A stretch of DNA of 64,000 nucleotides from Haloarcula limicola. GTDB lineage: Archaea; Halobacteriota; Halobacteria; Halobacteriales; Haloarculaceae. The notes under the pieces are model-generated. The model was not told where the DNA came from. It was given only the letters and a program-made list of their open reading frames with translations, and made no database searches. The stretch spans positions 930,001-994,000 of the forward strand of contig NZ_WRXM01000001.1 of the NCBI RefSeq assembly GCF_010119205.1. Reading direction: 5' to 3'. The translations under genes were made by a program, and so were the position numbers. Positions 1-64,000 of the stretch are shown here, piece by piece; position 1 is the first letter of the stretch, and each line of letters opens with the position of its first letter.

Positions 1-499
1 TGTGCGCGAGGTCCTCGTGCTCGCCGCCGTACTGCTCGAAGTACGACCGCGCCATCAGCGCGTACGCGCCGGGGAACGTCATCCCGGCGCGGATCTCGTA
101 GAGGTCGTCGGCGGCGATGGCCAGCGCGTCCGTCGCCGCGGCGGTGCCGATGTTGGTCATCCGCTCGGCCCCACCGACGACGGCGACGTCCTGCTCGCCG
201 TTGCGGAGGTTCTTGACGGCCTCTCGGATGGCTGCCCCGGCGGAGGCACAGGCCGCCTCTAACCGCGTCGCCGGCACGTCCAGTCCGATCGCCTCGGCCA
301 TCAGCGGTCCCTGGTGGCCCTGGTGTTCGGCGAGTTCGCCCATGAAGTTCCCGTAGTAGAGCGCGTCGACGTCGTCCGGGTCGACGCCCGAAGCGTCCAG
401 CGCCTCCAGTCCCGCCTCCGCGAAGAGGTCGCGGCCGGTCCGCTCGGGATGTTTCCCGAACGAGGTGACGCCGGCCCCTGCGACACGTGGGTCTGACAT
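1..499 (-). CDS. Thiolase family protein (acetyl-CoA acetyltransferase, SCP-x type), C-terminal part outside window
   Basis: The visible 166 N-terminal residues match thiolases: an N-terminal VAGAGVTSFGKHPER segment, a GNFMGELAEHQG stretch and the nucleophile context LEAACASAGAA, so the catalytic Cys is present. The family condenses or cleaves acyl-CoA and acetyl-CoA. The FGKH-type start and the ACASAGAA motif are those of SCP-x-like archaeal thiolases, which often work with a DUF35/OB-fold partner; such a partner would lie to the left, outside the window. The start ATG is preceded by an AT-rich box about 28 bp upstream, fitting a leaderless transcript. Substrate is not predictable. Confidence 0.85.
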   Translation of the reverse strand, partial: MSDPRVAGAGVTSFGKHPERTGRDLFAEAGLEALDASGVDPDDVDALYYGNFMGELAEHQGHQGPLMAEAIGLDVPATRLEAACASAGAAIREAVKNLRNGEQDVAVVGGAERMTNIGTAAATDALAIAADDLYEIRAGMTFPGAYALMARSYFEQYGGEHEDLAH

Positions 500-523
500 T
501 ACCTCACAGTCAGGTTCTGGCTA

Positions 524-530
524 CTTAAAT
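524..530 (-). promoter_or_regulatory. TATA-like box of the thiolase gene
   Basis: On the minus strand this reads ATTTAAG, centred 28 bp upstream of the thiolase ATG, the spacing expected for a leaderless haloarchaeal transcript. The rest of the gap between the two minus-strand genes (500-666) holds no gene that I can see. Confidence 0.45.
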
Positions 531-666
531 GCCTGCCGACAGTGCGTGGTTTTGCCACGATTTTCCAGCCGTAGGACCGCAAGACGGCGGCGTGTTTATC
601 AATATTCGGTACTTTTCCCTCGAAGGATTATTATGCCTTCGTGGGAACCAGCCGAGGGCGCGGTGG

Positions 667-864
667 TCACTCGACGATCTCGCCGATACGCCGCGGTTCG
701 CCGGAGAGCGACGGGTCGGGTTCGACTATCTGCAGGACTTCGTGGTCGGTCACGTCGGGATAGGACTTCTGGATGGCGTCCTCGATGAGTTCCTTCTCCA
801 GGCGGAACTCGGTGCCGTCGTAGACCACGTCGACGCCTTGCTCGTCGAACGAGAGAACGGTCAT
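667..864 (-). CDS. Small conserved haloarchaeal protein (DUF5800-like)
   Basis: 65 residues, highly acidic, beginning MTVLSFDEQGVDVVYDGTEF. The whole length resembles a small soluble protein that I recall as widespread in haloarchaea under the label DUF5800; no catalytic motif is visible. An earlier in-frame ATG would add 22 residues that look non-coding in composition, so the start at MTVLSF was chosen. Function unknown. It reads away from the bactofilin gene that starts about 130 bp further right. Confidence 0.7.
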   Translation of the reverse strand: MTVLSFDEQGVDVVYDGTEFRLEKELIEDAIQKSYPDVTDHEVLQIVEPDPSLSGEPRRIGEIVE

Positions 865-992
865 ATCAGCCGTAGGGGCGGTGAGAATAAAAGCATAGTC
901 TCTCGGGGACGGTCCGCCCGCGTCAGACACTCGTCAGACGAGCGTCGTGCGCTGCCTCAGGGTTTAAGAGCGTCCGAATCTCTATTTGTGCT

Positions 993-2105
993 GTGCCACT
1001 CGGCTCTGACCCGCTCTCGGAACTCGCGATCCCCGACGGCACCACCGTCGAGGAACACGACCTCGTCACGGACGGCGACGTCATCATCGGCGGGCAGAGC
1101 ACCATCGAGTTCGGCGTCCGCGGCCGCTCGGTCATCGCCGACGAGCGCGTGCGCTTCGGCGGCCACATCGAGGCCGAGGGCGACTGCCGCCTCGACATGT
1201 GGTGTGACGTCGAGGACAACGTCCTCGTCGGCGAGGACGCCTACATCGGCGAGCGCGTCCACATCGGCGGCGAGTTGCGCGTCGCCGGCGACCTCGACAT
1301 CGGCGACGACGTCGACATCGAGAACGGCTTCGAGGCCAACGGCTGGATCGTCATCCGCAACCCGATGCCGACCATCGTCTTCCTGTTCGTCTACCTCTCG
1401 CAGCTCCTCCGCATCGGCGAGGACGACGCCGCGCAGGACCTCGTCGAGGAGATGCTCGGCGAGGACGACGACCAGAAGCCGATACTCATTCCGCGGGGAG
1501 CCAGCGTCTCCGACGACGCGTGGCGCGTCTCGACGCCGGCGACCATCGGCGACGACTGCCGCCTCCACGGCAACATCCGCGCCGAATCGCTGGAGGTCGG
1601 CCGCGACAACGTGATATTCGGCAGCCTACGCGGCCGCGAGGACGTCGTCGTCGGGAAGGGGACCGAGATCAAGGGCGACGTGACCACCCGCAACGGCGAC
1701 GTGCGCGTCGGTCCCGGCGCGAAGATCTGGGGCGACATCTCCGCGTCGACGGTCGAACTCCACGAGAACGCCACGGTCGACGGGAAGATCCGCGCCCGCG
1801 ACGGGATGCGGATGCACACCGACGAAGTGCTCTCCCGACCGGACGAGTCCGCCGCCGCGATGGCGGAGATGGCCGAGGAACTCGAAGCGGCCGACGACGA
1901 CGGAGACGACGCCGAGACGGACGAGGAGCGCGAAACAGCGACCGACACCGACGATACGGAGGAAGTCGAAGCAGACGAAACGGAAGCGGATGAAACAGCG
2001 GCGGACGACGAAGCGGCGGAAAACACCCCAGACGATACTGAGTCGACTGAAGAGGGCGAGAACGAACCGGAAACCGACGGCGATGCCGCCGAGGCGAGCG
2101 AGTAG
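993..2105 (+). CDS. Polymer-forming cytoskeletal (bactofilin-like) protein with acidic tail
   Basis: 370 residues with a GTG start. Residues about 15-115 and 175-275 consist of short repeats with G/V/I at regular spacing (for example DGDVIIGG, GEDAYIGERVHIGG, VGPGAKIWGD), the signature of the right-handed beta-helix of bactofilins, which assemble into filaments. Between the two helical blocks is a hydrophobic stretch (residues about 120-140, TIVFLFVYLSQLL) that could sit at the membrane or pack in the core. Residues about 290-370 are a low-complexity tail almost entirely of Asp, Glu, Ala and Thr. No signal peptide is seen, so a cytoplasmic scaffold is likely. A second, membrane-anchored bactofilin is encoded near position 49,000. 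Confidence 0.8.
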   Translation: MPLGSDPLSELAIPDGTTVEEHDLVTDGDVIIGGQSTIEFGVRGRSVIADERVRFGGHIEAEGDCRLDMWCDVEDNVLVGEDAYIGERVHIGGELRVAGDLDIGDDVDIENGFEANGWIVIRNPMPTIVFLFVYLSQLLRIGEDDAAQDLVEEMLGEDDDQKPILIPRGASVSDDAWRVSTPATIGDDCRLHGNIRAESLEVGRDNVIFGSLRGREDVVVGKGTEIKGDVTTRNGDVRVGPGAKIWGDISASTVELHENATVDGKIRARDGMRMHTDEVLSRPDESAAAMAEMAEELEAADDDGDDAETDEERETATDTDDTEEVEADETEADETAADDEAAENTPDDTESTEEGENEPETDGDAAEASE

Positions 2106-2258
2106 CGACGCTCCCGACGCGATATCTGATTGCGACGCGATTCTCGATAGCCGCCGCTCGCTCGCGAACGCCCTGACGCGAGTTCGAGCGTCGCTCTCGG
2201 TCGGGGAAACGGTTATTGTGCCACTCTCTGTCGTGGTCCTTATCAGGAGTCATAACAC

Positions 2259-3812
2259 ATGGTAGACGCTCCCTCCGACGAGTCGCCCGAGATCGACGCG
2301 ATCTCGGGGCCGGACGTGGATCGAATCGAGTTCTACGGTGGGCGCTGGACGAGCGTCCTGCCCATCGCGCTGTTCGTCCTGTGGGCGATCGTCCAGAGCG
2401 GCCTGTTCAGGATCGGCGACACGACCGGGCTCGTCGCCGGTATGCTCGTCTCGCTCATCGTCGGGATGTTCTTCGTGAAGGGTGACTGGACGGACTACGC
2501 CAACACCATCTTCGACGGGATGACCAAGCGTGTCGCCGCGACGGCCGTCGTCGCCTGGCTCTGGGCGGGGATGTTCGCGAACACGCTCCAAGCGGGCGGC
2601 TTCGTCGGCGGCCTCGTCTGGGCGGCCGACGCCGCCGCGGTCGGTCCGGCGCTGTTCCCGGCGGTCACGTTCATCCTCGCCGCGCTGCTCGCGACGGGCA
2701 TCGGCACGGGCTACGGGACGACAGTGGCGTTCACCGCGCTGTTCTTCCCGGCCGGCATCCTGCTCGGTGCGAACCCAGTCCTCCTGTTCGGCGCCATCCT
2801 CTCGGGGGCCGTCTTCGGCGACAACCTCGCGCCGGTGAGCGACACCACCATCGTGAGCGCGGTAACCCAGGACGCCGACATCGGCGGCGTCGTCGCCTCG
2901 CGGTTCAAGTACGCCATCGTCGCCGCCGTCTTCGCGTTCGCGGCGTACGTCGTCGCCGGCGGCGCGATGCCCGGCCTCGACATCTCCCAGCAGGCCCAGG
3001 ACCTGTTCATCGAGAACAGCGAACCGGCCGGTCTGGTCCACCTCCTCTCGATGCTCGTCGTCATCGTGACGGCCGTCATGGGGCGACACATCGTCGAAGC
3101 GGTCTCCTGGGGACTGGTCGTTGCCGTCGTCTTCAACCTCGTCTTCGGCCTCGCGCCGCTGAGCGCGGTGCTCCTGTTTCGCGTCCCCGACACTTCGGTC
3201 GCGGCCGGTGCCGTCGCCGGCTTGCCGATCGTCGAGATCGTCGACCCGGGCAACGCCGGCGTGACCGGGTCGCTGTACAGCGGCGCGGCCGGGTTCTTCC
3301 CGCTCATCGTGCTCGTCCTCCTCATCATCGCCGGCTCGGAGATCATGATCCGCGGCGGGGGCTTCGCGGCCATCCAGGACTGGCTGCTCGACAACGTCGC
3401 CACGGGCGTCCGCAGCGCCGAGACGACGATGGTGGTCGGCACCGCCTTCGTCAACTCCATGATCACGATCAACACCGCCGCGGAGATCGCCATCGCGCCG
3501 TACATCGCCCGCATCGGCCAGAAGTACAACATCAACGGCTACCGGCGGGCGAACATCCTCGACGCGAACACCTCGGCGCTCGGCTACATCTTCCCGTGGG
3601 CCGGTGGCGTCCTCGTCGGCTTCGCGACGATGCAGGGCCTGCCCGACCAGTACGAGTGGTTCACCGAGGCGATGGTGGTCAATCCCATCCAGGTCTGGCC
3701 GTTCGTCTTCCACGGGTGGCTGCTGTTCTTCGTGTTCCTGCTGTCGGCACTGACCGGTTTCGGGCTGGAGTACACCACTGACCGCCGCTCCGACGAGGTG
3801 AGTCGCGTATGA
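2259..3812 (+). CDS. NhaC family Na+/H+ antiporter-like transporter
   Basis: 517 residues with about 11-12 hydrophobic segments. The mid-protein motif GDNLAPVSDTTIVSAV is characteristic of the NhaC/ion-transporter superfamily, as are the glycine-rich GTGYGTTVAF segment and the NSMITINTAAEI segment. It probably exchanges Na+ for protons (or an organic cation or acid) across the cytoplasmic membrane; substrate is uncertain because NhaC relatives also include malate/lactate antiporters. Its stop overlaps the start of the next gene by four bases (ATGA), indicating cotranscription with the small protein that follows. Confidence 0.85.
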   Translation: MVDAPSDESPEIDAISGPDVDRIEFYGGRWTSVLPIALFVLWAIVQSGLFRIGDTTGLVAGMLVSLIVGMFFVKGDWTDYANTIFDGMTKRVAATAVVAWLWAGMFANTLQAGGFVGGLVWAADAAAVGPALFPAVTFILAALLATGIGTGYGTTVAFTALFFPAGILLGANPVLLFGAILSGAVFGDNLAPVSDTTIVSAVTQDADIGGVVASRFKYAIVAAVFAFAAYVVAGGAMPGLDISQQAQDLFIENSEPAGLVHLLSMLVVIVTAVMGRHIVEAVSWGLVVAVVFNLVFGLAPLSAVLLFRVPDTSVAAGAVAGLPIVEIVDPGNAGVTGSLYSGAAGFFPLIVLVLLIIAGSEIMIRGGGFAAIQDWLLDNVATGVRSAETTMVVGTAFVNSMITINTAAEIAIAPYIARIGQKYNINGYRRANILDANTSALGYIFPWAGGVLVGFATMQGLPDQYEWFTEAMVVNPIQVWPFVFHGWLLFFVFLLSALTGFGLEYTTDRRSDEVSRV

Positions 3813-4081
3813 GCATTCTCGACATGTTCCTCGCCGGAGCGACGTTCCGGACGACGACGCCCTCCTTCGAGGCGGGCGAGGAGATCGAGGTGTACGTCAC
3901 GGACTACGACGACGCCGAGGGCGACCTGTACGCCCTGGTCGGCGAAACGCGGCTCTCGTTCGTCGACGGGTCGCGGAACCTCGTCGGTTGTCGCGTCCTC
4001 GCCCGCGTGGAGTCGTTCGACGACGACGCTCACCGTGGGACGGTCGCCCACCTCGAAACGCTGGACCGGGGCTCGTTCTGA
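3809..4081 (+). CDS. Small protein with TRAM/OB-like fold, function unknown
   Basis: 90 residues, acidic. The central region (GEEIEVYVTDYDDAEGDLYA to LVGCRVLARVESFDDDAHRG) has the alternating beta pattern of TRAM/OB-fold nucleic-acid-binding domains, and I recall a haloarchaeal family of this kind (DUF7513). The start codon overlaps the stop of the NhaC gene, so the two are very likely translated from one message. No catalytic residues are evident. A role tied to the transporter is possible but not shown. Confidence 0.65.
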   Translation: MSILDMFLAGATFRTTTPSFEAGEEIEVYVTDYDDAEGDLYALVGETRLSFVDGSRNLVGCRVLARVESFDDDAHRGTVAHLETLDRGSF

Positions 4082-4153
4082 GGTCCCGGTCGGAAGCGAT
4101 TCGGCGACCCGCGAACCGAAACCCCCTTTCCGCGGTCACTGGTACGTGGTGGC

Positions 4154-5332
4154 ATGCTCTCTATCGCACTCGCCGGCAAGCCCAACGCCGGGAAGTCTAC
4201 CTTCTACAAGGCGGCGACGATGGCCGACGTGGACGTGGGCAACTACCCGTTCACGACCATCGACGCCAACCGCGGCGTCAGTCACGTCCGCACCGACTGC
4301 CCCTGCCTCGACCGCGAGGAGCGCTGCGGCGACGACGACTGTCACGACGGCAAGCGCTACGTCCCCGTCGAACTCATCGACGTGGCCGGTCTCGTCCCGG
4401 GCGCACACGAGGGCCGCGGTCTCGGGAATCAGTTCCTCGACGAACTCACCAACGCCGACGTCATCCTCAACGTCGTCGACGCCTCCGGCGGGACCGACGA
4501 GGAGGGCGAACCCGTCGAGGTCGGCGAACACGACCCGGTCGAGGACGTGGACTTCGTCGAGGAGGAGATGGACCTCTGGCTCGCGAGCATCGTCTCCCGG
4601 AACTGGGAGTCCGTCGAGCGGCAGTCCCGCTCGCCGGATTTCGATCTGGACGAGGCGCTCGTGGACATGCTGACCGGCGTCGGTGCGACGGAACTCGACG
4701 TGGCGCGGACGCTGCGTGATTTAGAGTACCCCGAGGACCCGATCGCGTGGACCGATGACCACCGCGAGGCGCTGGCCCGCGAGATCCGCCGACGGACGAA
4801 ACCCATCGTCGTCGTCGCCAACAAGGCCGACATCGCGCCCGAGGGCAACGTCGAGCGGCTCCGCGATGCCGCCGAGAGAGTGGTTCCCGCCACCGCCGAC
4901 GGGGAGTTGGCGCTACGCAAGGCCGCGGAGGCGGGCGTGGTCGCCTACGACCCCGGCGACCCGGGCTTCGAGATCGTCGGCGACGTGAGCGACCAGCAAC
5001 GCGACGGCTTGGAGCGCATCCGCGAGGTGATGGCCGAGCACGGCGGCACCGGCGTCCAGGGAGCGATGGACACCGCCGTCTACGACCTGCTGGACCACAT
5101 CACGGCGTATCCGGTCCAGAACGACGCGAAGTGGACCGACGGCCAGGGGAACGTCCTCCCCGACGCCTTCTTGCTTCCCCGCGGCTCGACGCCGAAGGAC
5201 CTCGCCTACGCCGTCCACTCGGACATCGGTGACGGCTACATCCACGCCGTCGACGCCCGCGAGGGGATGCGTATCAGCGACGAGGAGGAACTCGAAGAGG
5301 GCTCGGTCATCAAGATCGTCAGCGACAACTGA
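4154..5332 (+). CDS. ychF: Redox-regulated ATPase YchF (OBG family)
   Basis: 392 residues. The P-loop GKPNAGKSTF lies at residues 8-17, followed by a switch region with FTTIDANRG, the DxxG-type IDVAGLVPGAHEG, and NKAD for base recognition. The Cys-rich insert after the first switch (CPCLDREERC, then DDDC) is normal in archaeal members. Residues about 305-392 form a TGS domain ending in GSVIKIVSDN. OBG-family proteins bind ribosomes and hydrolyse ATP or GTP; YchF is linked to stress and translation control. Length fits the family. Confidence 0.92.
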   Translation: MLSIALAGKPNAGKSTFYKAATMADVDVGNYPFTTIDANRGVSHVRTDCPCLDREERCGDDDCHDGKRYVPVELIDVAGLVPGAHEGRGLGNQFLDELTNADVILNVVDASGGTDEEGEPVEVGEHDPVEDVDFVEEEMDLWLASIVSRNWESVERQSRSPDFDLDEALVDMLTGVGATELDVARTLRDLEYPEDPIAWTDDHREALAREIRRRTKPIVVVANKADIAPEGNVERLRDAAERVVPATADGELALRKAAEAGVVAYDPGDPGFEIVGDVSDQQRDGLERIREVMAEHGGTGVQGAMDTAVYDLLDHITAYPVQNDAKWTDGQGNVLPDAFLLPRGSTPKDLAYAVHSDIGDGYIHAVDAREGMRISDEEELEEGSVIKIVSDN

Positions 5333-5360
5333 GCGCCACGAGGTCGCTGTCGCTCGTCGC

Positions 5361-6215
5361 TCACGCCAGCGGTCGGAACCACACTGCCGCGACCAACACG
5401 GCCAAAAAGAGGTACGACCCTCGTATCAGCAGCATCGTCGCCAACTCCGACTCCGCGCGCTGAGCGACGGCGGCGACGACGCCGAAGACGAGGGCCGCGC
5501 CGGCGGCGCTCGGCGGGATGCCGGGGAGCGCGACCGCGAGGCCGACGACGCCGGCCATCGCCGCCACCAACAGAGCGAGCGCGAACCGTCTGGCCCGCGC
5601 CGGTCCCAGCACGACGGCGACGGTGCGTTTCTGAATGGAGCTGTCGTAGTCGTAGTCCTTCTCGTCGTCGATCACCTTGATGCCCGTGAGCAAGCAGAGG
5701 AAGACGGCGGCCAGCCCGAGCACGCGGGGGCTGAGCGCCGTCGCCTGCGCGTAGTAACCGCCGAGGAGCGCGAGGGCGATGCCGGCGGGGTAGCCCATCG
5801 TCGCGCCCACGGGGTTGAGGTCCAGTTGCGGGGCGTGCGCGTAGCCGATGACCCACGTCGGCAGCGTCAGCAGGGCCGCACCGGGGCCGGCGAGGAGCCA
5901 TAGACCCGCCGTACAGCACGCGAACCCGATGCCGGCGGCGACGAGCGCACCCCGACAGCCGCCGACGGTCAGCGGATGGTCCTCGTCCTCGCCGCGGAGG
6001 TGGAAGTCCACGTAGCCGTCCTTGACGTGGGCGGTGTAGACGGCGAAGAACATGGCGGCGGCGTGCAGCCCCGCGACGGGGAGCGAGACGTCGCCGGCGA
6101 GCACGGCCCCGAACAGCGACGTGGCCAGCGGCGGGAGCATGAACACCGGATGGACCTGCGAAGCGAGCGCCCGCCCCGCGGCGAGCGGCCCCGCTCCACG
6201 TCGAGAAACTGCCAT
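5361..6215 (-). CDS. UbiA family prenyltransferase
   Basis: 284 residues with about eight membrane segments. The second Asp-rich motif of UbiA enzymes is clear (DDEKDYDYD, residues about 195-203); the first is replaced by KDGYVDFHLRGED near residue 65, which keeps several acidic side chains for Mg2+ and diphosphate. Members move isoprenoid chains onto aromatic or glycerol acceptors in quinone or ether-lipid synthesis. Which acceptor applies here cannot be told. It is convergent with ychF, with only 28 bases between the stop codons. Confidence 0.82.
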   Translation of the reverse strand: MAVSRRGAGPLAAGRALASQVHPVFMLPPLATSLFGAVLAGDVSLPVAGLHAAAMFFAVYTAHVKDGYVDFHLRGEDEDHPLTVGGCRGALVAAGIGFACCTAGLWLLAGPGAALLTLPTWVIGYAHAPQLDLNPVGATMGYPAGIALALLGGYYAQATALSPRVLGLAAVFLCLLTGIKVIDDEKDYDYDSSIQKRTVAVVLGPARARRFALALLVAAMAGVVGLAVALPGIPPSAAGAALVFGVVAAVAQRAESELATMLLIRGSYLFLAVLVAAVWFRPLA

Positions 6216-6275
6216 ACGGTAGCGAGGGTCGCGCGACTGAAAAATTCTCGTACGCTACCGCCCCCTAGGAGCGAA

Positions 6276-6647
6276 CTATCGCCAGTTGTCCCGGTCTAAC
6301 ACGAACTGTGAGATGTGGGACGCCAGTTCGCGTGCGGCGGCCTCCGTCGGCGCGTGGAGCTCGCCCGACACCGGGCCGGCTTCGCCGCCGACGCCCTCCG
6401 TCTCCGAGATCGGATCGGTCCCAGTCGGGTACGGCCGCCGCGACCGGACCCGGTCGCGCAACTGCTGGACGACTGACGGCGAGAGCTGTCGGTCGAGGTG
6501 TTGAAGGTCGTACTTGACGATGTGGCCGCGGGTCGCGTTCCGGACGGCGATGACCGGCTGTCCCCGTTCGGCGCATCGCTCCCAGATGGCCCGTTGCTCG
6601 TCGGTCGTCTCGTAGACCGGGACGTTCGACGGCGCGAGGTGTTTCAT
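6276..6647 (-). CDS. Conserved hypothetical protein
   Basis: 123 residues without membrane segments or recognised catalytic motif. It begins MKHLAPSNVPVYETTDEQRA and contains GHIVKYDLQHLDRQLSP, a pattern suggesting a small soluble alpha/beta protein. The middle (residues about 70-95, Pro/Gly/Glu-rich) looks disordered and joins two folded parts. Codon use matches its neighbours. It lies between the prenyltransferase and aminotransferase genes with its own spacing, so it is probably transcribed separately. Confidence 0.6.
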   Translation of the reverse strand: MKHLAPSNVPVYETTDEQRAIWERCAERGQPVIAVRNATRGHIVKYDLQHLDRQLSPSVVQQLRDRVRSRRPYPTGTDPISETEGVGGEAGPVSGELHAPTEAAARELASHISQFVLDRDNWR

Positions 6648-6701
6648 CGCGCGAGACTAGGACCCCGACGACTATGACGCTTCGCCGGGTTTCGGCCCGA
6701 A

Positions 6702-7826
6702 TTAGGCTTTCACGGCGGCCGTGGCCTCGGCCATGATGTCGATGGCCTCTTTCAGTGTCTCCATGTCCGTCGCGTAGGAGATGCGGGCGTACCCGTCGCC
6801 GTGCTCGCCGAAGGCGTCGCCCGGGACGACGATGACGCCGCGGTCGATGACCTCCTCGACCCAGCCGTCCGGCACCTTCGGCATCGCGTAGAACGCGCCC
6901 TTCGGCGTCGGACACGCAAGCCCCATCTCCTCGAAGCCGGCGAGGAGGACGTCACGGCGTTCTTCGAAGGCCTCGCGCATCTCCGCGACCGGTTCCTGCG
7001 GCCCGGTGAGCGCCGCCTCCGCGGCGTACTGCGCCGGCGCTGAGGCACAGGCCTGCGCGTACTGGTGGACCCGCAACATCCGCTCGATCCGCTCGTTCGA
7101 CCCGGTGACCCACCCGAGTCGCCACCCGGTCATCGAGTAGGCCTTCGAGCAGGCGTTGACGACGACGACGTTACCCGTGTCGTCGAACGCCGCCGGCGAG
7201 CGGTGTTCGCCGTCGAACACCTGCTTCTCGTACACCTCGTCCGAGACGCAGAGCACGTCGTGCTCGGCGGCGATGCGGGCGAACTCGCGCATGTCGTCGG
7301 GCGACTGCACCGCGCCGGTGGGGTTGGCCGGCGAGTTGACGACGAACGCGGCGGTGTCGTCGGTGATCGCCGCCTCGACGTCGTCGGGGTCCATCGTCAG
7401 GTCCTCGCGCAGCTCGACCGGTTTCGGCGTCCCGCCGGCGAGGTGGGTCAGCGCCTCGTAGGAGACGAAGCCGGGATCGGGGAAGAGTACCTCCTCGCCC
7501 TCGTTCACGTGGGCCTCCAGCGCGATGTGCAGCGCCTCGCTCCCGCCGGAGGTGGCGATGACGTCGTTCGGGTCGACGTCGAAGTCGTTGTCGCGGGCGT
7601 GCTTCTCGGCGATGGCCTCGCGGAGCGACTCGGTTCCCTTGTTCGACGTGTAGGCGTCGGCCTTACCGGCGCGGATGGCCTCGACGGCCGCCTCGCGGGC
7701 GTGGTCCGGCGTCGGGAAGTCCGGCTGGCCGAGGCCGAGGTTGATTGCGTCCTCGCCGGCGGCCTCGAACACCTCGCGGATGCCCGAGATCGACACCTGT
7801 TCGACGCGCTCGGAGAATCGTGTCAT
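6702..7826 (-). CDS. Pyridoxal phosphate-dependent aminotransferase, class I/II
   Basis: 374 residues. The PLP lysine sits in ACSKAYSMTGWRLGW (residues about 233-247), and the NPANPTGAV-type loop reads NSPANPTGAVQSP; DEVY and the C-terminal YARISYAT segment complete the fold-type I aminotransferase pattern. It would move amino groups between an amino acid (likely aspartate or an aromatic/branched amino acid) and 2-oxoglutarate in the cytoplasm. Length is typical for archaeal AspC-like enzymes. Exact substrate is open. Confidence 0.88.
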   Translation of the reverse strand: MTRFSERVEQVSISGIREVFEAAGEDAINLGLGQPDFPTPDHAREAAVEAIRAGKADAYTSNKGTESLREAIAEKHARDNDFDVDPNDVIATSGGSEALHIALEAHVNEGEEVLFPDPGFVSYEALTHLAGGTPKPVELREDLTMDPDDVEAAITDDTAAFVVNSPANPTGAVQSPDDMREFARIAAEHDVLCVSDEVYEKQVFDGEHRSPAAFDDTGNVVVVNACSKAYSMTGWRLGWVTGSNERIERMLRVHQYAQACASAPAQYAAEAALTGPQEPVAEMREAFEERRDVLLAGFEEMGLACPTPKGAFYAMPKVPDGWVEEVIDRGVIVVPGDAFGEHGDGYARISYATDMETLKEAIDIMAEATAAVKA

Positions 7827-7897
7827 ACTCTCTCGCGTGAGTGCCGCCCCGATAATGCTCCCGATTTCCGCGCTCGGTGAGTAGCCGCCGGGCGGGA

Positions 7898-9061
7898 CTA
7901 CCGCACCAACGACATCGCTATCGCGCCCCCGCCGCCGACGCTCATCCCCACCACGCCTCTGTCCAAATCCTCGCGCTCCATCGCGTAGACGAGCGTCGTC
8001 GCGAGGATGCCGCCGCTCGCACCGATCGGGTGGCCGAGCGCGACCGCGCCGCCCAGCGGGTTGTGTTTCTCCGGCGGGATGTCGAGCTCGTCGGCGACGT
8101 ACACCATCTGCGCGGCGAAGGCCTCGTTGAGTTCGAAGTGGTCCACGTCCGCCACCGAGAGGTCGTTCTCGTCCAGTAGCTCCGAGACGGCGTCGGCGAC
8201 GGCCAGCGAGAACTCCGCGGGGTCGCGGTAGGAAACGGCGTAGTCCTCGACGTGTGCCATCGGCCCCACGCCCGCGGCGTCGGCCGTCTCCGCGTCGGCG
8301 AGCAACACCGCTCCCGCGCCGTCGGCGAGTTTCGAGGCGTTGCCGGCCGTTATCGTCCCCTCCTCGCCGAACGCCGGCGGGAGCGTCGCCAACCGCTCGA
8401 CGGTGGTCTCGGGGCGCGGTCCCTCGTCTTCGGTGACGAGACGGTCACCGACCTCCACGGGCGCGATCTCCCGCTCGAAGAGGCCCGCTTCGATGGCGTC
8501 GGCCGCGCGGTGGTTGCTCCGCCGGGCGTACTCGTCCTGTGCCTCCCGGGAGATGTCGAAGCGCTCGGCGATGCGGTCGGTGAGCGTCCCCATATGAGCG
8601 TCGTAGCTCTCGTCCCACAGCGAGTCGTGTATCATCGCGTCCACGAGCGTCGTGTCGCCGTGACGGCGGCCGCCGCGCAGCTCGCGGACGAGATACGGCG
8701 CGTTCGACATCGACTCCATTCCGCCGGCGAGACACGTCGACGCTCGACCCGCGTCGATGCGGTCGACGGCGGTCGCGATCGCCCGCAGGCCGGACCCCGA
8801 CGCCTCGTTGGTCGTCGTCGCCGGGCAGTCGTCGGGCAGCGGGGAGTCGACGACGACCTGCCGCGCGGGCACCTGTCCGACGCCCGCCTGGACGGCGTTG
8901 CCGAGGCAGACCCAGTCGACGACGTCGGGTTCGACGCCGGTGCGATCGAGAACCCCCTCGACGGCGGCCCGTCCGAGCGCCGTCGCCGAACGCTCCGAGA
9001 GTTTCCCGAGCAGGGCTCCGTGTGCGGTGCGAGCGCCGTCTACGACGACCACGTCGGTCAT
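7898..9061 (-). CDS. Thiolase family protein with Ser in place of catalytic Cys
   Basis: 387 residues of biosynthetic-type thiolase: N-terminal VVVDGARTAHGALLG, NEAFAAQ, and the GHPIGASGG histidine motif near the C-terminus. The usual nucleophile motif (C-G/S-S-G-L) reads NEASGSGLRA, placing Ser where the Cys is expected, and the second active-site Cys (usually CIGGG) is also Ser (MSVGGGG). From memory, haloarchaeal-type beta-ketothiolases with a catalytic Ser have been reported in Haloferax mediterranei, so this may be a functional variant and not a dead enzyme. Likely acetoacetyl-CoA or beta-ketoacyl-CoA thiolysis or condensation. Confidence 0.85.
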   Translation of the reverse strand: MTDVVVVDGARTAHGALLGKLSERSATALGRAAVEGVLDRTGVEPDVVDWVCLGNAVQAGVGQVPARQVVVDSPLPDDCPATTTNEASGSGLRAIATAVDRIDAGRASTCLAGGMESMSNAPYLVRELRGGRRHGDTTLVDAMIHDSLWDESYDAHMGTLTDRIAERFDISREAQDEYARRSNHRAADAIEAGLFEREIAPVEVGDRLVTEDEGPRPETTVERLATLPPAFGEEGTITAGNASKLADGAGAVLLADAETADAAGVGPMAHVEDYAVSYRDPAEFSLAVADAVSELLDENDLSVADVDHFELNEAFAAQMVYVADELDIPPEKHNPLGGAVALGHPIGASGGILATTLVYAMEREDLDRGVVGMSVGGGGAIAMSLVR

Positions 9062-9139
9062 GCGAGATAAATGACGCCGAGGCTACAATACTGTTGGCCC
9101 GCGGATTCGAAGTGAATCGCGACGAAAAATCGAAAGCCG

Positions 9140-9910
9140 CTACTTCGGCGGCCTGAGCCGGTAGTACCGGCGGTTGAGGTCGAACATGTACCCCTCGCGC
9201 ATCGCCTTCAACACCGCGTAGGTGATGGTCGCACAGACGATCGGGAGGAGGAACGTCAGGTCGAATAGCAGGTGCGAGTCCATCGGAACCAGGTTCTTGA
9301 TGGACAGCGCGGCGATGGTGAAGCTGAAGATGACGCCGGCCATTCCGACGGCCGCCCAGAACGGCTGTTCGACCGGACGGCGCGCGGAGCCCTTGTTGAG
9401 GAAGGGGACGATGGCGACGAAGCCGACGACGACGACGTTCGCCAGCACGCCGTAGGTCCGGTCGGCCATCAGCTTCTGTCCGCCCAAGATGCTCAGGTTC
9501 GGGTTGAGCGGCCCGAGCTTGAGGAGGCCGAACGACCAGTAGAGATACCAGTCCGGCAGGATGATAGCGGGCGTCACGCCCGAGTTCGCCGGGTTCGGCA
9601 TCTCCGGCGGGAGCGCCGCCGAGACGAACAGGATCATCCCGACGAAGAAGCTCGTCAGCGCGAGGTTCCGTATCATCTCGTGGGGCCAGGCCGGGAACCC
9701 GAGCACGTCGCGCTCGACGTAGTCGGACTGCTGGCGCAGGTCCTGGTCCTCGCGTCGCGCTCGCTCGAAGTACTCGTAGGTGAGCCGCGAGAGGCCCTGT
9801 TTGCGTTGCTTGCGCTCGGACCAGGTGGGCGTCTCGTCGTCAGGTGCGACGATCCCGCCGCCGCCCGAGCCGTCTGTGCGAACGTCGTCGTCGGTGTCGT
9901 TTTCGCTCAT
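9140..9910 (-). CDS. Cytochrome b C-terminal (subunit IV-like) subunit of the menaquinol:halocyanin oxidoreductase
   Basis: 256 residues: a charged N-terminal region of about 95 residues, then four membrane segments. The quinol-site loop reads LPDWYLYW, the PDWY form of the PEWY motif typical of split or b6f-like complexes. It is the last gene of a five-gene run and starts 5 bases after the cytochrome b gene, as expected for subunits made together. The long soluble N-terminus resembles that in other haloarchaeal complexes. Confidence 0.87.
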   Translation of the reverse strand: MSENDTDDDVRTDGSGGGGIVAPDDETPTWSERKQRKQGLSRLTYEYFERARREDQDLRQQSDYVERDVLGFPAWPHEMIRNLALTSFFVGMILFVSAALPPEMPNPANSGVTPAIILPDWYLYWSFGLLKLGPLNPNLSILGGQKLMADRTYGVLANVVVVGFVAIVPFLNKGSARRPVEQPFWAAVGMAGVIFSFTIAALSIKNLVPMDSHLLFDLTFLLPIVCATITYAVLKAMREGYMFDLNRRYYRLRPPK

Positions 9911-9914
9911 GGTA

Positions 9915-10718
9915 TCAGTGTGGTTCCGCGATGCCCTGCATCCAGACGATGCCGATGTGGACGGCGACGAGCGCCGTCGTGATGAACGGCAGGAAGAACA
10001 CGTGCAGGATGTACATCCGCTGCAGCGTGGACTGTGAGAGGGTGAAGCCGCCGAACATCAGCTGTGCCACCCACTCTCCGATGAGCGGGATGGACAGCGA
10101 CATCTCGACGCCGATCTGACCCGCCCAGTACGACAGCTGACTCCAGGGGAGCAGGTAGCCGGTGTAGCCGAACACCAGCGTCAGCGAGATGAGGACGATG
10201 CCGATGAGCCAGTTGAGCTCGCGGGGCTCCTTGTACGCGCCCGTGAAGTAGACGCGAAGCATGTGCAGGAACACCGCGGCGACCATCACCTGCGCGGCCC
10301 AGCGGTGGACCGAGCGCAGGAAGTAGCCGAGGTTGAGCTGGCCCATGATCAGCATCACCGAGTCGTACGCCACCGTCGGCGTCCCGTCGGCGGCCGCGGC
10401 GGCCGGGGCGTAGTAGAAGCCCAGCAGCGCGCCCGAGATGGCGGCGACGATGTACGCGACGGTCGAGAACGACCCGAGCGCGTACAGCGGGTACCAGTAC
10501 CAGAACTTGTTGTCGAGGTTGTACTGCTCGGTGTGGCTCTTCGGCATCTGCATGTTGACCTTGTAGTAGAGGTCTTCGAGCAGTTCCAGGTAGTCGACGA
10601 CCCGGAGCCGCTTGTCGAGCCAGATGAGCGTGGTCAGGTAGATGGATTCGAGCGGCGATAGCTCGCGCGATTCCATCCAGCCTTTGTGGTCGTGTTCGTC
10701 TTTGCGTTCGAGGCTCAT
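9915..10718 (-). CDS. Cytochrome b N-terminal subunit of the menaquinol:halocyanin oxidoreductase
   Basis: 267 residues with four core membrane helices after an amphipathic N-terminal region. The two His pairs that bind the b hemes are visible: HRW...FLHMLR on one helix and ILHVFF...VAVHIG on another. Upstream is a GFYYAP segment in the first helix region. It oxidises menaquinol in the cytoplasmic membrane together with the Rieske protein encoded just before it (4-base gap). The N-terminal extension rich in His, Lys and Glu is common in haloarchaea. Confidence 0.9.
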   Translation of the reverse strand: MSLERKDEHDHKGWMESRELSPLESIYLTTLIWLDKRLRVVDYLELLEDLYYKVNMQMPKSHTEQYNLDNKFWYWYPLYALGSFSTVAYIVAAISGALLGFYYAPAAAAADGTPTVAYDSVMLIMGQLNLGYFLRSVHRWAAQVMVAAVFLHMLRVYFTGAYKEPRELNWLIGIVLISLTLVFGYTGYLLPWSQLSYWAGQIGVEMSLSIPLIGEWVAQLMFGGFTLSQSTLQRMYILHVFFLPFITTALVAVHIGIVWMQGIAEPH

Positions 10719-10721
10719 TGT

Positions 10722-11585
10722 CTAATCTGTCTGCGGGGGTCGCGGGAGCGCGACGAACTGTTTCTTGACCGGGCTGAACGGGTCGTACACCGACTGGTGA
10801 CACTGGCAGTAGATGAGGTTCGCGGCACCGAAGCTCGCGCTTCCGGCCTGCGTCTTGAAACCGGGGACACAGCAGAAGTGCGTACACTTGTTCAGCCACG
10901 CGATGAATCCGTTCTGGGTGGCCGCGGAGATGAAGCTCTGAATGTCGCTCGAGAGGTCGCTGTACTGGCCTTCGCCGTTGGCCATCTTCTCGACGTGGGT
11001 CGAGCGGATTATCTGAACGGGGACGCCGTCTTCTCCGGCGTCGGAACGCCACACCGCACCGGCCGGCTTTCCGACTCCCGAACTGCCGATGCCGTTACCC
11101 CACTCCTTGTAGTCGTCGAACATCTCGACGGTGAGGGGCTCTCCCTGCGGAATTTCGCTCTGCCACTCGTAGCTGCCGGGACTGCTGAGGAACGTGTTCG
11201 TCCGCTCGGCCTGCGGGTAGATGCCCGGCGAGCTCTGGACGCCGCAGTACTGGAACCAGGCGGAGGAGTAGTCGATGCCGCTTCCGCCGAAGTTCTTCGC
11301 GATGGCGACGCCCTCTTCCTCGCTGAACTCCGGCCAGACGCCGGTCAGTTCGCCGCCCTCGATGGTGAGGGGGATGATCGGCATCCCGCGGGGCGCGGGG
11401 CCGTCGACGTTCTCTACGGCGACGAAGTTCGTCGTCCCGCCACCCTCCCCGGCGGCGTCCGTGGTGGCGCTTACGGCCGCGGCACCACCGACGCCGACGC
11501 TTGAGAGCGCGGCGCTTCCGACGACGCCCTTTACGAAGCGTCTTCGGCCGGTCTCGGCTGGATACTTGTCTTCGTCTAGTGGCAT
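10722..11585 (-). CDS. Rieske 2Fe-2S protein of the cytochrome b complex
   Basis: 287 residues. A twin-arginine signal (GRRRFVKGVVGSAAL) at residues 13-35 anchors or exports a folded protein. The C-terminal 60 residues carry the Rieske cluster ligands: CTHFCC and, after a 20-residue spacer, YCQCHQSVYDPF. Between them the domain is larger than in bacterial Rieske proteins, as in other haloarchaea. It passes electrons from menaquinol to halocyanin outside the membrane. The first base of its start codon coincides with the last part of the preceding gene's stop. Confidence 0.9.
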   Translation of the reverse strand: MPLDEDKYPAETGRRRFVKGVVGSAALSSVGVGGAAAVSATTDAAGEGGGTTNFVAVENVDGPAPRGMPIIPLTIEGGELTGVWPEFSEEEGVAIAKNFGGSGIDYSSAWFQYCGVQSSPGIYPQAERTNTFLSSPGSYEWQSEIPQGEPLTVEMFDDYKEWGNGIGSSGVGKPAGAVWRSDAGEDGVPVQIIRSTHVEKMANGEGQYSDLSSDIQSFISAATQNGFIAWLNKCTHFCCVPGFKTQAGSASFGAANLIYCQCHQSVYDPFSPVKKQFVALPRPPQTD

Positions 11586-12007
11586 TATTTCTTGTAATAG
11601 GGGTAGACCGCGCGTTTGATAGACTCAACGAGTTCGTCCCTGTCGCCGCCCACCGTGGAACCGTCGACCTGGTCCTGTCGGACGTAGAGGTCCTCCCACT
11701 TGCGACGGCGCTTCTTGACGATCATCACGTCGGGGAGGAACTCCTTGCGGTACAGGAGCATGACGAACGCCAGGTCGAGGAAGATGACGGTCAGGACGCC
11801 GCCGAGGAACATGTTGGCCTCGATGAGGCGCACCGTCAGTTTCGTCCCGATACCGGACGCCCACCCGGTGAGCATCCCGTAGGTGAACAACCCGACGAGG
11901 ACGATCTGGATGAGCGTCAGGAGGACGATTCCGACCGCCGCGGCCGTGCTCTCTCGGGGGGGTTCGTAGCGGTGGATGTCACCGTACGTGGAGCCTTCCG
12001 ATGCCAT
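11585..12007 (-). CDS. Small membrane protein of the cytochrome b complex operon, role unknown
   Basis: 140 residues with two membrane helices (residues about 22-45 and 60-82) and a basic, charged C-terminal region (KKRRRKWEDLYVRQDQ). It is wedged between halocyanin and Rieske genes with overlapping start and stop codons on both sides, so it must be cotranslated with the complex. I know of comparable small proteins in haloarchaeal bc operons (DUF73xx families) but no function. An assembly or structural subunit is the simplest reading. Confidence 0.78.
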   Translation of the reverse strand: MASEGSTYGDIHRYEPPRESTAAAVGIVLLTLIQIVLVGLFTYGMLTGWASGIGTKLTVRLIEANMFLGGVLTVIFLDLAFVMLLYRKEFLPDVMIVKKRRRKWEDLYVRQDQVDGSTVGGDRDELVESIKRAVYPYYKK

Positions 12008-12693
12008 CAGTTGTTCCCTCCGCTCGTGTGCGGCGATTCACCGTATTTCAGCTGGAAGAACGTGAAGATGAGGGGGATGATGACCGCCAGCCCCGCGCCG
12101 AAGCCGACGTAGTGGGGCTGGATGGGCACACCGGCCTCGTGGGGGTTGACCTCCTGAACGCCGCTGTTGAGGTTCGTCGTCGGATACTCCGACCCGACGA
12201 CGATGGCTCCCTTCATCCCGTTGCCCCGGTGGGGGCTGCAGAAGTACTTGTAGATGCCGTCTTCCTCGAAGGTGTACTCGTAGTGGACGCCGGCGCTGGA
12301 AACGGTACTGCCGGAGTCGAGCGGTCCCTCGCCCTCCGAGAGGACGTTGTGGCCGCCGCCGTTGCCGGTCCACTCCCACTTGACCGTCGCGCCGTTGTCG
12401 ACGTGAACGGCGGGCGGGGCGAACGCGAAGGCGCCGCCGTTCCCTTGGGCACCGACCGTCACCGTCACCTCGCTGCTGCCGGTCTCGTCGACCGTACTCC
12501 CGGGGCCGGCGAAGTTACCGACGTTACTGAACCAGTTACCGTAATCCGGGGCTGTGTTGCCGCCGCCGCCACCGCCGCTCGAACCGTTGCCGCCGCCGCC
12601 CTCTTCCTGGGCAGCGGCCGTGCCGGCGGTTCCGAGGGTCGCCGCAGCGCCTGCGGCACCCCCTGCAGTCCGGACGAACTCCCGCCTGTTCAT
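12007..12693 (-). CDS. Halocyanin-type blue copper protein with C-terminal membrane anchor
   Basis: 228 residues. A twin-arginine signal (MNRREFVRTAGGAAGA) is followed by a Gly/Ser-rich linker and a plastocyanin fold with the copper ligands visible: His in GGGHNV, and Cys, His and Met in FCSPHRGNGM. A C-terminal helix (YVGFGAGLAVIIPLIF) anchors it on the outer face. It should accept electrons from the Rieske protein. The start at MNRREF was chosen because the Tat motif then sits at the N-terminus and a TATA-like box lies 31 bp upstream. Stop and next start overlap (TGATG). Confidence 0.9.
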   Translation of the reverse strand: MNRREFVRTAGGAAGAAATLGTAGTAAAQEEGGGGNGSSGGGGGGNTAPDYGNWFSNVGNFAGPGSTVDETGSSEVTVTVGAQGNGGAFAFAPPAVHVDNGATVKWEWTGNGGGHNVLSEGEGPLDSGSTVSSAGVHYEYTFEEDGIYKYFCSPHRGNGMKGAIVVGSEYPTTNLNSGVQEVNPHEAGVPIQPHYVGFGAGLAVIIPLIFTFFQLKYGESPHTSGGNN

Positions 12694-12720
12694 ATACGTC
12701 CGAGACTCAGGACTGTGTTT

Positions 12721-12727
12721 GTATAAA
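12721..12727 (-). promoter_or_regulatory. TATA-like box of the halocyanin/bc operon
   Basis: TTTATAC on the minus strand, centred about 31 bp before the halocyanin ATG. It lies in the 61-bp gap after the preceding gene, so the five downstream genes may have their own leaderless promoter. Confidence 0.5.
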
Positions 12728-12754
12728 CCCACCGGATACCGCCCGCAGGCACCG

Positions 12755-13639
12755 TCATGCCCCGGCTTCGTCGGTCTCGTCGCGCTCCGTCCGGTCCCGT
12801 TCGTTCTGGGGTTCGAGTTCGGGGACGAAGTCGGGTCGCTCGCCGTCCGCTAAGCCGACCGCTCTGAGCCGGTCGCGGTACTCCTCGGCGCGGAACTTAT
12901 CGGAGAGGCGCGCGTTGGCGACGGTGAAGAAGAGGACCAGCGCGATCCCGACGAACGCGAGGCCGGCGACGAACAGCGCGACGACGTTCGTTCCGGGCCC
13001 GCCGAGGACGCCTGCAACGGCGAGCACTCCGCCGACCAGGAGGACGACCCCGGCGAGCAACTGCGCGCCGGCGATGACCTGTAACATCAAGTTTCCGAGC
13101 TCGCCGCCGCCCTCCGCCACCGCCTCGGGGTCGGGAAGGGGGTTCTCGGACACCGTCTCGGGCACCTCGTAGGAATCCATCGACGCGAGCGCGATGGTCG
13201 GTTTCACGTCGCGCAGCACCGTCCCCTCGCCCTCGACGCTGCCGTCGGGGTAGACGACCGCGTACCCCTCGTCGGAGTACGCCAGCACGCGCGGCGGTTC
13301 GCGGTGGCGTTCGACGCGGGCGAAGACGTCCCGATTCGCCACGCGGTTGCGGAGGTCGCGCGCGACGCGATCGAGCAGTTCGTCGCCGGTGATCCACGAC
13401 TCGTCGTCGAAGGCCACGTCCCACTCCTCGGCGGTCATCTCGGCCATGTCCGCTGGGCCGAAGTCGTCGAAGTCGTACTTCTCCTCGACCTGCTCTCGGA
13501 GCGCCTCGGTGTCGAGGCTCTCGCCGCGTCCGTCCTCTCTCGCTGAGGCGGCGTCCGACCCGTCGGCCGCCGCGGCCGACTCTCGACCGGGGTCCTCGTC
13601 GGCGTCCGCCGCGGATGACGTCGAGTCGGTGTCTGCCAT
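12755..13639 (-). CDS. Two-helix membrane protein upstream of the bc complex operon (DUF7319-like)
   Basis: 294 residues. The first 55 are an acidic, Ala/Asp/Ser-rich disordered region. A folded soluble domain follows (residues about 55-165, with WDVAFDDESWITGDELLDR and a VYPDGSVEGEGTV strand pair), then two membrane helices (about 185-235) and a charged C-terminal tail. It precedes halocyanin in the same direction. From memory this arrangement is conserved in haloarchaea under a DUF name; no enzymatic motif is present. A role in assembling or tethering the oxidoreductase is inference from position only. Confidence 0.72.
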   Translation of the reverse strand: MADTDSTSSAADADEDPGRESAAAADGSDAASAREDGRGESLDTEALREQVEEKYDFDDFGPADMAEMTAEEWDVAFDDESWITGDELLDRVARDLRNRVANRDVFARVERHREPPRVLAYSDEGYAVVYPDGSVEGEGTVLRDVKPTIALASMDSYEVPETVSENPLPDPEAVAEGGGELGNLMLQVIAGAQLLAGVVLLVGGVLAVAGVLGGPGTNVVALFVAGLAFVGIALVLFFTVANARLSDKFRAEEYRDRLRAVGLADGERPDFVPELEPQNERDRTERDETDEAGA

Positions 13640-13695
13640 CGTCGGCTACTTGGCTTTCCTCGGACTTACGCCTTCTGACCGACCGCATTCGGCAC

Positions 13696-13702
13696 GTTTT
13701 AG
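13696..13702 (+). promoter_or_regulatory. TATA-like box of the four-helix membrane protein gene
   Basis: The AT-rich CGTTTTAG stretch is centred 28 bp upstream of the ATG at 13727, the leaderless spacing. The gap of 87 bp to the divergent gene must hold both promoters. Confidence 0.4.
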
Positions 13703-13726
13703 CGCGTCGTGCCCTAACGAGCGGCT

Positions 13727-14209
13727 ATGGTGTCGGACTGGTTGGTCGCCACGGTGGCGCTCGTGTCGGTGACGCTGAGCCTGCCTTGCTTTCTCTACGG
13801 CGCGTACTACATCATCGAGACCGAGCCGGTCACGTGGGGGGTGCTGATGCACCACCTGAAGTTCGTCGTCACGGGGCTGGTCCTGACGACGGTACCGATG
13901 CTGTTCTGGATGGCTCCCCGGCTCGTCGACCAGTTGGGCGGCCTCTCGGCGGTCCACGCCTACCTCGGTCTTCAGGCGTACGCCCTCCTCCTGTTCGGTG
14001 GGACCGGTATCGTCCGCATCTTCAGCGCCAAGCGCGAGCACGACCTCTACAACGACTACGACGAGGACCTGCTGATGGACGAGATCGGCGGCGAGCGGAT
14101 GAGCCACTGGCGCTCGCGCCTGCGCATCGGCGTCTTCGGCTACGTCATCTTCTGGATACTCGCCTACCTCGTCGGCGTGGTCCGGTTCGTCCTCCGGTAC
14201 GTGCTGTGA
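13727..14209 (+). CDS. Four-helix membrane protein, divergent from the bc operon (DUF7321-like)
   Basis: 160 residues with four membrane helices at about 5-25, 40-62, 72-95 and 130-158. Two histidine sites sit near helix ends (MHHLKF and VHAYLG), a placement compatible with heme binding, although this is not proven. Between helices 3 and 4 is a charged cytoplasmic loop (AKREHDLYNDYDEDLLMDEI). It is divergently transcribed from the electron-transfer operon and, as I recall, keeps that neighbourhood in other haloarchaea. Function unknown. Confidence 0.7.
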   Translation: MVSDWLVATVALVSVTLSLPCFLYGAYYIIETEPVTWGVLMHHLKFVVTGLVLTTVPMLFWMAPRLVDQLGGLSAVHAYLGLQAYALLLFGGTGIVRIFSAKREHDLYNDYDEDLLMDEIGGERMSHWRSRLRIGVFGYVIFWILAYLVGVVRFVLRYVL

Positions 14210-14273
14210 CGGACACACCAAAATCTCAGGTGGGTGGGCCGCGTGCCGAGCAGATGGGAGAGAGCACGTCGAC

Positions 14274-15269
14274 ATGGTAGCGCTCGATACAGCGACGATA
14301 CTGGAACTCGCCGCCGGGACGGTCGCGCTCGTGACGCTCGTGAAGGGGGCCGGCACGGCCGTCGCCCGCTCGCTCGCGCTGGCGCGGCACTTCGACGTCT
14401 CCGAGGACCTCGTCGGGATGTTCGTCCTGTCGATCGGCACGAGCCTCCCCGAGATCGGCACGCACCTCGTCGCGTCGGTCGGCATCCTCGGCGGACGCCT
14501 GGAGTACGTCGTCGCCTCGGGGACCGTCATCGGCGCGAACATGGGCGCGTCGACGGCCCAACAGCTCTTCCTGATGGGCGTGTTGTTCGTCGGCTACGGT
14601 CGATACAGGCCGACGAAATCGTTCCTGCGGTCGAGCTACCTCCCGATGCTAGGCGCGTTCGTCCTGCTTCTGGCCCTCGGAGTCGACGGCACGATCTCTC
14701 GACTCGACGGTGCTGTCCTCCTCCTCGCGTTCGCCGGCTACGCCTACCGTCGGTTCAGCGAGCCGGTGGACCGCGCCGTGCTCGCGGAGGTGCCCCAGGA
14801 GAGCACGCGAGTCGGGCGGGATGCGGCGGTCGCCGCGGGAGCGCTCTTGCTCGTCCTCGCGAGCGCGTTCGTCGTCCTCAGCGTCGTGGAAGCGACCGTC
14901 GACCGCCTCCGCCTCAGCGGGTCGATGCTCGGCGTCGTCACCGTGGGCATCGCCGCGGCGCTCCCCGAGCTCACGACGGTCATCGAATCGATCCGCCGCC
15001 GCACGCCCGCGCTGGCGCTCGGGACGCTCGTCGGCAGCAACGTCGTCAACCCGCTGATCGGTATCGGTCTCGGGGGCGTCGTCTCGACGTACGCCGTCCC
15101 GCCGTCGGTAATCCTCTGGGACCTGCCGTTCAAACTCGCCGTCGGGGCCGGGCTCTTCGCGTATCTCCGCTTCGTCGGCGACGGGTCGCTCGGCCGACGA
15201 GAGGGCGGGACCATGCTCGTCCTGTACCTCGGCTACGTCATCGGCCGGCTCGTCCTCTTCCCCGGCTAG
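14274..15269 (+). CDS. Sodium/calcium exchanger family (CaCA) membrane protein
   Basis: 331 residues with about ten membrane helices in two inverted halves. The paired alpha-repeat signatures of CaCA exchangers are present: GTSLPEIGTHLVAS (residues about 58-71) and AALPELTTVIESI with GTLVGSNVVNPLIG in the second half; the Glu residues of these motifs bind cations. It should export Ca2+ or another cation in exchange for Na+ or H+. The protein ends one base before the convergent endonuclease III gene ends. Confidence 0.85.
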   Translation: MVALDTATILELAAGTVALVTLVKGAGTAVARSLALARHFDVSEDLVGMFVLSIGTSLPEIGTHLVASVGILGGRLEYVVASGTVIGANMGASTAQQLFLMGVLFVGYGRYRPTKSFLRSSYLPMLGAFVLLLALGVDGTISRLDGAVLLLAFAGYAYRRFSEPVDRAVLAEVPQESTRVGRDAAVAAGALLLVLASAFVVLSVVEATVDRLRLSGSMLGVVTVGIAAALPELTTVIESIRRRTPALALGTLVGSNVVNPLIGIGLGGVVSTYAVPPSVILWDLPFKLAVGAGLFAYLRFVGDGSLGRREGGTMLVLYLGYVIGRLVLFPG

Positions 15270-15953
15270 TCACCACGGCTCGCCGCTGGCGAGGTCGACC
15301 TCGCTGTCGCCCTTCTCCGAGGGACAGATGTCGGCCAGCACGCACTCGCCGCACTCGGCCGTGCGCGCGCCGCAGACCGCGCGGCCGTGGTCGATGAGCA
15401 GATGGGTGAACTGCTGCCACTCCGTCTCGGGGACGACCTCCAAGAGGTCCTGCTCGATGGCCTCGGGGCGCTCCTCCTCGGTCAGGCCGAGGCGGCGCGA
15501 GAGGCGTTGGACGTGCGTATCGACGACGATGCCCTCGACGACGTCGTGGCCGTGCTGGAGGACGACGTTGGCCGTCTTGCGACCCACGCCCGGAAACTCG
15601 GTCAGTTCCGACATCGTATCAGGGACCTCGCCGCCGTGTTCCGCGACGATCTTCTCGCCGATCCCCTTCAGGTAGCCGCCCTTGTTGTTGTGGAAGGTGA
15701 TGCCGTAGATGTCTTCGGCCAGTTGCTCCTCGCTGGCCGCGGCGTAGTCCTCGGGCGTCTCGTATTTCTCGAACAGCTCGGCGGTCACCTCGTTGACGCG
15801 CTCGTCGGTGCACTGCGCCGAGAGGACGACGGCGACCAGCAGTTCCAGCCGGTTCGAGTAGTTCAGCGAGATGGTCGAGTCGGGGTACTCCTCGTGGAGT
15901 CGGTCGACGACTTCCTCGGCCTGCGCTCCGCGGCTCTCCAACGGTGTTCCCAT
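15270..15953 (-). CDS. nth: Endonuclease III
   Basis: 227 residues. The helix-hairpin-helix motif LTEFPGVGRKTANVVL includes the catalytic Lys, and VVDTHVQRLSRRLGL holds the catalytic Asp. The C-terminal cluster loop has four Cys in the order C-x6-C-x2-C-x5-C (CGARTAECGECVLADIC) for a 4Fe-4S centre. The enzyme is a DNA glycosylase/AP lyase removing oxidised pyrimidines. The start MGTPLESRG was chosen; an upstream in-frame ATG would add 23 basic residues untypical of the family. Confidence 0.92.
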   Translation of the reverse strand: MGTPLESRGAQAEEVVDRLHEEYPDSTISLNYSNRLELLVAVVLSAQCTDERVNEVTAELFEKYETPEDYAAASEEQLAEDIYGITFHNNKGGYLKGIGEKIVAEHGGEVPDTMSELTEFPGVGRKTANVVLQHGHDVVEGIVVDTHVQRLSRRLGLTEEERPEAIEQDLLEVVPETEWQQFTHLLIDHGRAVCGARTAECGECVLADICPSEKGDSEVDLASGEPW

Positions 15954-16063
15954 GCCACGACGAGGGGGTGGGACCGCCTTTGGCGTATCGCTCTCGAGGA
16001 CGGGCACGAGTCGTCGTGTCACACCGTCGAAACGCTGTTGTCGGCCGCCGGCGATTGCGAGGT

Positions 16064-16597
16064 ATGCCCGGACCCGCCTTTCTCCGCGGTGAGAAGGTGA
16101 CGCTCCACGTCATCGGTGACGACGACGTGTCGTTCCTCTACGAGACCATCAACGACCCCGAGGTCCGAACCGGCCTCTCGTTCGCCCGCCCGAAGACCGA
16201 ACGGGCGGAGCGCGAGTGGGTCGAGTCGGTCACCGACCCCGACGCCGACGACGTCCACTTCCTGATCTGTGACGACGGCGACCCCGTCGGTACCGTCGGC
16301 CTGCGGGACCTCGATACGCGCATCGGCAACGCCGAAATCGGCTGCTACCTCGTCCCCGACGCGTGGGGAAAGGGGTACGCTACCGACGCGGTGCGGGCGC
16401 TCCTCGGCCACGCGTTCGAGCAGCTCCGCCTCCACAGGGTCCACGCGCGGGCCGTCGCCGACAACCAGGGGTCGAAGCGAGTGCTGGAGAAAGTCGGGTT
16501 CGAACGCGAGGGCGTCATGCGCGATCACTGGTACCGCGACGGGGGCTACGAAGACGTCTACCTCTACGGACTGCTCGAACGCGAGTGGCGGGACTAG
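16064..16597 (+). CDS. GNAT family N-acetyltransferase (RimJ/RimL-like)
   Basis: 177 residues. The order of features is that of ribosomal-protein-type N-acetyltransferases: GEKVTLHVIGDDDVSFLYE at the start, the acetyl-CoA site region VPDAWGKGYATDAVRALLG (residues about 98-116) and the NQGSKRVLEKVGFEREGVMR segment typical of the C-terminal half. It transfers acetyl groups to a protein N-terminus or an amino-containing small molecule. The start MPGPAFLRGE gives the standard length. Its 3' end overlaps the convergent peroxiredoxin-like gene by four bases. Confidence 0.85.
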   Translation: MPGPAFLRGEKVTLHVIGDDDVSFLYETINDPEVRTGLSFARPKTERAEREWVESVTDPDADDVHFLICDDGDPVGTVGLRDLDTRIGNAEIGCYLVPDAWGKGYATDAVRALLGHAFEQLRLHRVHARAVADNQGSKRVLEKVGFEREGVMRDHWYRDGGYEDVYLYGLLEREWRD

Positions 16598-17058
16598 AGC
16601 GACTCGACGGCGTCCAACACCGCCGAGAGGTCCGGCGGGTCGCCGTTCGGTGCCTCGCGCTCGTCGGCCCACGCGAATCGCACGCGACACCGGCCGTCGA
16701 CGAGGAACGCCGCTCGGCGCGTCGAGCCGTCGGGTCGCTGGACGCCGAACTGCGCATCGACGCCGGGGTGGTCGACCAACAGCGGGAACGGCAGTTCGAG
16801 GTCGGACGCGAAGGCTCGGTGGTCCTCCAGACTGCCGGGCGCGACGCCGAAGACGGCGATGGCGTCGGTCAGCGCCCCCCAGTCGGTGTCGCGGAGCGCT
16901 TCGAGATACGAGCGACAGGCCGGCGCGAAGTCCTCGGCGTAGAACGCGACCAGCACGGGTGCCCGGCCGGTCGCCGCGGAGAGTCGATAGGCGCCGACGC
17001 CCTCGCCTGCGGTGCCCTCTAAGTCGAAGTCCGGTGCGGGGTCGCCTGCGTCGAGCAT
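16594..17058 (-). CDS. Peroxiredoxin-like (AhpC/TSA, redoxin) protein
   Basis: 154 residues with a thioredoxin fold: APDFDLEGTAG at the N-terminus, then VLVAFYAEDFAPACRSYLEAL, where the Cys (about residue 48) matches the peroxidatic position although the usual Thr three residues before is Ala, and FPLLVDHPGVDAQFGV. Few other Cys are present, so it would be a one-Cys type depending on an external reductant. The altered motif makes peroxide reduction likely but not certain. Convergent with the acetyltransferase gene. Confidence 0.75.
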   Translation of the reverse strand: MLDAGDPAPDFDLEGTAGEGVGAYRLSAATGRAPVLVAFYAEDFAPACRSYLEALRDTDWGALTDAIAVFGVAPGSLEDHRAFASDLELPFPLLVDHPGVDAQFGVQRPDGSTRRAAFLVDGRCRVRFAWADEREAPNGDPPDLSAVLDAVESL

Positions 17059-17104
17059 TACCGGCGAGAAGCGCGGCGACGAGAAAAAGTGTCGGGACGA
17101 GCGC

Positions 17105-17392
17105 TCAGTCGGCCATCGTCTCGTGGCCCTTCGCCACGTCAGCCGCGTCGGCCGGGGTCGCGATCCGGTAGGCCGCGTACAGGCCCAGGACGACCAGCCC
17201 CGCGATGACCAGACCGGTTCGGACGGTCGGGTCGACCATCGGCGTCGCCACGATCTCGCCCGCCTCGTTCGTCACCGGGGCCGCCCCATAGGGCGCGCCG
17301 GCGAGCATCTCTACGATGCCCAGGCCCACGATGCCCAGCAGCATCAGTCCGCCGCTCAGTGCCATCGCCGCCTCGTCGATGATGTCAGTCAT
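17105..17392 (-). CDS. Small two-helix membrane protein
   Basis: 95 residues with two hydrophobic helices (about 8-30 and 58-78) joined by an acidic loop, and a short polar tail ending KGHETMAD. No motif indicates a function. It follows the DoxX-like gene by 14 bases in the same direction, so the two are probably one transcript; a role with that membrane protein is a positional guess. Confidence 0.6.
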   Translation of the reverse strand: MTDIIDEAAMALSGGLMLLGIVGLGIVEMLAGAPYGAAPVTNEAGEIVATPMVDPTVRTGLVIAGLVVLGLYAAYRIATPADAADVAKGHETMAD

Positions 17393-17406
17393 GCCTTGTC
17401 ACCTCG

Positions 17407-17931
17407 TCAGCCGAGTAGGTAGCGGAGTTTGGGGTGGCGCTCCACCAACGCCAGTCTCTCGATGACCGCGTCGAGGCCGTAGTACCGGCCGGCGCCGCCG
17501 ACCATCACGGTCACGAACAGGAGCAGGCCCATCAGGTCGCCGTTGACCAGGCCGTGCCCGAACCCCGCGTTGCCGACCCAGAACAGGGTCATGAAGACGG
17601 CCCCGCCGAAGGCCGCCAGCCGGGTGAGCGCGCCCGCCATGAGTGCCAGTCCGATGAGCGTCTCGAACAGGGGGACCCCCGGCGCGATGAGCCACGCGAG
17701 GTTGTTCCCCATCCAGACCGGGATGGGACCGAGCGCCGTGCCAGTCATCTGCTGCAGGTAGGCCGGCCCGTAGGTGAACGCCAGCCCGTTCTCGACGAGC
17801 TTGGTCGCGCCGGCGTGGAAGAACCACCAGCCGGTGACCACTCGCAGGAACGCCAGCCAGTACGCCGTCAGCGGCCCGTCCAGCCCGAGTTCGAACTCGT
17901 CGGCCAGGGGGTTGGTTGCTTGGTAGGACAT
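17407..17931 (-). CDS. DoxX family membrane protein
   Basis: 174 residues with four membrane helices. The N-terminal helix carries LRVVTGWWFFHAGATKLVENG, the characteristic DoxX start, followed by a long extracytoplasmic loop and helices two to four with FETLIGLALMAGALTRLAA. DoxX proteins are related to a subunit of the thiosulfate:quinone oxidoreductase in Acidianus, but most members act in unknown redox or sulfur processes. A strong TATA box lies about 41 bp upstream on the same strand. Likely cotranscribed with the small protein that follows. Confidence 0.82.
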   Translation of the reverse strand: MSYQATNPLADEFELGLDGPLTAYWLAFLRVVTGWWFFHAGATKLVENGLAFTYGPAYLQQMTGTALGPIPVWMGNNLAWLIAPGVPLFETLIGLALMAGALTRLAAFGGAVFMTLFWVGNAGFGHGLVNGDLMGLLLFVTVMVGGAGRYYGLDAVIERLALVERHPKLRYLLG

Positions 17932-17966
17932 CGTTACCTCACATGTGCAACTCCGGCCGAGACGAG

Positions 17967-17976
17967 TATATAAATA
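17967..17976 (-). promoter_or_regulatory. TATA box of the DoxX gene
   Basis: TATTTATATA on the minus strand, the clearest TATA element in this window, centred about 41 bp before the DoxX ATG and so giving a short 5' leader of about 14 nt. Confidence 0.6.
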
Positions 17977-18147
17977 GGAGCGCGTTCCCGCGAACTGAAA
18001 ACGGTCCTGCGTCGGGTGAGGCGACGTATTGTGGGCGATTGTTTGAATAGATTCGTTCGGACTCGAACTTATATCCGTGGGGGCGTGTGCGACGGCGCGA
18101 CGCCCCACCGTGAGCTTCAAACCTCGCTCCCGAGTAGCCACGGCAGC

Positions 18148-19605
18148 ATGGCACTGGAACTGCCCGGCGAGTACACGACGGCGCGCGTGATGGTCGAGGA
18201 CGAATCGCTGGTCGAGGCGGGCTGTCTCGACCAGATACAGTCGCTCGTCGACCACCCGGCGTTCACCGAACCGGTCCGGGTGATGCCCGACACGCACTGG
18301 GGCGCGGGCGCGCCCATCGGCTTCACGATGCCGCTCGGCGACCGGATCGTTCCGAACGTCGTCGGCGTCGACGTCGGCTGCGGGATGGCGGCGACGAACC
18401 TCGGTGACTCGCTCCCGCTCGAAGACGGAGAGCGAGAGCGCCGCGTCCGCGAGGCCGTCCCGATGGGGCGGTCGGTCCACGACTACGACGACGCGCCCCA
18501 CCTCGTCTCCGAGTTCCCCTTCGAGCGAGCCAACGACGTGTTCGAGGGGTTCGACGAGGCCTTCGAGGCACGCTTTGGCGAGCGCATCGACCCCGTCGAG
18601 TTCGACTTCGACGGCTACGACGGCGAGTACTTCGAGTCGCTCTGTGAGCGAGTGCTCGCCGACCAGCGACAGGGGATGGGCCACGTCATCCAGAGCGCCG
18701 GGACGCTCGGTGGCGGCAACCACTTCGTCGAGTTCGCCCGCGCCCGCGAGAGCGGCGACTACTGGCTCGTCGTCCACAGCGGCTCTCGCTATCTGGGCAA
18801 ATCGGTCGCGGAGTTCTGGCAGTCGAAAGCGACCGACCGGCGGGCCATCGGCTCCATCCGCGAGGAGATCCCCGAGGAGTACGCCGACTACCTCAAGTTC
18901 GATCCCGAGACGGTCGGCGATGGCGACCTCTACGAGTGGGTCACCGGCGGCAAGGGCGAGTCGCACATCGAGAAGGACCGCCTGCGCCGGGAACTCGACG
19001 GGAAAGACATCGAGGACGCCTTCGACGCGCTCGGGTCGCTCGGTCCACACGTCGGCGACGACGGGGACCGGGACAGCGACCTCGACTGGCTGGAGGGCCG
19101 AGAGGCCCACGGCTACTACGTCGACATGCTGTTCGCCCAGCAGTACGCCCGCTGGAACCGCGAACTGATGAGCGACGCCATCTGCGAGGCGCTGGGTATC
19201 GACCCCGTCGAGCGCTTTCAGAGCATCCACAACTACATCGACTTCAGGGACATGACGATTCGCAAGGGCGCGACGCCCGCCCGCGAGGGCCAGCGGCTCG
19301 TCGTCCCGTTCAACATGGCCGAGGGGTCGGTCCTCGCCCGCGGGAAGGGCAACGACGAGTTCCAGCAGACCGCGCCCCACGGCGCGGGGCGAGTGATGAG
19401 TCGCGGGGAGGCCCACGACGTGGTCGAGATGGACGAGTTCGCCGACGCGATGGCCGGCGTCTACTCGGAATCGGTCGTCGAGAGCGTCCGCGACGAAGCG
19501 CCGATGGCGTACAAGGACGCCGAGGAGATCGTCGCGGCGCTGGAGCCGACCGCCGACGTCGTCGATTGGCTCGACGCCGTCCACAACCTGAAGGCCACAT
19601 CGTGA
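18148..19605 (+). CDS. rtcB: RtcB family RNA ligase
   Basis: 485 residues. Metal ligands and guanylylation residues are visible in order: DTHWGAGAPIG, GVDVGCGMAA (Cys ligand), GGGNHFVEFA, VVHSGSR, and the nucleophile His in PHGAGRVMSRGEA. RtcB joins 2',3'-cyclic phosphate and 5'-OH RNA ends using GTP and Mn2+, in tRNA splicing or RNA repair. The N-terminus (MALELPGEYTTARVMVED) lacks the leader I remember for the housekeeping archaeal tRNA ligase, so this may be a second, repair-type RtcB. The start gives standard length; upstream in-frame codons look non-coding. A TATA-like CTTATATCC at 18068 would give a roughly 50-nt leader. Confidence 0.88.
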   Translation: MALELPGEYTTARVMVEDESLVEAGCLDQIQSLVDHPAFTEPVRVMPDTHWGAGAPIGFTMPLGDRIVPNVVGVDVGCGMAATNLGDSLPLEDGERERRVREAVPMGRSVHDYDDAPHLVSEFPFERANDVFEGFDEAFEARFGERIDPVEFDFDGYDGEYFESLCERVLADQRQGMGHVIQSAGTLGGGNHFVEFARARESGDYWLVVHSGSRYLGKSVAEFWQSKATDRRAIGSIREEIPEEYADYLKFDPETVGDGDLYEWVTGGKGESHIEKDRLRRELDGKDIEDAFDALGSLGPHVGDDGDRDSDLDWLEGREAHGYYVDMLFAQQYARWNRELMSDAICEALGIDPVERFQSIHNYIDFRDMTIRKGATPAREGQRLVVPFNMAEGSVLARGKGNDEFQQTAPHGAGRVMSRGEAHDVVEMDEFADAMAGVYSESVVESVRDEAPMAYKDAEEIVAALEPTADVVDWLDAVHNLKATS

Positions 19606-19665
19606 TCCCCGGAACTGACTGTCTTCGGCGGTAACCGCTATATCGGCGGCCGTCGTGGTGCCCGT

Positions 19666-20076
19666 ATGACCATCCTCGTGGCCATCGACGACGACCACGC
19701 GTCCGGGGAGGTTCTCGAGACCGCCATCAGACTCGGTCGCGGACTGGACGAAGAGCTGTACGTCGTTCACCTGGTGAGCGACGAGTTCGCCGACGCCGAG
19801 GCGAAACAGGTGCGAGACGAGATCCGAGAGCGCCTCGTCGACGAGGCCGTCGTCGGGACGGTCTCGCTCGAACACGTCGGTCGGTCGGGACCGCGTCCGG
19901 GGACCCGCGTCGGCCACGAACTGCTCGAAGTGGCCGCCGACGTCGATATCACCCACATCGTCATGGGGCACGAATCGAAGGGGCTCGCCGGCCGGTTAGC
20001 GTCGGGCAACGCCGCCTTCGCCGTCGTGGACGCGGCGAACGTGCCGGTCACCATCGTCACGGACAACGGGGAGTGA
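19666..20076 (+). CDS. Universal stress protein (UspA family)
   Basis: 136 residues: MTILVAIDDDHASGEVLETA at the N-terminus and the nucleotide-binding loop near the C-terminus, GHESKGLAGRLASGNAAFAVV, matching the G-x2-G-x(8-9)-G pattern of ATP-binding Usp proteins, then VPVTIVTD. Small cytoplasmic dimers of this family help survive stress by unclear means. It starts 60 bp after rtcB in the same direction and may be co-expressed. Confidence 0.88.
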   Translation: MTILVAIDDDHASGEVLETAIRLGRGLDEELYVVHLVSDEFADAEAKQVRDEIRERLVDEAVVGTVSLEHVGRSGPRPGTRVGHELLEVAADVDITHIVMGHESKGLAGRLASGNAAFAVVDAANVPVTIVTDNGE

Positions 20077-20094
20077 GTTCCGCCGAGCGTGCGC

Positions 20095-21240
20095 TCAGAG
20101 CCCGAGTTCGCGCCCGAGGACCAGCCGCTGGATCTCGCTGGTCCCCTCGCCGATCTCCATCAGTTTCGCGTCGCGGTAGAACCGCTGGGGCGCGAAGTCG
20201 GTGGTGTAACCGTAGCCGCCGAGCACCTGCACGGCGTCTTCGGCGACCTCCCGGCAGATCTCGCTAGCGTCGAGCTTCGCCAGCGCGGCCAGGCGGGTGA
20301 GGTCGTCGGCGTCGCCCGCGTCGTAGGCCGCCGCGGCCTTGTGGGTGAGCAGTCGGGCGCGCTCTATCTTGCGGTCCATCTCGACGATCTTATCCCGCAC
20401 CGCGTCGAACTTCGAGATAGGTTGGTCGAACTGCTCGCGCTCGGTGGCGTAGGATTTCGCGGCCTCGTAGGCCCCCTGCGCCAGGCCGACCGAGAGCGCG
20501 GCGATGGAGATTCGCCCGCCGTTCAGCGTCCGCTTGGTCTGGTCCCAGCCGTCGCCCTCCTCGCCGAGCAAGCGGTCTTCGGGAATCCGGCAGTCGTCGA
20601 ACTGGAGTTCGCAGGTCGGCGAGGCGTTCAGTCCCATCTTCTCCCACACCGTTGTCACCTCCCAGCCGTCGTCCTCGGGCGAGACGACGAAGGTCGAAAT
20701 GCCGTCGTAGCCCGCGTCCGGTTCCGTGACGGCCTTCACCAGTATCGACCCGGCGACGTTCGCGTTCGTGATGAACTGCTTCGTGCCGTTGATGACGTAC
20801 TCGTCGCCGTCTCGCGCCGCGGTGGTGTCCATGTCGCTGGCGTCGCTGCCGCTGCCGGGCTCGGTCAGCGCCCACGATCCGAGGTGGTCGCCCCGCGCGA
20901 GCGGTTCGAGCCACCGCTCTTTCTGCTCGTCGGTGCCGAACGACTCGATGGGCTTCGAACCGAGCGAGACGTGTGCCGCGTAGGAGAGACCGATAGAGCC
21001 GGAGACGCGGCCCAGCTCCTCACAGACCAGCGCGTACATCAACTGGTCGCCGCCCAGCCCGCCCCACTCCTCGCCGATGGGGACGCCCATCACGTCCAGT
21101 TTCCCGAGTTCGTCGAACACCTCGGCGGGGAACCGGTGTTCGTCCTCGATGTCCTGGGCGATCGGGGCGATCTCGTTCTCGCAGAAGTCCCGCACCGAGT
21201 CGCGCATCAGCCGGTGCTCGTCCGGGAGGTCGAACTCCAT
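20095..21240 (-). CDS. Acyl-CoA dehydrogenase
   Basis: 381 residues, standard size. The flavin-contacting segments ALTEPGSGSDASDM and FITNANVAG, the substrate-site SVGLAQGAYEAA helix, and the C-terminal LGGYGYTTDFAPQRFYRDAK and EGTSEIQRLVLGRELG are all present; the catalytic Glu lies in EGTSE. It performs the FAD-dependent first step of acyl-CoA oxidation. The start MEFDLPDEHRL was chosen because a TATA-like GTATTTG lies 27 bp upstream; an ATG 24 bases earlier is possible. A paralogue lies at 32286, which carries an extra 16-residue insert absent here. Confidence 0.92.
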   Translation of the reverse strand: MEFDLPDEHRLMRDSVRDFCENEIAPIAQDIEDEHRFPAEVFDELGKLDVMGVPIGEEWGGLGGDQLMYALVCEELGRVSGSIGLSYAAHVSLGSKPIESFGTDEQKERWLEPLARGDHLGSWALTEPGSGSDASDMDTTAARDGDEYVINGTKQFITNANVAGSILVKAVTEPDAGYDGISTFVVSPEDDGWEVTTVWEKMGLNASPTCELQFDDCRIPEDRLLGEEGDGWDQTKRTLNGGRISIAALSVGLAQGAYEAAKSYATEREQFDQPISKFDAVRDKIVEMDRKIERARLLTHKAAAAYDAGDADDLTRLAALAKLDASEICREVAEDAVQVLGGYGYTTDFAPQRFYRDAKLMEIGEGTSEIQRLVLGRELGL

Positions 21241-21318
21241 AGCACCGGCTACGGTCTCTGTCATCAAATACCATGCGGAGCACAAGCGCTATCCGCCGCC
21301 CATCCCTCGTCTCACCCA

Positions 21319-22116
21319 ATGGCGTTTCGTCGGTTTCTCCGCGGGTCGGTCCCGTGGGAGCAACTGGAAGGAGTCGCGCGCGCGGTGCTCAACCGCTACG
21401 GCGAGTCGTCCGGCCGCGTCGTCTTCCTGGAGGCGGACAACTGGCTCTCGACGCCGTTCGTCGTCGAGGACCGCTGGTTCGTGAAGCTCATCACCCAGCA
21501 GAACTCGCTGGTCCACGCGCTGTTGACGACCGGCCGCAACATCGGCGCGTTCTCCTCGGGCACCGAGGGCTTCTTCGAGCACTTCGGGACGCCCGCCCAG
21601 ATGGCCCAGCACGAACTCGAAGCGACCGAGCGGATGCGGGAACTGGGCGTGAACGCGCCCGAACCCATCGAGGCGTTCGAGCACAACGGGATGGGCGTGC
21701 TCGTCTTCGAGTACCTGCGGGACTTCGCCACGCTCGACGACCTGCCACCCGAGGCCGTCGAACGCCACGCGCCGACGGTGTTCGACTACCTCCACCGAAT
21801 GCACGAGGACGGCCTCGCCCACGGCGACTTCCGCTGTGAGAACGTCCTCGTCGCCGACGGCGAACTCTACTTCATCGACGCGACCAGCGTCCGCGAGGAG
21901 GCCATCGCCGACGCGCGGGCCTACGACATCGCCTGCGCGCTGGGCGCGCTGGAACCGCTCGTCGGCGCGCACGCGGCGGTCGACGCGGCGGCCCGGCACT
22001 ACACGCCCGAGGAACTGCTCGACGCCGACGAGTTTCTGGACTTCGTCAACATCCGCCCGGACCACGACTTCGACGCGGGGGCCATCCGCGGCGCGATCGA
22101 GCAGTACGCTAGCTGA
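21319..22116 (+). CDS. RIO1/Bud32-like atypical protein kinase
   Basis: 265 residues. Features of RIO/Bud32-type kinases: the VKLITQQNS lysine strand (residue about 55), the catalytic loop HGDFRCENVL (residues about 170-180) and the metal-binding IDATS that replaces DFG. A glycine-rich loop is not evident, as in the RIO group. It may phosphorylate a protein or small molecule; the C-terminal helices resemble phosphotransferases of that fold. It is divergent from the acyl-CoA dehydrogenase and overlaps the EamA gene's 3' end by eight bases. Confidence 0.75.
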   Translation: MAFRRFLRGSVPWEQLEGVARAVLNRYGESSGRVVFLEADNWLSTPFVVEDRWFVKLITQQNSLVHALLTTGRNIGAFSSGTEGFFEHFGTPAQMAQHELEATERMRELGVNAPEPIEAFEHNGMGVLVFEYLRDFATLDDLPPEAVERHAPTVFDYLHRMHEDGLAHGDFRCENVLVADGELYFIDATSVREEAIADARAYDIACALGALEPLVGAHAAVDAAARHYTPEELLDADEFLDFVNIRPDHDFDAGAIRGAIEQYAS

Positions 22117-23005
22117 CGCCGGTCCGGGAACGCGCGGTGACGCCGATGCCCGCGAGGACCACGACACCCCCGGCGAGCGTCCACGCGCCCGGTAGCTCCG
22201 AGAGCAGGAGAAACGCCAGCAGCGCGCTCCCGACGGGTTCGCCCAGCAGCGAGACGCTCACGAGGCTCGATTCGAGGTGGCCGAGCGCCCAGTTGAGCAC
22301 CGTGTGGCCGAACACGCCCGGACCGACGGCCATCAGGAAGAAGAGAACCCACTCGCGAGCGGCGTAGTCGACGACCGGGTGGCCGCCGGCGAGGACGAAC
22401 GCGAACAGGCAAACAGCCGCGACGGCGTAGACGACGGTGACGTACGGGAACAGCGGGAACCGCTGGCGGAGCGAGCGCCCGGCCAGCACGTAGGCGGCGG
22501 CCATCACCCCGCCGAGGAGCGCCAGCGCGTTGCCGTACAGCGGTCGCGGGCCGACGCCGCCGCCGAGCAGTTCGCCCAGCGACATCACGACGATGCCGCC
22601 GACGGCGAGCAGGATCCCGACCGTCGTCCCGCGGATGATCCGCTCGTCCAGCAGCGCCCACGCGCCGACGGCGACGAACAGGGGCTGTGACTGGACGAGC
22701 GTCACCGAGGCGGCGACGCTCGTCCACGCGAGGCTCTCGAACCACGCGGCGAAGTGGACCGCGAGGGCGACGCCGGTGGCCGCGGCCGCCAGCAGGTCCC
22801 GGCGGGCGAGCTTCGAGAACGCGCCCGGGTCGCGCCAGAGCGCGAGCGGAGCCACTAACAGCGTCGTCATCGCCACGCGGTAGAAGGCCGCGACGCTGGC
22901 GGGCGCGTCGCTCGCTCTGACGAGGATGGCGCTCGTACTGACCGCGAGAACCGCGACGGCGAGGCCGACCCGCGGGTCGAAGTCCGCGAAGTCGGCGTCG
23001 GTCAC
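22109..23005 (-). CDS. EamA/DMT family transporter
   Basis: 298 residues with ten predicted helices in two EamA halves; each half ends with a glycine-rich helix (LLAVGGIVVMSLGELLGG; LAGGVVVLAGIGVTA) and contains an inner-helix SLLGEPVGSALLAFLLLSE motif, typical of drug/metabolite exporters. Substrate unknown. The start is the GTG that overlaps the stop codon of the upstream reductase-like gene, with the protein beginning VTDADFADFDPR; longer in-frame versions add basic, non-membrane sequence. The two genes are likely one operon. Confidence 0.85.
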   Translation of the reverse strand: MTDADFADFDPRVGLAVAVLAVSTSAILVRASDAPASVAAFYRVAMTTLLVAPLALWRDPGAFSKLARRDLLAAAATGVALAVHFAAWFESLAWTSVAASVTLVQSQPLFVAVGAWALLDERIIRGTTVGILLAVGGIVVMSLGELLGGGVGPRPLYGNALALLGGVMAAAYVLAGRSLRQRFPLFPYVTVVYAVAAVCLFAFVLAGGHPVVDYAAREWVLFFLMAVGPGVFGHTVLNWALGHLESSLVSVSLLGEPVGSALLAFLLLSELPGAWTLAGGVVVLAGIGVTARSRTGVS

Positions 23006-23553
23006 TACGCGTCGTCCGGCACGTCGAAGTCGTGGAAGTGCTCGCCCTCCTCCTTCGAGAGGATGTCGAGGGCGGCCGCGCCGCCGTCGCCGGCGGAGAT
23101 GATCGCCTGCCACTCCTGGTCGCGGCACATCGCGCCGGTGGCGTAGGCGTCCTCGACGCTGGTCTCCATCGAGACGTTCACGTCGACCACGTCGCCGTCG
23201 AAGTCACAGCCCAGCTCTTCGGCGAGCCCGCGGTCCGCGCCGGTCGCCAGCACCAGATACGGGGCCTCGACCTCCTCTCCGTCGACGGTAGCGACGAAGC
23301 CGTCGCCGCTCTCCTCGACGCTCTCGACCTCGCTCTCGCGCAGGTCGACGCCGAACTCCTCGACCTGATCGCGGGCGTCCTCCATGAACTCCGAGCCGTC
23401 CACGGAGTCGATGCCGAGGTAGTTGAACAGGTGGGCCTTGTGCATCCACGTCTCGTCCGTGTCGTAGACGACGGTGTCCAGCCCGTTCTTCGCGGTGAAC
23501 AGTGCGGCGCTCAGACCGGCGGGACCACCGCCGACGACGAGTACGTCCGTCAT
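23005..23553 (-). CDS. Small FAD/NAD(P)-binding oxidoreductase (thioredoxin reductase-like, no CxxC)
   Basis: 182 residues. The N-terminus has the dinucleotide-binding VVGGGPAGLSAALFTAKNG, and LATGADRGLAE plus the final AYATGAMCRDQEWQAIISAGDGGAAA are typical of thioredoxin-reductase-like flavoproteins. The protein is about 120 residues shorter than thioredoxin reductases because the NAD(P)H domain with its CATC active site is absent; the only Cys residues are single. It may bind FAD and act with another protein, or serve as a flavin oxidoreductase of unknown substrate. The stop codon overlaps the EamA start. Confidence 0.75.
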   Translation of the reverse strand: MTDVLVVGGGPAGLSAALFTAKNGLDTVVYDTDETWMHKAHLFNYLGIDSVDGSEFMEDARDQVEEFGVDLRESEVESVEESGDGFVATVDGEEVEAPYLVLATGADRGLAEELGCDFDGDVVDVNVSMETSVEDAYATGAMCRDQEWQAIISAGDGGAAALDILSKEEGEHFHDFDVPDDA

Positions 23554-23642
23554 GGGCGCTACTGCGTCCCACTGCCGGATAAAGCCACGGCTGTGCCATC
23601 TAATCGCACGACCGATCCGGCGGTGCGAACGCCGGCCGCCGC

Positions 23643-24134
23643 TCAGCCTTCCAGTAGCTCCTTGGTCCGCTGGTGGCGGTACCGAAACACGGGTTCCATC
23701 CCGAGGAAACCGACCGGTCCCACCGCGCGGCCGAGGGGGCCGCCCGGCAGCTCGTACTCGACGCGGTCGTGGACGATGGTCGCGTCGTCGCCGTCGGCTC
23801 GGAAGCGGTGGGTGTGCTCCCACTTCGGGAACGGCCCGTCTCGCATCACGTCCCGGAACACGGCGGTGCCCTCGTCCTCGTCGAAGCGGCGCTCGACGAT
23901 CTCCGAGACCCAGCGCTGGCGCGAGCCGACGCCGAACGGTCGGGCCGTGGAGATGACGACTGCCCCTTCGTCGAGCACCTCGGGGTTCGGGTCGCCATCG
24001 GGCCCGCGCGTCTCCTCGACGCGGAGGTGCATCCAGTCCGGAGTGAGGGCCACGAGGCCGTCGCTCGTGGAGTGAAACGCCCAGACCTCGGAGAGCGGCG
24101 CGGACACGCGGACCTCCCGTTCGAAGACGACCAT
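23643..24134 (-). CDS. SRPBCC family (START-like) protein
   Basis: 163 residues with the beta-barrel ligand-binding pattern of SRPBCC proteins: MVVFEREVRVSAPLSEVWAF at the start and an amphipathic C-terminal helix (GMEPVFRYRHQRTKELLEG). The hydrophobic cavity binds lipids or polyketides in relatives. A second layer of evidence is the FRFRADGDDATIVHDRVEYEL-like strand pair. No catalytic residue is recognised, and the neighbouring genes (reductase, glutamate dehydrogenase) do not point to a ligand. Confidence 0.75.
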   Translation of the reverse strand: MVVFEREVRVSAPLSEVWAFHSTSDGLVALTPDWMHLRVEETRGPDGDPNPEVLDEGAVVISTARPFGVGSRQRWVSEIVERRFDEDEGTAVFRDVMRDGPFPKWEHTHRFRADGDDATIVHDRVEYELPGGPLGRAVGPVGFLGMEPVFRYRHQRTKELLEG

Positions 24135-24210
24135 ATCCCCCTTTCGGGCGACGAGGGCAAAATACCGGCGGTGGCGGCGGTTCGAGACGAGGCGACGACC
24201 GCGCCCGAGC

Positions 24211-25467
<1,257 letters not shown>

Positions 25468-25525
25468 ACGCTAACAGTGGTCGACCGACAGGAAAAGGAT
25501 ACCGCCGTCATTGGCAGGCAGGGGC

Positions 25526-25924
25526 CTACCCGCCCGTGAACACTTCGTCGGCGCGGATGCGGAGGACGATCCGCTCTGTTTGGATCGGGTTCGGATACTC
25601 GTCTTCGCCCATGTACCGCTTCGCCAGTTCGTCGATGTGCTCGCGTGCGCCCTCGGTCGTCACCTTGTCGACTTCCCCCGTTATCGAGAGGAACCGATAC
25701 GGGTTCTCGGGGTCGGTCATGCTCGCGGCGACCGTCGGGTCGTTCTCGACGTTCTTCGCCTTCCGTCGATGCCGTTCGGTGTTGACGAGCAGGCGGTCGC
25801 CCTCGGCGTCGTAGTCGACCCAGACGGGCGTCGAGTGGGGCCTCCCGTCGGGTAGCATAGTCACGACGTGGGCGAACGTCGGCTTCTCGAACAGGTCGTG
25901 GTACGCCTCGGGTATCGATGGCAC
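25526..25924 (-). CDS. PPOX class (F420- or FMN-dependent) pyridoxamine 5'-phosphate oxidase-like protein
   Basis: 132 residues with a GTG start (VPSIPEAYHDLFEKPTFAHV). The split-barrel flavin-binding fold is indicated by DGRPHSTPVWVDYD, then NTERHRRKAKNVENDPTVAAS, where the basic residues hold the phosphate, and the ITGEVDKVTTE strand. This pattern is typical of deazaflavin (F420)-dependent reductases in archaea and actinobacteria. Substrate unknown. Choice of the GTG start avoids a long basic extension. Same direction as the lyase gene upstream, 41 bases away. Confidence 0.8.
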   Translation of the reverse strand: MPSIPEAYHDLFEKPTFAHVVTMLPDGRPHSTPVWVDYDAEGDRLLVNTERHRRKAKNVENDPTVAASMTDPENPYRFLSITGEVDKVTTEGAREHIDELAKRYMGEDEYPNPIQTERIVLRIRADEVFTGG

Positions 25925-25965
25925 ACGACACACGTCGGCCCGCGGGGGTATAGCTCCTCGGGCGC

Positions 25966-26799
25966 TCACTCGCGGCCGGCGTTCGCCCGCTCTAAGACCC
26001 GTTCGGCCTGCCGGATCTGCGGCGCGTCGATCATCTCGCCGTCGACGACGAAGACGCCGCCGCCCGCCTCGTCGCGCGCCGCGAGGATGCGCTCGGCCCA
26101 CTCGACCCGCGCGGGCGTCGGCGTGAACACCTCGTTGATGATGGTCGCCTGCGCCGGGTGGATGGCGAGTTTCCCGTCGTAACCCAACTGGAGCGCGCGC
26201 TTCGCCTCTCGCTGGAGCCCCTCGTCGTCGGTGTAGGAGGGGAAGTGCGTGTCGATGGGCGTCACGTCCGCGGCCCGCGCCGCGAGGACGACGTGCTGGC
26301 GCGCGTGCTCGACTTCGCTCCCGTCCTCAGTCCGGGTCGCACCGATGTCGCCGGCGAGGTCCTCGGCCCCGAATATCAGCGCTTCGACGGCCTCGGCGGC
26401 GGCGATCTCCTCGGCGTGGAGGACGCCCGCCGCGGACTCGACGAGGGCCAGTATCGGACAGTCGACGCCCGCGTCCGCCAACAGCTCCGCGAGCCGACGT
26501 GCGTCGTCGGCGTCGCTCGTCTTCGGGAGCATCACGCTGTCCGGCGTCGGGCCGTCGAGGACCACGGCGAGATCCTCGGCCGCGCCCTCGTCGACCGGGT
26601 TGACGCGAACGCAGACCTCGCAGTCGGCCGGGAACACGTCAGAGAGCGCGTCGTGGACGGTCTTCCGGGCCGCGGGTTTCCGGTCGGGAACGACGGCGTC
26701 TTCGAGGTCGAAGACTACCACGTCGGCGTTCGTCTCCGGTGCCTTCCGCAGTTTCCCGGCGTCGTCGCCGGGGGAAAAGAGGATGCTACGACGGGGCAT
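25966..26799 (-). CDS. HpcH/HpaI aldolase, CitE-type CoA ester lyase
   Basis: 277 residues of the citrate-lyase-beta family: RRSILFSPGDDAGKLRKA, the metal-site FDLEDAVVPDRK, RVNP, LPKTSD, ALVESAAG with the Glu ligand and GAEDLAGDIG with the Asp ligand. Relatives cleave malyl-CoA, beta-methylmalyl-CoA or citramalyl-CoA to acetyl- or propionyl-CoA plus glyoxylate or pyruvate. A MaoC-type hydratase lies divergently 128 bp away, and a carboxylase further on, which favours a C4/C5 CoA-ester role. Exact substrate is not determined. Confidence 0.85.
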   Translation of the reverse strand: MPRRSILFSPGDDAGKLRKAPETNADVVVFDLEDAVVPDRKPAARKTVHDALSDVFPADCEVCVRVNPVDEGAAEDLAVVLDGPTPDSVMLPKTSDADDARRLAELLADAGVDCPILALVESAAGVLHAEEIAAAEAVEALIFGAEDLAGDIGATRTEDGSEVEHARQHVVLAARAADVTPIDTHFPSYTDDEGLQREAKRALQLGYDGKLAIHPAQATIINEVFTPTPARVEWAERILAARDEAGGGVFVVDGEMIDAPQIRQAERVLERANAGRE

Positions 26800-26926
26800 G
26801 CCACTGCATACACTCCCCCGGTCCCTAAGTGTCGGCGCTTGCAGTTCCGCCGGCGAGTCGCGTCTCGTCCGATTCGACCCCGGCGATGGGACTACTGCTA
26901 AGGGACCGGCGTGCGTTCCCGTCGGT

Positions 26927-27376
26927 ATGACAGGCCTCTATTACGAGGAGTTCGAGGAGGGCGAGACCATCCGTCACGGGAAACGGCGGACGATAAGCGA
27001 GAGCGACAACCAGCGCTTCTGCGACCTGACGATGAACCAGCAGCCGCTCCACTTGGACGCCGAGTTCGCCGGCGAGACGCAGTTCGGCGAGCGACTGGTC
27101 AACGGGCTCTACACGATGTCGCTGGCGGTGGGCCTGACGATCCCGGACACGACGGACGGCACCATCGTCGCCAACCTCTCCTACGACGACGTGGAGCACC
27201 CCGCGCCGGTGTTCCACGGCGATACGATCCGCGCCGAGACGACGGTGACCGGGACGCGACTCACCAGCGACGAGGAACGCGGCGTCGTCACGATGCGGGT
27301 CGACGTCTACAAGGGGGACGACACGCTCGTCTGCACGTTCGAGCGGACCGCGCTGGTCGAGCGGAAACCGGAGTGA
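26927..27376 (+). CDS. MaoC family dehydratase/hydratase
   Basis: 149 residues, a single hot-dog domain. The hydratase motif reads MNQQPLHLDAEFAG in place of GDxNPLH, so the usual catalytic Asp is Asn while the His is kept; comparable sequences (TMNxQPLH) occur in MaoC proteins paired with CitE-type lyases, as I recall from actinobacteria. It probably hydrates an unsaturated CoA ester such as mesaconyl-CoA. The ATG at 26927 is the first in a frame with typical start MTGLYYEEFEEG. The stop overlaps the GTG of the damaged CPBP gene. Confidence 0.8.
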   Translation: MTGLYYEEFEEGETIRHGKRRTISESDNQRFCDLTMNQQPLHLDAEFAGETQFGERLVNGLYTMSLAVGLTIPDTTDGTIVANLSYDDVEHPAPVFHGDTIRAETTVTGTRLTSDEERGVVTMRVDVYKGDDTLVCTFERTALVERKPE

Positions 27377-27515
27377 CCGTGGCGGGAGCAGAGAGATCAC
27401 GGCCGAATACGAATCGCCTCGCCCGCTTCGGCGTCGCGCTCGTCGGTCTCGCGGCGCTCATCGTCGCCGTCTCGCTGGCGACCGGGATTCGCATGGTCGC
27501 GCTGGCCCCCTCTAC
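27373..27515 (+). pseudogene. N-terminal segment of the CPBP protease gene, in a different frame from the rest
   Basis: From the GTG overlapping the MaoC stop, this frame reads a short polar start and one membrane helix (LARFGVALVGLAALIVAVSL), then ...GIRMVALAP. At this point, a run of five C (27506-27510) precedes TCTACATG. If the run had six C, the frame would continue LAPLYMFTPMVAG into the downstream CPBP frame. So one base appears to be missing, by mutation or assembly error. Compositional bias (GC3) is coding-like up to the break. Confidence 0.7.
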
Positions 27516-28259
27516 ATGTTCACGCCGATGGTCGCCGGTCTCGTCGCCGTGCTCACCAGCGATATCTCGCTGTCGACGGTCGGTCTGCGACTCGGGCGGC
27601 CGCGGTGGCTGGCCGCCGCGGCGCTGGTCGCGCTGCCGCTCGTCGGCCTGACGCTCGTCCTCTCGCTCGCGGTCCCCGGCGTGTCCTTCGACCCGGCGGC
27701 GAATCCGCTGCCGGGCGTCCCGCTCCCCGGCGGCGTGGCCGGCCTGCTCGCCGTTTTCGGGGTCGTCCTGGTCGCCGGAGTGACGATCAACGCTGTCTTC
27801 GCCTTCGGCGAGGAGTTCGGCTGGCGCGGCTACCTGCTGTGGGAACTCGCGCCGCTGGGGTTCTGGAAGGCGTCGCTCTCCATCGGCGCGCTGTGGGGTC
27901 TCTGGCACGCGCCCGTCATCCTCGACGGCTACAACTTCCCGTCGTTTCCGGTGGTCGGCGTCGGGATGATGGCGCTCGCCTGCGTCGCGTTCTCCCCGCT
28001 CTACACCTATCTCGTCGTGCGCGCCGACTCGGTCTTCGCGGCGGCGCTTCTACACGGCGTCTTCAACGGCTCCGCCGGGTTCGTGGCGGTGTACGCGCGG
28101 TCCGACAGCGAGCTAGTCGCGCAACTGGTCGCCAGTCCGGTCGGTCTCGCGGGGGCCGCCGTGTTCGGGCTCGCGGCGGCGCTGCTGGCGGTCCGCGGGA
28201 CGCCGGAACTCACTCGTGAGACGCTCGGCGGGCCTGCCCCCGCTTCGACGGCCGACTGA
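27516..28259 (+). CDS. CPBP family intramembrane glutamic endopeptidase, main part, 5' end disrupted by frameshift
   Basis: 247 residues starting at MFTPMVAG, with about seven membrane helices. The active-site motif EExxR reads FGEEFGWRGYLL (residues about 103-114), with a second motif WGLWHAP and the C-terminal LHGVFNGS. This is the CAAX-protease and bacteriocin-processing (CPBP/Abi) fold. The first membrane helix of the natural protein lies in the previous frame, so the complete gene would be about 295 residues from 27373. As sequenced the ATG at 27516 could still give a shorter protein. Confidence 0.82.
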   Translation: MFTPMVAGLVAVLTSDISLSTVGLRLGRPRWLAAAALVALPLVGLTLVLSLAVPGVSFDPAANPLPGVPLPGGVAGLLAVFGVVLVAGVTINAVFAFGEEFGWRGYLLWELAPLGFWKASLSIGALWGLWHAPVILDGYNFPSFPVVGVGMMALACVAFSPLYTYLVVRADSVFAAALLHGVFNGSAGFVAVYARSDSELVAQLVASPVGLAGAAVFGLAAALLAVRGTPELTRETLGGPAPASTAD

Positions 28260-28265
28260 CCGCCG

Positions 28266-30035
28266 TTACAGGATCGCGCCGTGTTTCTTCTCGGGACGGT
28301 CCTTCTCGACGGTCTCGTACATCTCGAAGCGGGCGGCCAGCTCCGCCCGCAGGTCGCTCGGCGGGACGATCTCGTCGATGACCACCTCGCTGGCCATCCG
28401 GTGGGCGTCGATGTCGCGGCGGTACTCCTCGCGCAGTTCGGCCTCGCGCTCGGCCCGTTCCTCGGGGTCGTCGATGGCGTCGAGCTTGTTGGCGTAGACG
28501 GCGTTGATGGCCGCCTCCGGCCCCATGATGGCTATCTCGCCGCTCGGGAGCGCGAGCGTCGCCTCGGGGTCGTAGGCCGGACCGGACATGGCGTAGATGC
28601 CCGCGCCGTAGGCCTTCCGGACGACGACGCACTGCTTCGGGACGGTGGCCGAGGAGGTGGCGTAGATCATCTTCTTGCCGGCCTCCAGGATCCCCTCCTT
28701 CTCGACGCCGGACCCGGCCATGAACCCCGGCGTGTCACAGAGGTACAGCAGCGGGACGTTGAACGCGTCGCACTTCCAGACGAACTCCGCCGCTTTGCGG
28801 GCCGAGTCGGGGAAGATGGCCCCGGCGCGGTGGCCGGGTTGGTTGGCGACCACGCCGACGGTGCGGCCGTCGATGCGCGCGAACCCGGTGAGAATCTCCT
28901 TGCCGTACTCCGGCTGGAGTTCGAAGAAGGAGTCCCCGTCCACCACGCGGTCGACGACCCGGTGCATGTCGTAGCCCTTGTTCGGCTCCCGCGGGACGAC
29001 GCTATCGAGGCTCTCCGGTGATTTCGACGGGGCGACGGGGTCCCGAGTGGGCGGTTTCTCCTCGCAGTTGTCGGGCAGATACGTGACGAGGTCGGCGACG
29101 AGTTCGCGGGCGTGCTCCTCGTCGTCGGCCACCAGGTCCGCGCTGCCGGAGTGACGGGCGTGTACGTCCGGGCCGCCGAGCGTCTCCAGGTCGATGTCCT
29201 CGCCGGTGACCATCTCGACCATCCGCGGCGAGGCGATGGCCAGCGCGCTCATCCCGCGGACCATGACGGTGAAATCGGAGAAGACCGGCGTGTACGCCGC
29301 ACCGGCGATACAGGGACCGTAGAGGACACAGATCTGCGGGACCGCCCCCGAGAGAATCGAGTGGTTGTAGTAGAATTTCCCGATTCCCTCGCGGTTAGCG
29401 AAGAAGCCCCGCTGCTGGTCGATCCGGCCGCCCGAGGAGTCCACGAGGTACAGCGCCGGCCGGCCGGTCTTCAGCGCGCGCTGCTGGAGGCGGAGGAACT
29501 TCTCGACGCCGCGCTTGGCGACGGAGCCGGCCTTGACGGTGAAGTCGTTCGCGGCGACGTGGACCTTCCGGCCGTCGAGCGTCCCCGCGCCGGTGACGAG
29601 GCCGTCGGCCGGGAGTCGGTCGTCGTTGTCGCTCGCCTCGATGTCCGGGCTGTCCGGATGCCAGTTGTCGAAGTTGGCGAACCGGCCGTCCTCGAAGTCC
29701 AATCCGTCGTCGCCGAACCAGAGGTCGAGGCGGTCGCGGACGAAGAGCTTCCCCTGTTCGGCCAGTCGCTCGCGGTACTTCTCCGGGCCGCCGCGCTCGA
29801 TGTCGGCGATCTCCTCGCGCAGTCGCTCCTCGCGGTCGGTCGGACCGAGGTCCTCGTCCGTTTCGGGAGAGCTGTCGGTTCCGTCGTCGTCCGTCTCGCT
29901 GACTTCGCGGACGAGCGTCGGTTCGTCGCTGTCGCCGACGAACACCTCGACGGTCTCGCCGACGTGTTCGGCGACGGCTGCGGCGATAGCGGACGCTTCC
30001 TCGCGGCTCGCGCCCGCCGCGATACGTACCTTCAT
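28266..30035 (-). CDS. Acyl-CoA carboxylase beta chain with fused N-terminal epsilon/PccX-like domain
   Basis: 589 residues, about 75 longer than a usual propionyl-CoA carboxylase beta chain. Residues about 75-589 form the carboxyltransferase: DSSGGRIDQQ, YGPCIAGAAYTPVFSDF, GFMAGSGVEKEGILEAGK and the YGAGIYAMSGPAYDP segment. Residues 1-50 (MKVRIAAGASREEASAIAAAVAEH) resemble the small epsilon/'acc operon' proteins of actinobacteria and haloarchaea, followed by an acidic linker. It transfers carboxyl from carboxybiotin to propionyl- or another acyl-CoA. The biotin carboxylase partner is not in the window. Start MKVRIA is used. Confidence 0.85.
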   Translation of the reverse strand: MKVRIAAGASREEASAIAAAVAEHVGETVEVFVGDSDEPTLVREVSETDDDGTDSSPETDEDLGPTDREERLREEIADIERGGPEKYRERLAEQGKLFVRDRLDLWFGDDGLDFEDGRFANFDNWHPDSPDIEASDNDDRLPADGLVTGAGTLDGRKVHVAANDFTVKAGSVAKRGVEKFLRLQQRALKTGRPALYLVDSSGGRIDQQRGFFANREGIGKFYYNHSILSGAVPQICVLYGPCIAGAAYTPVFSDFTVMVRGMSALAIASPRMVEMVTGEDIDLETLGGPDVHARHSGSADLVADDEEHARELVADLVTYLPDNCEEKPPTRDPVAPSKSPESLDSVVPREPNKGYDMHRVVDRVVDGDSFFELQPEYGKEILTGFARIDGRTVGVVANQPGHRAGAIFPDSARKAAEFVWKCDAFNVPLLYLCDTPGFMAGSGVEKEGILEAGKKMIYATSSATVPKQCVVVRKAYGAGIYAMSGPAYDPEATLALPSGEIAIMGPEAAINAVYANKLDAIDDPEERAEREAELREEYRRDIDAHRMASEVVIDEIVPPSDLRAELAARFEMYETVEKDRPEKKHGAIL

Positions 30036-30170
30036 ACCACTCCACACGACCCCCGGGGTCACAGTAGTTACCCCGACGAGGAGCGCCGCTCACCGGTGGG
30101 TCGGAAGGGAACGCTCAGCGAACAGAACACGGGTCGTTGCGGCGTCTGAGGCCGTAGAATCGGTGACGCT

Positions 30171-31058
30171 CTACTGCGGATACTGCTCGACCGACGCTTC
30201 GAGGCGGTCGATGAGGTCAGCATTTCCGAGGTGAAGCGGCGTGCGCTCGTGGAGTTCGTCGGGGTTCCGATCGAGCAGAGAGGTAGAGCCGTCGGAGGAG
30301 CGGCCGCCGGCCGTCTCGACGATGTAGGCCATCGGCTGCCCCTCGAACTGGAGGCGGAGTTTCCCGTCGGGACTGGACTCCAGCGCGGGGTAGGCGAAGA
30401 TACCGCCGTAGTTGAGTACCTGATTGATGTCGGCGATCATCGCACCGCCGTAGCGCAGTTTCAACTCCTGACGGACCTCCTCGGCGAACGAGCCGAAGTT
30501 GTCGGTCCAGGAGTCGACGCCGCCGCCGAAGCCGAACACGGTCGGGTCCTCGGGGACGGTCACGTCGTCGTCGACGAGGCGCTTCTCCTCGCTGTCGAGG
30601 ATGTACTCCTTGACCGCGCCGTCGCGGGCGACGACCATCGAGGTGACGGGACCGTAGATGACGAACCCGGCCGCCAGCAGGTTCTTCCCGTGGGTGGGGG
30701 GTTGTTCGCTGTAGACGCCGAAGATGGTCCCCATCCCGCTGTTGGGCTCGAGGTTCGAGGAGCCGTCGAGCGGGTCCATCGCCATGTGAACGTGCCCGTC
30801 GGTCGTCGTCACGTCCGCTCGCTCCTCGCTGGCGTAGGAGGCCACGCCGTCGATGGCGAGCATGCGCTGTTCGAACAGTTCGTCCGCGCGAACGTCGGCG
30901 GCCAGTTGCTCGTCGCCGCTGGGGTTGACCGTCCCGCTGTGTTCGCGCTCCGTGGCGATCGCCGTGCGTACGTCCGCGGCGGTGTCCGCGATAGTGTCGA
31001 TTACCTGTGCGACCGTTTGGTCGGCCTGGGCGGCCGAAGCGTCGGATGATTTACTCAT
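30171..31058 (-). CDS. fbp: Fructose-1,6-bisphosphatase (class I)
   Basis: 295 residues. The metal- and substrate-binding motif MDPLDGSSNLEPNSGMGTIF (residues about 95-114) and SEERADVTT before it, ending with ADLIDRLEASV, match class I FBPase. It hydrolyses fructose 1,6-bisphosphate to fructose 6-phosphate in gluconeogenesis. The start MSKSSDASAAQ removes a basic, unconserved extension. It is transcribed away from the 3-hydroxyacyl-CoA dehydrogenase gene. Confidence 0.92.
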   Translation of the reverse strand: MSKSSDASAAQADQTVAQVIDTIADTAADVRTAIATEREHSGTVNPSGDEQLAADVRADELFEQRMLAIDGVASYASEERADVTTTDGHVHMAMDPLDGSSNLEPNSGMGTIFGVYSEQPPTHGKNLLAAGFVIYGPVTSMVVARDGAVKEYILDSEEKRLVDDDVTVPEDPTVFGFGGGVDSWTDNFGSFAEEVRQELKLRYGGAMIADINQVLNYGGIFAYPALESSPDGKLRLQFEGQPMAYIVETAGGRSSDGSTSLLDRNPDELHERTPLHLGNADLIDRLEASVEQYPQ

Positions 31059-31337
31059 TCTCGGAGATGCTGGGCGTCGGTTCCCGGACACCGCACTGGG
31101 TAGTCGATAGCTGGGTCGGCCGTCCGGGTGTGAGCGCTGTCACGTCACTTTCCTATTCCGGCGCACCCCATAAGTATCTTGTTCCTGACATTTACTACGG
31201 TTCGAGTGAATTATTGGAACGTCGCGCCGTCTGCGGGTTTTAGCGTGGTAGTAAGTCACACCTTTCGGTGATGGTAAGCAAATTTACTGTTCCACTACCG
31301 TCGGCAGACTTACACGAAGTCGGGTCGAACCTCGACC
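31059..31337 (+). other. Intergenic region between two divergent genes
   Basis: AT-richer than average, with several TATA-like stretches (CATAAGTATCTT near 31170, AAATTTACTG near 31278) but no coding pattern. It must hold the promoters of fbp and of the 3-hydroxyacyl-CoA dehydrogenase. No clear repeat or RNA gene is seen. Confidence 0.5.
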
Positions 31338-32195
31338 ATGGAACTCGACGAGATCGACACCGTGGGCGTCGTCGGCGCGGGAACGATGGGAAACGGCATC
31401 GCGCAGGTCGCCGCGACCGCCGGCTACGACGTGGTGATGCGCGACGTCGAACAGCGCTTCGTCTCCGCGGGGTTCGAGGCCATCGACGACAGCCTCGACC
31501 GACTGGTCGCCCGCGACGAGCTCACCCGCGAAGAGGCTGACCGCGCGCGCGGCCGCATCGACGGGACCACCGACTTGGACGATCTCGCTGACTGTGACCT
31601 CGTCGTCGAGGCGGTCACCGAGGACATGGACGTCAAGCAGTCCGTCTTCTCGGATCTCGCCGAGACCTGCGACCCGGAGGCGGTTCTCGCGACGAACACC
31701 AGCACGCTCTCGATCACCACTATCGCCAGCGCCGTCGACCGTTCCGAGCGCGTGCTCGGTCTTCACTTCATGAACCCCGTGCCGGTGATGAAGGGCGTCG
31801 AAGTCGTCGTCGGCGAGAAGACGGGCGAGGAGACGCTCGCGCTCGGTCACGCCTTCGCCGAGGACCTCGAAAAGGAGACGTGGGAGGCCGACGACAAGCC
31901 CGGCTTCGTCGTCAACCGCATCCTGATGCCGTGGATCAACGAGGGGATCCGCGCCTACGACGAGGGCGTCGCCGAGGAGGCGGACATCGACCGGGGGATG
32001 ACGCTCGGCACGAACGTCCCGATGGGGCCGCTGGAACTGGCCGACCACATCGGCCTCGACGTCGTACTGGACGCCTCCGAGACGCTCCACGAGGAACTGG
32101 GCGACCGCTACCAGCCGGCGTATCTCCTGAAGCGCAAGGTCGCCGCCGGCGACCTCGGGAAGAAGACCGGCGCGGGCTTCTACGAGTACGACTGA
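31338..32195 (+). CDS. 3-Hydroxyacyl-CoA dehydrogenase (3-hydroxybutyryl-CoA type)
   Basis: 285 residues. N-terminal NAD site VGVVGAGTMGNGIAQVAA, the catalytic His in LGLHFMNPVPVMKGVEVV, and C-terminal MGPLELADHIGLDVVLDASE with a final GAGFYEYD. It oxidises the 3-hydroxyl of short-chain acyl-CoA with NAD+, the step after enoyl-CoA hydration. An acyl-CoA dehydrogenase gene follows in the same direction after 90 bp, pointing to fatty-acid or amino-acid carbon breakdown. Confidence 0.92.
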   Translation: MELDEIDTVGVVGAGTMGNGIAQVAATAGYDVVMRDVEQRFVSAGFEAIDDSLDRLVARDELTREEADRARGRIDGTTDLDDLADCDLVVEAVTEDMDVKQSVFSDLAETCDPEAVLATNTSTLSITTIASAVDRSERVLGLHFMNPVPVMKGVEVVVGEKTGEETLALGHAFAEDLEKETWEADDKPGFVVNRILMPWINEGIRAYDEGVAEEADIDRGMTLGTNVPMGPLELADHIGLDVVLDASETLHEELGDRYQPAYLLKRKVAAGDLGKKTGAGFYEYD

Positions 32196-32230
32196 CCGAG
32201 ACGCGACGACGAGGGCGGATACGACCGCCG

Positions 32231-32251
32231 GCAACGGGTCGCCCGTTGCCG
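32231..32251. repeat. Hairpin with 9-bp perfect arms between two CoA-metabolism genes
   Basis: GGCAACGGG, loop TCG, CCCGTTGCC. It lies in the 90-bp gap between the 3-hydroxyacyl-CoA dehydrogenase and the next gene, just before a TATA-like AGTAAAG (about 28 bp from the acyl-CoA dehydrogenase ATG). It could be a terminator-like structure, an operator, or neither. Confidence 0.45.
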
Positions 32252-32285
32252 AACAGTAAAGGGGTGTGGCTCGATACCTACTCGC

Positions 32286-33476
32286 ATGGATTTCAGTCCC
32301 TCTGCGGAGCAGCGCCAGATACGGGAGATGGTCGCGGAGTTCGTAGACGAGGAGGTCGTCCCCCGGGCGGCCGACATCGACGCGGACGACGAGTTTCCGC
32401 GCGACCTCGTCGAACAGATGGCTGAGTTGGGGCTGATGGGGATGCCGATTCCCGAGGAGTACGACGGTGCCGGTCTCGATTATCACAGCTACGCGATGGC
32501 GCTCGAAGAGATCTCGCGCGGCAGCGGCGGTCTCGGCACCATCGTCGCCGCCCACATCTCGCTCGCGTGCAACATGGTCTACGAGTTCGGCGACGAGGCC
32601 CAGAGGGAGACCTACCTCGCGCCGATGGCCGCGGGCGAGGACATCGGCGCGTTCGCCCTCTCGGAGGCCGGAGCCGGCAGCGACGTGCCGGCGATGGAGA
32701 CCACGGCGGAGCGTAGCGAGGCGCAAAGCGCCTCGGAACGGAGCGGCGTAGCCGCGGAGAGAGAGGGCGACGGCTACGTCGTGAACGGCGGCAAACTCTG
32801 GATCTCGAACGGCTCGGTCGCCGACACGGTCGTCCTCTTCGCCAAGACGGACCCCGAGGCGGGCAACAAAGGAATCTCCTCCTTCGTCGTCCGCCCGGAG
32901 GAGGACGACGGGTTCGTCGTCGAGGGGACCGAACACAAACTCGGCGACAAGGGTTGTCCGACCGCCGAGTTGCGCTTCGACGACATGTATCTCCCCGAAG
33001 ACCGCCGCCTCGGCGAGGAGGGCCGCGGGTTCGTCCACGCGCTGAAGACGCTCAACGGCGGGCGCATCACCATCGCCGCCCGCGGCGTCGGCATCGCACA
33101 GGCCGCCCTCGACGAGTCGCTTCGGTACGCACAGGACCGCGAGCAGTTCGACCAGCCCATCAGCGAGTTCCAGGCCATCCAGCACAAACTCGCCGACATG
33201 GACACCAAGACGGAGGCCGCCCGAATGTTGATGCACAGGGCCGCCGACCTGAAAGAGCGCGGCGAACCGTTCGTCAAGGAGGCCGCGCAGGCCAAGCTCT
33301 ACGCCAGCGAAGTCTCCCGCGAGGTGGCGAACGAGGGCATCCAGATCCACGGCGGCTACGGCTACACCAAGGACTTCCCCGTCGAGCGGTTCTACCGCGA
33401 CGCCAAGCTCAACGAGATCTACGAGGGGACCAGCGAAGTGCTGCGCAACACCATCGCGGACCAGTTGCTGGACTGA
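32286..33476 (+). CDS. Acyl-CoA dehydrogenase carrying a 16-residue palindrome-encoded insert
   Basis: 396 residues. Standard motifs: LSEAGAGSDVPAMETT, LWISNGSVADT, GIAQAALDESLRYA, IHGGYGYTKDFPVERFYRDAK and the catalytic Glu in YEGTSEVLRNT. Compared with the paralogue at 20095, and with the ETTAER-to-DGDxYV join common in the family, residues 143-158 (SEAQSASERSGVAAER region) are extra and encoded by a 48-bp palindromic insert kept in frame. It catalyses FAD-dependent dehydrogenation of acyl-CoA. The extra loop is surface-like and polar, so activity may be kept. Confidence 0.9.
   Translation: MDFSPSAEQRQIREMVAEFVDEEVVPRAADIDADDEFPRDLVEQMAELGLMGMPIPEEYDGAGLDYHSYAMALEEISRGSGGLGTIVAAHISLACNMVYEFGDEAQRETYLAPMAAGEDIGAFALSEAGAGSDVPAMETTAERSEAQSASERSGVAAEREGDGYVVNGGKLWISNGSVADTVVLFAKTDPEAGNKGISSFVVRPEEDDGFVVEGTEHKLGDKGCPTAELRFDDMYLPEDRRLGEEGRGFVHALKTLNGGRITIAARGVGIAQAALDESLRYAQDREQFDQPISEFQAIQHKLADMDTKTEAARMLMHRAADLKERGEPFVKEAAQAKLYASEVSREVANEGIQIHGGYGYTKDFPVERFYRDAKLNEIYEGTSEVLRNTIADQLLD
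32712..32759. repeat. 48-bp in-frame palindromic insert within the acyl-CoA dehydrogenase gene
   Basis: The insert contains a perfect hairpin GAGGCGC-AAA-GCGCCTC at 32718-32734 and is bounded by the 6-bp direct repeat GCGGAG (32706-32711 and 32754-32759). Its length is divisible by three, so the frame is retained. The style (arms with AAA loop, CGGAACGGAG next to it) recalls intergenic repeats near 45275 in this window. Confidence 0.6.
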
Positions 33477-33569
33477 GCGCTGTGAAGACTGCTCGGCGAA
33501 TCGGCGGTATTCCGCGGATTCCCGCCGTAAGGGCGCTATAACTACGTCACCGTCTTCGGAGGGACCCAC

Positions 33570-33929
33570 ATGGCACTCCTCGACTCCCTCGTCGTCTTCC
33601 TCGTCAGCCTGCTGGTCGGCGCGCTGGGAATCTACGTCGGTGCGCGCGTCGTCGCGGGCCACGATGATTACACCTACGCCATCGTGACGGCACTACTCGG
33701 GGCGGTCGTCTGGGGCGTCGTCGGCTTCTTCTTCGGGTGGATCCCGTTTCTCGGACCGCTGCTCGTCCTCCTCGCGTACGTGGCCGTCATCAACGCGAGG
33801 TATCCCGGCGGGTGGGGGAACGCGATCCTCATCGCCCTGATAGCGTGGGTCGCCTCGCTCGCCGTCCTCTATCTGCTGGCGCTGGTCGGCATCGCGGGCT
33901 TCGACGCCGTCGGCGTTCCGGGGGCGTGA
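33570..33929 (+). CDS. Small hydrophobic membrane protein
   Basis: 119 residues with three or four membrane helices (about 5-28, 36-55, 57-75 and 88-110) and short polar loops (VAGHDDYTY, NARYPGGWG). No known motif or signal. Codon use matches the rest of the chromosome. It follows the acyl-CoA dehydrogenase by 90 bp, but nothing else ties it to metabolism. Function unknown. Confidence 0.65.
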   Translation: MALLDSLVVFLVSLLVGALGIYVGARVVAGHDDYTYAIVTALLGAVVWGVVGFFFGWIPFLGPLLVLLAYVAVINARYPGGWGNAILIALIAWVASLAVLYLLALVGIAGFDAVGVPGA

Positions 33930-34054
33930 CTCGACTGTTCATCCCCTTGTGACTCCGTCGAACCCCATCTTCAAACAGATTCCATCGTGAAACGGCCGTT
34001 AAGTATGATCGCCTATTGACCGCTGGCCACCTTCTCAGAACGCAGTAGTGTTCA

Positions 34055-34169
34055 GGGTGCTGTGCTGAATGGACAGAGCGAGTCTTGCAATGGGAAGACC
34101 ATATATACAGGCTGTACAAGAATATTCGTTCTTATCCGTGTATCCGCGCAGAACCGGTGCACAGCACCC
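34055..34169. repeat. 115-bp element bounded by 11-bp inverted repeats
   Basis: GGGTGCTGTGC (34055-34065) and its exact reverse complement GCACAGCACCC (34159-34169) flank 93 bp of AT-rich DNA containing CATATATACAGG. Size and structure fit a small non-autonomous transposable element or a remnant, but I see no clear target-site duplication, and no transposase is nearby. Confidence 0.4.
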
Positions 34170-34289
34170 AAGCGTATAAATACGTCTACCGGTTTCGACA
34201 CGCAACCTCAGTAGGTAAGTAAGCATCACTATGGGGTGAGACTGCCTGAAGCGACAGTACCGGACAGTGTTTCTCTCACCCGGCGCCCC

Positions 34290-34295
34290 TTATTT
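34290..34295 (+). promoter_or_regulatory. TATA-like box of the SDR gene
   Basis: TTATTT centred about 28 bp upstream of the ATG at 34321, fitting leaderless transcription; a second TTATAA at 34305 is too close to the start. Confidence 0.4.
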
Positions 34296-34320
34296 GTCAC
34301 CCCGTTATAAACAGTGGATA

Positions 34321-35079
34321 ATGAGTCTAATTGAAGACATCGACGGAAAGGTCGCTCTCATCACCGGTGCATCCTCTGGTATCGGCGAGGCGACGGCAGA
34401 GTCGCTGGCAGAGGAAGGAGTCAATGTCGCGCTCGCGGCCCGTCGCGAGGACGAACTTGAACAGTTAGCCGACCGGATCAAATCATCTGGCGGCGATGCG
34501 CTCGTCGTTCCGACAGACGTCACCGACGAGGACGAGGTCAAGGAATTGGTCGACCGGACACACGACGAGTTCGGCCGCATCGACATTCTCGTCAACAATG
34601 CCGGCGTAATGCTACTTGAACAGGTCGAATCTGCGGACACGGACAACTTCCAGCAGATGGTCGACGTGAACCTCAGCGGGCTGATGGCCGTTACCCACGC
34701 GGTCCTGCCGATAATGCAGCAGCAGGGGTCCGGACACGTCGTGAACATCTCCTCTGTCGCCGGCCGGAAGTCATTCCCCGGTTCGAGCGCCTACAGCGCG
34801 ACGAAATTTGGCGTCAACGGTTTCTCTCGAGGCCTTCGAAAAGAGGTTACTGGCGAGAACGATATCCGAGTGACCCGCATCGAACCAGGTTTCGTCGACA
34901 CCGAACTTGCGGACCACATCCCCGAAGACGAACAGCGCGAACAGACCCAGCAGATGCTAGAGACGATGGACGCTCTCACACCCGAGGATATCGCCCGGTC
35001 TATTACCTACGCGGTCGGCCAGCCGGACCATGTCGACGTCAACGAACTGCTGATTCGACCGACTCAACAGGAGTTATAA
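34321..35079 (+). CDS. SDR family NAD(P)-dependent oxidoreductase
   Basis: 252 residues. Classical short-chain dehydrogenase pattern: TGASSGIGEATAESLAEEG at the cofactor site, NNAGVMLLE, the Ser in NISSVAG, and YSATK for the catalytic Tyr and Lys; RRED after the second strand suggests NADP preference. Substrate unknown. Codon use has more A and T at third positions than its neighbours, as do the flanks, suggesting recent acquisition or relaxed selection. The start MSLIEDIDGK was chosen over an upstream ATG. Confidence 0.88.
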   Translation: MSLIEDIDGKVALITGASSGIGEATAESLAEEGVNVALAARREDELEQLADRIKSSGGDALVVPTDVTDEDEVKELVDRTHDEFGRIDILVNNAGVMLLEQVESADTDNFQQMVDVNLSGLMAVTHAVLPIMQQQGSGHVVNISSVAGRKSFPGSSAYSATKFGVNGFSRGLRKEVTGENDIRVTRIEPGFVDTELADHIPEDEQREQTQQMLETMDALTPEDIARSITYAVGQPDHVDVNELLIRPTQQEL

Positions 35080-35310
35080 TCCGGTGATCGTGGCTCGGTA
35101 CTGAATAGGAGCCGAGAGAAATAACAACCAAATCTTCGGTATAGATTCCGACGAGACACGTCTAAGGGGATTACTATGCCAAGACCACCGCCTATTCCCT
35201 GACGGGAACTGGTTTTTGAAAAAATTGAACCGTGGTACACATGCTAACTACATGCCCTGTACTGACCGCACCGAGTCAGGAGAACTCGTCTGTTGAGGGG
35301 GTCGACGAAA

Positions 35311-35595
35311 CTACTCCCCGAGGTTCTCGGCCATCCACTCGAACTGCTCGCGCAGGCGTCGCTCGCCGCCGTCGGTCAGCGAGTACTTGTCGGCGATGCC
35401 CTCGGTGCGGTGTTCGAGGAAGCCGGCGTCCTCCATCGCCTCCAGCGCCCCGTAGAAGCTCTTGGGCTCGATCCGGGTGTCGTAGCGGCGTTCGAGGCGC
35501 GTCTTGAGTCGCTGGCCCGTCAGTTCGCCCTCGTCTGCCCCGGCGAGCAGGACGCAGATGTCGCGCCGCCGCCCGCTCTGGAACCACTTCGCCAT
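35311..35595 (-). CDS. PadR-like winged-helix regulator
   Basis: 94 residues, the size of a bare winged-helix domain. The pattern MAKWFQSGRRRDICVLLAGA, TGQRLKTRLERRY, the recognition helix SFYGALEAMEDAGFLEHRTEG and wing DKYSLTDGGERRLREQFEW are those of PadR-type or archaeal transcriptional regulators. It probably binds DNA as a dimer and may respond to a small molecule; no separate ligand domain exists. Target genes are not evident; the adjacent small gene on the plus strand is divergent, 90 bp away. Confidence 0.8.
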   Translation of the reverse strand: MAKWFQSGRRRDICVLLAGADEGELTGQRLKTRLERRYDTRIEPKSFYGALEAMEDAGFLEHRTEGIADKYSLTDGGERRLREQFEWMAENLGE

Positions 35596-35684
35596 GCCGG
35601 AGCGTACGCGCCGAGTCGCTTCGGGGTTGCGGTTCGGCGGAGCGGACCGTCAGGTTCGCATACCCGCCCTCCTTACACGCACCA

Positions 35685-35972
35685 ATGACTGACACCGAGC
35701 GGGCGACCGAGGCGACGGCCGACGGCATCACCGCGCGCTACCGAGAGACCGAGGCGGAGCGAGTGCTCACGTTCGAGAGCGCCGGAGGGACGGCGGCCAT
35801 CGCCCAGAACGTCGAGGGCTACGCGATGTTGAAGGTGCGACCGACGGCCGACGGCGACGAACTCGAACGGTACTACGGTTTCGACATGGCGCTCGACCAC
35901 GCCGCCGAGTTGCTCGGGACGACGCCCGACGCGCTGCCGGTGCCCGAGGCGGCCGCGGACATGGGGATGTAG
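35685..35972 (+). CDS. Small conserved protein (DUF7111-like)
   Basis: 95 residues, acidic, soluble, with no membrane segments or Cys pairs. A central strand region (GYAMLKVRPTADGDELERYY) is followed by a helix (GFDMALDHAAELLG). I recall a haloarchaeal family of this type with unknown function. Divergent from the PadR-like regulator, so regulation by that protein is possible. Confidence 0.6.
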   Translation: MTDTERATEATADGITARYRETEAERVLTFESAGGTAAIAQNVEGYAMLKVRPTADGDELERYYGFDMALDHAAELLGTTPDALPVPEAAADMGM

Positions 35973-35992
35973 CCGGCGGTTCGCGTCGCCAC

Positions 35993-36008
35993 AGCCGGCT
36001 CGCCGGCT
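35993..36008. repeat. Short inverted repeat after the small conserved gene
   Basis: AGCCGGC, TC, GCCGGCT: 7-bp arms starting 20 bp after a stop codon. No poly-T run follows, so it is only a possible terminator. The rest of the gap to 36208 has no gene; TATA-like CATATAAAG (36167-36175) and GATTTTTAGG precede the next gene. Confidence 0.35.
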
Positions 36009-36208
36009 TGGAAAGATATCTCAAAAACAGATAGTTCTCCGATGGCGGCGGACTCGAGACGATCTGGAAGTTGTACGAGAATCGTAGACATAGTGGTGTT
36101 TTCGGCTCCGCTACGGTCCGTAACGATACCCGCCAATAGGTATCAGAAATATGATTGTAGTGCCCTCATATAAAGCGATTTTTAGGCCATCTTCGACCCT
36201 CCACCCGC

Positions 36209-38458
36209 ATGGTCGATTTAACTCGACGGAAACTGATCTCCAGTTCGGTCGCGGCCGCACTGGGGGCGAGCGTCGTGGGGACAGCGAGCGGCGAAGAAGT
36301 GGCGGAGTCCGATACGCCCGGCGCACCGAGCGTCAGGGGGTCGCTCAAGCGATTCTCGACGACGGCGTTCGGCGCGGAGGTCACGGGACCGTTCGTCTTC
36401 GCGGACGGGTCCCTACTCTACAGCCTCCAGCACCCCTCGGCGGAGAACGGCGACCCGTTCGACCGGGCGGCGGTCGGCTACTTCAGCGGGTTCAACTTCG
36501 AGTTCGACGGGAGCAACGACGACTTCGACGAGGTCTCGTTCCCCGAGACGCGAGCGGAACAGGGCGACGTCCGCTCGGACTCCGGGGACTACGAGATCCT
36601 CTTCTACGGTCGCGAGCCGATCGGCGACAGCTCCTCGCTGCTCGGCGTCACGCAGACGCCGGACGGACGGAACATCGTCCAGCGGGGGAGTCTCCCCGAA
36701 CCCGAGCGCGAGGAGCGGCCGTACTTCGCGGGGTCGCAGTACGGTCTCTCCGGGAGCAACCCCGACTGCAACCAGTTCGTCCCGACGGACGAGGCGGGGA
36801 CCGAGGGCTACCTGTTCACCAATTGGGAGAACAGTCCGGGCTGCATCTCGCGTGTCCCGCTCGGTCGGGACGACGACGGCGAATGGAGCGCCGACCTGAG
36901 CGAGGCCATGAACGTGACGAACACGGCGGCGTTCCGCGACATCGGCGGGACGCGGATCAACTGCTACGGCGACCTCAGCCCGTGGGAGACGATGATATCC
37001 GCCGAGGAGAACTACGCGCATCCCCGCGTCAATCTGACCCACACCGTCAGCGACATCGTGGCAGCGGACTCGGGAGCGGGTCTCGTCGGCGGCTGCCAGT
37101 TCTGGAACCGACCGAACCCGACCGAGATCGCGGACGCGATCGGCGCGTACGCCGAGGACGGGGCGCTCGAATCGCCGTTCAGTCCGCAGGGTTACTGGGC
37201 GCTCAGCGGCGTCGAGTTCCTCGCGTACTACCTCGGTGCGGAGCCGCGAGACCAAGCCGAGGACAGCGCCGAGAACGTCACGCAGCCGATCTGTGACACC
37301 TATCCGAACCCCTACCGGTACGGCTACTTCGTGGACGTCCGCGAGCCGGCGGCGGAGACGCCCGAACCCATCAAGTACTGGGTCATGGGCCGCGCGGCGT
37401 GGGAAGCTCCCGACATCCAGAAGGACAAGCGGACCGTCTACGGCTGTTCGGACGGCGACAGCAAGGGCATCTACAAGTTCGTCGCCGACCGGCCGATCCC
37501 GAGTTACCAAGACACCGACGACATCGCGGGCACGCTCTACGCACCGAAGATCACCAACGACGCCGCGAACGCCGAAGAGGTGGGCGAACGCAACTCCCCG
37601 GCGAACACGCCCCTCGAAGTCGAGTGGATCGAACTGGGCCACGCGACCAACGGCGAGGTCGAGTCCTGGATCGCCGAGTACGACGACGTGACTCAGACCG
37701 ACTACCTCGAAGCCCACGCCGACATCGACTGGAGCGAGAATCTGGACGCCGCGGTTCGAGAGGCCGACCTCGAAATCATCGAGAACGGCAATCAGAACTA
37801 CATCACCAACGAGGAAATCGTCGAGTGGGCCGAGCAGTACGAACAGAACGGCCCCGATGGCGTCGACGAGGAACTTCGGAAGGTCCCCTTCCTCGAGACT
37901 CGCGCGGCCGCCAAGGAGATCGGTGCCTCCATCGAGTTCAACAAGGCGGAGGGCGTCGACAGCGCCGACGACGCCGGCCCCGGCGACTTCGTCTACTTCG
38001 GCATCTCGGAGTTCAACGACGACCTGGCGAACGAGACCGGCGACGTCCAGATGGACCGCGTCGACGGCGGCGTCGTCTACCGCGCCGAACTCGAATCGGA
38101 CTACAACGTCTCGACGCTCGAACCCGTCATCACCGGACCGGACTTCACGGATTCGCCCGAGGACGCCAACGACGCGCTCCGGAACATCGACAACGTCTAC
38201 GCGATGCGCGACGGCCGCGTCCTCTGCTGTGAGGACGGCTTCGGCGGTCCCGCTCGGTCCTACCCCAACGACTGCCTCTACGTCTACGAGCCGGACTATC
38301 TCGAGGAACGTCCCGGCAGCTCGGACGAAAGTCCGAACAGTTCCGGCGAGAGTCCTAGTAACTCCGGCGAGAGCTCCGGTAACTCCGATGACAACCCCGG
38401 CCGCGGACCGCAGTGCCAGACGGAAGAGGTCGAGAGCGACGACGACAGCGACGAGTAA
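36209..38458 (+). CDS. PhoX-family (DUF839) alkaline phosphatase-like secreted protein
   Basis: 749 residues. A twin-arginine signal (TRRKLISSSVAAALGASVV) opens the protein. SPWETMISAEENY matches the TPWGTxxxxEE-type calcium/iron site of PhoX, and NPDCNQFVPTD and GCISRVPL lie in the propeller repeats. PhoX hydrolyses phosphomonoesters outside the cell to supply phosphate. The last 50 residues are a Ser/Glu/Pro/Gly repeat (SSGES-like units), acidic, of a type seen in haloarchaeal secreted proteins. The start ATG is 28-38 bp after two TATA-like boxes. Confidence 0.82.
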   Translation: MVDLTRRKLISSSVAAALGASVVGTASGEEVAESDTPGAPSVRGSLKRFSTTAFGAEVTGPFVFADGSLLYSLQHPSAENGDPFDRAAVGYFSGFNFEFDGSNDDFDEVSFPETRAEQGDVRSDSGDYEILFYGREPIGDSSSLLGVTQTPDGRNIVQRGSLPEPEREERPYFAGSQYGLSGSNPDCNQFVPTDEAGTEGYLFTNWENSPGCISRVPLGRDDDGEWSADLSEAMNVTNTAAFRDIGGTRINCYGDLSPWETMISAEENYAHPRVNLTHTVSDIVAADSGAGLVGGCQFWNRPNPTEIADAIGAYAEDGALESPFSPQGYWALSGVEFLAYYLGAEPRDQAEDSAENVTQPICDTYPNPYRYGYFVDVREPAAETPEPIKYWVMGRAAWEAPDIQKDKRTVYGCSDGDSKGIYKFVADRPIPSYQDTDDIAGTLYAPKITNDAANAEEVGERNSPANTPLEVEWIELGHATNGEVESWIAEYDDVTQTDYLEAHADIDWSENLDAAVREADLEIIENGNQNYITNEEIVEWAEQYEQNGPDGVDEELRKVPFLETRAAAKEIGASIEFNKAEGVDSADDAGPGDFVYFGISEFNDDLANETGDVQMDRVDGGVVYRAELESDYNVSTLEPVITGPDFTDSPEDANDALRNIDNVYAMRDGRVLCCEDGFGGPARSYPNDCLYVYEPDYLEERPGSSDESPNSSGESPSNSGESSGNSDDNPGRGPQCQTEEVESDDDSDE

Positions 38459-38509
38459 CCCCCCTGTGTCGGTCCCCACTGACACACTGACCTATCCCCC
38501 ACACGCTCT

Positions 38510-38932
38510 ATGTCACAAACAGACCACCCGACGACGGCCGAGACGGACTCGGCGTACCGCGAGTACGTCCTCGGCGTCCGCATCCTCGAAGAGAGCGACG
38601 TCGACGGCGGCGCGCGCTATCGATTCGAGGCTCCAGACCACTGCGGTATCGCTTTCGAAGACGCCGAGGACGCGACGCTGTACGCCGACGTCTACTTCGA
38701 TGTCAACGGTTTCGAGGAGGCCGGCACCGGCGAGCGCGGCGTCCCGCCGGCGATCATCCAGGCGGGCCGGGACACTCTCGTCGCGTACTTCCTCACCCAG
38801 TCCGGCATCGACGTTCACTGGGCCGCGTCGTTCTACGGCGAGAAACCCGAGAAAGTCGAACGCTACGTCTCCCGCGTGCGAAAGCGAGCGGCGAACATCC
38901 GCGACGGCGTGCGAGAGCGCGACCTCTCGTAG
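38510..38932 (+). CDS. Conserved hypothetical protein
   Basis: 140 residues, soluble, acidic. The body alternates strands and helices (REYVLGVRILEESDVDGGAR, ADVYFDVNGFEEAGTGERGV, then a helix AIIQAGRDTLVAYFLTQ) and ends with a charged helix KVERYVSRVRKRAANIRD. No known domain is recognised. It follows PhoX by 51 bp in the same direction, but a T-run (ATTTTTTG) after its stop suggests transcription ends there. Confidence 0.6.
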   Translation: MSQTDHPTTAETDSAYREYVLGVRILEESDVDGGARYRFEAPDHCGIAFEDAEDATLYADVYFDVNGFEEAGTGERGVPPAIIQAGRDTLVAYFLTQSGIDVHWAASFYGEKPEKVERYVSRVRKRAANIRDGVRERDLS

Positions 38933-39091
38933 CGCCGGCCTGCGCTCTCTCATTTTTTGTAGCGTCGAGAATCGAGACACTGCGGAGATTCATGGCTATC
39001 CGTGGGTGGCGCTGCTGACGGCCTGTATCGTTCAATCCCGTTTTCAGACCCTCTAACGGCCACTCACCGGGGCGGCTGGTTTTCCGCGGTG

Positions 39092-39111
39092 CGTCAGACG
39101 CGCGTCTGACG
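39092..39111. promoter_or_regulatory. Perfect 20-bp palindrome upstream of the zinc-motif membrane protein gene
   Basis: CGTCAGACGCGCGTCTGACG is its own reverse complement. It ends 34 bp before the ATG at 39146, directly upstream of a TATA-like GAAGTTTTGAG (about 30 bp from the ATG), a place where archaeal repressors or activators bind. Chance palindromes of this length are rare. Confidence 0.5.
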
Positions 39112-39145
39112 TGAAGTTTTGAGGAGCGCGGTGCTAGACACGTCC

Positions 39146-40177
39146 ATGACCAGTTTGACGGACGTGTACGAGGGGGAGGTCGGCCGCGTCGCGTCTCGCC
39201 GCCAGCAGGTCGTCGGGACGGCGCTGTTTCTCGTCGGCACCGCCGGACTCGTCGCCGCCATCGCCCTCGCGACGACGGACGTGGGAACGCGGGTCGGGCT
39301 GGGGGATTACGCCGCCCGGGAGGTCGGCGGCATCGTCGCCGGGGTCGGCCTGCCGACCGTCGTCCTCGGCATCTTCGCCGTGTTACCCGCCAGCGCCCGA
39401 ACCCGCGCGTTCGCGGTGCTCGGGGCCGGCGTCTCGCTGCTCGGCGTCGTCGCTTTCCAGCACATCTACCCCTACAACTGGATGACGAGCGCGCCGACGC
39501 TCGCGCTGGGGACCAGCGTCGTCTACTTCGCCGGCATCCTGACGACGTTCTGGTGTCTCTTCGTCGCGCTGGCGACGTTCAAGACCCGGAAGTCACCCGG
39601 CGGCACCGCCCGGATGGAAGTCACCGAGGAGGGGACCATCAAACTCGTCGAGGAGACCCGCGCCATCCCGGGACTGGGCGGCATCGGCTTCTTCGGCGAC
39701 GACCCCGACGGTAGCGTCGAGACGCAGACGAACCGACCCGACGGCGGTCAGAGCGCCGTCAGCGACGGCGGCGACACCGAGGCGTTCGGTCGGGGGCCGA
39801 CGACTGGCCGTGAGCGGGCCCAGTCCGCCGACGCCTCTCGGGGAAACACGACGACCACCGACCGGTCCTCGGAGTCGACGCAGAGCGGTTCGACGGCAGA
39901 CGACCGACCGACCTTCTCCGAGCGAGACCTCGATCCGTCCATCGCAAACGCCGGCCCGGAGGCTTCGCCGTCGACCGATGGCGGGACGGCTTCGTCGACC
40001 GGCCACGACCCCATCACCGAGACGGCCGTCCACCGCGGCGAACCCGACAAGTACTGCGGGAACTGCCGGCACTTCCAGTACGTGATGGACGACGGCGACG
40101 TCGAACCGTACTGCACCCACCACGGCGAGCAGTTAGACGACATGGAGGCGTGCTCGTCGTGGCTCAACAACGACTGA
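39146..40177 (+). CDS. Membrane protein with C-terminal zinc-ribbon-like motif (DUF7139-like)
   Basis: 343 residues: four membrane helices (about 20-140), a long Ser/Thr/Asp-rich linker (about 175-290) and a C-terminal Cys motif (YCGNCRHFQYV, then YCTHHGEQLDDMEACSSW) which looks like a zinc-binding knuckle with four Cys and a His. The start at MTSLTDVYEG was chosen over an ATG 27 bases earlier because the TATA-like box and palindrome then fit. Role unknown; it lies immediately before transcription factor S. Confidence 0.65.
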   Translation: MTSLTDVYEGEVGRVASRRQQVVGTALFLVGTAGLVAAIALATTDVGTRVGLGDYAAREVGGIVAGVGLPTVVLGIFAVLPASARTRAFAVLGAGVSLLGVVAFQHIYPYNWMTSAPTLALGTSVVYFAGILTTFWCLFVALATFKTRKSPGGTARMEVTEEGTIKLVEETRAIPGLGGIGFFGDDPDGSVETQTNRPDGGQSAVSDGGDTEAFGRGPTTGRERAQSADASRGNTTTTDRSSESTQSGSTADDRPTFSERDLDPSIANAGPEASPSTDGGTASSTGHDPITETAVHRGEPDKYCGNCRHFQYVMDDGDVEPYCTHHGEQLDDMEACSSWLNND

Positions 40178-40219
40178 ACCCCGACGTTTAACACGGACGG
40201 ACGGCTAGTGGGGGCAACG

Positions 40220-40546
40220 ATGCAATTTTGCGACGAATGCGGCTCGATGATGAAGACGGAAGGCGACCGCTGGGTCTGTGGGAGCTGCGGCCACGAGGAA
40301 CTGCGCGACGACGAGACCGAACGGGAGATGGCCGTCACCACGCAGGGCCAAGAGGAGTCCGAGGTCGTCGACACCTCCGAGGTCGACGCCGCGGACATGG
40401 GACCGACGACCAGCGAGCGCTGCCCCGAGTGCGGGAACGACCGCGCCTTCTACGAGATGAAGCAGATCCGCGCCGCCGACGAGTCCGAGACCCGCTTCTT
40501 CACCTGTACCGAGTGCGAACACAAGTGGCGCGAGGACGACCACTGA
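40220..40546 (+). CDS. Transcription factor S (TFIIS-like RNA cleavage factor)
   Basis: 108 residues with two zinc ribbons: N-terminal CDECGSMM...CGSCGHEE, and C-terminal CPECGNDRAFYEMKQIRAAD followed by ETRFFTCTECEHKW. The acidic pair in ADESET that reaches the polymerase active site is present. It helps stalled RNA polymerase cut back its transcript. The start MQFCDECG gives the usual length; a GTG/ATG four codons earlier is possible. Followed 9 bp later by a conserved unknown gene. Confidence 0.93.
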   Translation: MQFCDECGSMMKTEGDRWVCGSCGHEELRDDETEREMAVTTQGQEESEVVDTSEVDAADMGPTTSERCPECGNDRAFYEMKQIRAADESETRFFTCTECEHKWREDDH

Positions 40547-40555
40547 GCCGATAGC

Positions 40556-41167
40556 GTGTCCGACGACGCCTCGTTTCCGGCCGTTCCGGAATCCCGACTG
40601 CGCGACGGCGGCTGGGAACTGACCGACGAGACCGTCGAGACGGTGTTCCGGCTCCCGACGGCGAAGGTCGTCGGTGCGACCCGCCTCTACGGCGACAGTC
40701 GAACCCGCGAGGCCGCCCGGGACGCGGCCGGCGTCGAGCAGCAGTGGCGCTTCTTCTTCGCCACGGCGCTGACCTTCCGACCGCCGCTGGCCCCCGGCAT
40801 CGGGCCGGCGATGATACTCCCGACGGTCCGCGCCGAGGCCCAGTCCGCCTTCGCCGAGCAACTGCGCGAACGCGGGTTCGCGGACGTCGAACGCGGCCGA
40901 CGAGAGCGGGTCCGAACCGACAGCGGCGACCGCGCCCGCCTGCGGACGTACACCGCGTCGCTGTCGCTCGACGAGATCGGTGCGACGCTGTCGATAACGG
41001 GCTGGGTCGGTGTCTGGCACGGCGACGGCTTCCGCATCGCCGCAGGCGCGTATCCGGACCGCCCGGTCACCGAGATTCTCGGCCTGGCGGACGCTCCGCC
41101 GGAACTCGACTGCTCACCGCAGGACTACCGGGACGAACTGCTCGACCTCATCCGCGCCGTCGAGTGA
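40556..41167 (+). CDS. Conserved hypothetical protein
   Basis: 203 residues with GTG start (VSDDASFPAVPESRLRDGGWE). Soluble; an N-terminal beta-rich region (ELTDETVETVFRLPTAKVVG) and a central basic helix; the C-terminus ends QDYRDELLDLIRAVE. It is 9 bases from transcription factor S in the same direction, so likely cotranscribed. No catalytic motif recognised. Its last 20 bases overlap the convergent gene on the minus strand. Confidence 0.65.
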   Translation: MSDDASFPAVPESRLRDGGWELTDETVETVFRLPTAKVVGATRLYGDSRTREAARDAAGVEQQWRFFFATALTFRPPLAPGIGPAMILPTVRAEAQSAFAEQLRERGFADVERGRRERVRTDSGDRARLRTYTASLSLDEIGATLSITGWVGVWHGDGFRIAAGAYPDRPVTEILGLADAPPELDCSPQDYRDELLDLIRAVE

Positions 41168-41555
41168 CCGCGGCCAGCGGGACGCCGTCGGGAACGAGTT
41201 CGACCGATCCGAGTCCGAGCCGCCGGGCCGCGGCGCTCGGCGTGGCGTCCTCGCCGACGCGCGCCACGGGGACGCCGCGGACCTGCAACTCGGCGGTCAG
41301 GCCGACCGACGCCAGCGCCGCCCCGAGGTCCATCGAATCGACCGGCAACCCCCGCCACAGCGCGAGGGCGGCCGGGAGCGAGGGGACGTCCACCGCGACG
41401 ACGTCGTCGTAACCGACGACGGTCGCGCCGTGGCCGTCGATCTCGACGCTGAGGTCCGCCTCGACGGCCAGCGACATCCGGTCTTCGAGCGCGTCCAGTA
41501 GCTCCGCGACCGTCTCTATCGGCTCTCGGCTCTCCCGTTCGATATCGGTCGTCAC
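41148..41555 (-). CDS. Hypothetical protein, translationally coupled
   Basis: 135 residues starting with GTG (VTTDIERESREP) that overlaps the TGA of the preceding gene (GTGA). It has a helix (VAELLDALEDRMSLAVEADL) followed by strands (GHGATVVGYDDVVAVDVPS) and no membrane segment or catalytic motif. Composition is alanine- and valine-rich. Coupling to the upstream 69-residue protein suggests a shared function that is not known. Confidence 0.6.
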   Translation of the reverse strand: MTTDIERESREPIETVAELLDALEDRMSLAVEADLSVEIDGHGATVVGYDDVVAVDVPSLPAALALWRGLPVDSMDLGAALASVGLTAELQVRGVPVARVGEDATPSAAARRLGLGSVELVPDGVPLAAVTRRRG

Positions 41556-41761
41556 TCCTTCTCGCGTGTCGTGACGGTGAGCGTGCCGTCGATACGCCAG
41601 TGAGCGTAGTCGGGGTCCTCGCCCGTCTTGCTCGGCACGTCCACTTCCATGTCCTCGAAATCGTAGGTGATCTCGGCGTTGCGACCGGTCAGCCGATCGT
41701 AGAGACTGATAGCGAGTTCGGGCCAGGTCGTCGTCTCGTCGGGAGCTCCGGCTTCGCTCAT
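41552..41761 (-). CDS. Small hypothetical protein
   Basis: 69 residues: MSEAGAPDETTTWPELAISL, then ITYDFEDMEVDVPSKTGEDP and HWRIDGTLTVTTREKE, a strand-rich, acidic protein. No motif is recognised. The next gene begins within its stop codon, so the pair is coupled. The start was chosen as the last ATG that keeps the conserved-looking acidic region. Confidence 0.55.
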   Translation of the reverse strand: MSEAGAPDETTTWPELAISLYDRLTGRNAEITYDFEDMEVDVPSKTGEDPDYAHWRIDGTLTVTTREKE

Positions 41762-41840
41762 ACGCGTCCGGATACGTGTCATCGGACCTTGAATCCACGG
41801 CCCGGCGAGTCGTGGACGCGCCGCATTTCGGCTTGAATTG

Positions 41841-42563
41841 TCAGGGACGACGCGCGAACGTGAGGTAGCCGGTGTGACCGACGCCGCCCGTCGACGGCCG
41901 AGAGCCCCGGTCGTCGAAGTCCATCTCGCGCTGGATGGTGTCGAGCGTCTCGACGGCCGCCAACCCGACTTCCTCGGCCGCCGCGACGGCCTCGCGCGTG
42001 TTCTCGACGAACGGCGAGTAGACGGCCAGCGACCCGCCGCGGCGGAGCAGCGTCGGTGCCCGTTCGACGACGGTCGGCGCGTCTTCGGTGTCGAGCGTGA
42101 CCACGTCGAACCCGGAGAGCGTGTCGAGGTCGTCGGTCACGTCGCCGGTCCGGACCTCGACGCGGTCCTCGACGCCGGCCAGCGCCATGTTCTCGCGGGC
42201 CACGTCGGCGAACTCCGGGTCGACCTCGTAGGTCACCACGTCGGCCCCCAATCGGCCCATATAGGCGCTGAGGATGCCGGTCCCCGTTCCGGCGTCGAGG
42301 ACGCGGTCGCCCGCGGCGACGCCGGTCTTGCCGACGACCAGCCCCACGTCCCGGGGCATCATCGGCGCGCCGGTGCGTTCGAGGTGGTTGAACAGATCCG
42401 GCCCGCGGAGCCGCCGCGTCGTGAACGCCGTTCCGAGGTGCGTCTCGACGACGTCGCCCGGTTCGACGTCTTCTGGCACCTCCAGAATGCCGAGGTCGGA
42501 CTCGAACCGCTCACCGGGGTCCAGCAGGTACTCGCGGTCCTCGTGGACGAAGAGATAGGACAC
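41841..42563 (-). CDS. trmI: tRNA (adenine-N1)-methyltransferase TrmI
   Basis: 240 residues with GTG start (VSYLFVHEDREYLL). The N-terminal small domain precedes the SAM-binding site VLDAGTGTGILSAYMG (residues about 100-115), and VTLDTEDAP is the catalytic-loop region typical of TrmI, with a PSTGGVGHTGYLTFARR C-terminus. Archaeal TrmI methylates A57/A58 in the T loop of tRNA. It starts 2 bases after the NAC gene ends, so the two are one operon. Confidence 0.87.
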   Translation of the reverse strand: MSYLFVHEDREYLLDPGERFESDLGILEVPEDVEPGDVVETHLGTAFTTRRLRGPDLFNHLERTGAPMMPRDVGLVVGKTGVAAGDRVLDAGTGTGILSAYMGRLGADVVTYEVDPEFADVARENMALAGVEDRVEVRTGDVTDDLDTLSGFDVVTLDTEDAPTVVERAPTLLRRGGSLAVYSPFVENTREAVAAAEEVGLAAVETLDTIQREMDFDDRGSRPSTGGVGHTGYLTFARRP

Positions 42564-42564
42564 G

Positions 42565-42990
42565 CTACTCGAGCTGGTCGACGGCGTCCGCGAGGTCGCC
42601 GTCGTTCTCTTCGAGCGCCTCTCGCGCCGTCTCCTCGTCGACGCCGGTCCGCATCGCGACGAGTTCGACGTCGTCCGCGTCGACGACGTTCCCGTCGTCA
42701 CTATCGTCGGTCTCGCTCGCGTCGCTCCCGCTCTCACCGCTCTCGATCGCGGCGCTCTCCGCGCTCTCGCCCGAACCGAGTTCGCGCGATTCCGGGTCGC
42801 CGACGACCTGGTAGGTCTTCTGACCTTGGGCCTCCATGAGTTGGACCTCGGCGTCGCTGAAGACGAGTTCCTCGTCGGCCGTCCGGATGATTACCTCCTC
42901 GGCATCGATGTCGTCCATGTTGATGCCCATCTGTTCCATCATCTGCTGCATCTTGCGAGGGTTCATGCCCCCGCCGCCTCCGCCGAACAT
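42565..42990 (-). CDS. Nascent polypeptide-associated complex protein
   Basis: 141 residues. The N-terminus [22 protein letters not shown] is characteristic of archaeal NAC; the NAC domain ([29 protein letters not shown]) follows, then an acidic linker, and a UBA domain at the C-terminus ([19 protein letters not shown]). It binds nascent chains at the ribosome exit. A clear TATA box lies about 30 bp upstream. Confidence 0.92.
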
Positions 42991-43015
42991 ACCCGTGAGT
43001 CTGCGTTCCGGCCGG

Positions 43016-43024
43016 AAATATTTA
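43016..43024 (-). promoter_or_regulatory. TATA box of the NAC-trmI operon
   Basis: TAAATATTT on the minus strand, centred about 30 bp before the NAC ATG, giving a leaderless message. Confidence 0.6.
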
Positions 43025-43056
43025 GCGACCCACCTTTTTCTTCGTCGCCTTTCCTC

Positions 43057-43075
43057 GCGCGCTCGCAGAGCGCGC
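43057..43075. repeat. Perfect hairpin between the NAC promoter and a gene remnant
   Basis: GCGCGCTC, loop GCA, GAGCGCGC: 8-bp arms. Part of a short non-coding stretch dense in palindromes. Confidence 0.45.
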
Positions 43076-43112
43076 TGTGGGAAGGCTCCTCGAAAAACGT
43101 GGGCGAAAAAGG

Positions 43113-43141
43113 CCGAACTCGCGGCGTCGCCGCGAGTTCGG
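43113..43141. repeat. 29-bp near-perfect palindrome
   Basis: CCGAACTCGCGGCG, central T, CGCCGCGAGTTCGG: 14-bp exact arms, the longest in the window. It ends one base before a coding-like remnant. Such elements resemble scattered haloarchaeal extragenic palindromes; function unknown. Confidence 0.55.
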
Positions 43142-43296
43142 TACGATACGAACTACCGCACCGCAACGAACGCATCGTCACCCACGACGGCTTCCAGCAG
43201 CACAGCCAGCTCCTCGGCAAAGGCATCCCCGACCACGGCGTCGAGAAACTGATGCGCCGCGAGCAGGTGTTCGCGGACGCCTACCGGTATCACTCT
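43142..43296 (+). pseudogene. Coding-like remnant of an unknown gene
   Basis: A frame without a proper start reads [18 protein letters not shown], then LLGKGIPDHGVEKLMRREQV and ADAYRYHSS, with third codon positions almost all G or C as in real genes here. It is cut on the left by the 29-bp palindrome and on the right runs into the end of the lipoprotein gene. I cannot name the family. It looks like a truncated gene left beside repeat DNA. Confidence 0.4.
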
Positions 43297-43757
43297 TCGG
43301 CGAAGAAACGGATCTCGTCAGCCGTTATCTCGATCTCCTGATTCGACCCCATCCGGATATCGTACGTCTCGATAAGGACGTCGAACTGCCGCTCTGTCCC
43401 GTCGATACTGACGGCGAGGTCGTACTGTCCCCGCGTCTCGATACCCGTCTCGAACTCCGTCCTCGCACCCGCGTTGAGTTGGACGGATTCGTTCAGTAGG
43501 GTTGACCCGTCGCTACGAGAAAGCGTGAGCGAGACGCGTCTTGACCCGTCACTTCGGTTGCGGACGACGACCAGAATCGGGTCGTCGGGATCGGGCGTCA
43601 CCGGCGGCGTCGCCGTCTCCGTGGGAGAGTCCGTAGCAGTTGGCACATTTGCGGGCGTCACGTCAGCCGGCGTCCGTTTGGGCGTGCCGAGACTGTTGCA
43701 GCCGGCGAGCGACGCGGTGGAGAGCGCGAGTGACGAGAGGACCTGTCGGCGGCGCAT
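43290..43757 (-). CDS. Lipoprotein with Ig-like domain
   Basis: 155 residues. The signal ends in a lipobox (LASTASLAGC), so a lipid anchor at Cys 19-20 is likely, then a Thr/Pro-rich linker and one beta-sandwich domain (DPILVVVRNRSDGSRRVSLT to FDVLIETYDIRMGS). No enzymatic motif. It sits outside the membrane. The signal includes MRRRQVLSSLALS, hinting at a twin-arginine-type export. Confidence 0.72.
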   Translation of the reverse strand: MRRRQVLSSLALSTASLAGCNSLGTPKRTPADVTPANVPTATDSPTETATPPVTPDPDDPILVVVRNRSDGSRRVSLTLSRSDGSTLLNESVQLNAGARTEFETGIETRGQYDLAVSIDGTERQFDVLIETYDIRMGSNQEIEITADEIRFFAEE

Positions 43758-43793
43758 ACCGACCGTTCAGAAGTGCGCAGTAAATGCTTTCTG

Positions 43794-44261
43794 TCAATTA
43801 TCGGCACCGTCGCGGACCTTCACGGCCATCCCCGTCTCGAAGTCGACCATCCCCTCGCCGGGGAGCTCGGCCCGACCGACGGCGAGTAAATCGCCGTCCG
43901 CGTGGACGACGAGGGCCTCGTCGCCGGGGCGGAGGCCGGGGTCCGCTCGCTTTACGAACTTGGCGAAGGCGTTGCGGCCCTCGCGGACGAACGGTTCGCT
44001 CTCGTCGCCGACGACGACGCGGTGCCGCGGCGCGTCGAAGGACTCCTGCAGGCGTCGGCCGCCCGCGAGTCCGAGGCGGTAGCGGCCGTCGGTGCCGTAG
44101 GTGACGAGGCGGCCGTCCTCGGCGTGGGCCTGTCGGGGTCGGCCGGAGCTGGTGTGCGTTATCTCGATGCCGTCGAGGGCGGGGAAGAGTGTCGCGCCCG
44201 CGCCGTCGCCGAACTGGTAGTCGGCGGCCCGGCGGAGGTCGCGGAGATCGCTGTCGGTCAT
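43794..44261 (-). CDS. PUA domain RNA-binding protein
   Basis: 155 residues; an N-terminal RRAADYQFGDGAGATLFP segment, then LVTYGTDGRYRLGLAGGRRL and a C-terminal PUA fold (GDEALVVHADGDLLAVGRAE, VDFETGMAVKVRDG). Such proteins relate to the C-terminal part of archaeal tRNA-guanine transglycosylase and related RNA-modifying enzymes. It likely binds tRNA or rRNA; no catalytic domain is present. Confidence 0.82.
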   Translation of the reverse strand: MTDSDLRDLRRAADYQFGDGAGATLFPALDGIEITHTSSGRPRQAHAEDGRLVTYGTDGRYRLGLAGGRRLQESFDAPRHRVVVGDESEPFVREGRNAFAKFVKRADPGLRPGDEALVVHADGDLLAVGRAELPGEGMVDFETGMAVKVRDGADN

Positions 44262-44430
44262 TGTCGGTATTCGCCTCTCGGTCGGCAACCCGCTTTCGGT
44301 CGCCGCTCGTTCGACGACCGTTCATTTCCCGGTTGGGCCGTATGCGTCGTGATAACTGAATTATAGATCGGTGGAGATATAGTGTTGTTTGTGACCATCT
44401 AACGTACTTCCGGCGGGCGATTTTGGGGAA

Positions 44431-44437
44431 ATTTATA
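44431..44437 (+). promoter_or_regulatory. TATA box of the two-helix membrane protein gene
   Basis: ATTTATA, centred about 31 bp before the ATG at 44465. Confidence 0.5.
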
Positions 44438-44464
44438 CCGGATGAGCGACTACCGACAGGTACC

Positions 44465-44647
44465 ATGGCTACAGACAAGCGAAAGATGCTGCTGGGCGGC
44501 GTCCTCCTGTTCGTCAGTACGGTGCTCATCCTCACCGCGGGACCGGTCAACCTCGGAATCCCGTCGATCGCCGGCGGTCTCGCGGCGCTCGGAATGGCCG
44601 CCGGGTCGCTACTGGTCGGCACCTCCGAAGACGGTCGCCCGGTCTGA
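44465..44647 (+). CDS. Small two-helix membrane protein
   Basis: 60 residues with two hydrophobic helices (KMLLGGVLLFVSTVLILTAG and IAGGLAALGMAAGSLLVG) and a polar C-terminus. The start after the TATA box fits a leaderless message. Function unknown; common small membrane protein of haloarchaea. Confidence 0.65.
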   Translation: MATDKRKMLLGGVLLFVSTVLILTAGPVNLGIPSIAGGLAALGMAAGSLLVGTSEDGRPV

Positions 44648-44688
44648 ACGTCGCTCCGTTTTCGCGGGAATCGAGCGAGTAGCGGCGG

Positions 44689-45186
44689 CTACAGCAGGAA
44701 TCGGTCGGGGTCCGCGCTCATGTCGACGAAGCCGTCGACGGCTTCCTTCAGATCCTCGGAGGAGGACTCCTCGAAGCCCATCGCCTCGACGCGACAGCCC
44801 TCGTGGCGGAGGTAGTGACAGAGCCGAGCGAAGTCTCCGTCGCCCGTACAGAGGACGACGGCGTCGTTGTGCTTCGCCAGCGTGACGGCGTCCAGGCTCA
44901 TGCCGACGTCCCAGTCGGCCTTCTTCGACCCGTCCTGGAACGTCTTGATGTCCTTGATCCGCGTCTCGAAACCGATGTCCACGAGCGCCTCGAAGAACGT
45001 CTCTTCCTCGGGCGAGTCCGCGCGGATGACGTAGGCGATGGCGCGGGAGAGTTCGCGGCCGTCGACGGCGTCTTCGAGCAGCGCGGAGTAATCGATGTTG
45101 CGCGAGTAGAGACTCCGGGCGGTGTGATAGAGGTTCTGCGCGTCGGCCAGTACGGCCACGCGCTGACCCGGATGTGAAACGGTCAT
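44689..45186 (-). CDS. NYN domain (LabA/DUF88-like) PIN-fold ribonuclease candidate
   Basis: 165 residues. Acidic active-site positions of NYN/PIN nucleases are visible: AVLADAQNLYH near the N-terminus, KKADWDVGMSLDA, and CTGDGDFARLCHYLRHEG; the C-terminal EDLKEAVDGFVDM completes the family pattern. It may cut RNA in processing or stress. It has a long non-coding region to its right, ahead of the lysine genes. Confidence 0.82.
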   Translation of the reverse strand: MTVSHPGQRVAVLADAQNLYHTARSLYSRNIDYSALLEDAVDGRELSRAIAYVIRADSPEEETFFEALVDIGFETRIKDIKTFQDGSKKADWDVGMSLDAVTLAKHNDAVVLCTGDGDFARLCHYLRHEGCRVEAMGFEESSSEDLKEAVDGFVDMSADPDRFLL

Positions 45187-45454
45187 ACGAGGGGTTCCGG
45201 AGGCCTCCCCGATAGGCTTTCGGGGTTGGCGAGAGGCGCGCGACTGAAGGGAGCGCGGCTCTCGTCGGAACGGAGAGGGACCAAAGGTCCCTCAAGCAGT
45301 CGTGCGGCGGTGCCGCCGCACGACGACGGCGAACGGAGTGAACCGTGGAGTAGCGAGGGGCGTGCGACTGAAAGGAGCGCGGTCCTCGAAGCGACGCGGT
45401 GAGAAACGCCGAGGGAACACAACAGCTAAGTCCCTCACGGATTTTCACACGGAT
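45187..45454. repeat. Intergenic region with palindromes and a repeated 19-mer
   Basis: Holds two perfect hairpins (45275-45293: GAGGGACC-AAA-GGTCCCTC; 45300-45323: TCGTGCGGCGG-TG-CCGCCGCACGA) and a nearly identical 19-bp direct repeat, GCGACTGAAGGGAGCGCGG at 45240 and GCGACTGAAAGGAGCGCGG at 45364. No coding pattern. It lies between the NYN gene and the small frame before dapA. Confidence 0.5.
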
Positions 45455-45535
45455 ATGCGACGACGCCACGACCCGGCGGCCCGCCAAATGGTCAGCGGCG
45501 TCTGCGTCGTCCCGAAACGCAAACGCAAGCGGTAG
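45455..45535 (+). CDS. Possible 26-residue Arg/Lys-rich peptide upstream of dapA
   Basis: ATG to TAG frame reading MRRRHDPAARQMVSGV, then CVVPKRKRKR; the end has three Lys and three Arg in a row (AAA CGC AAA CGC AAG CGG). It ends 102 bp before the lysine-biosynthesis gene dapA. A leader-peptide role in lysine control would be novel in archaea, and the frame may be chance, since no promoter or ribosome site is obvious. Confidence 0.35.
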   Translation: MRRRHDPAARQMVSGVCVVPKRKRKR

Positions 45536-45637
45536 CGATGGCTCGCGGCGGGCGTGGCACACCCGTCCCGGGTCGCTTTCTCTCGTATCGTCTTCAACCG
45601 CACCACCTATCCCACAGCGATACCACACACCACAGCA

Positions 45638-46564
45638 ATGACAGCGATCGATTTCCACGGCGTCTACCCCGCGATGTGCACGCCGTTCGAGGACGACGAC
45701 GAACGCAGCATCGACTTCGAAACGCTCCGACGCGACGCCCGGCGGCTGGAAGAGGCCGGCGTCGACGGCCTCGTGCCCGTCGGCTCGACCGGCGAGTCAG
45801 CGACGCTCACCCACGACGAACACGTCGAGGTCGTCGAAGCGGTTATCGACGCCGTCGACGACGTGCCAGTCGTCGCCGGTACCGGGTCGAATAACACCCG
45901 CGAGGCGCTCTCGCTCTCGCAGCGGGCCGCGGACGCCGGCGCGGACGCGCTGCTTCTCATCTCGCCGTACTACAACAAGCCCGAACAGCAGGGCCTCGTG
46001 GACCACTTCACGGCCATCGCCGACGAGGTGGACCTGCCGCAGATCGTCTACAACGTCCCCTCGCGGACCGGGCGAAACATCGAACCGGACACCGCCGTCG
46101 AACTGGCGGGACACGAGAACATCGCGGCGTACAAGGCCGCGAGCGGCGACATGGGTCAGATCTCCGAGATCATCGAGCGCACGCGCGACGAGGAGTTCGC
46201 GGTGCTCTCCGGCGACGACGGCATGACCCTGCCGATGCTCTCGGTGGGGGCGACCGGCTGTATCTCCGTGGCCGCGAACGTCGAGCCCGAGCGGACCTGC
46301 GCGATGGTCGGCGCGGCCCTCGCGGACGACTTCGAGCGCGCTCGCGCCCTGCACCACGAACTCGGGCCGCTGTTCCGCGCGCTGTTCGTCGAGACGAACC
46401 CCATCCCGGTGAAGGAGGCCATGCGCATCCGCGGCTACGGTCCCGGCTACGTCCGCTCGCCGCTGACGCGCCTCTCGGAGGAACACACCGAACACCTCCG
46501 GAACGTCCTCGACGTGCTCGAAAACGAGGACTTAGAGGACGAGTACGCGGAGATCGAGCGATGA
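45638..46564 (+). CDS. dapA: 4-Hydroxy-tetrahydrodipicolinate synthase
   Basis: 308 residues. GVYPAMCTPFED at the N-terminus, GSTGESATLTHDEH, ISPYYNKPEQQG with the active Tyr, YNVPSRTGRNI and the Schiff-base Lys in AAYKAASGDMGQ; all match DapA. It condenses pyruvate with aspartate semialdehyde as the first step of the diaminopimelate route to lysine. Start chosen at MTAIDFHGVYP; an upstream ATG would add a basic extension. Ends overlapping dapB by four bases. Confidence 0.93.
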   Translation: MTAIDFHGVYPAMCTPFEDDDERSIDFETLRRDARRLEEAGVDGLVPVGSTGESATLTHDEHVEVVEAVIDAVDDVPVVAGTGSNNTREALSLSQRAADAGADALLLISPYYNKPEQQGLVDHFTAIADEVDLPQIVYNVPSRTGRNIEPDTAVELAGHENIAAYKAASGDMGQISEIIERTRDEEFAVLSGDDGMTLPMLSVGATGCISVAANVEPERTCAMVGAALADDFERARALHHELGPLFRALFVETNPIPVKEAMRIRGYGPGYVRSPLTRLSEEHTEHLRNVLDVLENEDLEDEYAEIER

Positions 46565-47316
46565 CGCGGGTCGCCCTCCTCGGGATCACCGGACGGATGG
46601 GCGAGACGGTCCTCGAAACGGCGGCCGACCGGGACCTCGAGATCGTCGTCGGCTTCGCCACGAGCGACGTGGAATCCGTCGAGGGCGTCCCGGTCGTCCA
46701 TCCCGAGGACGCGGCCGAGGCGCTCGCCGAACGCGACGTCGACGTCGTCGTCGACTTCGCCGTCCCCGAGGGTGCGCTCGCCGTCGCCGAGGCCTGCGCC
46801 GAGGTCGGGGTCCCGATCGTCGTCGGCAGCACGGGCTACGACGAAGACGGGATAGCCAGGCTCGACGCCGTCAGCGAGGACGTGGCCCTGCTGAAGGCGA
46901 CGAACTTCTCGCGGGGCATCCAGGTCCTCCAGCGCACGGTCCGGGAGGCCGTCCGCGCGCTCGACGACTACGACCTCGAACTGCTGGAGAGTCACCACAA
47001 CGGCAAGGTCGACGCGCCGTCGGGGACCGCCAACAGCATCTTAGAGACGATTCAGGAGGAGCGCGAGGTCGAACCCATCTACGGCCGTGAGGGGCACGCG
47101 CCCCGTGGCGAGAACGAGATCGGCGTGTTCGCCCGGCGAGCGGGCGACATCCGCGGCGAGCACGAACTGATCCTCGCGGGCAACGACGAGGTGCTGTCGC
47201 TCTCTCACCGCGCGGAGGACCGCGCGGTCTTCGCCGCAGGAGCGCTCGACGCGGCGGTGTGGCTCTCGGACCGAACCCCCGGTCGCTATACGTTCGGGGA
47301 AGTTATCGACGCCTGA
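46561..47316 (+). CDS. dapB: 4-Hydroxy-tetrahydrodipicolinate reductase
   Basis: 251 residues. The NAD(P) site VALLGITGRMGETVLETA and the signature ELLESHHNGKVDAPSGTAN with the substrate-binding His-His and Lys, then GEHELILAGNDEVLSLSHRA, fit DapB. It reduces the dapA product to tetrahydrodipicolinate with NAD(P)H. The ATGA overlap with dapA and the 2-base gap to dapD show an operon. Confidence 0.93.
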   Translation: MTRVALLGITGRMGETVLETAADRDLEIVVGFATSDVESVEGVPVVHPEDAAEALAERDVDVVVDFAVPEGALAVAEACAEVGVPIVVGSTGYDEDGIARLDAVSEDVALLKATNFSRGIQVLQRTVREAVRALDDYDLELLESHHNGKVDAPSGTANSILETIQEEREVEPIYGREGHAPRGENEIGVFARRAGDIRGEHELILAGNDEVLSLSHRAEDRAVFAAGALDAAVWLSDRTPGRYTFGEVIDA

Positions 47317-47318
47317 GC

Positions 47319-48158
47319 ATGCTCGGACAAGACCTCGAACGGAACGTCGGGGACCTCTGGACGGCGTACGAACAGGGCGCGACAGTCGAGGACGTCGAAC
47401 CGCCGCAACTGGACACGCTCGATAGCTTCCTCACGGCCCTCGAGAACGGCGAGATCCGCGCCGCCGAGAAGGTCGACGGCGAGTGGCAGGTCAACGAGTG
47501 GGTCAAGCGCGGCATCCTCCTCAATTTCGCGTTCCGGGAGACCCACAGCCGGGACTACGGAAGCGTTCCGTACCACGACGTACTGGCCCTGCGCGACACC
47601 GAAGACCTCGGCGAGCGCGGCACCCGGAACACGCCCGACGGCACGACCATCCGCCGCGGAGCGTACCTCGGGTCGGACTGCATCATGATGTCGCCCTCCT
47701 TCGTCAACATCGGGGCGCACGTCGGCGACGGGACGCTCATCGACTCCTGTGACACCGTCGGCTCCTGCGCCCAGATCGGCGAGAACGTGAAACTCGGCGC
47801 GAACACGCTCGTCGGCGGCGTCCTCGAACCGGTCGAGAGCAACCCCGTCATCGTCGAGGACGACGTGTCGCTGGGTGCCGGCTGTCGGGTCACCAGCGGA
47901 TTTATCGTCGGCGAGGGCAGCGTCGTCGGCGAGAACACGCTGCTGACGCCGCGTATCCCGGTCTACGACCTCGTCGAAGAGGAAGTCCTCTACGGCGAAC
48001 TCCCGCCCGAGCGCCGCGCCTTCCAGCGGTTCGTCGACTCGTCGGTCGGCGAACACGACCTCATCCCCGGGGGCGCGTACAAGCCCGCCGTCGTCGCGAC
48101 GGATGTCGAGGAGGAGACGCTGGAAGCGACGGAGCGGGAAGACGCGCTGAGAGATTAG
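47319..48158 (+). CDS. dapD: Tetrahydropyridine-2,6-dicarboxylate N-succinyltransferase
   Basis: 279 residues. The left-handed beta-helix hexapeptide repeats lie at about 125-215 (IGAHVGDGTLIDSCDTVGSC, IGENVKLGANTLVGG), with GVLEPVESNPVIVEDDV in the site region. It adds succinate to tetrahydrodipicolinate, so this archaeon uses the succinylase route, consistent with dapE downstream. Start MLGQDLERNV gives normal size. Confidence 0.9.
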   Translation: MLGQDLERNVGDLWTAYEQGATVEDVEPPQLDTLDSFLTALENGEIRAAEKVDGEWQVNEWVKRGILLNFAFRETHSRDYGSVPYHDVLALRDTEDLGERGTRNTPDGTTIRRGAYLGSDCIMMSPSFVNIGAHVGDGTLIDSCDTVGSCAQIGENVKLGANTLVGGVLEPVESNPVIVEDDVSLGAGCRVTSGFIVGEGSVVGENTLLTPRIPVYDLVEEEVLYGELPPERRAFQRFVDSSVGEHDLIPGGAYKPAVVATDVEEETLEATEREDALRD

Positions 48159-48306
48159 CGAAGACGCGGACAACGACGCCTTACTCCGTCCGCGGTTCGT
48201 AATCTGGACCGGCTCGCGTCTTCGTTCCGGCGTAAGCACGCGTTACGTCGAGCGCTGGCGCGAGACGATCGGTTGTATATTTGTCACCAATGCACATAGT
48301 CGAGGT

Positions 48307-48837
48307 ATGAGCCAGCGACTCGCCACGCGACGGTTCGCGAACTCGCTCAAGTACACGTGGGGAGCGGGAGCCGCCGGCGGACTCGTCGGCGGCGTCGGGA
48401 TGGGCGTCGTCTTCCACCTCGGGGCGAACCTCATGCCGTTCGTCGGGGCGCTCTACGGATGGCCGACGGTGCTCGGCGGGTGGGCGGTCCACCTGTTCAA
48501 CAGCGTGCTCGCTGGGATACTGTTCACGCTCGTTCTCTCGCGGCCGATCTTCCGCCAACAGGCGACGACGGTGGCCGAGAGCGTCTCGGCGGGCGTCGTC
48601 TACGCGGCGGCCATCGGACTCGTCTCGACCGGTCTCCTCCTGCCCGTCTCGATGACCGCGCTCGGCGTCGAGTCGTTCCCGGAACCGCTGGTGCCGCTGC
48701 CGGGCTTTCTCGGCAGTTTCCTCGTGATTCTCTCGGTCGGCGTCGCCCACGTCGTCTACGGCGTCCTGCTCGGTGCGACCTACGCGGTGATACACGAGCA
48801 CCCGTGGACGAGCGTCGAATCGGGAGAGACGGTATAA
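48307..48837 (+). CDS. Membrane protein of unknown function within the lysine gene block
   Basis: 176 residues with four or five membrane helices (about 15-45, 50-75, 90-112, 122-145). Glycine-rich helices and a His in VFHLGANLM are seen, but no transporter motif. It follows dapD by 148 bp in the same direction and is not overlapping it, so it need not be part of the pathway. A lysine export or import role is not supported by sequence. Confidence 0.6.
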   Translation: MSQRLATRRFANSLKYTWGAGAAGGLVGGVGMGVVFHLGANLMPFVGALYGWPTVLGGWAVHLFNSVLAGILFTLVLSRPIFRQQATTVAESVSAGVVYAAAIGLVSTGLLLPVSMTALGVESFPEPLVPLPGFLGSFLVILSVGVAHVVYGVLLGATYAVIHEHPWTSVESGETV

Positions 48838-48849
48838 GCGAACGGAGAG

Positions 48850-49971
48850 TCACGCCGCGCGAGCGTCGCCCGAGGACTCGTCGAGCGTGGTTTGCCGGCC
48901 GCCGGCGGCCCCTTCCTCGCGACCGCGGTAGGTCTCACGCAGGGCGAGCGCGAGCGCACCGAGGCCCAGCAGGAACGCGACGAACTGGAACAGGCCGCCG
49001 AAGATCGGAATCGCGCCGAGAACGGCGAACCCGACGAGGCCGACGACGAGCGCGAGCCAACGGTTGTCCTCGCCGGCCAGCGAGAGCGCCCACGCGCCGA
49101 CGGCGTACTGTCCGTAGACCAGCGCGATCCACGCCGTGACGCCGAAGACGAACGCGCCCACGAGCGAGAGCGGGATGCCGACGATAGTCACGACGAGGAC
49201 GGCGAGCACCAGCGGGACGACGATCAGCGTCAGTAGGCCGATACCGCCGGATTTGACCGGACTCCCCGCGACGCGGTCGGCGACGCGGGTCGAGAACGCC
49301 GGGAACACGGCCAGCAGGACGGCGCCGAGAAGGAGGTTGACGAACAGACCGTAGAGAGCCCCGAGCCACGCGGGGACGGCAAACTCGGCGAAGTCCGGGC
49401 CGGCGTCGCTCCCGATGCCGTCGTCGCGGACGACGCCGCCGGCCACGCTGGCGGCGGGGTCCTGCCTGAACGTCTCGGCGTCGTAGCGGAACTCGCCGCC
49501 GACGACGGCGTTCGGCCCGAGGACGACGGTCTCGGCCCCGGCGGTCACGTCGCCCTCGACGGCGCCATCGACCGAGACGTAACTGGCTCCGGATTCGAGA
49601 TTTCCGCCGATTCGAGCCGTCTCGCTGATCTCGACGGTGCCCGCGGCGGCGCTGACGTCGCCGCCGACGACGCCGTCGATCCGGACGGTCCCGGCGGCGG
49701 CGGAGACGTCGCCGCCGACTTCGCCGGACTCGGTGACGTGGACGCTTCCGGAGACGGTCGAGACGTCCCCGATAACGGTGCCCCGAACGATGACCGACCC
49801 AGCGAATCCCTGAATACTGTCGTACGTCTCGTCGGGGCCGACGACGACGGACCCGGCACCGCCTTCGAACGACTGCGCGGCGGCGACGCCGGTTCCGACC
49901 GACAGGAACAGCATCGCCGCGAGCCCGAGTGCGACGACTCGTCGGCCGACCGCGGATGAAACGAATGCCAT
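48850..49971 (-). CDS. Membrane-anchored bactofilin-like polymer-forming protein
   Basis: 373 residues. A signal peptide (MAFVSSAVGRRVVALGLAAM to VAAAQS) is followed by beta-helix repeats at about 35-170 (GSVIVRGTVIGDVSTVSGS, GGDVSAAAGTVRIDG twice), then four or so membrane helices (about 195-345) and a charged tail. Thus the filament-like domain would lie outside the membrane. It is transcribed against the lysine genes it sits between. A TATA box lies about 30 bp upstream. An upstream in-frame extension lacks coding features. Confidence 0.78.
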   Translation of the reverse strand: MAFVSSAVGRRVVALGLAAMLFLSVGTGVAAAQSFEGGAGSVVVGPDETYDSIQGFAGSVIVRGTVIGDVSTVSGSVHVTESGEVGGDVSAAAGTVRIDGVVGGDVSAAAGTVEISETARIGGNLESGASYVSVDGAVEGDVTAGAETVVLGPNAVVGGEFRYDAETFRQDPAASVAGGVVRDDGIGSDAGPDFAEFAVPAWLGALYGLFVNLLLGAVLLAVFPAFSTRVADRVAGSPVKSGGIGLLTLIVVPLVLAVLVVTIVGIPLSLVGAFVFGVTAWIALVYGQYAVGAWALSLAGEDNRWLALVVGLVGFAVLGAIPIFGGLFQFVAFLLGLGALALALRETYRGREEGAAGGRQTTLDESSGDARAA

Positions 49972-49997
49972 AGCGGGGACTACCCTTGGAAATGCAA

Positions 49998-50005
49998 TAA
50001 GTATA
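49998..50005 (-). promoter_or_regulatory. TATA box of the membrane bactofilin gene
   Basis: TATACTTA on the minus strand, about 30 bp before the ATG at 49971. Confidence 0.5.
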
Positions 50006-50150
50006 GGCTGACACGAGCCGGCACGCGGCTCGGTAAGGCGAGCGAAGTCCGGCTCGCCCGAGATCGCGGGGCCGTCGATAACATCTCGTTCGACGGTCCC
50101 GGTTCGCCGAAACGGAACCCTTGTTAGCCGCCGTCGCTCTTCTTGTGGCA

Positions 50151-51386
50151 ATGAGCCACGATTCGCCGCCGGTCCGCCGCCTCGCGGACTGGGACCACGA
50201 CCGACTCGGTCGGCTGGCGGCCGAACACGCCACGCCGCTGTACGTCGTCGACCTCGACCGCGTCGCCGCGAACTACGAGCGGTTCGCGTCGGCCTTTCCC
50301 GACGCCCACGTCATGTACGCCGCGAAGGCCCACACCGGCCGCGCGGTGCTCTCGAAGCTACTCGAAACGGGCGCGGATATCGAGTGCGCCGCGTGGGGAG
50401 AGCTCCAGCGGGCCATCGACGCGGGCGCGGACCCGGACACGCTCCAGTACACCGCCGTCAACCCGCCCGATAGGGACCTCGACTACGCCACGGACCTCGC
50501 CGAAGAGCACCCCGGCCTGACCGTCACCGGCGGGGCGCGGGACACCTTCGACCGCCTCGAAGCGCGCGGCTACGACGGCCGCGTCGCCATCCGCATCAAT
50601 CCCGGTATCGGCACCGGCCACCACGAGAAGGTGGCGACGGGCAAGGACGCGAAGTTCGGCGTCCCCTACGACGAGGTCCCCGAACTCGCCGAGGAGTTGA
50701 ACGAACGGTTCGACCTCGTCGGCATCCACGCCCACGCCGGCAGCGGCGTCCTCCACGACGACTTGGACGACCACTGCCGCGCTATCAGCAAGGTGGCGGA
50801 CATGGGCCGCACCGTCGAGGACCGCGTCGGCGGACTGGAGTTCGTCGACTTCGGCGGCGGCTTCGGCGTCCCGTACCGCGAGGACGAGGAGCCGCTCGAC
50901 ATGCGGGTCGTGGGGGAGAAGGTCCGCGACGCCGTCGGGGAGCTAGAAGCGCAGATCAAGCTGGAGCCCGGCCGTTACGTCGTCGCCGACGCCGAGTTGA
51001 TCCTCACCGAGGTCAACACCATAAAGGAGACGCCGGCGGCCACCGTCGTCGGCGTGGACGCCTCGCTGGCGACGCTCATCCGCCCGGCGATGTTCGACTC
51101 CTACCACCCTATCCGTAACCTCACCGCACCTGAGCGTGCGGCCGAGCCGGTCTCCGTCGGCGGTCCCTGCTGTACGAGCGCCGACGTGTTCTGTACGGAC
51201 CGCCCCATCGCACGTCCGGAGCGGGAGGACCTGCTGGCCATCGGCAACGCCGGCGCGTACGGCTACGAGCTCGCCAATCAGTTCCACTCCCAGCCCCGGC
51301 CCGCCGAGGTGGCTATCGAGGGCGGCGAGACGCGCGTCGTCCGCGAGCGCGAGACGCTCGAAGACGTCACCCGCCTCGAACGATGA
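50151..51386 (+). CDS. lysA: Diaminopimelate decarboxylase
   Basis: 411 residues. The PLP Lys is in MYAAKAHTGRAVLSKL, HAHAGSG binds phosphate, GGGFGVPY is the glycine-rich loop, EPGRYVVADAE follows, and GPCCTSADVFC holds the substrate-binding Cys. It converts meso-diaminopimelate to lysine. The ATG at 50151 gives normal length; the preceding 180 bp have no coding signal but separate it from the bactofilin gene. It overlaps dapE by four bases (ATGA). Confidence 0.93.
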   Translation: MSHDSPPVRRLADWDHDRLGRLAAEHATPLYVVDLDRVAANYERFASAFPDAHVMYAAKAHTGRAVLSKLLETGADIECAAWGELQRAIDAGADPDTLQYTAVNPPDRDLDYATDLAEEHPGLTVTGGARDTFDRLEARGYDGRVAIRINPGIGTGHHEKVATGKDAKFGVPYDEVPELAEELNERFDLVGIHAHAGSGVLHDDLDDHCRAISKVADMGRTVEDRVGGLEFVDFGGGFGVPYREDEEPLDMRVVGEKVRDAVGELEAQIKLEPGRYVVADAELILTEVNTIKETPAATVVGVDASLATLIRPAMFDSYHPIRNLTAPERAAEPVSVGGPCCTSADVFCTDRPIARPEREDLLAIGNAGAYGYELANQFHSQPRPAEVAIEGGETRVVRERETLEDVTRLER

Positions 51387-52531
51387 GCGGGTTCGACCTC
51401 GCGGCGTTCCACCGACGGGCCGTCGAAATCGACTCGACCGACTCCGTCGAGGCGATGCGCGAGTCGCTCGTCGAGACGCTCGACGCCGCCGGATGCGACC
51501 CGACGGTAGACGAGTTGGGGAACGTCCTCGCCACGGTCGGCGCGGCCGACCCGGACGCGGCGGCCGACGCGGACGCTCACCTCGTCCTCAACACCCACAT
51601 CGACACCGTCCCGCCGCATCTCCCCTACGAACGCCGAGCCGATCCGCCGGGTGACGAGCGAGTCGACGGGAGCGGAGACGAGGGAGCGGGCGATATCGTC
51701 TGCGGTCGCGGTGCCTGCGATGCGAAGGGACCGCTTGCCGCGCTGCTGGACGCCTTTCTCACCGTCGAACCCGACGAGGGCGCGGTGACGCTGGCGGTCT
51801 CCGTCGACGAGGAGACGACCCAGACCGGCGGGGCGCACCTCGCGGAGACCGTCGACGCCGACGGCTACATCGTGGGGGAACCGACCGGACTGGACGTCTG
51901 TACCGCCGCGAAGGGGCAGTTCGAGGGGACGGTGACCATCCGCGGCGAGAGCGCCCACGCCGCCGACCCGGGGAGCGGCATGAACGCGATTCGGGCGGCC
52001 GCGCCCATTCTGCAAGCGATGGAGAGCTACGACCAAGAACGGGGGCCCGACGACCACGAGTCGCTCGGGCAGGCCCTGCTGACGGCGTCGATGATTTCGG
52101 GCGGCGAGGCGACCAATCAGGTCCCCGCGGAGTGCGCCATCACCTTCGACCGACGGAGCGTCCCGCCGGAGACCAGCGCGACCTTCTGTACCGAACTGGA
52201 AGCGCACCTCGCCCAGTGGCTCCCGAGCGGAATGGACCTCGACGTGGCGCTCATCCGCCCCGACACGCCGTTTCCCGAGGCGTTCGCCACCGACGCCGAC
52301 GCGGAACTCGTCCGGACGCTACAGGACGCGAGCGGCGGCGCGGTCCGACCGTTCGGCGCGGCGACGGAGGCGTCGTACTTCGCCGAGCGCGGCCCGACGG
52401 TCGTGTTCGGACCGGGCGAACTGGCCGACGACGTGGGCGCGATCGCCCACTCCAAACGCGAGTACGTCCGGCTCTCGGACGTGCGGACGGCCGCGCGCGC
52501 GCTGCGCGAGACGCTCGAACGGCTCGTCTAG
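51383..52531 (+). CDS. dapE: Succinyl-diaminopimelate desuccinylase (M20 family)
   Basis: 382 residues. Metal ligands: NTHIDTVPP (His, Asp), GRGACDAKGP (Asp), SVDEETTQTGG (Glu pair) and IAHSKREYV (His). The dimerisation domain sits at about 190-285. It cleaves N-succinyl-LL-diaminopimelate. Residues about 78-98 (PPGDERVDGSGDEGAGD), acidic and glycine-rich, look like an insertion before the GRGACDAKG motif. Coupled to lysA by ATGA overlap. Confidence 0.9.
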   Translation: MSGFDLAAFHRRAVEIDSTDSVEAMRESLVETLDAAGCDPTVDELGNVLATVGAADPDAAADADAHLVLNTHIDTVPPHLPYERRADPPGDERVDGSGDEGAGDIVCGRGACDAKGPLAALLDAFLTVEPDEGAVTLAVSVDEETTQTGGAHLAETVDADGYIVGEPTGLDVCTAAKGQFEGTVTIRGESAHAADPGSGMNAIRAAAPILQAMESYDQERGPDDHESLGQALLTASMISGGEATNQVPAECAITFDRRSVPPETSATFCTELEAHLAQWLPSGMDLDVALIRPDTPFPEAFATDADAELVRTLQDASGGAVRPFGAATEASYFAERGPTVVFGPGELADDVGAIAHSKREYVRLSDVRTAARALRETLERLV

Positions 52532-52562
52532 TCCGAGCGTCTCGGCCGGTTCGGACGGTCCC

Positions 52563-53183
52563 TCAGTCCAGCAGCGCCATCGCCTCGTCGTCGCTGACCT
52601 GCGAGAAGTCCCGATAGAACTGCCCGACGGCGGCGAAGTTCGGGGGCGTCTCGACGGCGACGACGCCGTCGGCGACGCGTTCGAATTCGTTCGCGGTCTC
52701 GGGCGAGGCGACGGGGACGGCGACGACGACGCTCGCCGCGCCCGCGTCTCGGACGCGCTGGACGCAGGCCCGCATCGTCGCGCCCGTCGCCAGCCCGTCG
52801 TCGACGACGAGAACGCGCTTGCCTGCGAGTTCCAGCGGCGGCCGGTCGCCGCGGTAGCGATCGAACTTCTCCTTGGCCGCCCGCTGTTCGTGTTCGGTCT
52901 CCTCGTCCATGTACTCCGGCGAGAGGTCGAACGAGCCGATGAGGGACTCGTTGCGCCACGTCGTCCCGTCGTCCGCGACGGCGGCGACGGCGAGTTCGGG
53001 GTTGCCCGGCGCGCCGACCTTCCGGGCGACGACGACGTCGAGCGGCGTGTCGAGCGCGTCCGCGACCGCTCGCCCGACCGGAAGCCCGCCCCGAGGAATC
53101 GCCAGCACGATGTCCGCGTCGACGTTCGCCCGCGCTATCGCCGCGGCGAGTCGCTCCCCGGCCTCCGTGCGGTTTGCGAACAT
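52563..53183 (-). CDS. Phosphoribosyltransferase family protein
   Basis: 206 residues. The PRPP-binding motif is VLVVDDGLATGATM (residues about 122-135), with IPRGGLPVGRAVADAL near the N-terminus binding pyrophosphate. The family ranges from purine or pyrimidine salvage to regulators; the substrate hood here is not recognisable. Start MFANRTEAGE is the first after a non-coding stretch. Convergent with dapE and followed by an MFS gene in the same direction. Confidence 0.82.
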   Translation of the reverse strand: MFANRTEAGERLAAAIARANVDADIVLAIPRGGLPVGRAVADALDTPLDVVVARKVGAPGNPELAVAAVADDGTTWRNESLIGSFDLSPEYMDEETEHEQRAAKEKFDRYRGDRPPLELAGKRVLVVDDGLATGATMRACVQRVRDAGAASVVVAVPVASPETANEFERVADGVVAVETPPNFAAVGQFYRDFSQVSDDEAMALLD

Positions 53184-53221
53184 GTAACTGACTACGAACG
53201 ATGCCGTGATAACGCTCGCGG

Positions 53222-54532
53222 TCAGTCCTGCGGGGCGGCCGCGGTCGGGTCGTCGCCCACCGAGAGCGTCTCCTCGACCTGCCAGTACGTGAGGACGAGC
53301 GCGATCAGCGCCAGCGCCGCGCCGACGGTGAACGGCGTGCTGAACCCTCCGAGGTTGTAGAGCAGGCCCGACGCGAGCGGGCCGGCGGCGACGCCGAGGC
53401 CGAACGCCATCGTCAGCACCGACAGCGTCGTCCCGGAGCCGCGCTGTCCCGCGAGGTCGCCGGCCAGCGCCAGCGACGGCGCGAACACGAGGGCGACGGC
53501 GACGCCCTGGACGAACCGCGCGGCGAGCATCAGCCACGGGTCGGTGACGAGGCCCTGTGCGTACACCGCCGGGACGAGGACGACGAACCCGGCGACGACG
53601 AACGGCCGCCGCCCGATTCGGTCGCTCGCCCGGCCGACCGGCACCTGCAGGAGGACGTTGGCGATGACGACGGCCGCGAACTGGACGCTGAACATGAACG
53701 TCGACTCGTCTAAGCGCGCCCGGATCGGGCCTTCGAGCGTGGCGAACAGCGCGATGGTCGTCGCCATCATGAACGTCCCGACGCCGAGGACGAACACCGA
53801 GTCCAGCCCGTTCCCGTCGGGGTCGAAGACGGCGACCGAGAGGTTCTTGCTCGCGGCGTCGGCGGCGACGGGCGGGTCCTCGATGAGGACGGCGACCAGC
53901 GCGAAACTGACGAGCGCCCCGGCGACGGCGACGGCGAAGGCGGCGGTGAACCCCGAGAAGGAGAGACCGCCGAGCGCGTATGAGACGACCCCCTCGGCAC
54001 CGAACCCGCCGGTGACGACGACGCCTGCGATAATGGGGCCGAACCCGAATCCGATGAGTCTGAAGGTGTTGAACACGCCGAAGTTCCCGCCCCGCTCGCT
54101 GTCGCTCTCGGCGTAGTCGTTGACCAGCGCGATGGTCGCGGGGATGGTGAACGCCGCGCCGACGCCCTGGAGCGCCCGCGCCACGAGCACCGCCCAGTAC
54201 GAGGAGAGGAACGGATACGAGGCGCTCCCGACGGCGAAGATCAGGAGTCCAACGAGGACGAACGACCGACGGCGACCGGTTCGGTCGGATATCCGGCCCG
54301 TGACCGGCTGACCGAAGGAGTTGAGCAGCCCGAACAGCGAGAGGACGAGACCGATGAGCGTCTCCTCGCGGAGGACGAACCCCAGCAGTTCGGCCCCGGC
54401 GATGCCGGTGAGCGTCACCTGCCCGCTGGCGATGTACAGCGGGAGGACGATGATGAGGAAGGAGTTGCCCAGCGCGTCCGCCAACCGAGCGAACGCCAGG
54501 GTCAAGACGCGGTTGTCGGTTCCGAGGACCAT
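53222..54532 (-). CDS. MFS transporter
   Basis: 436 residues, about 12 helices. The A-motif GRISDRTGRRRSFVLVG between helices 2 and 3 and its half-copy GRASDRIGRRPFVVAG in the second half are typical of the major facilitator superfamily. The VLTLAFARLADALGNSF start fits. It likely exports small molecules or drugs; substrate unknown. No substrate-specific motif is visible. Confidence 0.88.
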   Translation of the reverse strand: MVLGTDNRVLTLAFARLADALGNSFLIIVLPLYIASGQVTLTGIAGAELLGFVLREETLIGLVLSLFGLLNSFGQPVTGRISDRTGRRRSFVLVGLLIFAVGSASYPFLSSYWAVLVARALQGVGAAFTIPATIALVNDYAESDSERGGNFGVFNTFRLIGFGFGPIIAGVVVTGGFGAEGVVSYALGGLSFSGFTAAFAVAVAGALVSFALVAVLIEDPPVAADAASKNLSVAVFDPDGNGLDSVFVLGVGTFMMATTIALFATLEGPIRARLDESTFMFSVQFAAVVIANVLLQVPVGRASDRIGRRPFVVAGFVVLVPAVYAQGLVTDPWLMLAARFVQGVAVALVFAPSLALAGDLAGQRGSGTTLSVLTMAFGLGVAAGPLASGLLYNLGGFSTPFTVGAALALIALVLTYWQVEETLSVGDDPTAAAPQD

Positions 54533-54621
54533 CTACGGGACAGTTGGCCGCTTGCCACCTGAGAGTTCCGTTCGCGGACGGAGCCACAAGAGATTCATAC
54601 CGGTAGTCGCCCCGTAGAAAC

Positions 54622-54849
54622 GTGTCCGCACGCGAACGATTGAGCGACGCCGTCTTCGAAGCCGTCGCCGCTCGGGAGGGCGTCGACCCGACGGAGCTGC
54701 CGGAGCCGGTGTTCCCGCAGATAGACCCCGACGCCCTCGACGACCTGTTCAGAGGCGGAACAGGACGAGTCGCGTTCAGGTATCTCGACTACGAGGTGAC
54801 AGTCCGTAGCAGCGGCGACGTCTCGGTCGAAACGCTCGGCGACCGCTGA
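54622..54849 (+). CDS. HalOD1 output-domain protein, small
   Basis: 75 residues with GTG start (VSARERLSDAVFEAVAAREG). The pattern VDPTELPEPVFPQIDPDALDDLF then VAFRYLDYEVTVRSSGD matches the haloarchaeal HalOD1 output domain often found at the end of sensor proteins, here alone. Function unknown; it may act as a regulator or partner in signalling. Confidence 0.75.
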   Translation: MSARERLSDAVFEAVAAREGVDPTELPEPVFPQIDPDALDDLFRGGTGRVAFRYLDYEVTVRSSGDVSVETLGDR

Positions 54850-54853
54850 CGAT

Positions 54854-56251
54854 CTAGTCGTTCTCGCCGTCGACGCTGTCGGCCAGTTCGGCGGCGATTC
54901 CCGTGTACCCCGCCGGCGTGAGCGCGTCGAGTTCGGCCCGCACGTCATCGCTCACGTCGAGGTCCGCGAACAGCTCGCGGAAGTCCTCGATGGTCACCTC
55001 GCGGCCGCGCGTGGCCTTCTTGACCTGTTCGTAAGCGTCCTCGTACCCCTCCCGGCGGAGGATGGTCTGGACCGCCTCGCCGATGATCTCGGGCGTCGAA
55101 TCCAGTTCCTCCCGCATCGCCTGCTCGTTCGGGACGACCTTCGCCAGCCCGTTCTGACACTTCTCGTAGCCGATCAGACAGTGGGCGAAGGCCGCGCCGA
55201 CGTTCCGCTTGACCGTCGAATCGGAGAGGTCGCGCTGGAGGCGGGAGGTGGTGACGTAGTCCCCGAGGAAGACCAGGTCCGAGTTGGCCTTCGAGAGGTT
55301 CCCCTCGCTGTTCTCGAAGTCGATCGGGTTGACCTTGTGCGGCATCGTCGAGGAGCCGGTCTCGCCCTCGACGGTCTCCTGCCCGAGGTAGCGGTCCGAG
55401 ACGTACAGCCACATGTCGAGGTCCATGTCCAACAGGACGTTGTTCGCCCCGCGCAGGGCGTCGAAGAGCGCTTCGAGGTCGTCGCAGGGGTTGACCTGCG
55501 TCGTCAGCGGTTCGTGGTCGATCCCCAACTCGCCGACGAACTCGCGGGCGAAGGCGGGCCAGTCCACGTCGGGATAGGCGGCGTGGTGGGCTGCGTAGGT
55601 GCCCGAGGCCCCCGCGAGTTTCCCCGAGAGGCCCTCGGCGGCGCGTTCGATCCGTCCGATAGCTCGGCCGAGCCGGGAGGCGTAGACGGCCATCTCCTTG
55701 CCGAAGGTCGTCGGCGTCGCCGGCTGGCCGTGGGTGCGGGCCAGCATCGGCACGTCGCCGTACTCGTGGGCCATCTCGACGAGCGTGTCCCGAATATCGC
55801 GCAGTTCCGGGACGAGCACGTCCTCGGCGGCGGGTTTCACCAGCAGGCGATGGGCGAGGTTGTTCACGTCCTCGCTGGTCAGCCCGAAGTGGATCCAGTG
55901 GTCGGCGTCCAGTCCGTCGGGCATCCCCAGCCGGACGAAGTACTCGATGGCCTTCACGTCGTGGTTGGTGGCCGCGTACTCGCCGTACCCCTCCGTCTCC
56001 AGCTGCTTGACGACGCTCGCGTCCTCGTCGTCGAACTCCTCGTAGAGCGAGCGCAGCGTGGCTCGCTGGTCGCCGTCGATCGAGAGCGGCGTCGCCTCCA
56101 GGTCGGCGAGCGCGAGCAGGTACTCGACTTCGACTTCGACGCGGGCGCGCATGAGCGCCCGCTCGCTTGCGTACGGGACGAGCGGTTCGGTGTAGCGGGC
56201 GTACCGGCCGTCCAGCGGCGAGACGGCGGCGAGCGGCCCTCTTTCGGTCAT
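54854..56251 (-). CDS. purB: Adenylosuccinate lyase
   Basis: 465 residues. Signature SSTMPHKVNPIDFENSEGN (flexible loop with the catalytic Ser), THGQPATPTTFGKEMAVYA, FGLTSEDVNNLAHR and HWIHFG define the fumarase superfamily member PurB. It cleaves SAICAR and adenylosuccinate in purine synthesis. The start MTERGPLAAVSPLDGRYA is used; longer versions are basic and not conserved. It is 4 bases from the HalOD1 stop in convergent orientation. Confidence 0.93.
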   Translation of the reverse strand: MTERGPLAAVSPLDGRYARYTEPLVPYASERALMRARVEVEVEYLLALADLEATPLSIDGDQRATLRSLYEEFDDEDASVVKQLETEGYGEYAATNHDVKAIEYFVRLGMPDGLDADHWIHFGLTSEDVNNLAHRLLVKPAAEDVLVPELRDIRDTLVEMAHEYGDVPMLARTHGQPATPTTFGKEMAVYASRLGRAIGRIERAAEGLSGKLAGASGTYAAHHAAYPDVDWPAFAREFVGELGIDHEPLTTQVNPCDDLEALFDALRGANNVLLDMDLDMWLYVSDRYLGQETVEGETGSSTMPHKVNPIDFENSEGNLSKANSDLVFLGDYVTTSRLQRDLSDSTVKRNVGAAFAHCLIGYEKCQNGLAKVVPNEQAMREELDSTPEIIGEAVQTILRREGYEDAYEQVKKATRGREVTIEDFRELFADLDVSDDVRAELDALTPAGYTGIAAELADSVDGEND

Positions 56252-56391
56252 GTGGGACTCTCCGCGGGAGGCCGGAAAAAGCGTGACGACTCGGCCGCCC
56301 GAGTACCGCCGCCGGGCCGAGACGGGCGATTTTCCGGCCGGTGGGTCGGCGTATAAATGCTTTTGACCCTCCCTGCCGGAACTACGTGCCA

Positions 56392-59187
56392 ATGAGTTCC
56401 GGCCGCGTCGCATCCGAGGCCGTACTCGCCGCCTGTGATCGGCTGGGGCGCGCCCACGAGCCGGTCACGGCGACCGAGGTCGCCGACGAGCTCGGATGCG
56501 AGAGTCGAGCAGTCGCCGACAGGCTCGCCGACTTAGTCGATCAGGGGCGGATGGCGAGTAAGGTGATCGGCGAGCAGCGAGTCTGGTGGCTGCCCGGTGG
56601 GCCCGACGACGCGAGCGCCGACGACGCATCGCCGCGGAGCGCGACCGCGGACGAGCCGACGGGCCCGGAAAGCGGTGGGAGAGGACCACCGGAGGCGGGA
56701 GATATCCTCCGTCGCATCTCCGACGGGTTCTACGCGCTCGACGACGAGTGGCGGTTCACGCACGTCAACGAGCGAGCCGTCGAGCTGATCGACTATCGGG
56801 ACGAGGGGTTGGTCGGCCGCGACATCTGGGAGGTCTTCGAGTGGGCGGCCGACTCGAAGCTCGGCGAGGAATACCGGGCCGCGATGGCGACACAGGAACC
56901 GACCGCCTTCGAGTTCTACTCCCCGGAGCCGCTCTCGGCGTGGTACGAGATCAACGCGTATCCGTCCGAGAGCGGCCTCTCGGTGTATTTCCGGGACGTC
57001 ACCGAGCGCAAGGAGCGCCAGCGGCGACTCGAACGGAGCGAGCGCCGCTATCGGACGCTCGTCGAGCACTTCCCGAACGGCGCCGTCGCGCTCGTCGACG
57101 ACTCCCTACGCTACCAGACCGTCGGCGGGAGACCGCCCGAGATCGTCGACGCGACGGCGACGGAACTGGAGAGCCGGCGCGTCAGGGACGCGCTCCCCGC
57201 GCCGCTCGCCGACGAACTCGCCCCCCGGTACGAGGCGGCGCTCGGCGGCGACGCGAGCACGTTCGAGTTCGAGTTCGACGAGAGCGTCTTCCGTATTCGG
57301 ACGGTCCCGATCAGAGACGACGACGGCGACGTCTTCGCGGCGCTGGGAATGTCGCAAGACATCACCGAGCAGAAAGAGCGAGAGCGCCGCTTGCGCGACG
57401 CGAAGTCCCAGTTCGAGGCCGCGACCGCGGCGGGAGCGGTCGGAACCTGGGAGTGGGACGTCCGGGCGGACCGCGTGGTCACGGACGCCGCGTCCGCCGA
57501 GAAGTTCGGACTCGACCCGGACGCTGCCCGCGAAGGCGTGCCGCTGGGTCAGTTCGTCGACGCGATATACGAGGCCGACCGCGAACGGGTCGAGGCGGAG
57601 ATCGAAGCCGCCGTCGAGTCGGGCGGCGAGTACGAGGCGGAGTACCGCGTCCGGGACGCCGACGGCGACCTCCGCTGGGTCGTGGCTCGCGGGCACGTCG
57701 AGCGCGACGCCGACGGCGACGCCGTGCGGTTCCCCGGCGCGCTCACCGACATCACCGAGCGCAAACACGCCGAACGGGAGCGGGACGAACACCGGAAGAA
57801 ACTCCAGACGCTCTTCGACGTGCTCCCGGTCGGCGTCGTCGTCACCGACGGCGACGGCCGGTTCGACGAGGTCAACGACGCGGCGAAGGAACTGCTCGAT
57901 ATCGGCCCGCAGGACGTCGCGGCGATTTCGGATTACGGTCAGTACCGCGGCCGCTGGGCCGACACCGGCGAGCCGGTCGCGCCACAGGAGTGGGCGCTGA
58001 ACCGCATCCTCCGCGGCGAGAAAGTGACTCGGCCGGACGTCTACGAGATCGAGACCGCCGACGGTGAACGGAAGATCGTGATGGTCCACGGGATGCCGAT
58101 CCGCGACGCGAACGGGAACGTGACGCACGGCGTCGTCACGCTCACGGACATCACCGCGCGTCGGACCTACCAGCGCCAACTCGAGGAGAGCGAGCGCCGC
58201 TACCGCACGCTCGCCGAGCACTTCCCGAACGGCGCCGTCGGCGTCTTCGACCCCGACCTCCGGTACACGGTGGCACAGGGGAGCGAACTGGGGGAGCGAC
58301 TGCCCGGTCGAGCGGAACTCGAGGGGAGACGGATGCCGGACGTCTTCCCACCGGACGTGGCCGCAAACCTCGAACCCCTGTTCGAGGCGGCCGTCGAAGA
58401 CGGTGAGACCGATAGCGCCGCGACGGAGTTCGGCGGCCGGACGTGGCGCGTGTGGGCGACCCCGCTTCGCGACGCGAGCGGCGAGATCTTCGCCGGCCTG
58501 AGCTTCGCGCAGGACATCACCGAACAGGTCGAGCGCGAGTCGCGCTTAGAGGAGACCGTCGAGAAACTCGAGGCGTCCAACGAGCGCCTGGAGAGCTTCG
58601 CCAGCATGCTCGCCCACGAGATCCGCAATCCGGTCACCATCGGCCAGATATACAGCCGGCAACTCGCAGACGCCGACTCGGAAGCGGCGTCCTACGTCGC
58701 GGAGGCGTTCGACCGCATCGAGGACATGATCGACGTCATGCTCGTCCTCGCGAGGGGCAACGCCGCGGTCGGAAAGCCCACGCCGGTCGCCGTAGCCGAC
58801 GCCGTCGAAGCGGCGTGGGAGCAAGTCGACGCCGCGGCCGCCGAGTTGCGGCTCTCGACGGACAGACGACTGCAGGCCGACCCCCGCTATCTCCAGCACC
58901 TGTTCCGGAACCTCTTCGAGAACGCGGTCGAACACGGCGGCGACGCCGTCGCGGTGACCGTCGGCGACCTCCCAACCGGGTTCTACGTCGAAGACGACGG
59001 CACCGGCATCCCCGCCGACGAGGTCGACAGCGTCTTCGAGCCCGGGTACACGACGGCCGCGGGACGGGGCGGTACCGGTCTCGGGCTGGCGTTCGTGCGG
59101 GAACTCGCCCGGGTGTACGGCTGGGAGTGTACGGTGACCGAGAGCGAGCGCGGCGGCGCGCGCTTCGAGTTCACCGGCGTAAACTGA
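56392..59187 (+). CDS. Multi-PAS sensor histidine kinase with N-terminal winged helix
   Basis: 931 residues: an N-terminal HTH-like region (1-70, VTATEVADELGCESRAVADR), then five PAS domains at about 100-215, 222-338, 345-460, 468-590 and 605-725, followed by the phosphoacceptor helix (SMLAHEIRNPVTIGQIYSRQ) and an ATPase domain (FRNLFENAVEHGG, DDGTGIPADEVDSVFEPG, GGTGLGLAFV). PAS2 and PAS5 are near copies (ERRYRTLVEHFPNGAVALVD against ERRYRTLAEHFPNGAVGVFD). No membrane helix, so a cytoplasmic sensor is likely. No response regulator is adjacent. Confidence 0.88.
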   Translation: MSSGRVASEAVLAACDRLGRAHEPVTATEVADELGCESRAVADRLADLVDQGRMASKVIGEQRVWWLPGGPDDASADDASPRSATADEPTGPESGGRGPPEAGDILRRISDGFYALDDEWRFTHVNERAVELIDYRDEGLVGRDIWEVFEWAADSKLGEEYRAAMATQEPTAFEFYSPEPLSAWYEINAYPSESGLSVYFRDVTERKERQRRLERSERRYRTLVEHFPNGAVALVDDSLRYQTVGGRPPEIVDATATELESRRVRDALPAPLADELAPRYEAALGGDASTFEFEFDESVFRIRTVPIRDDDGDVFAALGMSQDITEQKERERRLRDAKSQFEAATAAGAVGTWEWDVRADRVVTDAASAEKFGLDPDAAREGVPLGQFVDAIYEADRERVEAEIEAAVESGGEYEAEYRVRDADGDLRWVVARGHVERDADGDAVRFPGALTDITERKHAERERDEHRKKLQTLFDVLPVGVVVTDGDGRFDEVNDAAKELLDIGPQDVAAISDYGQYRGRWADTGEPVAPQEWALNRILRGEKVTRPDVYEIETADGERKIVMVHGMPIRDANGNVTHGVVTLTDITARRTYQRQLEESERRYRTLAEHFPNGAVGVFDPDLRYTVAQGSELGERLPGRAELEGRRMPDVFPPDVAANLEPLFEAAVEDGETDSAATEFGGRTWRVWATPLRDASGEIFAGLSFAQDITEQVERESRLEETVEKLEASNERLESFASMLAHEIRNPVTIGQIYSRQLADADSEAASYVAEAFDRIEDMIDVMLVLARGNAAVGKPTPVAVADAVEAAWEQVDAAAAELRLSTDRRLQADPRYLQHLFRNLFENAVEHGGDAVAVTVGDLPTGFYVEDDGTGIPADEVDSVFEPGYTTAAGRGGTGLGLAFVRELARVYGWECTVTESERGGARFEFTGVN

Positions 59188-59188
59188 G

Positions 59189-60145
59189 TCAGCCGCTCGT
59201 CGCCCGGTGGTAGTGCGACTGATAGCGCTTGAGCTTCCGATACAGCAGATACCCGACGACGAGGTCGAAACTGATGACGAACCCGACGAACAGCAGGAGG
59301 TTCCACCCCGGAATCAGCTGCGGCAAGTACGTCACCGACGTGTTGTAGATCGCGTGGATGACCGCCGCGATGAGGATCCCCTTCACCACGATGGGGCCGG
59401 CGTTATCGCTGTTGAACTTCGCCAGCCCGAGGTAGTAGCCCGCGAAGGAGGAGTAGAGGACGTGGCCGGGACCGACGAACGCCCGGCTCGTCGCCGTCTG
59501 TAGCGCCGCGACGATGGGCTCCCCGGCGTCTTGAGCCGACAGCGCCTGGGTGTATCCCTGTGAGATGTACAGCGCGTTCTCGATGCTGGCGAACCCGAGT
59601 CCGGCGACGGCCCCGTAGACGACGCCGTCGACGACGGCGTTGATGGAGCCGAACGCGCCGACCCGCACCGCGAGCCACTTCACCGTCTCCTCGATGGGAC
59701 CGACGACGAGGAAGAAGTACAGCACCATCCCGACGACGGGGACGAACTGAAACAGCGGGTTGAGCAGCGTGTTCACGAGCGCGGCGATGCTGGCGAAGAG
59801 AATCGAGAGGACGAACGTGATGGCGAGCGGTTCGAGCGGCTCCCTGTTCGTCGGGTCGCCGTACCAGAGATAGCCGACGATGGCCAGCGCGGGCACCGCC
59901 GACAGCGCCGCCAGAACCCCCAGTTCCGGCTGGCGAATCGCCAGCAGGATCGTCGCCGCCAGTTGCGCGACGAACAGCAACAGGGCGAGCACGATGAGGA
60001 GCCACCGTCGGGAGGCGTGTAACAGCCCGTAGAGGCTGACCGATATCCCGTCGAGCGCCGACCGCGGCTCCCAGTCGGCGATGTCGTAGAGATCTGTCGA
60101 ACCGGACAGTGCTGCGGCGACTGGATCGGACTCGTCGTCTGACAC
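59189..60145 (-). CDS. PrsW family intramembrane metalloprotease
   Basis: 318 residues, about eight membrane helices, GTG start. The catalytic elements of PrsW are seen: VGPIEETVKWLAVRVG (two Glu and Lys), FASIENALYI, GPGHVLYSSFAGYYLG and AVIHAIYNT. Family members cut within membrane helices of regulators or surface proteins. It ends 1 base from the histidine kinase stop, convergent. Function partner unknown. Confidence 0.82.
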   Translation of the reverse strand: MSDDESDPVAAALSGSTDLYDIADWEPRSALDGISVSLYGLLHASRRWLLIVLALLLFVAQLAATILLAIRQPELGVLAALSAVPALAIVGYLWYGDPTNREPLEPLAITFVLSILFASIAALVNTLLNPLFQFVPVVGMVLYFFLVVGPIEETVKWLAVRVGAFGSINAVVDGVVYGAVAGLGFASIENALYISQGYTQALSAQDAGEPIVAALQTATSRAFVGPGHVLYSSFAGYYLGLAKFNSDNAGPIVVKGILIAAVIHAIYNTSVTYLPQLIPGWNLLLFVGFVISFDLVVGYLLYRKLKRYQSHYHRATSG

Positions 60146-60294
60146 GCCAGAGTTATCTCACGGCAGCCACCTCATAGTTTCGCCGGAATTTCCCACTCTA
60201 CGCGTCCAGTAGACACCCGAACCTCGGGTTTTCGATATGCCGCTCGCTCCGAACCACGCTGCTCACGAGTCGCTTCGCTTCTCGTTCGCGTCGT

Positions 60295-60331
60295 CGAGGG
60301 GCTGTCGTCGCTTCGCTCCGGCAGCCCCTCG
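60295..60331. repeat. Long stem-loop adjoining a stop codon
   Basis: CGAGGGGCTG (60295-60304), 17-base loop rich in CGCTTCG, and CAGCCCCTCG (60322-60331), ending at the stop codon of the minus-strand gene to its right. The neighbouring 60 bp are repetitive (GAGTCGCTTCGCTTCTCG). It may terminate that gene or be a mobile palindrome. The gap at 60146-60331 otherwise holds only the PrsW promoter region. Confidence 0.45.
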
Positions 60332-60895
60332 CTACTCGGGCCCTCGCTGGACCCACCCGTAATCCTTCTCTAAGTCCCCGAATCGGCCGTCCGGCGGGTC
60401 GTAGCGATAGAGGTCCTGTCCCAGCGCGACCCACGCCAGCCCGTACGGCAGCGCGGCCCACGGCGAGAGGTCCAACCCGAGGAAGGCGACCGTTCCAGCG
60501 GCCAGAAGGACGCCGAGCCACGGCGGCTGCATGCGGGTCCGGACGAGGCCGACGCTGACGAGTATCGAGCCGCTGACCAGCGCGAGGACGCCGAGACCGA
60601 CGACCCACTGCGGGTCGGCGTCGGTGAGAACCCGCAGCGACTGGCCGACGGCGAAGACGGCCCCGCCGAGGACGCCGAGCCACGCGCCGCCGGTCCCCGG
60701 CCGCTTCATCCGCTGGCCGTAGAAGCTCTCGACGGCGTAGTGGCCGGCGACGACGCCCAGCGTCGAGCAGACGACCGCGAGCAGTATCGGGTCGCTCTCG
60801 CTGCCCGTGAGTCCGAGCGCCACGGCCCAGCCGACCCAGACGGCTCCCCCGACGGCGGCGACGGCCCCGGCGCGCTGACACCGTAGCTTCGACAT
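60332..60895 (-). CDS. Membrane protein of unknown function
   Basis: 187 residues with five or six membrane helices (about 10-32, 38-58, 70-92, 98-118, 125-148) and a polar C-terminus (DLYRYDPPDGRFGDLEKDYG). No transporter or enzyme motif is recognised. It is the only gene between PrsW and the purNH fusion, in the opposite direction to the latter. Codon use matches core genes. Confidence 0.6.
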   Translation of the reverse strand: MSKLRCQRAGAVAAVGGAVWVGWAVALGLTGSESDPILLAVVCSTLGVVAGHYAVESFYGQRMKRPGTGGAWLGVLGGAVFAVGQSLRVLTDADPQWVVGLGVLALVSGSILVSVGLVRTRMQPPWLGVLLAAGTVAFLGLDLSPWAALPYGLAWVALGQDLYRYDPPDGRFGDLEKDYGWVQRGPE

Positions 60896-61042
60896 GGTGA
60901 GGACTGGACGGGGAGACTACAAAGGGACACCGACACGCGAACGCCCGCGACGCCCGTCGAGCGCCGCAGTCGCGTCGTTCCCGTCGGAACTCCCGGCGCT
61001 CGTTTCGCAACTACTTTGCGCGCCCCGCGCCCCCTCTCGGAT

Positions 61043-62620
61043 ATGAAACTCGCCGGCATGGCCAGTAACCGCGGCCGAAACCTGATGAACATCGCCGACC
61101 GCGCTCCGGGCGGGGCGGAGTTCGCCGTCGTGCTGACCAACGACGCCGACGCGCCCGTGCTGGAGGCGGCGGCCGAGCGCGGCATCCCGACGGAGGTCGT
61201 CGAACGCGACGAGGACGAGGCCCGGGAAGCCCACGAGGAGCGAGTGCTAGAGGCGCTCTCGGAGTACGACTTCGACCTCGTGACCCTCGATGGCTACATG
61301 CGCATCCTGAGCGAGACCTTCATCGAGAGGACGCCGACGACGCTGAACGTCCACCCGTCGCTGCTGCCGAACTTCGCCGGAATGGACGCCCACGAGCAGG
61401 TGCTCGACGCGGGCGTGAGGGTCACGGGCTGTACGGTCCACGTCGTCGACGAGACGGTCGACGGCGGCCCCATCGTTACGCAGGAACCCATCCCCGTCTT
61501 CGAGGGCGACGGCGAGGACGACCTGAAAGAGCGGGTCCTCTACGAGGGCGAGTTCACGGCGTACCCCCGCGTCGTGAAGTGGTTCGCCGAGGACCGCGTC
61601 ACCGTCGCCGACGACGGGACCGTCGACATCGAGGGGGACGAAGGCGGCGACTTCCCCGCCCGACGCGTCGTCTCCGACGACCGCGCAGCCGACCTGCGCT
61701 ATGGAGAGAACCCGCATCAGGACGCCGCGCTGTACGCCGATACGACGGTTTCCGAGGCCAGCGTCGTCCACGCCGACCAGCTGAACGAGGGCGCGAAGGC
61801 GCTCAGCTACAACAACTACAACGACGCCGACGGCGCGCTGAACCTCATCAAGGAGTTCGAGGAGCCCGCCGCCGCCGTCATCAAGCACACCAACCCCGCC
61901 GGCTGTGCGACCGCCGACTCGCTCGCGGACGCCTACGCCGACGCGCTCTCGACGGACCCGATGAGCGCCTTCGGCGGCATCGTCGCGCTGAACCGCGAGT
62001 GCGACGCCGCCACCGCGGAACAGATCATCGACTCGTTCAAGGAGGTCGTCGTCGCGCCGGGCTACACCGACGCCGCGCTCGACGTCCTCTTCGAGAAGGA
62101 GAACCTCCGCGTCCTCGACGTCGACGGGGACCTCGAAGTGACGGACCCGCTGACCGAGAAGCCCCTCGTCGGCGGCCGGCTCGTTCAGGAGCGAGACACG
62201 CAGCACCTCACCGCAGAGGACTTGGAGGTCGTCACGGAGCGCGAACCGACCGACGAGCAGATCGAGTCGATGCTGTTCGCGTGGCACACGCTCAAGCACG
62301 TCAAATCGAACGGCATCCTCTTCGCGAAGGGAACCGAGACGGTCGGCATCGGCATGGGGCAGGTCTCCCGCGTCGACGCCGTCCGACTCGCCGCGATGAA
62401 GTCCGAGGAGCACGCCGAGGGCAAGGACGCCGACGGCGCGGTGATGGCCTCCGACGCCTTCTTCCCGTTCCCCGACGGCATCGAACGCGCCGCCGAGGCC
62501 GGCATCGAGGCAGTCATCCAGCCCGGCGGGTCGAAGAACGACGAGAGCGTCGTCGAGGCCGCGAACGAACACGACATGGCGATGGTCATGACCGGCCAGC
62601 GGTCTTTCAGACACGACTGA
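61043..62620 (+). CDS. Fused PurN-type formyltransferase and AICAR formyltransferase
   Basis: 525 residues. Residues 1-190 are a glycinamide ribonucleotide formyltransferase-like domain (KLAGMASNRGRNLMN, the catalytic VHPSLLPNFAGMDAH, VDETVDGGPI). Residues about 215-525 are the AICAR formyltransferase part of PurH (RYGENPHQDAALY, VIKHTNPAGCAT, SNGILFAKGTETVGIGMGQ and IQPGGSKNDESV). The IMP cyclohydrolase domain that usually precedes it is absent. Two folate-using purine steps are thus joined. Start MKLAGMASNRG is chosen over an earlier ATG. Confidence 0.9.
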   Translation: MKLAGMASNRGRNLMNIADRAPGGAEFAVVLTNDADAPVLEAAAERGIPTEVVERDEDEAREAHEERVLEALSEYDFDLVTLDGYMRILSETFIERTPTTLNVHPSLLPNFAGMDAHEQVLDAGVRVTGCTVHVVDETVDGGPIVTQEPIPVFEGDGEDDLKERVLYEGEFTAYPRVVKWFAEDRVTVADDGTVDIEGDEGGDFPARRVVSDDRAADLRYGENPHQDAALYADTTVSEASVVHADQLNEGAKALSYNNYNDADGALNLIKEFEEPAAAVIKHTNPAGCATADSLADAYADALSTDPMSAFGGIVALNRECDAATAEQIIDSFKEVVVAPGYTDAALDVLFEKENLRVLDVDGDLEVTDPLTEKPLVGGRLVQERDTQHLTAEDLEVVTEREPTDEQIESMLFAWHTLKHVKSNGILFAKGTETVGIGMGQVSRVDAVRLAAMKSEEHAEGKDADGAVMASDAFFPFPDGIERAAEAGIEAVIQPGGSKNDESVVEAANEHDMAMVMTGQRSFRHD

Positions 62621-62630
62621 GCGTCTGAAA
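62605..62630. repeat. Inverted repeat at the end of the purNH gene
   Basis: TTTCAGAC and GTCTGAAA as 8-bp arms with a 10-base spacer that includes the stop codon of the fusion gene. It may help end transcription, though no T-run follows. Confidence 0.4.
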
Positions 62631-62708
62631 CGACACGCGCGGTATCGCTTCACGGCGTCCGGTTCCCGTCTCGAAAAACGCTTCAGACGGGCTGTCGAAC
62701 CGGCGGGC

Positions 62709-63659
62709 ATGTCTCAGGACACCGACCGAGAGCGCGCCGTCCGCGACGCGGTCGACCGCGCGCAGAGCGGGGCACCGGCGGGGGGCCGAACCATCCGCGA
62801 CCGGTTCTCCGCCGACGAGATCTTCCAGCGAATCATCGTCGCCGCGGACCACGAGATAACGTCGAGCAAGCGCGAACTGCTCGCGAGCGCGCTCGCGGCC
62901 GGGTTCGCAATCACGATCACCTTCCTCGTGTACGCCTCGCTGTACGCCTCGACCGGCGGCGACCCGGTGCTGAGCGCGCTGTTGTACCCGCTGGGGTTCG
63001 TCTTCATCATCCTCGGGGACTACCAGCTCTACACCGAGAACACGCTCCCGCCCGTCGCGCTCACGCTCGAACGGATCTCCTCGCTCCCCGTGCTGTTTCG
63101 CATCTGGGGGCTCGTCCTCCTCGGGAACCTCGTCGGCGGCGCGCTCGGCGCGCTCGCGCTCGCCTCGACCGGCGTGCTCTCGCCCGACGCCGCGGCGGCG
63201 GCCGCGGGCTTCGCCGAGAAGGCCATCGAGACGCCGTGGTGGACGCTGTTCGCCAAGGCGGTGTTCGCCGGCCTCATCGTCGCCGGCGTCGTCTGGGTCG
63301 ACTTCTCGCTGCGGGACAGCGTCTCCCGGCTGCTGCTGGTCTACCTCTCGTTCCTCGCCATCCCGTTCGCGAACCTCTACCACGTCGTCGTCTCGGCGAC
63401 CGAGATGCTGTTTCTGGTCTACGGCGGCGAACTCAGCCTGATGGTGGGGACGACGCAGTTCGTCCTCCCGGTGCTGCTCGGGAACTCCATCGGCGGCGTC
63501 GTCCTCGTCACCGTCGTCAACTACTTCCAGACGACGGAGCGTCGGTTGGAGACGGCGCGCGAGAGCGGCAAGAAGCGACAGCTGACTATCCGAGAGTGGG
63601 TGCTCGGTCGCTTCTCCGAGTCCGGCCGCTCGTACGTCCCGGCCGACCGCGACCACTAG
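62709..63659 (+). CDS. FNT (formate/nitrite transporter) family channel
   Basis: 316 residues with a charged N-terminus of about 60 residues and six membrane helices. The segments SALLYPLGFVFIILGDYQLYT, GLVLLGNLVGGALGALAL, and LVVSATEM-like pore lining, with KAVFAGLIVAGVVWVD, follow the FNT repeat pattern. It would pass formate, nitrite or hydrosulfide-like anions through the membrane. The C-terminal tail is polar and basic. Substrate not resolved. Confidence 0.78.
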   Translation: MSQDTDRERAVRDAVDRAQSGAPAGGRTIRDRFSADEIFQRIIVAADHEITSSKRELLASALAAGFAITITFLVYASLYASTGGDPVLSALLYPLGFVFIILGDYQLYTENTLPPVALTLERISSLPVLFRIWGLVLLGNLVGGALGALALASTGVLSPDAAAAAAGFAEKAIETPWWTLFAKAVFAGLIVAGVVWVDFSLRDSVSRLLLVYLSFLAIPFANLYHVVVSATEMLFLVYGGELSLMVGTTQFVLPVLLGNSIGGVVLVTVVNYFQTTERRLETARESGKKRQLTIREWVLGRFSESGRSYVPADRDH

Positions 63660-63745
63660 CGACGCCGCGCTGCCGACCGCGGCGGCGGGGCGGCCGATCG
63701 GTCCCGACGACAACGCCTTTGTCTCGCCTGCGACTAAGGGGGAGT

Positions 63746-64000
63746 GTGAGCTGGGTCTCCGACAACCGCCACTGGATCTTATTCGCCGGCGTCGTCCTGA
63801 CGACGCTCGGAGCGGCGGGCGTCGCCGTCGTCGGGCTCGTCGCCACGGTGTCGACGCTCGTAGCCGGCGGCCCGTTGCTCGGGGTCGTGGCCGTCACCGT
63901 CCTCGGGACGCTCCTGCTGGCCGGTCTCGACGTCGTCCTCGTCGCCGCCCTCGCCTCGGAGCTGGCCAGTCGCGCCTCGTTCCCGACCAATCGGGGGGCC
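63746..64000 (+). CDS. Membrane protein, truncated by the window end
   Basis: An open frame of 85 codons from a GTG runs off the window. It begins VSWVSDNRHWILFAGVVLTT and has two membrane helices with GC3-rich codons. The high GC3 supports a real gene. Family not recognised from this much sequence. Confidence 0.6.
   Translation, partial: MSWVSDNRHWILFAGVVLTTLGAAGVAVVGLVATVSTLVAGGPLLGVVAVTVLGTLLLAGLDVVLVAALASELASRASFPTNRGA

Follow-up and report, generated by a model that had tools for sequence, protein, structure and literature searches.

A palindromic insert in a haloarchaeal acyl-CoA dehydrogenase gene and the apparently undescribed hairpin family to which it belongs

An acyl-CoA dehydrogenase gene of Haloarcula limicola carries a 48-bp insert that belongs to an apparently undescribed hairpin family, found with the same in-frame placement in dozens of conserved genes and in most haloarchaea. 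The insert lies in a 64,000-nucleotide stretch of DNA (the window), in which a sequence-only reading had suggested that a mobile or duplicating palindromic repeat, similar to those of Rickettsia, is tolerated in a loop of the enzyme. The present analysis supports that suggestion, with the reservation that transposition is deduced from the contrast of filled with empty sites and has not been demonstrated. In the literature searched, SEARSAS, the peptide encoded by the family core, appears in no paper and haloarchaeal elements of this kind are undescribed; most subscription papers lay outside the search, and an earlier description cannot be excluded.

Results

The relevant features of the window are:

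20095 to 21285, minus strand: paralogous acyl-CoA dehydrogenase gene without an insert (TTAARDGDEYV)
32286 to 33476, plus strand: insert-bearing acyl-CoA dehydrogenase gene, the host; open reading frame of 396 aa with matches to Pfam PF02771, PF02770 and PF00441
32706 to 32711, plus strand: left GCGGAG direct repeat, host-gene sequence; several orthologues have GCGGAG or GCCGAG at the empty site
32712 to 32759, plus strand: inserted element, 48 bp or 16 codons, encoding RSEAQSASERSGVAAE; absent in 29 orthologues, with a core found class-wide
32717 to 32735, plus strand: hairpin 1, CGAGGCGC-AAA-GCGCCTCG, the conserved family core
32743 to 32755, plus strand: hairpin 2, GCGGC-GTA-GCCGC, perfect, in the variable half of the element
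32754 to 32759, plus strand: right GCGGAG direct repeat; the related dehydrogenase copies L164, L185 and L229 end GCGGAGAAG or GCGGAGAAA

The codons of the element are CGT AGC GAG GCG CAA AGC GCC TCG GAA CGG AGC GGC GTA GCC GCG GAG and, as originally described, the segment is bounded by GCGGAG and adds its 16 residues with the frame intact. The perfect GAGGCGC-AAA-GCGCCTC hairpin recognised at the outset is present at 32718-32734, and one further C-G pair extends it to 32717-32735; the second perfect hairpin had been overlooked. The window contains this single copy of the element. Perfect hairpins of at least 8 pairs with a 3-nt loop occur 9 times in the window against 4.6 expected, and the window hairpin by itself is not beyond chance. 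The fold of the whole insert beats 200 of 200 shuffles on either strand, and the two strands fold about equally well.

All 29 orthologues compared, from the genus and the order and with identities up to 94%, lack the insert. Their proteins run uninterrupted through METT-AE-xDGDxY, and homologues with a solved structure align with a gap at the insert position. The paralogue at 20095 goes without the extra residues too, as originally stated, and the outcome that would have reduced the insert to ordinary loop variation, the same residues in all close relatives, was not met. The segment 32712-32759 is confirmed as a clean in-frame insertion. The middle domain profile match of the host enzyme spans the insert in a Pfam profile search. 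That the position is a surface loop is inferred from the gap in the solved homologues and from general knowledge of the fold; the AlphaFold model of the host enzyme (mean pLDDT 51) was too poor to use.

In the dehydrogenase tree, the window protein groups with the empty orthologue of another Haloarcula genome (G026, support 95/95), and the filled orthologue of Halobaculum saliterrae falls outside Haloarcula; the AU test gives p 0.049 against a single clade of the two filled genes. Inserts at the equivalent site occur in two further dehydrogenase paralogues, from Halosimplex aquaticum and a Natrialbaceae genome (TTAEK-SEARSASERSGAAAEK and RAEK-SEARSASEQSGEAAEK), and L185 of H. aquaticum, with its insert at this site, is the apparent counterpart of the empty paralogue at 20095-21285. 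The tree and the paralogue inserts thus mean either that the dehydrogenase site was hit several times or that an insert was passed on by local recombination.

A further record of gain and loss comes from argB. Of 30 Haloarcula genomes compared, 5 have the same argB loop filled and the others have it empty, with differences even between close species, and the argB tree requires at least 4 changes on well-supported branches. The second hairpin varies among the filled copies, one of which has a compensated stem. Direct repeats flank the dehydrogenase copies: the window copy has GCGGAG (6 bp), and copies in related dehydrogenases have GAGAAG, whereas none of the argB copies has a target-site duplication similar to GCGGAG or GAGAAG. 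The direct repeat first noted therefore stands for the window copy and not as a general target-site duplication; judged from the flanks of these copies, a constant duplication is absent.

The family core is AGCGAGGCGC-RAA-GCGCCTCG, accompanied by a variable second hairpin. With up to 3 mismatches it was found in 215 of 292 Halobacteria genomes and a reversed control pattern in only 6, so its recurrence exceeds chance. The exact core AGCGAGGCGCNAAGCGCCTCG matched 102 stretches in 84,980 species, each represented by one genome; about 95 are haloarchaeal, seven are bacterial and none is from Rickettsia. The few bacterial matches are taken as chance, and it should be kept in mind that an exact-match query skews counts toward well-kept copies. 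Core copies per genome are few, from 0 to 26. The genome from which the window comes, surveyed by sampled stretches and pattern searches, has three further in-frame copies, recognised by translation in genes for a P-type ATPase, a CobN-type chelatase and a Dna2-like helicase, as well as several intergenic hairpin arrays. In two other sampled genomes of the order such hairpins are few and their orientation is unclear. Over-represented 10-mers were uninformative, the coding signal being dominant. A peptide search found the element peptide in no phage and in plasmids only as two weak matches, both P-type ATPases. A scan of IMG/VR returned two related viral contigs (L268 5731-5751 and L269 4053-4073) in which a longer palindrome, GGGTAGCGAGGCGCTAAGCGCCTCGTACCC, contains the core outside any long frame; this non-coding palindrome was judged to be a different hairpin or a chance match.

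The other outcome that would have spoken for ordinary loop variation, a unit occurring nowhere else, is thus not met either: the core recurs in most haloarchaeal genomes, mainly within genes and in frame, although what recurs is not a fixed 48-mer. In a typical copy of about 42-60 bp, a well-conserved hairpin of 19 bp is followed, after a short spacer, by another hairpin with variable stems. A second hairpin lies within 45 nt after hairpin 1 in 77 of 95 copies, compared with 30 at a control position, and the core and second hairpin together mostly span 40-52 nt. The loop of hairpin 1 is most often GAA across the family. Among 150 listed copies, its stem is unchanged in 96, purely compensated in 27 (for example GAGTCGC-GAA-GCGACTC) and has broken pairs in 27, the search having counted each compensated pair as two mismatches; the broken pairs include 3 G-U and 9 A-C. 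The element begins TAGCGAGG... and ends ...CCGCGAGA, and these ends are not mutual inverted repeats. When the codon preceding AGC encodes Asp, it is GAT in 20 of 32 cases, against a background of 11% (p = 4e-12), and from this excess the element appears to carry its own leading T. Some copies (L063, L181 and L101) are nested within other hairpins. Around several in-frame copies (L153, L179, L190, L216 and L224) there is also an outer stem, such as GACGGC...GCCGTC or GGCGGT...ACCGCC, which with hairpins 1 and 2 would form a three-way junction.

Most exact haloarchaeal core matches lie within coding genes. Both flanks are best read in frame +0 and in sense in 58 of 76 haloarchaeal copies and in 16 more of a second set; in these same two sets, with positive coding scores required, no copy lies between two flanks that code in a different frame or on the opposite strand. 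The frame used, AGC GAG GCG CRA AGC GCC TCG, encodes SEARSAS or SEAQSAS within the wider pattern SEARSAS...SSGxxPRD. Of the six frames of the consensus element it alone is acidic (net charge -4); it is also polar, giving about DSEARSASDQSSGDEPRD, and the unused frames are neutral or basic, one with a stop. The choice of frame is thus explicable by selection at the protein level. The copies treated as coding belong to 61 homology clusters of host genes, a few of which may be non-coding. By profile search the hosts are mostly conserved enzymes, including LysRS, LeuRS, IleRS, PurK, Elp3, acetate-CoA ligase and CarB, and further ornithine cyclodeaminase, PepF, ArgB, TrpA, MoaC, FBPase and CobN. 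The same insertion site is occupied in different genera in dehydrogenases, trpA, carB, argB, lysS and a helicase, and the trpA copies at their shared site differ in their second hairpins. The shared lysS, trpA and carB sites (loci L138, L233, L177, L218, L237, L146, L157 and L227) are either hot spots or passed-on alleles.

Outside genes, related but longer hairpin arrays stand behind coding sequences, some with the exact core (L063 and L181). Of the non-coding clusters in which the upstream gene stops ahead of the hairpins or among them, 24 lie on the strand of that gene and 5 are antisense; in at least 6 the stop codon TAG (of TAGCGAGG) immediately precedes the hairpin. Since selection on protein cannot account for an orientation bias outside genes, the bias implies an effect on mRNA or strand-specific spread. 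It is possible that some of these post-gene hairpins are simply terminators or RNA structures of another kind and not members of the family. The array hairpins follow a common grammar, in which a helix whose sequence is free leads to a symmetric GA/GA mismatch, then to two base pairs and lastly to a GNA triloop, as in GGAGACTCC-GA-GC-GGA-GC-GA-GGAGTCTCC. Such structures occur 23 times in 400 kb of the window genome, a sample partly picked around known arrays, and never in fifth-order Markov controls. The Rfam models gave no match in the window, and in six array loci matched only RNase P RNA and a tRNA.

Two other hairpins deserve mention. A terminator-like one at L049 783-810 on the minus strand, CTGGTCGT-GAACGGAGTGA-ACGACCAG followed by CCTTTTT, has the GA-XX-GNA-XX-GA loop of the arrays, so this type of loop has a wider use among haloarchaeal hairpins. 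A separate hairpin-rich repeat at window positions 43029-43142 on the minus strand (CCGAACTCGCGG...CCGCGAGTTCGGCCTTTTT, then a GAGGAA-type hairpin) has no Rfam match and recurs in the window genome at C1:1541.9k (82% over 114 bp), partly at C1:562k and weakly at C2:177.7k.

Discussion

What process brought one sequence into so many unrelated genes? The insert is probably one copy of a haloarchaeal palindromic family that spreads within and between genomes and persists inside protein genes. A DNA copy would be placed at short matching sequences, or would arrive by recombination with an already filled allele. Selection would then remove any copy that causes a frameshift or introduces basic or hydrophobic residues, and the others would be tolerated as flexible loops. 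Palindromy might persist because copying acts on the folded strand, or through mutual correction of the hairpin arms. Empty sites, class-wide recurrence, in-frame sense placement in the only acidic frame, gain and loss, compensated stems, the GAT excess, nesting and the mainly sense orientation of the non-coding copies all speak for spread of such a family. Against it, no transposition event, donor or enzyme has been seen and the moving enzyme is unknown; target-site duplication is inconsistent and core copy numbers per genome are low. Furthermore, the same sites hit in different genera could reflect allele transfer rather than fresh insertion.

Several other explanations compete with spread of a mobile family. 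The elements may be kept at the RNA level, through folding of the sense transcript (stability, termination or processing), and perhaps spread through an RNA copy. The predominantly sense orientation of the non-coding copies (24 against 5), their position directly behind a stop codon in at least 6 cases, and tandem GA mismatches and GNA loops on one strand only all fit this idea, but broken G-U pairs are fewer than A-C pairs (3 and 9, small numbers), the opposite of what selection on a sense RNA predicts, the window copy folds about equally on both strands, and there are no transcript data. I regard this RNA-level explanation as rather doubtful, though not to be set aside lightly. Mobilisation in trans, as a non-autonomous MITE or REP-type element, by a Y1 transposase (IS200/IS605 or RAYT-like) or another hairpin-recognising transposase, is unlikely. 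It would suit the hairpins, the small size, the many copies and the strand-specific fold, and Y1 genes occur in 37 of 59 genomes of the class; yet the window genome has no PF01797 match, that is, no Y1 (IS200/RAYT-type) transposase, element and Y1 numbers are not positively related across the 59 genomes (Spearman -0.19, p 0.15; Y1 only, other transposases left out), and neither a constant target-site duplication nor inverted-repeat ends were found. One genome of the order (G068) has ten mostly decayed Y1 transposase copies and no core element.

It is quite improbable, although it cannot be dismissed, that the coding hairpins enter genes in one orientation because the folded sense strand, as RNA or as single-stranded DNA exposed by transcription, is their template or directs their targeting, through an unknown host or viral enzyme. 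Were this so, the elements would represent a strand-specific mobile system continually adding acidic loops to haloarchaeal core enzymes. If template switching or quasi-palindrome correction had formed immobile palindromes where they now stand, this would explain why the variable stems stay perfectly paired, but it would not yield one sequence, and an identical 19- to 21-bp core with its peptide is found in unrelated genes of different genera; I consider it very improbable. Finally, the site does vary by a few residues among relatives (AEPV or AEPI, for example), as expected if the insert were ordinary length variation of a surface loop. One DNA core in about 60 gene homology clusters and in intergenic arrays leaves that explanation practically untenable, and class-wide recurrence refutes it. 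Spread of a palindromic family remains the preferred explanation.

How does this family compare with known systems? REP and BIME elements lie mainly outside genes and have a Y1 transposase (RAYT) as their partner. They share short hairpins, sometimes in arrays behind genes, whereas the haloarchaeal family is largely intragenic in the core search and the window genome lacks a Y1 gene. MITEs, noted for Halobacterium and Haloquadratum (PMC10969869), are likewise small, multicopy and non-autonomous, but the ends of the present family are not mutual inverted repeats and no constant target-site duplication was found. The insertion peptide of a halophile tRNA synthetase (Evilia and Hou 2006, as cited in PMC3787623) is likewise an extra peptide in a halophile enzyme, but is not known to be palindromic or repeated. 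Polar inserts in haloarchaeal enzymes are not all salt adaptations, which annotators should bear in mind.

The closest likeness in placement is to coding palindromes. Rickettsia palindromic elements (RPE; Ogata et al. 2000, 2002) are palindromic repeats that measure 105-146 bp and carry terminal inverted repeats of about 12 bp; they occur in intergenic DNA as well as in frame within conserved genes, where they encode a conserved peptide (PMC2229807, PMC10969869). The haloarchaeal family shares the in-frame placement in conserved genes, the single conserved frame and the extragenic copies; it differs in its GC-rich copies of about 42-60 bp with two hairpins, against one long stem-loop in an intracellular bacterium. 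Wolbachia palindromic elements (Ogata et al. 2005) and the palindromic coding repeats of Methanocaldococcus jannaschii (Suyama et al. 2005), both known here through citing papers (PMC2996958, PMC2229807), are in frame and palindromic as well, and the latter show that such repeats can exist in archaea. By their titles they concern one genus and one methanogen, whereas the haloarchaeal family spans a class. The family behaves like the coding palindromes of Rickettsia, Wolbachia and Methanocaldococcus; membership among the RPE is not claimed, since its dimensions and anatomy are different and any kinship in sequence would be conjecture.

What the analysis adds to the original reading is that the family reaches across the class, has a two-hairpin anatomy and a fixed sense frame, is accompanied by related intergenic arrays, and has been gained or lost repeatedly at the same sites. 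Earlier coding palindromic elements came from Rickettsia, Wolbachia and one methanogen, and what moves them is not known. A class-wide family with recent filled and empty alleles and genetically tractable members (Haloferax and Haloarcula) makes the movement of such elements testable, and likewise the question of whether inserts in frame are merely tolerated noise or supply proteins with new loops.
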